22,009 nucleotides of DNA, taken from assembly GCA_001275005.1 (NCBI GenBank), contig JWZX01001476.1, positions 1 to 22,009 of the forward strand, in the 5' to 3' direction. This DNA is from Chrysochromulina tobinii (Eukaryota > Haptophyta > Prymnesiales > Chrysochromulinaceae). Below the pieces are notes generated by a model that saw only the letters and a list, made by a program, of their open reading frames with translations, was not told the DNA's origin and did no database searches. Position numbers and translations under genes: made by a program. Numbering within the stretch: position 1 is the first letter of the stretch; the number at the start of each line of letters is the position of its first letter. This document shows, in pieces, positions 1 to 22,009 of this stretch.

Positions 1-2
1 AG

Positions 3-65
3 GAGGAGGAGGAAGAGGAGGAGGAGGAGGAGGAGGATTTGTACGAAGACAAGGACGATGAGTAG
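3..65 (+). CDS. C-terminal acidic tail of a truncated gene (partial, 5' end outside window)
   Basis: Starting at base 3, one frame reads eleven Glu codons followed by DLYEDKDDE and a TAG stop at 63-65. Glu/Asp tails of this kind are common ends of chaperones, nucleolar proteins and many low-complexity algal proteins, so no function can be given. The frame is chosen because it is the only one giving an acidic tail; the other two frames of the (GAG)n run read Arg or Gly. It could also be a non-coding purine microsatellite. Confidence 0.35.
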   Translation, partial: EEEEEEEEEEEDLYEDKDDE

Positions 66-315
66 CGTTTTGCATGCCTTGAGGAGCGCGGGTGGGGACG
101 ACGACGACGAGGAGGCGCATGACTTTTATTGAGTGACGGAGGACATTCGATTGAAGAGCTTCACCACAGTGGTAAGTCCAGCTGCTTATCATGTGATCCT
201 TGGTCAGATCCTGCGATCCTGATTGGGCTTTTCCAACACATAGGTCCTATTGACAATACGCTTCGCTTGACCTTGTATGAGAATGAGCTCAAACACACTA
301 AAGGTTGCGTTGCCG
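66..315. other. Intergenic stretch between convergent 3' ends
   Basis: No supported gene. It should hold the 3' untranslated regions of the left-edge gene (+) and of the glycosyltransferase (-). A (GAC)n-like run lies at about 97-112, and a GTAAGT donor-like hexamer at 172-177 is followed by a pyrimidine-rich TAG at 241-243; neither can be tied to a coding exon. Confidence 0.5.
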
Positions 316-1385
316 CTACGATAATTCCAGATAGCATCGTCCAACGGCGAACGCCCGCAACTCGGCCCTAGTCCGGTTGGGGTTCTTGCGCGCAGAAGAC
401 GCGTCGCAGCTCGGATGCCCAATTCGTTTCTGAACTACAGTCGGGACGGAGGTGAAGCGCGTGTGAAGGAAGTAATCGGTGTCGTTGAATGACCGACCGA
501 CGCGGGGCCTCCACGACGGTGGAACCACTTGGCGCTGAACATTGAAGCCATCGGGTAGCGACCACCAGTGCAGCGGTCGATCCTTCACACCCATGCGCTC
601 GGCAAAGAAGCCCTGCTCCGCCATGTACCTCGCCGTCGGCCTCTTTGCATCGAGAGCGGCCTGCTCGAGGAGCCAAGCATGCATTCATGGCATTCATTGA
701 TCAAGGGTCAGGGACGGGGTGCAATCAGAGGTCATCAGCATGCAATACACACCTGCTCGAGGAGCCAAGCATGCACGGTCCGATTGGGGCGCAGGACGAG
801 CAGCCCGCTGTTGAGGTACCTGCGCCCATTCGAGCGGTCGTACGGGGTCTTGCGGTCCTCGACAGCGCAAAGGGCCGGCGCCGTGGCAAACGGCAACGTC
901 AAGGGCGCAGGAGCTCTTCGACGCGGCGACGATGCGGCGAACGACGCCGGACGTGGCACATCTGCTGGCGCTGCGCCGGAGCTCAGGGCGTGCTCGCACG
1001 CGTCGAAAATATCGTCCATGGGTCGGTGAAGTGGCATTCCATCATAGTCCCACAGAGCGACCGTACGGCAAGGCAGTCCCCACGCCTGCAACTTGGTGTG
1101 CGTTAGACGGTACCAAGGAAGGGTGCCGGGCGTATCGACCAGCACGAGATCCACGAGCACAAGATGCACACGCGTACTGTTCAAAAAGGGTCCCAAGACG
1201 CGCGTTGCATCGTTGCCGGCGTTATGCATCACGAAGATTGGCGCAATCGCCAGTTGAAGCATTCGCTCGATCCAGAGACGTGCCATGGCTTCGTCGGCCG
1301 CAAATCTTCGTCTCCGGCGTTTCAGAGCAAGTGCCGAGTCGTTCACGAAGGTTGTTGCGATGCAGCGCTCGTGAAGAGTCGCCAT
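316..1385 (-). CDS. GT8/glycogenin-like glycosyltransferase, two exons (1385-753 and 660-316)
   Basis: Probable nucleotide-sugar-dependent glycosyltransferase. Exon 1 encodes 211 codons and exon 2 encodes 114 plus a stop, joined in phase 0. Seen in the protein: a TKLQAWGL segment; VALWDYDG (residues 109-116), which supplies a D113-x-D115 metal/nucleotide-sugar motif; LNSGLLVLRP near residue 193; and, after the intron, EQGFFAERMG...WWSLPDGFNVQ. These match the order of GT8/glycogenin features (DxD, FNSG(L/V), D/E-QG, W..LP..(F/Y)N). The start at 1385 is the first ATG after an in-frame TAA upstream. The N-terminus lacks the usual first beta strand of GT8 proteins, so an upstream exon may be missing. 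The C-terminus lacks the expected H-x-x-G-x-x-K-P motif, so it is either divergent or truncated. It is head to head with the sulfotransferase-containing gene. The family call is good; the substrate is unknown. Confidence 0.6.
660..775. repeat. 24-bp perfect direct repeat flanking the intron (660-683 and 752-775)
   Basis: The 24 bases at 660-683 are identical to those at 752-775, with an offset of 92, exactly the intron length. On the coding strand each copy ends CTCGAGCAGG. The first copy provides CAG|G of the donor and the second provides CAG|G of the acceptor. One copy is exon 1 sequence and the other is intron sequence. This is the footprint expected from intron gain by local duplication or by insertion/repair that duplicated the target. 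Confidence 0.9.
661..752 (-). other. 92-nt GT-AG spliceosomal intron in the glycosyltransferase gene
   Basis: Minus-strand donor CAG|GTGTGT begins at 752 and acceptor CGAGCAG|GCC ends at 661. Removing it joins ...HAWLLEQ directly to AALDAKRP in frame, giving a continuous GT8-like protein; without splicing the frame stops at 735-737. The 3' part of the intron is a copy of the end of exon 1 (see the repeat entry). A CTGAT sequence near the donor is not in a typical branch-point position. Confidence 0.75.
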
Positions 1386-1577
1386 CCGTCTTGTGGAGGT
1401 CCACGCACGTCCAGGCCGCCTTTTGACACCTGAGGCATCTTTTATGACAGTCTTTTATGTGGGAATGCATGCCAGTTCAGTTTTTCTCTTGATTCTCATC
1501 CAGTCAGCACAGTCGTAGAACGCGTCTCCTCGAACTCTTCTCGATGGAACGCACACACATAACTTTTTTCGAAGTGA
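1386..1577. promoter_or_regulatory. Shared upstream region of two divergent genes
   Basis: A 192-bp gap separates the glycosyltransferase (-) and sulfotransferase/sigma (+) start codons, so it probably carries promoter elements and 5' UTRs for both. It is clearly more AT-rich than the surroundings and has a repeated TCTTTTATG at about 1439 and 1453. No TATA box or known algal motif can be assigned. Confidence 0.4.
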
Positions 1578-4500
1578 ATGCCTTTTATGGGAAGACGTAG
1601 ACCGAACCAAATCTGGACTCAACAAGGGGTCGGACACCTTCTCCGTGCCCGCAAACCCAGCAGGCCAAACCGCGACACAAAAGGAGCAGCACAAATGCTG
1701 GCGGGCCTTGCAGTCCTGCTCCTCGGAGTGGGACTGCAAATCTTCGAAAAGCCGCTCGAAGAATCACTCGTGCCGGAGCAACATGAGATGGACGCACAGA
1801 AGATTAGCGCACCAGGACAGCAGCGCACAACACACCGTTACCAGAACAGGTTTCAACAAGCCGTCCCGGAGGAGGTGCACCCACAGGTTCTCGTCATCGT
1901 GTCAGACCACGGAAGCGGTACGACGTCCTTAGGGAGGGCGCTCGATAGCCACCCGTGCGTGGTTGACGTCGGGGAGCCCTTCGGTCCCGCATACCAGATA
2001 TGGTCGAACAGCTCGGTCACTGAGTGCGACAGCTATAAAGGTACCGACGCTATCTTCGACGCGCAATCGGGCAAGCTCCAGGATCCGAGGAATGAGAAGA
2101 TCGTCGAGAAAGTAGGCAAGGCGCTCGACGACTTCGGGGTACAACTGAAAGAGTCTGCCTATGACTCCCTGTACGATGGTCTCAAGTACAACCTCGCCGA
2201 GTACTTTGTCCGCGTCCGGGATTTCGTCTGTGCAAACGTGCCGGAGGACGTGTGCCCTCCCTCGGACTGCACCATCGTCACAAAGTTCTTCCCGAATTAT
2301 ATCAACGGAGATACCAACGGCGAGACGGGCGATCCCAGAACTGGCAAGAATCCCAAGTGCGTGAAGGCGATGAACGCGAAGGCGATCGTCTCGTGGCAGG
2401 ACGCGCTCGTGTCGATGGAGCAGAACCCCAAGGTCGCGACGTTGCAACTCACCCGTGATGAGAATGACAGGCAGTTCTCGATCTTCCACCGGTTCAATCC
2501 TGAAGGCTCAGAATTCGACTGCGGCGTCCCACGCCCCTTCAACGAGTTCATCACCATGGCTAGCGAGCACACCGACGCTCACATGAAAGTCGAGAATTGC
2601 TGGCAAAGTGCTACCGACGCCGATAAGTGCCTGAGCGATGGTCTCAAGCTCGTCGGCCTCTCCGAAGCGCCGATGGGTCACGTTGCGGCGCAATTCGATA
2701 AGGAAGCCGCGCTAGCCGTGATGTTGGGCGAGACGAAACTACCTTCCGATCACAAGGCGGCGAGCAAGAGTTGCGCCACCGACCCCACGGCGATCTTCAA
2801 GAGACTCGAAAATTATGACGTGAAAGTGGTCGGCAAATCGAAGGGGTCGGCGCTACTAAATAAGGCGGCGTTTGAGAAGGAGGCAGCCGACAAGGCGGCA
2901 GCTGAGAAGGCGGCGGCCGAGAAGGCGGCGGCCGAGAAGGCGGCGGCCGAGAAGGCGGCGGCCGAGAAGGCGGCGGCCGAAAGGGCGGCGGCCGAGAAGG
3001 CGGCGGCCGAGAAGGCGGCGGCCGAGAAGGCGGCGGCCGAGAAGGCGGCGGCCGAGAGGGCGGCGGCCGAGAAGGCGGCGGCCGAGAAGGCGGCGGCCGA
3101 GAAGGCGGCGGCCGAGAAGGCGGCGGCCGAAAGGGCGGCGGCCGAAAGGGCGGCGGCCGAGAAGGCAGCGGCCGAGAAGGTGCAGCGGCGCGTGGCGGCG
3201 CGGCGCGAGGCCAACCTCCTTCAGGAGGAGAGGGATGCTATCCGACGACTTGACAGCACAGAGATTCCGGAGGGCGGCACGTGGTTCTTGGTGGATGCAG
3301 CATGGCTCAAGCATTGGAGAGACTACTGCTGGGACGGCATTCGGCCCGACCCCCCCGGCCCAATTTGCAACAGTCGCCTTCTCCGTTCAGACGGCCGACC
3401 TCATCCAAATCTCCAAAAGGCAACCGATTATCGCGGGGTCAACGAGGCCGTGTGGCGATTCCATCATGGGAAGTATGGTGGTGGGCCAGCCATTTGCCGT
3501 TCGAAGCTGGACATCTACGCACCACCAATCCCTCCGCCCGCCGACCTCGCGACGCCAACCACAAGCCCTCAAGCCGTCGTACTGGAGACTGATGATGTTG
3601 AGATCCAATTGGAAGATGTTCGATGTTTCGAACATGAGCGTCTCAATCGAAGTCTTGGTCCTGCGCCATGGCGAACGCATCGAATGGGGATCGATGAACG
3701 AAGCATGATAAGCTGGGACTTCCTTATCGAGGCCAAGGCGGCGGTCGAGGCCAAGGTGGCGGTCGAGGCCAAGGCCAAGGCGGGGGTCGAGGCCAAGGTG
3801 GCGCCTACAAAAGCTGCGTTTCGGGTGCCGCCGGCAGTGTGCTTGGCCCCATCGGCACCACCACCGCCGCCGGCGGCCACCCATGCAGCAGCTGCTGCAG
3901 CACCGCCCGTCGTCGCGCAGTCGATGGGCAAGGTACACAGCACGCGGCTGGGTAAGCCCACTGCCACCACGGCAGCCTTGCTGACGCGGCGGCGGAACGC
4001 GGCCGCGGCTGCAGTTGGGGGCGCAGATCAAGGCGCGAGCGTGCTCGAGCACGCGTCGACACGGGATTGGGCTCCGACGCGTGACAGGGCGTCGACACGT
4101 GACCGGGCTCAGACGCGTGACAGGGCGCCGGGCACAGGACGGCGGCGGACTAGCACGAGTAGCAGCACCGGCCGCGGCGGAAGCACCAAGGGCAAGAGCG
4201 CCGCCAAGGTGCTGAGCGAGTATGTGGACGGGATCGAGCCGGCGCGGCTGCTTGAGCACGCGGAAGAGATCCAGCTCGCCAGGCAGGTGCAGCGGCTCAA
4301 GACGCTCGAGCAGATCTACCTGTCGCTCGGACAGGGTGCGGTTGGAGCCCCTGAGGGCGGAGCGCCAACCACGGGTGCGTTAAGGCGTGGCGGGCGTGCA
4401 GCCGCCAACGCCGGCACCGCAGCAGGATCCGCCCCCACCGTGCGGGGCCACATCCTGTCGCTCAAGGACACCCTGTCGCGCTCGGGCGATCAAGTGGTCG

Positions 4501-5600
4501 ATCTGTTCCGTGCGTGGGACGAGGACGGGAGTGGCACCGTCGATCGAGGCGAGTTCTACCGCGCCATCCGGGCGCTCGGTTTCGTCTTCAAGCAGGAGGA
4601 GGCGAACATGGTCTTCGACGCTCTGGACGAGGACCAGTCGGGCGTGCTCGAGTACAAGGAGTTGAACACGATGCTGCGCGAGAGCGCCCGAGAGGCGATC
4701 CGGGCCGACGGCGGCGCCTCGCGAGACGAGTGGGCGGCCGCGGCCAACGTGTCCGTCGCCGAGCTGCGCCAGCAGCTGAGAGAGGGCAAGCGGGCACGCG
4801 AGCGCATCGTCGCGTCGAACCTCGGACTTGTCGGGCACGCCATCCGGCTGCTCAAGCGCTCGAGCGGTGGACGGATAGACGAAGGGACGACCGAGGCGGA
4901 CTTGCTGCAGGAGGGCTGCATCGCGCTATTGCATGCGGCGGAGGGGTTCGACGTGTCGCTGGGCGTGCGCTTCGGCACGTATGCCACGTTCTGGGTGCGC
5001 GCAGCGATCAAGCGCGCTCTGCAGGAGCAGACCCGTATCGTGCGCCTGCCCTCGCGCGTGCAGAACACGTACGGGCAGATCATGCGAGCTACCGACGCGC
5101 TGAGCCGAGGTCAGTCGAGCTCCGCTGGAGGTTCTCAGCTCCCCTCCGACAATGCCATCTCCGAGAAGCTCGAGGAGGGGGGCGTGAAGCTCTCGCCGCA
5201 AAAGGTGCGGCAAATCATCGGGCAGGTGCGCGTGCGCCCCACGTCTCTCGATCGCACCCTCGACCGGCGCGGCGGCAAGGGCGACGACGACGGCACCACG
5301 GTGGGTGACCTGGTTCGAGACGCCTCTAAGCCGCCACCCGAGAGGGAGATGATTGAGGACTCGCTCCGGACCGATCTCAGCAAGGTGATGACGAAGCATC
5401 TGCGCGAGGACGAGGCCAAGGTGCTCACGCTACGCTTTGGACTTGGCGACGGCGCGTCGCGCACCGTCCGTCAGGTGTCTGAGGAGACGGGGCTCACTTA
5501 CGCGCGCACCAAGCACGTGCTCTTCTCGGCGCTCTCGAAGCTTCGTAAGCCGCACGTCGCGGTCGCCCTACGTGACTACTTGCCTGGTGATGAGCTGTGA
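1578..5600 (+). CDS. Composite open frame: sulfotransferase-like module, rigid helix, DUSP domain and sigma-70 factor with EF-hands
   Basis: One uninterrupted 1340-codon frame. In order: a basic N-terminal segment; a hydrophobic stretch at residues 41-57 ([16 protein letters not shown]), a likely type II membrane anchor; a sulfotransferase-like domain (about 103-415); (AAAEK)19 at 440-534; a DUSP domain (about 563-647); a long Ala/Pro/Thr/Arg linker; and a sigma-70 factor (879-1340) with two EF-hands. The start at 1578 gives a basic cytosolic tail; the in-frame ATG at 1695 would begin directly at the anchor. A Golgi sulfotransferase and a plastid sigma factor would not be expected in one polypeptide, and base composition rises from the sulfotransferase to the sigma part. 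Two genes joined by an intron, a recent read-through fusion, or an assembly join are therefore possible. A transit-like Ser/Thr/Arg/Ala-rich stretch follows the internal Met at 3927, a candidate separate start for the sigma factor. Confidence 0.7.
1884..2822 (+). other. Sulfotransferase-like module
   Basis: Residues 109-120 read [12 protein letters not shown], resembling the 5'-phosphosulfate-binding loop of PAPS-dependent sulfotransferases. Residues 293-301 read RDENDRQFS, giving the Arg and Ser eight residues apart that bind the 3'-phosphate of PAPS in the family. With the N-terminal hydrophobic anchor this suggests a lumenal Golgi enzyme that sulfates carbohydrate or protein. The acceptor cannot be predicted. 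Several Cys residues (for example C158, C218, C225) could form lumenal disulfides. The boundaries are approximate. Confidence 0.6.
2895..3179 (+). repeat. 15-bp tandem repeat, 19 units, encoding (AAAEK)19
   Basis: Nineteen exact-length 15-bp units encode Ala-Ala-Ala-Glu-(Lys/Arg), residues 440-534. Arg replaces Lys in units 6, 11, 16 and 17, so variants recur every five units (75 bp), a sign of stepwise block duplication. The peptide has the composition of the (EAAAK)n rigid alpha-helical linker and should form one straight helix of about 14 nm. Unit length is a multiple of three, so copy-number change keeps the frame. Confidence 0.97.
3264..3518 (+). other. DUSP-like domain
   Basis: Residues 563-647 contain [19 protein letters not shown], then [10 protein letters not shown], then [17 protein letters not shown]. 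The order W-(F/Y)-L-(I/V)...W...W, PGPI-x-N, W...YGG-P-x-I-x-R is the signature of DUSP domains found in ubiquitin-specific proteases and in many unrelated protist proteins. No protease catalytic domain is present in this frame, so it probably acts as a binding module. Confidence 0.65.
4053..4124 (+). repeat. 18-bp tandem repeat, 4 units, encoding A-x-T-R-D-(R/W)
   Basis: Residues 826-849 read [24 protein letters not shown]. At DNA level units 1/3 and 2/4 are closer to each other, giving a 36-bp higher-order period. It lies in the basic linker just before sigma region 1.2 and is probably a disordered spacer. Confidence 0.9.
4212..5600 (+). other. Plastid-type sigma-70 factor module with EF-hand insert
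   Basis: Sigma factors direct the bacterial-type plastid RNA polymerase to promoters. Seen in order: region 1.2 start [20 protein letters not shown] (879-898), continuing to 919; EF-hand pair (981-1028); second part of region 1.2, [16 protein letters not shown] onward (from 1050); region 2.1 [13 protein letters not shown] (1080-1092); regions 2.3-2.4 [18 protein letters not shown] up to TRIVRLP (to 1158); region 3 with [11 protein letters not shown]; region 4.1 [10 protein letters not shown]; and region 4.2 (1295-1324) ending ALSKLRKP. Region 2.4 is well conserved. The region 4.2 helix-turn-helix is divergent: [16 protein letters not shown] replaces the usual SRERVRQIE...AL.KLR. Plastid location is inferred from the family in eukaryotes. 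Confidence 0.85.
4518..4661 (+). other. Pair of canonical EF-hand calcium-binding loops inside the sigma factor
   Basis: Loop 1, residues 981-992, is [12 protein letters not shown] and loop 2, residues 1017-1028, is [12 protein letters not shown]. Both have acidic or oxygen ligands at positions 1, 3, 5, 9 and 12, Gly at 6 and a hydrophobic residue at 8, so both should bind calcium. The loops are 36 residues apart with helical flanks (VVDLFRAW before, [10 protein letters not shown] between, [13 protein letters not shown] after), the geometry of a normal paired EF lobe. The lobe interrupts sigma region 1.2. Confidence 0.92.
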
Positions 5601-6215
5601 ATGACGAGACGAGCGGTGTGAAGAACGAGCGGAGTGAAGGACGACAAGAGGACAATAGGGAAGGGCGAGGCGAAGGCGGCGGATGCGGCGGACGCGGCAA
5701 GGCGGCGATGGCGCGGCGGCCGCCTGGCGAAGGCAACAGGATGCATGCTCGAATGGCACGGCGCCAAAGCGGCCGCGGACGCGGCACCCTGGTGGATCCC
5801 CGACCTGGATAAGGAGCAGTAAGGAGTATAATCACATCGATGTACGGAGGTGTCTTTGTAACTTTTGAGGTTTTGTATACGTGTCTGAGATGTAGAGTAT
5901 ACCTTTTGACCGGGATGGTCCGCTAGTGGCACCTGCTGGTGAAGAGTACTCTGAAGTCAGACATTGTGGCAAGTGCTGGGACACAGGACAGCTGGACCTG
6001 CTGGCGGTGCTGCTGAGCTCGCCGGGGGCCGGCGACGAAACTGACTGACTGACAGATGTGGTATACACGAGAGAGTTGACGCTGCACCATGCTGCACGCA
6101 CTCTCAGTTCGCCCCAACCAGGAAGTTCGGTCTACATGAATAGTCGGCTGCCGATCGCCGAGATCCAAATCGAAGTTCGTCGTCGCGAACAGCAGGAATC
6201 CCCCATACTCCACTG
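5601..6215. other. Intergenic region with 3' UTR and upstream region of the dehydrogenase
   Basis: No supported gene. Just after the stop there is an imperfect tandem repeat: ACGAGCGGTGTGAAG and ACGAGCGGAGTGAAG, starting at about 5610 and 5625. Bases 5820-5900 are AT-richer and probably lie near the 3' end of the upstream transcript. The last 200 bases should carry the dehydrogenase promoter and 5' UTR. Short frames here have no recognisable protein features. Confidence 0.5.
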
Positions 6216-9200
6216 ATGCGAGGCGTCCGTGGCGTCCTCGGCACGTCGGTGCTGCGCCGACCGGCCGCTGCGCTGCTGCTGCGTCGCGCATCGGCGGCGC
6301 AACCCGCCGCCGCAGCGGCCGCATCGAGTAGCATTCAGCAGTCGCGTAACTTGCCCGGTCGGAAGGTGGAGTATCGCAACGTTGATGGCATGCGGCACGA
6401 CGACGGCCGGTATACGGCCTTCAAGGCCAGCGTGCGCGGTATCGTGGGCGACGATGGCGTGATCGACGATCCAGTGCGCACGTTTGCCTATGGCACCGAC
6501 GCCAGCTTCTACCGGCTGACGCCGCAGGTAGTCGTCAAAGTGCGCTCCGAGCAGGAGGTAGTTGACGTGCTTGAGGTGGCGCGCGTCCACCAGACGCCTG
6601 TCACATTTCGAGCGGCTGGCACGTCGCTCTCGGGCCAGGCGATCACCGATTCGGTGCTGCTCAAGCTGTCGCACAATGGCACGGCCTGGCGCAAATACAA
6701 GATTGAGAATGGCGGCCAGCGCATCACGCTCGAGCCGGGCCTCATCGGCGGCGAGGTCAACCGGCTGCTCGCCTCGTATAAGAAAAAGCACAACTGCGAG
6801 ACCCAGTACAAGATCGGGCCCGATCCGGCCTCGATCGATAGCTGTATGATCGGCGGCATCGTGGCGAACAATTCGAGCGGCATGTGCTGTGGCGTCAAGC
6901 AGAACACATATCACACGCTCGAGGACATGCGCGTGGTGCTTGTCGACGGCACTGTGCTGGACACGGCCTGCACGACGAGCCGAGCCGCCTTTCACGAGTC
7001 ACACGCACCGCTGCTTGCTGGCTTGTCGTCGCTCGCGTCGCGTGTGCAGGCCGACGCATCCCTCCTTGCGCTCATCCGCCAAAAGTACGCGATCAAGAAC
7101 ACGACCGGCTACTCGATCAACGCGCTGGCCGACTTTTCGCCGAGCGACCCCATCGAGATCCTGAAGCGCATCATGATCGGTTCCGAGGGCACCCTTGGAT
7201 TCGTGTCGCAGGTGACATATAAGACAGTGCCCGATCACCCGAACAAGGCGTCCGCCTTCCTCGTCTTCGCCGACATCGAGGAGGCTTGTGACGCCGTCGC
7301 GGCGCTTCGCAAGAATACCAAGGTCGACGCCGTCGAGATGTTCGACCGGCGCTCGCTCAAGCTCACGTCCGACATGGCCGCTTTGGTCGCGCTCTGCCCC
7401 GAGCTGCCGCACCTGCCCGCGGACGGAGAAGCAGCGGCTCTTCTCATCGAGTGCCGTGGCAAAGACGACGAGGCACTCGCCGCCCAGATCGAGTCCGTGT
7501 GCAAGGCGCTGCGCGACTCGAGGGTACCGGTAGTGTCGGCGGTGGGCTACACTCCCGAAGCCTTCAAGCACGACCCGAAGGACTTCAACGTGTATTGGGA
7601 CGCGCGTAAGGGGCTCATCCCGATCGTGGGCGGCGGTCGTGAGCCCGGGACTACGATGCTGCTCGAGGATGTCGCGTGCTCGGTCGACAAGCTCGGTAAG
7701 ATGTCCAAGGACCTGATCGCCATCTTCCAAAAGTACGGCTACCACGACGCGTGCCTGATGGGCCATGCGCTCGAGGGCAACCTGCACCTCATCTTCAACC
7801 AGTCCTTCAAGACGCCGGAGGAGCTCAAGCGGTACGAAGACGTCCTGTACGAGATCAACTACAACGTGGCGATCGTGCACGGCGGCTCGCTCAAGGCCGA
7901 ACACGGCACCGGGCGCAACGTGGCGCCCTTTGTCGAAATGGAGTGGGGCACCAAGGCGTACGAGCTCATGTGGGAGCTCAAGCGGCTCTTCGATCCGCAG
8001 TTCATCCTCAACCCGGGCGTGATTCTCAACGAGGACCCTCTCGTCCACGCCAAGAACATTCGGCAGGACTTCGTGGCGCACCCGCTCGTCGACCGGTGCA
8101 TCTCCTGCGGCTGGTGCGAGTCTAACTGCCCGTCAAAGGACCTGACGCTCACGCCGCGCCAGCGCATCCAGGTGTACAAGGAGATGAGCCGCATGCGCGA
8201 AGAGTGGACCGCGAGCGGCGCGCAGCTCAAGCCCGCGCGGCTGCTTGCCTTCGAGTCGAGTTGGGAATATGCGGAGAACACGTGCGCAGCCGACGGCATG
8301 TGCCAGGAAAAGTGCCCTGTCAAGATCAACACGGGCGAACTCATCAAGACGCTCCGCCAGAACACGCTCGAGGGCGACGGCACCATGTCCGTTGGCGGGC
8401 CGGCAACTCCGCGCGGCGCGGCGCTCGCGGCGATGCTCGCGGCCAATTTTGGGACCGTGACTAAACTCGTACCGCCCCTCCTGGACGTGGTGAGCCTAAC
8501 GCATCGGCTCCTCGGCAACCTGCCCATGGCGACGCTCACATGGGGCCCATGGCGCGTCTCGAACAACTACCTGCCACTGTGGAACAAGTACATGCCGCGT
8601 GGTGCTCAGCCAGTCGTCGTGCCCACGCCGCCCGAGGTGGCGGCCGACGCCAAGCCGAAGCGCGTCGTGTATGTACCCTCGTGCGTGACACGTATGATGG
8701 GACCAGCGCGCGGCGACGCGGACGCGGGCGACGAGGCGGTGCACACCAAGTTCATGTCGCTGCTCTCGAAGGCCGGGTATGAAGTCGTCATCCCCGAGGG
8801 CCTCGGCTCCATGTGCTGTGGCATGATCATGGACTCGCGGGGCTTCCGCGACGTGGGCGCCACGCAGGCGGCGCAGATGCAGCAGGCGCTACTGGACGCG
8901 TCCGACCGCGGCAAGCTGCCGATTGTGTGCGACACGAGCCCGTGCCTTCAGCGTATGAAGGAGAAGTTTGACGATCCGCTGCTCAAGCTTGCCCTCTTTG
9001 AGCCCGTGCAGTTCATCCTGCTCTACCTCAAGAGCGAGCTCGAGTTCGCCAAGGTGCGCGACTCGATCGCGGTGCATGTGCCGTGCTCGTCGAAGAAGCT
9101 CAAGGTGGGCGAGCAGATGGTGCAACTGGCCGAGCTGTGCGCCACGGAGGTGCACGCGACGCCCATCCCGTGCTGTGGCATGGCGGGTGACCGCGGCATG

Positions 9201-9407
9201 CGATATCCCGAGCTCACGAGCTCCTCGCTGCAGCACCTCGACGGCATGATGCAGAAGCACGCGTGCTCGGACGGGTATTCGACCTCGCGCACGTGCGAAA
9301 TGTCGCTCTCCAACCACTCGGGCGTCCACTTCCGATCACTGCTGTATCTGCTCGATGAGGCGGCAACTCCGAAGGCAGCGCCCATCACAGCGCGTAACGG
9401 TCTCTAA
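6216..9407 (+). CDS. FAD/Fe-S D-lactate (D-2-hydroxyacid) dehydrogenase, mitochondrial type
   Basis: A 1063-residue flavoprotein expected to oxidise D-lactate or a related D-2-hydroxyacid and pass electrons through Fe-S centres to the respiratory chain. Residues 1-50 are rich in Arg/Ala/Ser with no acidic residue, a typical mitochondrial presequence. Next comes an FAD-binding PCMH domain (about 100-300; FRAAGTSLSGQ at 131-141). The FAD-oxidase C-terminal domain has GHALEGNLH (516-524) and EHGTGR (562-567); in this family H517, H524 and E562 would bind the substrate metal. A ferredoxin-like domain has C628, C631, C634, C638 and CAADGMCQEKCP (690-701). Two CCG (heterodisulfide-reductase-like) modules follow (C823, C867-C868-G, C986-C987-G). 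The layout and length match bacterial Dld-II/YdiJ proteins, so a bacterial origin is likely. No introns. The C-terminus is altered by a tandem duplication. Confidence 0.9.
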   Translation: MRGVRGVLGTSVLRRPAAALLLRRASAAQPAAAAAASSSIQQSRNLPGRKVEYRNVDGMRHDDGRYTAFKASVRGIVGDDGVIDDPVRTFAYGTDASFYRLTPQVVVKVRSEQEVVDVLEVARVHQTPVTFRAAGTSLSGQAITDSVLLKLSHNGTAWRKYKIENGGQRITLEPGLIGGEVNRLLASYKKKHNCETQYKIGPDPASIDSCMIGGIVANNSSGMCCGVKQNTYHTLEDMRVVLVDGTVLDTACTTSRAAFHESHAPLLAGLSSLASRVQADASLLALIRQKYAIKNTTGYSINALADFSPSDPIEILKRIMIGSEGTLGFVSQVTYKTVPDHPNKASAFLVFADIEEACDAVAALRKNTKVDAVEMFDRRSLKLTSDMAALVALCPELPHLPADGEAAALLIECRGKDDEALAAQIESVCKALRDSRVPVVSAVGYTPEAFKHDPKDFNVYWDARKGLIPIVGGGREPGTTMLLEDVACSVDKLGKMSKDLIAIFQKYGYHDACLMGHALEGNLHLIFNQSFKTPEELKRYEDVLYEINYNVAIVHGGSLKAEHGTGRNVAPFVEMEWGTKAYELMWELKRLFDPQFILNPGVILNEDPLVHAKNIRQDFVAHPLVDRCISCGWCESNCPSKDLTLTPRQRIQVYKEMSRMREEWTASGAQLKPARLLAFESSWEYAENTCAADGMCQEKCPVKINTGELIKTLRQNTLEGDGTMSVGGPATPRGAALAAMLAANFGTVTKLVPPLLDVVSLTHRLLGNLPMATLTWGPWRVSNNYLPLWNKYMPRGAQPVVVPTPPEVAADAKPKRVVYVPSCVTRMMGPARGDADAGDEAVHTKFMSLLSKAGYEVVIPEGLGSMCCGMIMDSRGFRDVGATQAAQMQQALLDASDRGKLPIVCDTSPCLQRMKEKFDDPLLKLALFEPVQFILLYLKSELEFAKVRDSIAVHVPCSSKKLKVGEQMVQLAELCATEVHATPIPCCGMAGDRGMRYPELTSSSLQHLDGMMQKHACSDGYSTSRTCEMSLSNHSGVHFRSLLYLLDEAATPKAAPITARNGL

Positions 9408-9439
9408 GGCAGCGCCCATCACAGCGCGTATCGGTCTCT
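9372..9439 (+). repeat. 34-bp tandem duplication across the dehydrogenase stop codon
   Basis: Bases 9372-9405 and 9406-9439 are identical except for one A/T difference (CGTAACGG versus CGTATCGG). The TAA stop at 9405-9407 is formed by the last base of copy 1 and the first two of copy 2. With a single copy the frame would read through the second-copy sequence to TGA at 9458-9460, ending ...TARIGLSAAAKP instead of ...TARNGL. Confidence 0.95.
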
Positions 9440-10436
9440 CCGCTGCTGCCAAGCCGTGAGAGCTTGGGCACGCCGGCGTGATCCAATCCATGAATGTGCA
9501 TGCAGCTCGGTGGTGTTTGTGTATACGCTGGACGGAGAACCACTCGACTGCACATTCGTCGCTGGAACGTCCGCGGTCCTTCCCGGGTGTACAGGGTGGC
9601 GCGGTCGTTCTCACGTGACGTTCCGCAGTGATACGCCTGTAGGCACGCGCACTCCTCCACTGTCGGCAGCGAGCAGGCTTGCTTACATTAGGGTCCATGC
9701 CGCATGGGGCCGTGCCCGGGTGGCCCGCGAACCGCAACCGCCGACCCCCCCCAAGCCCACCATGACGCATGAGATGCCGCATGGCGGCATGGGATGTGTT
9801 TAGTGCCGCGGGGTACGCACGGTCCGACACGCCGCGGAAATCGCCCATGAAGTCGCCGTACACGAGTGGACAGCGGACAGTTCGTCTCTACTTCCGACCT
9901 TTCGCATGTGTGTGACATGTGTGATGTGCGACACGCCGAGGCGTCGTCCCGCGTCGCCGCGCCGGCCCACCGGGCGTGTGATCGCGCGCGGCGACCGGCG
10001 TGCGGTGACGTGTCCCTGTCGGACCTGTGCCGCCGCGCCTAGTCGCTAGTGAAGGGCTGACAATGCGTGCGCTGTGGCTGTGTGCCCGCATGCCGCGTGA
10101 AAAAAGCAGCAGGAAAACCTTTTCAGCATGATTGCCGATTGAGTGGCGCGTATGATTAAGGTCAACCTCATGTACAGGACGGGACATCGTGTCGCAGTGT
10201 CGTTCGACTTGGCGTTGAGCCTGAGCCGAGTCTAAGGGTCAGGTCAGTGTGACCTCACCGACGCGCCAGGTGCGCGGTCCGGTCGGCGAGTCCCCTCGAC
10301 ATTGCATCACCTGTGCGGGGAATTGATCGTCGCCATTCCACGGCAGCAGCGGCCCACGCATCCGAAAGGCATCTAGACACAGCCGTTCTCTCGCTGCAAA
10401 GCGCTGCACGCTACGGTAAAGGACAAGTCGGTACGC
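9408..10436. other. About 1 kb between convergent genes without a supported gene
   Basis: This holds the 3' ends of the dehydrogenase (+) and the light-harvesting gene (-). Short frames occur on both strands but none shows a recognisable domain. Structures seen: the second copy of the 34-bp duplication; a 7-bp perfect inverted repeat with a 3-base loop, ATGCCGC-ATG-GCGGCAT at 9774-9790; a C8 run at about 9745; a very GC-rich, CpG-rich block at about 9940-10040; and a perfect palindrome at 10241-10255. No tRNA cloverleaf was found by eye. Confidence 0.5.
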
Positions 10437-11265
10437 TTACGAGCCAAAGCCTGGCATGCTCGCCATGCCCAGCGGCGGCACAAGGTCGCTGACACCATTG
10501 TACGTGTAGGGGAAGCCGCCGCCAGTGAGGGTCGCCTGCGTGACGATGCCGCTGAAGGCCATCATCGCAAGGCGCCCGTTGGCGAGCTCCTTCTCCTGCA
10601 GGTCCTTGGAGCCACCGAAGCCCAACGGGTCGAACTTGTAGTCACCGCCCGGCGCAGCGTCGGGGTCGTTCATAATCTGGAAGCACTTGGGGATACCCGC
10701 GAACACCTCGATCACGGCAATGGGGATGAGCATCGCGAGCATCGGGCCGCGCTCCACTGCAGCGTCATGCGCGTACAGCGACAGCACCTTGGGTGCGTAG
10801 GGCACCGTGAACCCCCAATCGACGGCCCACCAGCCGGCGACAGCAAGCATGCAGACGCGCGCGTGCTTCAGCTCGGCCTGACAACGAGGCACGGCGCAAC
10901 GCAGACTCAGAGAGAGGACGGCAGCACTTGCTTTGGCTTTTAGTGGTCTCCTGGCCTGAACGCACCTCGCGCGACCACTGGAGCGGGACGAGGTCGGAGA
11001 TCTGAAGCGGATCGAAGCCAATGTCACCGGCCATCGAGCCTGCGACGTGTCACGGCCAGGCATCTCAGCGTGTGCAGCTGGACAGACGTGTGCGTTGGTT
11101 TGGACAGTGCCCGGGTGCCGCCTCACCGTCGAGCGCAGGCGGCTTCTTGAGGAAGGGAATGGCCTTGCTCTTCTCCTGCATCAGCGGCGCGGATGTGCGA
11201 GAAACCGCATGGAAGGTAGGCAGCGGCGCGCTGGAAGAGAGCGAGGCCTGTGCGACTGGCAGCAT
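10437..11265 (-). CDS. Fucoxanthin/chlorophyll a/c-type light-harvesting protein, three exons (11265-11127, 11039-10966, 10877-10437)
   Basis: Thylakoid antenna protein that binds chlorophylls and carotenoids. Splicing two short introns yields 217 residues. The N-terminal part has MQEKSKAIPFL and LDGSMAGDIGFDPL, the FCP-type entry to the mature protein. Helix 1 is AELKHARVCMLAVAG (72-86) with chlorophyll ligands E73 and H76. Helix 2 lies at about 113-135. Helix 3 has EKELANGRLAMMAF (166-179) with E168, N171 and R173. Exon junctions restore the conserved LDGSMAGD and WSREAELKHARV strings, which fixes the splice sites. The first 28 residues (MLPVAQASLSSSAPLP...) should be the plastid-targeting presequence, but the hydrophobic core is weak, so a 5' signal-peptide exon may be missing. 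An acceptor-like TTTTCCTCAG lies just upstream. It is head to head with EXO1. Confidence 0.9.
10878..10965 (-). other. Intron 2 of the light-harvesting gene (88 nt)
   Basis: Minus-strand donor GAG|GTGCGT at 10965 and acceptor TTGTCAG|GCC at 10878, phase 0. Splicing joins QWSRE to AELKHARV, the invariant helix-1 entry of the family. Confidence 0.9.
11040..11126 (-). other. Intron 1 of the light-harvesting gene (87 nt)
   Basis: Minus-strand donor GACG|GTGAGG at 11126 and acceptor CGTCGCAG|GCTCG at 11040, phase 1. Splicing restores the Gly codon in LDGSMAGDIGFDPL. Confidence 0.9.
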
Positions 11266-11465
11266 TTTTGCGATGCGAGATTGTCCCTGAGGAAAATGAA
11301 CAAGATTCGTCTTTACTCGTCTGGTGCATTCGAAAGCATCCCCACAGTTCTCCCGTGTCCGCAAATTGTGCTGGAATGACTCGTGACTTGACTTGACTTG
11401 ATTTGGAATTGACTGCGCGCTCTGGGAAGTTCAAGAACCCTCATCAAAGATCAGCCAGGCGCAGC
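11266..11465. promoter_or_regulatory. 200-bp region between divergent light-harvesting and EXO1 genes
   Basis: The two start codons face away from each other across 200 bp, so the promoters must overlap or lie close together. A direct repeat (GACTT)3 followed by GATTT and GAATTGAC lies at 11385-11413. A pyrimidine tract ending in CAG on the minus strand (about 11290-11305) may be the acceptor of a 5' exon of the light-harvesting gene. No known element can be named. Confidence 0.45.
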
Positions 11466-13771
11466 ATGGGCATTCAAGGTCTCCTACCCTTCATCGACTC
11501 CGTCGCCGTCGATCGGCACCTGAGCGACTTTGCCGGGCAGACGGCGGCCATCGATGGCTACTTCTGGCTGCGTGCGCGCTCGTCTCACCTGCTCCATTCG
11601 TGCACACATCTCACCCACCACGCAGCACGCAGCACGCCGCTCACCAGCGCATCGCCTCGCTCACTCTCCGCGCAGACAAGGGTGCCAAACGCTGCCCGAT
11701 GGAAATGGCACGCGGCTCTCCGTGCACGGGCTTTGTCGACTTCTGCATGAACATGGTTGGGCTGCTCCGCCGACACGGTGTCGAGCCCTATGTGGTGCTA
11801 GATGGCGCCCGACTGCCAGCCAAGGCGGCAACTGAGAAGGAACGGCGCGACAAGCGTGCGCGTCACATTGCCTCGGCCAACGCGCTGCTGGCGGCAGGGT
11901 TTCGCGACAAGGCGCTCGTCGAGTTCAACGGTGCGGTCAACATCACGCCCGAGCACGCATACCAACTCATCCACGCGCTGCGCCTTGCGCGCGTGCGGTA
12001 CGTGGTCGCACCGTACGAGGCGGACGCGCAGATAGCTCTCCTGGCTCGGCGCGGTCTGGTTGACCTTGTGATCGCGGAGGACTCGGACATGCTTGCCTTT
12101 GGCTGCCCGCGCGTTTTCCTCAAGATGGACGCGCAGGGGAGCGGCCGCTTCCTCGAGCGACAGGCGCTGAGGCAAGCGCGCGACGACCAAGGCCAGCTGC
12201 TCTTCGTCCCGTGGGAGGACTGGGACGCGGGCGACCGGCTGCTCGAGATGTGCATCCTCAATGGGTGCGACTACCTCTCCGGCATGAGCGGCTTCGGGCT
12301 CAAGACGGCGCACAAGTACCTGCGCAAGCACCAGACTATCGAGACGGTGCTGCGCGTGCTCGAGATGGAGGGCAGGGAGCCGCCCAAGGGATTCAGCACG
12401 TTTGCCAGGTACGTGCAACAAGTACAATACGCGCTCCAGACCTTCCGCCATCAGCGCGTCTTCGACCCGATCTCCGCCACCGTCGTGCCGCTCACGCCGC
12501 CGCCGCCGAACGCACCCGAGATGCCGCATTGCGGAGCACCCATCTCAAGCGCGCTCGCGCATGGGCTGTGCGCCGCAGGCGATCTGAGTCCCGACACGCA
12601 CCAGCAAATGTCGTACCCGGGCATGCCCGCCCAGCCGCCACCGTATGTGCCGCTCAGTCAGCCGAACCAGCCTGGAGATCCGCCCGTGAAGCAACCCGCG
12701 CCGCCGCCCGCGCCGCCGTCCCATCAGCCCTCCACTGCCTGCGCCGGCGCAGCGACGCTGCCGCTAGCACCTCCTCCGTCTGCCAGCACCAGCATCAGCG
12801 CCAGCGCCAGCAGCGCCGCGATGTGTCCAGCAGCCCTTCCGGGCGGCTTCGCGACAGCGGCGAGCCTCGGCTTCAGCACGGCGGCGGGCTTTCGGCTGAG
12901 GCCGCAGCTGCCGCCTGGGAGCTGCCGGACGGCCACTGCAATGCTCGTGCAGAGCAGGCTGCCCCTCGCTCCCAAGCCTGCTTCCGAGCCTGCTTCCGAG
13001 CCTGCTTCCGAGCCTGCTTCTGGCGGCCGCAGCAGCGTCGACGCCAGCCTTATCAGCGGCGAAGCTCATGGCAGCAGCGTGAGCGCCGTCGCCGATGGCA
13101 AGCGGCCACACGCGCCGCGCGAGCCGGAGTTGGCAGACGAGGAGCTCCCGCCGAGCCATGTCGAGCTGCTCAGCAAGCCCAGCGCTCGCCAACCGTTCAA
13201 GAAGCCACGTTTGGCCAGTATGCTGCCGCCTAGCGCGGCGTCCGTCCCATCGCCCGTCGCGCCGCCCGCGCATCAGACGCTCAAACGCTCTCCATTTTTC
13301 CTCTCTTCGCGGCCGATGGCGGCAGCCTCCCCGATGCGTCCTCCTCGCGTGGCGACCACCACCAGGTCCTCCTCGCATGGCGACCTCGAGTTTGGAGACG
13401 CGCTGGGCGGCGCGGATGGCGTTGGTGAGACGTGCGGTGACATCAGCACGGCTGCTGCCGCTGAGGCGGTCGCTGCCGAGGCGATGCTGTGTGCGCACTC
13501 GTTCACTCCCAACGATCGGCGGGCATCTCTCGGCAGCAGCGCTGGCATGCCAACAATGAAGGCGATGCCCGGCACGCGGTCGACGCCGGGATCGAGGGAA
13601 AATGCGCCCCACAACGGCAGCGTACGCACGCCTGGAGCGGGTTTGCGTTTCTCGCCGTGGATGGCAGATGAGGCCGGCGCCCCCAGCGGGCTCACCCACG
13701 TCGACCTCGACTCTTTCTGCTTCCGAAGCAACCTTGGGGGGGGACCTCAACCAGGCGCGCGTAGCCGCTGA
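11466..13771 (+). CDS. EXO1: Exonuclease 1 (XPG/FEN1 family), two exons (11466-11571, 11676-13771)
   Basis: 5'-3' exonuclease/flap nuclease used in mismatch repair and DNA end resection in the nucleus. Splicing gives 733 residues, close to yeast and animal EXO1. The N-terminus MGIQGLLPFI starts at Met-Gly as the family requires. The metal-binding acidic residues are all present: D30 (AAIDGYFWL), D78 (VVLDG), E150 and D152 (APYEADAQ), D171 and D173 (AEDSDML), D234 (ILNGCDYL). The H2TH region has GFGLKTAHKYLRKH. The splice junction recreates WLHKGA, a typical EXO1 string. Residues from about 330 on form a Pro/Ala/Ser-rich, probably disordered tail with a PASE repeat, where partner motifs normally lie. 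The stop at 13769-13771 follows a run of eight G; one G fewer would replace the last residues by a different, more ordered-looking tail. Confidence 0.93.
11572..11675 (+). other. Intron of EXO1 (104 nt)
   Basis: Donor GGCTGC|GTGCGC and acceptor CCGCGCAG|ACAAGG, phase 1. Splicing forms a CAC (His) codon and the string YFWLHKGA, as expected for EXO1. Without splicing the Met-Gly start would not join the nuclease core in frame. The intron contains CACGCAGCACGCAGCACG, a short tandem repeat. Confidence 0.9.
12974..13021 (+). repeat. 12-bp tandem repeat, 4 units, in the EXO1 tail
   Basis: Four units of (A/G)AGCCTGCTTC(C/T) encode (K/E)PAS repeats in the disordered tail. Length change would stay in frame. 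Confidence 0.93.
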
Positions 13772-14067
13772 GCTTCAGGATGTGATACAGCCGGTATGTA
13801 TGCGTTGTTCCGTACCACACGTCGTGTCGGATCGACGGACGGCTCTCCCGTCCGGACCTCCGCGGCGTCGCGCCCGTGTGCCGTGACGGCCTGACGCCGT
13901 GACGCGTATGTCTGAGCCCGACCGCTACAAAACCGCTACACCGGCCCAGAGCGCGCGGCCGAACCGCGGTGCAAACTTAAACTTAACACAAGTCAGTCCT
14001 AATCGCTCTCTCTGTATCCTCTAGACCTCTGTAGGTACTCCGTAAACTCTCTCTCTAACAGCAAAAC
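13772..14067. other. Convergent 3' intergenic region
   Basis: EXO1 (+) and the TPR gene (-) converge here, so both transcript ends should lie in it. It has a near-duplicate CCGCTACAAAACCGCTACAC, an AT-rich AACTTAAACTTAACAC and CT-microsatellite tracts at about 14005-14060. No gene seen, apart from a possible extension of the EXO1 frame to 13886 if the G run contains a frameshift. Confidence 0.5.
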
Positions 14068-14787
14068 TCAAATCATCTCGGCAATCTCGGGGTCGTAGGG
14101 GTTGGGCGCCTTGGGCGGTTGGGATTGCCCTTCGCCCTCGCCAGCTGCCGTCCGTTGCTCGCCCACCTGCGTGTAAACCTTTGGCCGGCCATAGTCAAGC
14201 CAGGTGAGCGGATTGTAAAGATTGAAGAGGCGCTTTCCTTCCATCTCCTCTTGCGACCATTTGCGAGTCACGCCAAAAGCATCCTGGTACGTGTCGAGCT
14301 CCGGCGGCTTGCCAGCACGTATGCTGGCAAGCTTGCCCTCGATGTAATCGACACGCTTATCTGTCAGCTTGCCATACACGAGCCGACCCAGTGTGAAATC
14401 GCGGATGACCGAAAAGGGGAGCGTCTTAAACTCCTGCATGGCTCGCTCGTAGAACTCTTTTGCGGGCTGCAACATACCGAGTGCAGCGAGGCACGCTGCT
14501 ACGTTGGCGGTGAGAGTCGCGCGCAGCTCGCTGGAAATTCCCGTCGATGGGTCGGTGTCAACAATGGCCAGCCAATGGCAAAATCGGTCGAGCGCCTCCT
14601 CGTAGCGGCCCTCCTTGTACGCAGTGGTCGCCTCCTTCTCAAGTTTCGATGTGATGGCAATGCGTGAGCCTGGCAACGGGTAGCCAACGACGGCGCTAAA
14701 CCATTCCTTGGCCACGTTAGTCCTCACCTCCTCCGTCGCGCCTGCCCTGTACTTTTCGTACATGTCACTCGCAAAGAGGCCGTCCAT
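14068..14787 (-). CDS. Small TPR-like protein, function unknown
   Basis: A 239-residue protein, single exon. The ATG at 14787 lies in ACCATGG, a strong initiation context. Residues about 47-80 (KEATTAYKEGRYEEALDRF) and 89-122 (TANVAACLAALGMLQPAKEF) look like two tetratricopeptide helix pairs, a fold for protein-protein contact. The C-terminal part has a conserved-looking GKRLFNLYNPLTWLDYGRP segment and a Pro-rich end (APNPYDPEIAEMI). No signal peptide or membrane segment. The protein is clearly coding (compact, balanced composition), but I do not recognise the family beyond TPR. Confidence 0.75.
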   Translation of the reverse strand: MDGLFASDMYEKYRAGATEEVRTNVAKEWFSAVVGYPLPGSRIAITSKLEKEATTAYKEGRYEEALDRFCHWLAIVDTDPSTGISSELRATLTANVAACLAALGMLQPAKEFYERAMQEFKTLPFSVIRDFTLGRLVYGKLTDKRVDYIEGKLASIRAGKPPELDTYQDAFGVTRKWSQEEMEGKRLFNLYNPLTWLDYGRPKVYTQVGEQRTAAGEGEGQSQPPKAPNPYDPEIAEMI

Positions 14788-15198
14788 GGTCACCGCGCAG
14801 AAATACTAGTGCGAAGTTCGTGTCGGTCCGGTGTCTTGGATGCCGAATTAAACCATTGGCTGTGAAATGAAATGAAAACCCTCCTGCTCCTCTAAACGAC
14901 TCGACTTCTCACGCGGGATTGACATGGGGATTGACTCTCGTCCTCATCCGGCGAGCGCCGTCCTGCGACTCAGGCGTCTCGCACACCCTCGCGGTCTGGT
15001 GCGCTGCCATGATGGTGTTTGCCCAAACATGCTACATGCCGATCAACATGTCGTGGCCGTTGGCGCTGAGAGCCAGCGTGCAAGGCTGTCCACTCTGCGT
15101 CGTCCCGAACGCTCTTGCCGCATGCGCGCGTGTGCACACCGCTGTCACGAGGCACCCAAGCCGACGCGGGGCGCCGTTTCGAGCGTTCACCATGGCGC
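14788..15198. other. Intergenic region between two minus-strand genes
   Basis: It carries the 3' end of the PH-SH3 gene and the upstream region of the TPR gene. The 100 bases nearest the TPR start are AT-richer and include GAAATGAAATGAAAA at about 14863. No supported gene. Confidence 0.45.
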
Positions 15199-17280
15199 TC
15201 ACTCGTCCTCCTCGTCGTCCCAATCGTCCCCAACGAAGTCGGCGTCGGCCACGATCGCGACGCCATTGTTCTCCGCCACGACGAGTCGTGCCGCCTCCTC
15301 AGCGGCCGCCGCCGCCGCCTCGGCCGCCGCCGCCTCGGCCGCCGCCGCCTCGGCCGCCGCCACCTCGGCCGCCGCCTCTGCAGCCGCAACCTGCTCCGCC
15401 TTCTCACGGCGCCTCCGCTCGGCAGCCTCCTGCCGCTCCGCTCGCACCGCCGCCTCCGCCGCCCTGGCCTGCGCCTCCTCTGCCGCCTGCGCTTTGGCCG
15501 CCGCCTGCGCCTTGGCCAGCCTCTCAGCCTGCAGCCTCGCCGCCGCCTCGGCTGCGGCTTCCTCCCGCCGCGAAGCCTCGTCGGCCTCCTCGTCGGCGTC
15601 CGCGAGCGGGGGCTGTGAAGCCAGCGCGCACGGCGCCTCGCCGTCAAGCCACGGAGGCGAGGCCATCGTACCCGGCGAGGTCTCGTCAGGACGGCTCCGC
15701 CGGGTTTCGTCAGGACGGCTCCGTCGGGTTTCGTCAGGACGGCTCCGCCGGGTTTCGTCAGGACAGCTCCGCCGGGTTTCGTCAAGTCGGCCCGGCGAGG
15801 TCTCGTTGGGCATCGCGTCGTCTTCCTCCCGAGGCTGTGGTTGTGGCGGTGGCTTACGCTTTCCTGGGCTGGCTGGGGGCGACGTCTGCAGCCGACGCTT
15901 GCCCGGCGAAGGCGGTGCCCTCCTACCAGCTGCCTGCGTTCCCACTGCCAGCTGCGCCGCCGCCGCCTCTTCTTCCATCGGCTCTGGCGGCGCGGCGGCG
16001 GCGGGCTCGCTGCTCAGCTCGACTGTGACCCTGGCTGCGCGCGAGCCGGACGCACGGCGGGTGGATCTGGAGCCGAAGACCCCGGCACCATCGTCCTCAT
16101 CACGGTGTGCCGAGGCTGCCGGTGGCGGAGGCAGGTCGGCGACGGGAAGCGGCGGCAGTGCGCCCACCACGGCGCCCATGCTCGGCGTACCTTGCGCCGC
16201 CGCAGCCAAGGGTGTCGAGCTTGGCGAGCTGCGCGCCGTCAAAGACGATTGGAGCGCGCGCGGCACGTACACCAAGGGGCTGGGCACGTGCACGTGCGCT
16301 GGGATGAGCTCGAGGTACTCTGCGGGGACCAGGCCGTGGGCGCCCCCCTCCGGGCGTGCCGCAAAGATCCAGCCCGGCGGGCTGGTCATCCAAGGCAGAG
16401 GCAGCAGCAGCTCGCCCGCGACGCACCCCAGCTCGATCTCGTGCTCAGAGACGAAATCCGCACGCAGCCGGCCAATCTCGAGGATGAATGCGAGCGACGA
16501 GGGCTGGAGCACCAGCCCATTGCCCTCGCCGCTCGGCATGAGTGCTGTCGCGTGACCGGCCGGCGGGCGCCTCGTCGCGCTTGCCGACACGGCGCTGGCG
16601 GGGTGGCGCGTTCGCGTCGACTGTGCAGTGCGAGGCGGCGGCTCGTGAGGCACCTCCTCATCGTCCTCGTTGTCTGAGTCCGTGAAGAATTCGGGTGCGC
16701 CATTGGACGACAAGCCCGATGAGTCCGCAGGGCGGCGCGCCGTCGCCGCGTCCGCCGACTTGCCCACGCGCTGAGCCACTGCGCTCGCCCAGTGCACGGC
16801 GCGCAGCCTCAGCTGGTGGACCCACATGATAGCGTCCTCGCGATCCCCGGCACAGAATTCGATGTGATCGAAGGAGTACGCGCCCTTGCAGCGGACCACG
16901 AAGTGGCTGGGCGGCATGCCCGTCGCCGCACCGCTCTCTACTGCGATGATGTCCGCGAGGTGCAGGCACACACGTGACGGCAGATCCATCGCCTTCGTGT
17001 AGCAGAGCGTGCCCGAAGTCTCGTCAACGGTCACCCAGCGCTTACCCCATTTGAAGCCGAGGATGCCTGCGGCGGTCGTGTGCTTCTTCTTCAGCCACCC
17101 GTGCAGGCTCTTGCTCATCTTCACGTCGCTCGCAACCTCCAGGCTGTGAGCGACAGATGTAGGAGACGATTCGCCGCTCCGGCTGCGCTCCCCGTCGGCC
17201 AGCTCCGCCAGGGTGAGAGCAGACGGCTTCGACGCGCTGCGCCCGCGCCCAAACGAGGGACGGCGGGTCAATAGCGGCAT
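15199..17280 (-). CDS. PH and SH3 domain protein with repeat linker and Ala/Glu helix
   Basis: A 693-residue scaffold or adaptor protein, no introns. A PH domain (about 58-161) begins SLHGWLKKK and includes GKRWVTVDETSGTLCYTK; it ends with the usual C-terminal helix DAIMWVHQLRLR with its Trp (W153). It probably binds phosphoinositides or a partner at membranes. An acidic linker (DSDNEDDEEV) follows. An SH3-like domain (about 271-328) has LRADFVSEHEIELGCVAGE and GWIFAARPEGGAHGLVPAEY, the ALYDF/GD.../GW/GLVP-NY order of the fold. Then come a Pro-rich stretch, an eight-residue repeat DETRRSRP, and a long Ala/Glu/Arg helix (about 560-675) ending in acidic DDWDDEEDE. The start at 17280 is the first ATG of the frame. 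The domain calls rest on motif order only. Confidence 0.82.
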   Translation of the reverse strand: MPLLTRRPSFGRGRSASKPSALTLAELADGERSRSGESSPTSVAHSLEVASDVKMSKSLHGWLKKKHTTAAGILGFKWGKRWVTVDETSGTLCYTKAMDLPSRVCLHLADIIAVESGAATGMPPSHFVVRCKGAYSFDHIEFCAGDREDAIMWVHQLRLRAVHWASAVAQRVGKSADAATARRPADSSGLSSNGAPEFFTDSDNEDDEEVPHEPPPRTAQSTRTRHPASAVSASATRRPPAGHATALMPSGEGNGLVLQPSSLAFILEIGRLRADFVSEHEIELGCVAGELLLPLPWMTSPPGWIFAARPEGGAHGLVPAEYLELIPAHVHVPSPLVYVPRALQSSLTARSSPSSTPLAAAAQGTPSMGAVVGALPPLPVADLPPPPAASAHRDEDDGAGVFGSRSTRRASGSRAARVTVELSSEPAAAAPPEPMEEEAAAAQLAVGTQAAGRRAPPSPGKRRLQTSPPASPGKRKPPPQPQPREEDDAMPNETSPGRLDETRRSCPDETRRSRPDETRRSRPDETRRSRPDETSPGTMASPPWLDGEAPCALASQPPLADADEEADEASRREEAAAEAAARLQAERLAKAQAAAKAQAAEEAQARAAEAAVRAERQEAAERRRREKAEQVAAAEAAAEVAAAEAAAAEAAAAEAAAAAAEEAARLVVAENNGVAIVADADFVGDDWDDEEDE
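15681..15776 (-). repeat. 24-bp minisatellite, 4 full units plus a degenerate fifth, in the PH-SH3 gene
   Basis: Units at 15681-15704, 15705-15728, 15729-15752 and 15753-15776 differ by single substitutions; a diverged fifth unit follows to about 15800. They encode DETRRS(R/C)P repeats. A 16-bp copy of the same flank, CCCGGCGAGGTCTCGT, stands on both sides (15671-15686 and 15791-15806), giving DETSPG at both ends of the array. Confidence 0.95.
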
Positions 17281-17724
17281 GACAGTTAGGGCAGTTGTCG
17301 GGTGCAGTTGTCGGGCGGCACAGTGAAAGTTGGATCTCGTTTCGGGTTCCGTCAAATCTGTCAAACATTAAAAACGTAAGGTCAATTCGCGAGAAGGACC
17401 TTAATTCCATAGGCATCGAAGCATGCTCGGAGCTCGCGTCTGAGTACTGTAGCGCAGTTGGCAGTACCTGTCCGCAGCCGCCGCCCACACCTCACTGCCA
17501 CGCTCCGAAGCCGGCGCCAACGTAACTATCGCTCTCTCATCACGAATCCGTGCAGTGTCCTCTCTGTATGCTCGCGCACACCTCATCATCGTTACGCACG
17601 CGCGCATCGCGCAGTCGCCCTTTCTCGCATGGACGGAGCCGGTTCCGCAGCCGCAGCCGCAGCTTCAGCTCACATGCCCGGCCGTGCATGTTGCTTTCGC
17701 GCGCGAGTCGCATCATCTTGCGCT
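17281..17724. other. Intergenic region between the kinase 3' end and the PH-SH3 start
   Basis: Both neighbours are on the minus strand. The part near 17340-17450 is AT-rich and is the likely promoter and 5' UTR of the PH-SH3 gene; the part near 17640-17724 is the kinase 3' UTR, with a (GCAGCC)n-like run. The kinase stop overlaps GCAAGT, which could be a GC-AG donor, but no matching downstream exon is convincing. Confidence 0.45.
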
Positions 17725-19734
17725 TCACTTGCCGGCGCCGCCGTTGACCGTCAGCGGGCCTACCGCCCGTCGCTGCTGCGCCGCGGCCAGCGCGGCTGCC
17801 GCGCCACGCGACGTCTTCGGTTTCGAGGCGAGCTTGGCGGCGACGCTGCTCACGACGTGGGGCGCGGCCGGGTGCCCCACGGGCCCCCCAGGCTGCCCCC
17901 CGGTCGGCTGCACCGCCGCCATCGGCGCAGCGCCCACAACAAAGCCCGCATATGGCGGCCGCGTCGCACCGGCGGCGACATGGGGCAGCGGCTGGGTCGG
18001 CATGGTCGCGTAGACCGGCGGCGGCGCGCCCGCGGCCGCCGCTGCCATCGGCTGTGCCTGGAAGGGGCTGCCGTGGCCAAGCGCCGCCATATGCTGCGTC
18101 AGACCGGAGTGGACGAACGCCGGTGGCGCGTGGCGCGGGTCGACGCTGCACTGCCGTTTGCTGCGCGGGCCGCGCCGAGCTGCCTGGGTGCCATCCACCT
18201 CCTCATCGGAGTCCTCAATCTCGTCCGCGGCGCGTGTGTGCGCCGCGTCCCACGGGCGGAAGGAGCCGAACGCTTGGATCTCTCCCTGCATCCATGGGTC
18301 GGCGAGCGCCTGCGCGACGCTGAGCCGCCTGCGCGGGTCGACGACGAGCATCCTGCAGATCATCTGTTTGGCCGCGGGCGAGACGCGATCCCACACCGGG
18401 TGCCGGAAGTGCGCCGCGTTCACGCCCGCCTTAATCTGGTCGAAGATGGTCGCTGGCGCGCCTGAGGCACCCGGCGGTGCGACCTGGTCGGCAAAGGGCG
18501 GCGAGGCCGAGAGCAGGTTGTACATGAGCACGCCGACGGACCATACGTCGCACGCCCGATCGTAGCCGCGCCCGCTCGAGCGGGTCTCCAGCACCTCGGG
18601 CGCAAAGTACTGCGGCGTGCCGCAAAAGGTGGCCGCACGGAAGTGCACGTCGGCGCCGACGAGCTTGGCGAGCCCGAAGTCCGCAATCTTCACCTCGGGC
18701 AAGAAGGAGGTGGCGCCCGCGGGCGGCTCCTTCAGCAGGATGTTCTCGGGCTTCAGGTCGCGATGCACGATGTGCCGCTCGTGCAGGTAGTTGAGCGCCG
18801 AGAGCAGCTGGAACATGACGTGGCGCGCGTCCGCCTCCGCGAAGGGTCCATCGCGCTCCAGCCTGTCGAAGAGCTCGCCGCCCTGTACGAGCTCCATGAC
18901 GAGGTAGAGCTTGGTGGCGTCCTCGAAGATGTCGACGAACTTGATCACGTTCGGGTGCTCGATCGTGCGCAGGATGCGTGCCTCCATGAGCACGCGGCTC
19001 TGCAGCTCGGTCATCTGCTCGGCCGTGCAGCAGCGCGCGTCGCCCGCGGCCGCGCCGCGTAGCAGCTTCTTCTTGTCCATGACCTTCATGGCGTACTCGA
19101 TGCCCGTCGGCCTGTGCAGCACGCGTTTGACGACCGCGAACGAGCCCTTGCCCAGCTCGCAAACCTCCTCGTAGTCCTCCGCGCTGCTCTGCGCGCAGAG
19201 CGACGTCTCTCTAAGCAGCGACGGCTGCGTCGGCGGCGGCGGCGGCGGCGGTAGCGGCGGCGGCGGGCGCAGGTCGATGAACATGAACTGGTAGTTGATG
19301 GCGTGCGGGACAACGGCCGGGTCGTCGAGCATCGCGTTCCCCGAGCTCATCGACGCGTGCTTCGGGTTCGGGTTGAGCAGCACAATGTTGTCCGCATTCT
19401 GCAGCCGCCGGATCTGGTTCTTGCCCATCCGCTGGTTGTTCCACCACGTGCCGTTGGAGCTAAGATCGATGACGTGCGCGAGTCCATTGTCGTCGAGGAA
19501 TATGCGGCAGTGCATCGAGCTGACGCGCGGGTCATTGAACTTGATGTGCGCATTGCTGTTCTTCGCCACCTTGCCGAAAAGGATGACGCGCTGGTTGAGG
19601 TCAACGATGCCGAAGCTGGAGGTGGGCCCCATGCCGATGAGACGGGCCCACGGCTCACTGAATTCCTCCTCGGCCAGGGTCCCCGCATCCGGCTCGTCGG
19701 CCTGCGTAGGCGGCGCCGCGTCCTCGACCTCCAT
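17725..19734 (-). CDS. FHA-domain serine/threonine kinase of CHK2/Cds1 layout
   Basis: A 669-residue kinase, no introns. An FHA domain (about 50-120) has VSSMHCRIF (71-79) and DLSSNGTWWNN (90-100), the S-x-x-H and N-G-T motifs used to bind phosphothreonine; the usual Gly-Arg is Gly-Lys (G54-K55). A polyproline linker (157-171) follows. The kinase domain (about 188-465) is complete: GKGSFAVV P-loop, K217 in AMKV, HRDLKPEN (324-331), DFG (352-354), CGTPQYFAPE (371-380) and DVWSVGVLMYNLL. The tail is Pro/Ala/Gly-rich. FHA followed by a CaMK-group kinase is the arrangement of CHK2/Rad53/Cds1 checkpoint kinases in the nucleus, where FHA binding promotes dimerisation and activation. The ATG at 19734 places the FHA just after a short acidic N-terminus; the open frame further upstream begins without an ATG. 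The ortholog assignment is inference. Confidence 0.87.
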   Translation of the reverse strand: MEVEDAAPPTQADEPDAGTLAEEEFSEPWARLIGMGPTSSFGIVDLNQRVILFGKVAKNSNAHIKFNDPRVSSMHCRIFLDDNGLAHVIDLSSNGTWWNNQRMGKNQIRRLQNADNIVLLNPNPKHASMSSGNAMLDDPAVVPHAINYQFMFIDLRPPPPLPPPPPPPTQPSLLRETSLCAQSSAEDYEEVCELGKGSFAVVKRVLHRPTGIEYAMKVMDKKKLLRGAAAGDARCCTAEQMTELQSRVLMEARILRTIEHPNVIKFVDIFEDATKLYLVMELVQGGELFDRLERDGPFAEADARHVMFQLLSALNYLHERHIVHRDLKPENILLKEPPAGATSFLPEVKIADFGLAKLVGADVHFRAATFCGTPQYFAPEVLETRSSGRGYDRACDVWSVGVLMYNLLSASPPFADQVAPPGASGAPATIFDQIKAGVNAAHFRHPVWDRVSPAAKQMICRMLVVDPRRRLSVAQALADPWMQGEIQAFGSFRPWDAAHTRAADEIEDSDEEVDGTQAARRGPRSKRQCSVDPRHAPPAFVHSGLTQHMAALGHGSPFQAQPMAAAAAGAPPPVYATMPTQPLPHVAAGATRPPYAGFVVGAAPMAAVQPTGGQPGGPVGHPAAPHVVSSVAAKLASKPKTSRGAAAALAAAQQRRAVGPLTVNGGAGK

Positions 19735-20112
19735 TAGGAGACGGTGTCCAAGGCGGCAGCTCGCCGACACAAAACTTGACCGCTTGATGACGATGATCAT
19801 CAAGCCAATTCTTGCGCGTGAGGTCCTGTGCATGGGCTTGCGAGCGCAAATTAATGCATTGGAAACGCGCCGTAATCTACCGGCCGGTTGTCCTCGCAAC
19901 AGATTGTTGGTTGGATGGCGAGGAGGAGCTCGGACGGCCAGTCGCGACGAAGCACGGTGAACGGGCGGCTGTTTCTCTACGGCAGTTCGGACTGGGCCTC
20001 GACGGTTGCCACCTCGCCCGCCGGCACCTTCTTCGGCTTCCCTCCGGTCAATGGCTCCAATGATCAATTGAGACCCGCAACAGCGAAACACAAGGTCGGC
20101 CGCTTTGACGTA
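19735..20112. promoter_or_regulatory. 378-bp region between the divergent kinase and the last gene
   Basis: Upstream region of both genes. It is more AT-rich near the kinase start (AAATTAATGCATTGG at about 19848) and has a self-complementary ATGATCAT-like motif at 19793-19801. A TGATCA lies at 20061-20066. No named element recognised. Confidence 0.4.
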
Positions 20113-22009
20113 ATGAAGCTGACGCCCGAAGTGCAGCTGCTCGCCACCAGGTTGCTCTCGCCGCGCCGTCCTGCGAGTGCGCGCGATGCAACCGCCACTA
20201 CGTCGCCGCCGAGGCCTGTCAACCTCTCGCCGGGCTCAAAAAGGCCGGCACTGCCGCGGCCATCACCCACGCATCGACCTGCCACACCACGAGCCGCCTT
20301 CGGTGGCGGCGAACGCGGAAAAAGCGAACGCGGAGAAGCCATCGACAAGCTTGAGGAGCAGCTGATGAGGAGCAGCTTGAGCGCGCGGCCTCGCGGCCGA
20401 CTCGTGCCAGCCTCTGCGCGGACCACGAGACGCAGCGGCGGCAGCGGCATGATGGCGGAGGAGCCCTCGACAAGTGCCATCCCGCTCACGGAACGGCCGT
20501 CGACCTCGCCGCAACGTCGCCGGGCCGTCAGTAGCGCCCAACGAGCTGAGCCGCCAGCAGTGGCAGCCACCGACGAGTCGCCGATGACCGCCGAGGTGCG
20601 GCAGCTGTGCGCGTGCCTCAGATCGTCGGCGGGCACTGCGTCCGCGACGGCGACGGCCACTGCGGCGGCGGCGGCCGCCTCCGCCCTGACCGCCGCCACC
20701 GCCGCCGCCGCCGATGATTCCTTTGAGCTGGGCTTCGCGCAGCTGCGCCTAGCTGTGGCCGAGGATGAGGCGTGTGTGCAGCAGCTGCGCGAGGCTCTCG
20801 TCGAGGCGCTCGTCGAGGCGACGGAGCATCAAGCACTCGCCCTGGCTGCAGCGAGCGCTCAAGCGGAGCGCACGCGCTGGCGGCCGACGACGCGCGCCGC
20901 CCTTGATGCGCCCTCCAACGGTATGTTCGTGCCGCAAGAGCTCGGCCTGCTGTATGCCAACGTGCCCGCCCTCGCTGTGGCCAACCGCCTCGGCCCTCGT
21001 ATGGGCCTAGCATGCGAGGCAGGGGGTCAGGTGGCCTGGCGCGCTGAGTTCTCTCGCGCGCGCCGGCTGCCTCGGCTACTCGAGCACGCGGACGCATCGC
21101 TCCATTATGCGCTGGGTGCCGTGCGCCACTACGCCTTGAGCGGCTGGCTCGAGCACGTCACGGCGCGGGTCGCCGCCGCGGATGAGCAGCATGCGCAGGC
21201 CGAGGCGGCCGCGAGCACTGACGCCGACGCCGAGGCAGCTGACGCCGAGCTGCTCGCCACCGCGACGCGGCTGAAGGAGGAGACCCTCGGCGCGTGCGAG
21301 CGCTGCCGGCTTCTCGAGCGTAGACTCCCGCCACTGAGCGACGCGGCGCGCGTTCAGTCAGGAAGGCACGTGAGGGAACATTTGGCGGTGGCGGTGGCGA
21401 TGGCCGATCCAGCGGCTGTGCCGGCGGAAGTGAAGGCGCTCGACGATGCACGGCGCGAGCGTGCGCGGGTGCGCACGGCCGAGCGCGCGAGCTTCGAGGG
21501 ACTGTGCACCCGGGCGCTCTTGGCGTGCGAGATTCTTAAATCGAAGGCGCATGCGGCCTGTGCGCGGGACCTTGACGAGAAGCGAGCGGCGAGGATGGCG
21601 AAGGTGAACAAGGTCAAGGCGGCCATGGGCAAGGGTATTGCGAGGGTCGGCTTGTCAAAGTTGCTCGAGGAGGAGGGCGTGACGCTGGCGGAACGACGAG
21701 CGCATGCGGAACGACGAGCCCACGAAGAGACCATAGCGGCAGCTTTCGCCGCCTCCGACTTTTTCTCGACGGCCGCGGAGCCCGACGCGCCCGAGCCCGA
21801 GCTCGACGAAGTGTTCGATGAAGCACCTCCCGAACAATTCTTTCACCACAACCGAGCACTTTCGCCCCGAAACTACCCACCGCCTAAAGCCAAGCCAGAG
21901 ACCCCGCCGCCGCCGCCGCCGCCGCCACCGCCGCCGCCGGAGCCGGAGCCAGAGCCGGAGCCCGAGCCGCCCCCGCCCCCCCCACCGCCGGAGCCCGAAC
22001 CCGAGCCCG
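20113..22009 (+). CDS. Ala-rich helical protein with Pro/Glu tail, unknown function (partial, 3' end outside window)
   Basis: The frame from ATG 20113 (MKLTPEVQLLATRLLSP) stays open for 632 codons to the window edge. Residues 1-200 are basic and Ser/Pro-rich, probably disordered. From 201 (DDSFELGFAQLRLAVAEDE) there is a long predicted alpha-helical or coiled-coil stretch, then GMFVPQELGLLYANVPALAV (271-290), and more helix up to about 560, including LSKLLEEEGVTLAERRAHAE. After an acidic DFF-containing segment the chain turns into polyproline followed by Pro-Glu repeats (from about 598). I do not recognise a family. Proteins with such PPPEPEP tracts are frequent in haptophyte and similar GC-rich algal genomes. 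It diverges from the kinase gene. Confidence 0.72.
   Translation, partial: MKLTPEVQLLATRLLSPRRPASARDATATTSPPRPVNLSPGSKRPALPRPSPTHRPATPRAAFGGGERGKSERGEAIDKLEEQLMRSSLSARPRGRLVPASARTTRRSGGSGMMAEEPSTSAIPLTERPSTSPQRRRAVSSAQRAEPPAVAATDESPMTAEVRQLCACLRSSAGTASATATATAAAAAASALTAATAAAADDSFELGFAQLRLAVAEDEACVQQLREALVEALVEATEHQALALAAASAQAERTRWRPTTRAALDAPSNGMFVPQELGLLYANVPALAVANRLGPRMGLACEAGGQVAWRAEFSRARRLPRLLEHADASLHYALGAVRHYALSGWLEHVTARVAAADEQHAQAEAAASTDADAEAADAELLATATRLKEETLGACERCRLLERRLPPLSDAARVQSGRHVREHLAVAVAMADPAAVPAEVKALDDARRERARVRTAERASFEGLCTRALLACEILKSKAHAACARDLDEKRAARMAKVNKVKAAMGKGIARVGLSKLLEEEGVTLAERRAHAERRAHEETIAAAFAASDFFSTAAEPDAPEPELDEVFDEAPPEQFFHHNRALSPRNYPPPKAKPETPPPPPPPPPPPPEPEPEPEPEPPPPPPPPEPEPEP
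21904..22009 (+). repeat. (CCG)n and (GAGCC[G/C])n low-complexity tract, polyproline and Pro-Glu
   Basis: CCG triplets (21904-21939) encode polyproline, followed by GAGCCG/GAGCCC hexamers encoding Glu-Pro repeats that alternate with more proline to the window end. It is in frame with the last gene. Confidence 0.9.

Follow-up and report, generated by a model that had tools for sequence, protein, structure and literature searches.

The nearest described counterparts of the protein analysed here are the group 1-2 sigma-70 factors of cyanobacteria and plastids (SigA/RpoD), from which it differs by an additional 77-residue EF-hand pair with linkers where region 1.2 meets region 2.1 and by changes in the residues that read the -10 and -35 elements. 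E. coli RpoD, which shares the fold, carries an insertion at this joint, the nonconserved region (NCR), in which we know of no EF-hand; its likeness to the EF-hand lobe is one of position. In the available part of the literature, the NCR spans residues 128-372, and in the E. coli polymerase its position moves with region 1.2, contacts the beta' clamp and affects DNA loading and promoter escape. The plant plastid RelA/SpoT homologue CRSH is likewise a plastid regulator of bacterial type that has acquired EF-hands, and its activity is calcium-dependent in vitro (PMC6881373, in the part available), but it makes (p)ppGpp and its EF-hands are C-terminal, whereas here they lie inside a sigma factor; the same part of that source describes, for plastid regulators, one known input of calcium, the indirect one of CRSH via ppGpp. 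The ochrophyte EF-hand-Tic20 fusion also joins an EF-hand to a plastid protein derived from red algae (PMC5462543, in the part available), but it belongs to the import machinery and the fusion is N-terminal. The word EF-hand is absent from the main text of PMC11119718, as far as that text is available, and no EF-hand sigma factor was found in the open-access literature searched, in agreement with the earlier note on this DNA, whose author knew of none.

The window is the whole stretch of 22,009 nucleotides analysed on contig JWZX01001476.1 of the haptophyte Chrysochromulina tobinii, and all the evidence on the lobe-bearing sigma factor comes from this one genome. The features of the locus are the following:

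1578 to 5600, plus strand: open frame of 1340 codons enclosing all the other parts; in-frame ATGs include 1578 and 1695
1881 to 2840, plus strand: sulfotransferase-like part, labelled by eye, without Pfam match
3273 to 3503, plus strand: DUSP domain (Pfam, E 4.1e-16)
4209 to 4337, plus strand: sigma region 1.2, residues 878-920 (profile and alignment with cyanobacterial region 1.2)
4338 to 4454, plus strand: Gly/Ala-rich linker 1, residues 921-959, predicted with low confidence or disordered (pLDDT below 50 at P0002 55-100)
4455 to 4685, plus strand: inserted lobe with the EF-hand pair, residues 960-1036 (Pfam, genome matches)
4518 to 4553, plus strand: EF loop 1, 12 residues (loop pattern)
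4626 to 4661, plus strand: EF loop 2, 12 residues (loop pattern)
4686 to 4721, plus strand: short linker 2, residues 1037-1048 (alignment)
4722 to 5036, plus strand: helix preceding region 2.1, then region 2, for core binding and -10 reading (Pfam, profile, alignment)
5037 to 5396, plus strand: region 3 and linker (profile and model only)
5397 to 5549, plus strand: region 4, -35 reading residues altered (Pfam, alignment)

Among the sigma parts, region 2 exceeded its Pfam cut-off of 24 (PF04542, Sigma70_r2, 39.7 bits, E 4.3e-10) and region 4 was narrowly above its cut-off of 24.1 (PF04545, Sigma70_r4, 24.9 bits, E 1.5e-5). Region 1.2 is weak when taken alone (8.1 bits, conditional E 0.0005, with a profile built from 25 bacterial sigma factors; 13.6 bits with Pfam PF00140, below the cut-off of 22), and the segment aligns with the cyanobacterial region 1.2 (alignment A4, where 11 rows are out of register for about 15 residues following ARQV). 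The main profile match, of 172.5 bits, begins at the 16-residue segment leading into region 2. Pfam region 3 (PF04539) was detected neither in the protein nor for C600, and the whole-length profile alignment still spans this stretch; the earlier claim that both flanking sigma segments and regions 2 to 4 are present thus holds for the flanks and for regions 2 and 4, and for region 3 as far as the profile alignment goes. The best NCBIfam match was TIGR02997, the cyanobacterial RpoD/SigA subfamily, with 179.2 bits against a curated cut-off of 384.5; by this score the protein resembles the subfamily but falls short of membership. The sigma part is divergent, with 58 of the 97 conserved columns retained and the promoter-reading positions changed (W270F, Q274A, T277K, R440Y, E441A, R444K and Q445H in P0002 numbering), and a Foldseek search with the first predicted model ranked sigma factors at the top, but with low TM-scores. 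Judged by its sequence, the protein is a sigma-70 factor of the cyanobacterial/plastid type, divergent and encoded in the nucleus, whose sigma activity itself is only putative because promoter-reading positions are altered and Pfam region 3 is undetected.

Both loops of the lobe have complete sets of Ca2+ ligands and match the EF-hand loop pattern in its PROSITE form; the two-motif outcome occurred in none of 2000 shuffles of residues 861-1340 (mean 0.002 per shuffle). The Pfam models EF-hand_6, _1, _7 and _8 exceed their cut-offs (PF13405 with 38.9 bits, cut-off 25; PF13499 with 33.9 bits, cut-off 30) and EF-hand_5 lies just below. The two loops reported earlier at residues 981-992 and 1017-1028 were recovered. 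A single open frame (4209-5600, plus strand) runs from region 1.2 through the linker, the EF-hand pair and the helix into regions 2-4, and the bacterial sigma profile is interrupted at the 1.2-2.1 joint here, as it is at the NCR in E. coli RpoD. The insertion had been assigned to region 1.2; the frame and the profile uphold its place within the fold, but they put the lobe between regions 1.2 and 2 and not inside 1.2. A five-sequence alignment of the paralogues, which laid their region 1.2 on the EF lobe, is a misalignment and was superseded by the profile comparison. We consider it almost certain that the gene encodes a sigma-70 factor with an EF-hand pair inside its fold. The lobe is modelled with low confidence (block means 42-64), at which its packing on region 1.2 or 2 is unreadable.

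The lobe is one member of a family of EF-hands that this genome encodes (identity of up to 69% in protein and 81% in DNA among the matches listed), and its DNA homology to other genes covers about 4457-4686. The whole query gave at least 120 matching stretches in the genome, a count that takes in the query's own place and two sigma paralogues, with 90 of the 562 candidates scored; the EF-hand stretches sit in frames of widely differing length. No EF loop occurs at the four other sigma loci found in the genome, so the lobe is not general among the sigma factors of this alga. The EF lobe was found in none of the 117 genomes in the phylum group of G001, the genome of a Microcoleus locus, at E 1e-5, an empty answer that is uninformative alone; the same search method picks up EF stretches in the alga's own genome, with a larger query. 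Neither the whole sigma part nor the EF alignment gave a confirmed match when searched against viral contigs. Calcium input via an EF-hand RSH in the genome was rejected, as the six RelA_SpoT loci (about 3 kb each, distant exons lying outside them) are without an EF loop in six frames; the same six-frame scan recovers the two loops of L005 and six loops in L007.

We propose that an EF-hand pair from the alga's own family came to the 1.2-2.1 joint, behind a flexible linker. The lobe probably binds Ca2+, as the complete loops and their constraint suggest; binding would alter the lobe in surface and charge, and the altered lobe may tune promoter opening or escape by the holoenzyme with this sigma factor, the polymerase concerned being most likely the plastid-encoded one. 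Action in the plastid is likely. A direct effect of calcium on initiation is possible, if somewhat doubtful, and the proposal as a whole, by which the lobe would be a calcium-responsive analogue of the sigma NCR, seems to us evenly balanced; only tentatively do we suggest that a host-signalling EF-hand pair replaces the NCR and makes plastid initiation directly calcium-dependent, without kinase or ppGpp. If true, this would constitute a one-step route from calcium to transcription, with the lobe at a position that acts on the clamp in E. coli, and a case from nature of a sigma factor into which a sensor has been inserted. The link to calcification raised in the earlier note is unsupported.

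The loops retain their full ligand sets although synonymous sites have diverged, and the E. coli NCR acts on initiation through the same site (in the available part of the literature), which argues against the lobe being a constitutive Ca2+ binder or a docking or stabilising module (for a partner, a membrane or an import factor) that does not switch transcription. We regard this alternative as unlikely, while noting in its favour the numerous similar stretches in frames of very different length, the very low model confidence of the tethering linker and the varied content of the inserts that the 1.2-2.1 joint accepts (literature available in part).

The in-frame ATGs closest to the sigma part (3684, 3705 and 3924) are not followed by a hydrophobic leader; the best 10-residue hydrophobicity mean there is 1.07, compared with 1.98-2.49 in the four paralogues (hydrophobicity alone, no trained predictor), and plastid delivery is therefore putative. 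An upstream signal-peptide exon was rejected, as in 3301-4260 only the AG sites 3374 and 3391 reach at least 0.65 pyrimidine upstream, both within the DUSP domain. The strongest signal-peptide-like segment upstream in frame (mean 2.84) follows the ATG at 1695, at the start of the sulfotransferase-like part. Together with the altered promoter-reading residues, this segment favours a sigma part that is no active plastid sigma factor, being the C-terminal piece of a fusion (sulfotransferase-like, DUSP, sigma) or acting elsewhere in the cell, as do the frame, open throughout 1578-5600 (on the assumption that 3561-4180 is noncoding throughout, shuffling leaves it open in 0.0032 of 5000 trials), and the predicted plastid signals missing in five of eight diatom sigma factors (PMC7596299, in the part available). 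This is nevertheless improbable: the sulfotransferase-like part belongs to a large family of the same genome (at least 50 matching stretches, including itself), of which none among the matches listed lies on the contigs of the other four sigma loci; third-position GC is 0.46-0.52 at 3378-3677, as between genes, in a stretch that is partly DUSP and with similar dips elsewhere in the frame; and for a sigma gene starting at 3684, chance has to keep open no more than about 180 bases beyond the DUSP domain. The sulfotransferase-like part either is a gene of its own or has been fused on as an N-terminal part.

An artefact, be it an assembly error or an EF-hand stretch that is an intron or alternative exon, is scarcely credible, for although the assembly is a draft of 2253 contigs and GT dinucleotides (listed, unscored) are present before the lobe, the window is without any N, the lobe duplicates no other place found in the assembly (at best 81% over 230 bases), the reading frame is preserved at both joints, and the flanking AG sites, in 4381-4470 and 4661-4760, are not acceptor-like (0.40-0.60 pyrimidine in the 20 upstream bases, versus 0.80 for both acceptors inferred upstream of the region 4 exons in C28 and C96), which makes the lobe unlikely to be an intron. 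The DUSP domain is probably not part of the sigma function; a further DUSP copy lies on C1410.

The final 463 codons (starting at 4209) of a single open frame of 1340 codons (1578-5600, forward strand) encode a sigma-70 factor carrying an EF-hand pair. Re-examination matched exactly the two EF loops read earlier (residues 981-992 and 1017-1028); two such motifs occurred in none of 2000 shuffles of residues 861-1340, and Pfam placed four EF-hand families, together with sigma regions 2 and 4, above their cut-offs. A sigma profile built from 25 of 80 bacterial sigma loci was compared with the window protein and its four paralogues, and also with E. coli RpoD. The window protein match ends at profile position 143, in region 1.2, and restarts at 152, in the helix before region 2.1; that of RpoD ends at position 144 (residue 131) and restarts at residue 336, beyond most of the nonconserved region (NCR), the initial portion of this second match (from profile position 128) overlapping the first. 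Both matches break at the same joint, at which RpoD carries the NCR and the window sigma the EF-hand pair, and on these breaks the lobe is placed as an insertion at the NCR joint, behind region 1.2. The earlier note had described an EF-hand lobe set into region 1.2 of a sigma-70 factor; this observation is confirmed as an insertion within the fold, with the slight correction that the site lies after region 1.2 and not inside it. The NCR, between regions 1.2 and 2.1, varies in both length and composition according to PMC4598750.

The genome has four further sigma-70 loci, on contigs C605, C28, C96 and C1453. The first three gave one continuous profile match across the 1.2-2.1 joint, where the extra residues number about 41 in C96 and about 17 in each of the other two; the C1453 match begins only at position 135, and region 1.2 is thus outside its scored part. 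Pfam found no EF-hand in the scanned frames of the paralogues (the region 4 exon of C28 lies outside the scan), and no EF loop pattern occurred in the six frames of the 12 surrounding loci, the same scan finding both loops in the window's sigma gene and six in locus L007. The extra residues of C96 (L003, L034), whose region 4 is on its own exon, precede region 2.1 and are a further instance of sequence gain near this joint.

In the whole-query genome search, with 90 of the 562 candidates scored, at least 120 stretches matched, among them the query's own locus and two of the sigma paralogues; many match the EF lobe, the four best with 61-69% protein identity. In the alignment of 18 genomic EF-hand stretches with the lobe, five relatives were compared: for four pairs synonymous differences lay at 0.37-0.53 per site, for the fifth they were saturated (0.76), and dN/dS, where estimable, was 0.34-0.47, pairwise values that include selection on the partner. 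DNA homology covers approximately 4457-4686, the top match (81%) being in a gene with several EF-hands on contig C918. Because genome matches reach 81% in DNA and synonymous sites are this divergent or saturated, the lobe is assigned, on sequence comparison, to a native EF-hand family of the genome and is not a very recent duplicate of any of the places found there.

The cyanobacterial RpoD/SigA subfamily ranked top in NCBIfam, yet far below cut-off (179.2 vs 384.5 bits, with a shorter query), and cyanobacterial SigA was the top match in the PDB sequence search. Across the bacterial rows of our sigma alignment (39 of 80 loci), 97 columns reach 90% conservation or more, and the window sigma keeps 58 of them. 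Among the changes (numbered in the translated sigma part) are some in the -10-reading stretch (W270F, Q274A, T277K) and the -35-reading stretch (R440Y, E441A, R444K, Q445H), at positions which we take, from E. coli RpoD, to read promoters. The columns kept and the changed positions indicate a divergent, alternative-type sigma, probably with a different promoter choice.

Other features of the window are as follows.
1881-2840 (+): sulfotransferase-like part (by-eye label), from a large family in the genome, in the same frame as the sigma part and upstream of it
2871-3180: long run of tandem AEKA repeats, also in this frame, separating the sulfotransferase-like part from a DUSP domain
6144-9404: FAD-linked oxidase that also carries a 4Fe-4S dicluster part, D-lactate dehydrogenase-like by eye
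10437-11177 (-): chlorophyll a-b binding protein
17725-20232 (-): FHA domain and protein kinase, in a checkpoint-kinase-like arrangement

The upstream parts and the sigma part may be one gene or two. Low third-position GC (0.52 and 0.46 within 3378-3677) argues for two genes, weakened by similar dips elsewhere in the frame and by the DUSP domain, which extends to 3503. The unbroken frame argues for one, as does the rarity with which shuffled 3561-4180 remains open (a fraction of 0.0032 of 5000 trials), weakened in that a sigma gene starting at 3684 would leave only about 180 bases needing chance openness. A further DUSP copy on contig C1410 (L042, 1501-1815) follows what, judged by eye, seems to be the end of a gene for a ubiquitin-specific protease, one interrupted by several introns; the frame of this DUSP copy stops shortly past the domain. 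The sulfotransferase-like family has 50 matching stretches genome-wide, window copy included, with two copies on some contigs. The window is a complete contig (source assembly 53.15 Mb, 2253 contigs) with no N anywhere. AG sites beside the lobe (in 4381-4470 and 4661-4760) have a pyrimidine fraction of 0.40-0.60 over the 20 bases upstream, versus 0.80 at the inferred C28 and C96 acceptors; 4301-4460 contains five GT sites.

The chlorophyll a-b binding protein points to a photosynthetic host. Sigma-70 factors of eukaryotic algae work with the plastid polymerase, and all four paralogues have, close to where they may start, a hydrophobic stretch resembling a signal peptide, with best 10-residue means between 1.98 and 2.49. 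From family knowledge and these paralogues we infer a plastid location for the window sigma; no hydrophobic leader follows the in-frame ATGs nearest its sigma part (3684, 3705, 3924), and in one diatom five of eight sigma factors likewise lacked predicted plastid signals (PMC7596299).

By count of K, R, D and E, the net charge is -8 in the lobe and +8 in regions 2-4. EF-hands generally expose a hydrophobic face on binding Ca2+; here Ca2+ would also neutralise part of the lobe charge, and the lobe thus changed, lying at the NCR joint, could touch the beta' clamp or DNA differently. Region 1.2 and the NCR are reported to turn jointly onto the beta' clamp, a contact that matters for promoter escape, and a charge effect has a precedent, since the NCR of E. 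coli contains an acidic loop that seems to hold nonspecific DNA away from region 2.3 (PMC7822876). This calcium mechanism is plausible and testable, and unproven. Literature searches with exact phrases and word combinations gave no calcium- or EF-hand-containing sigma factor; the nearest functional relative in these is CRSH, the calcium-activated plastid RelA/SpoT homologue of plants (PMC6881373), and Tic20 is another plastid protein with a recorded EF-hand fusion (PMC5462543). Since the RelA_SpoT loci of this genome (L128-L133) have no EF loop in six frames, the window sigma would be, speculatively, a candidate route if calcium reaches plastid transcription in this alga. These loci comprise six RelA_SpoT matches in five places (two in one frame on contig C1207); two of the frames, those on C873 and C1207, are long.
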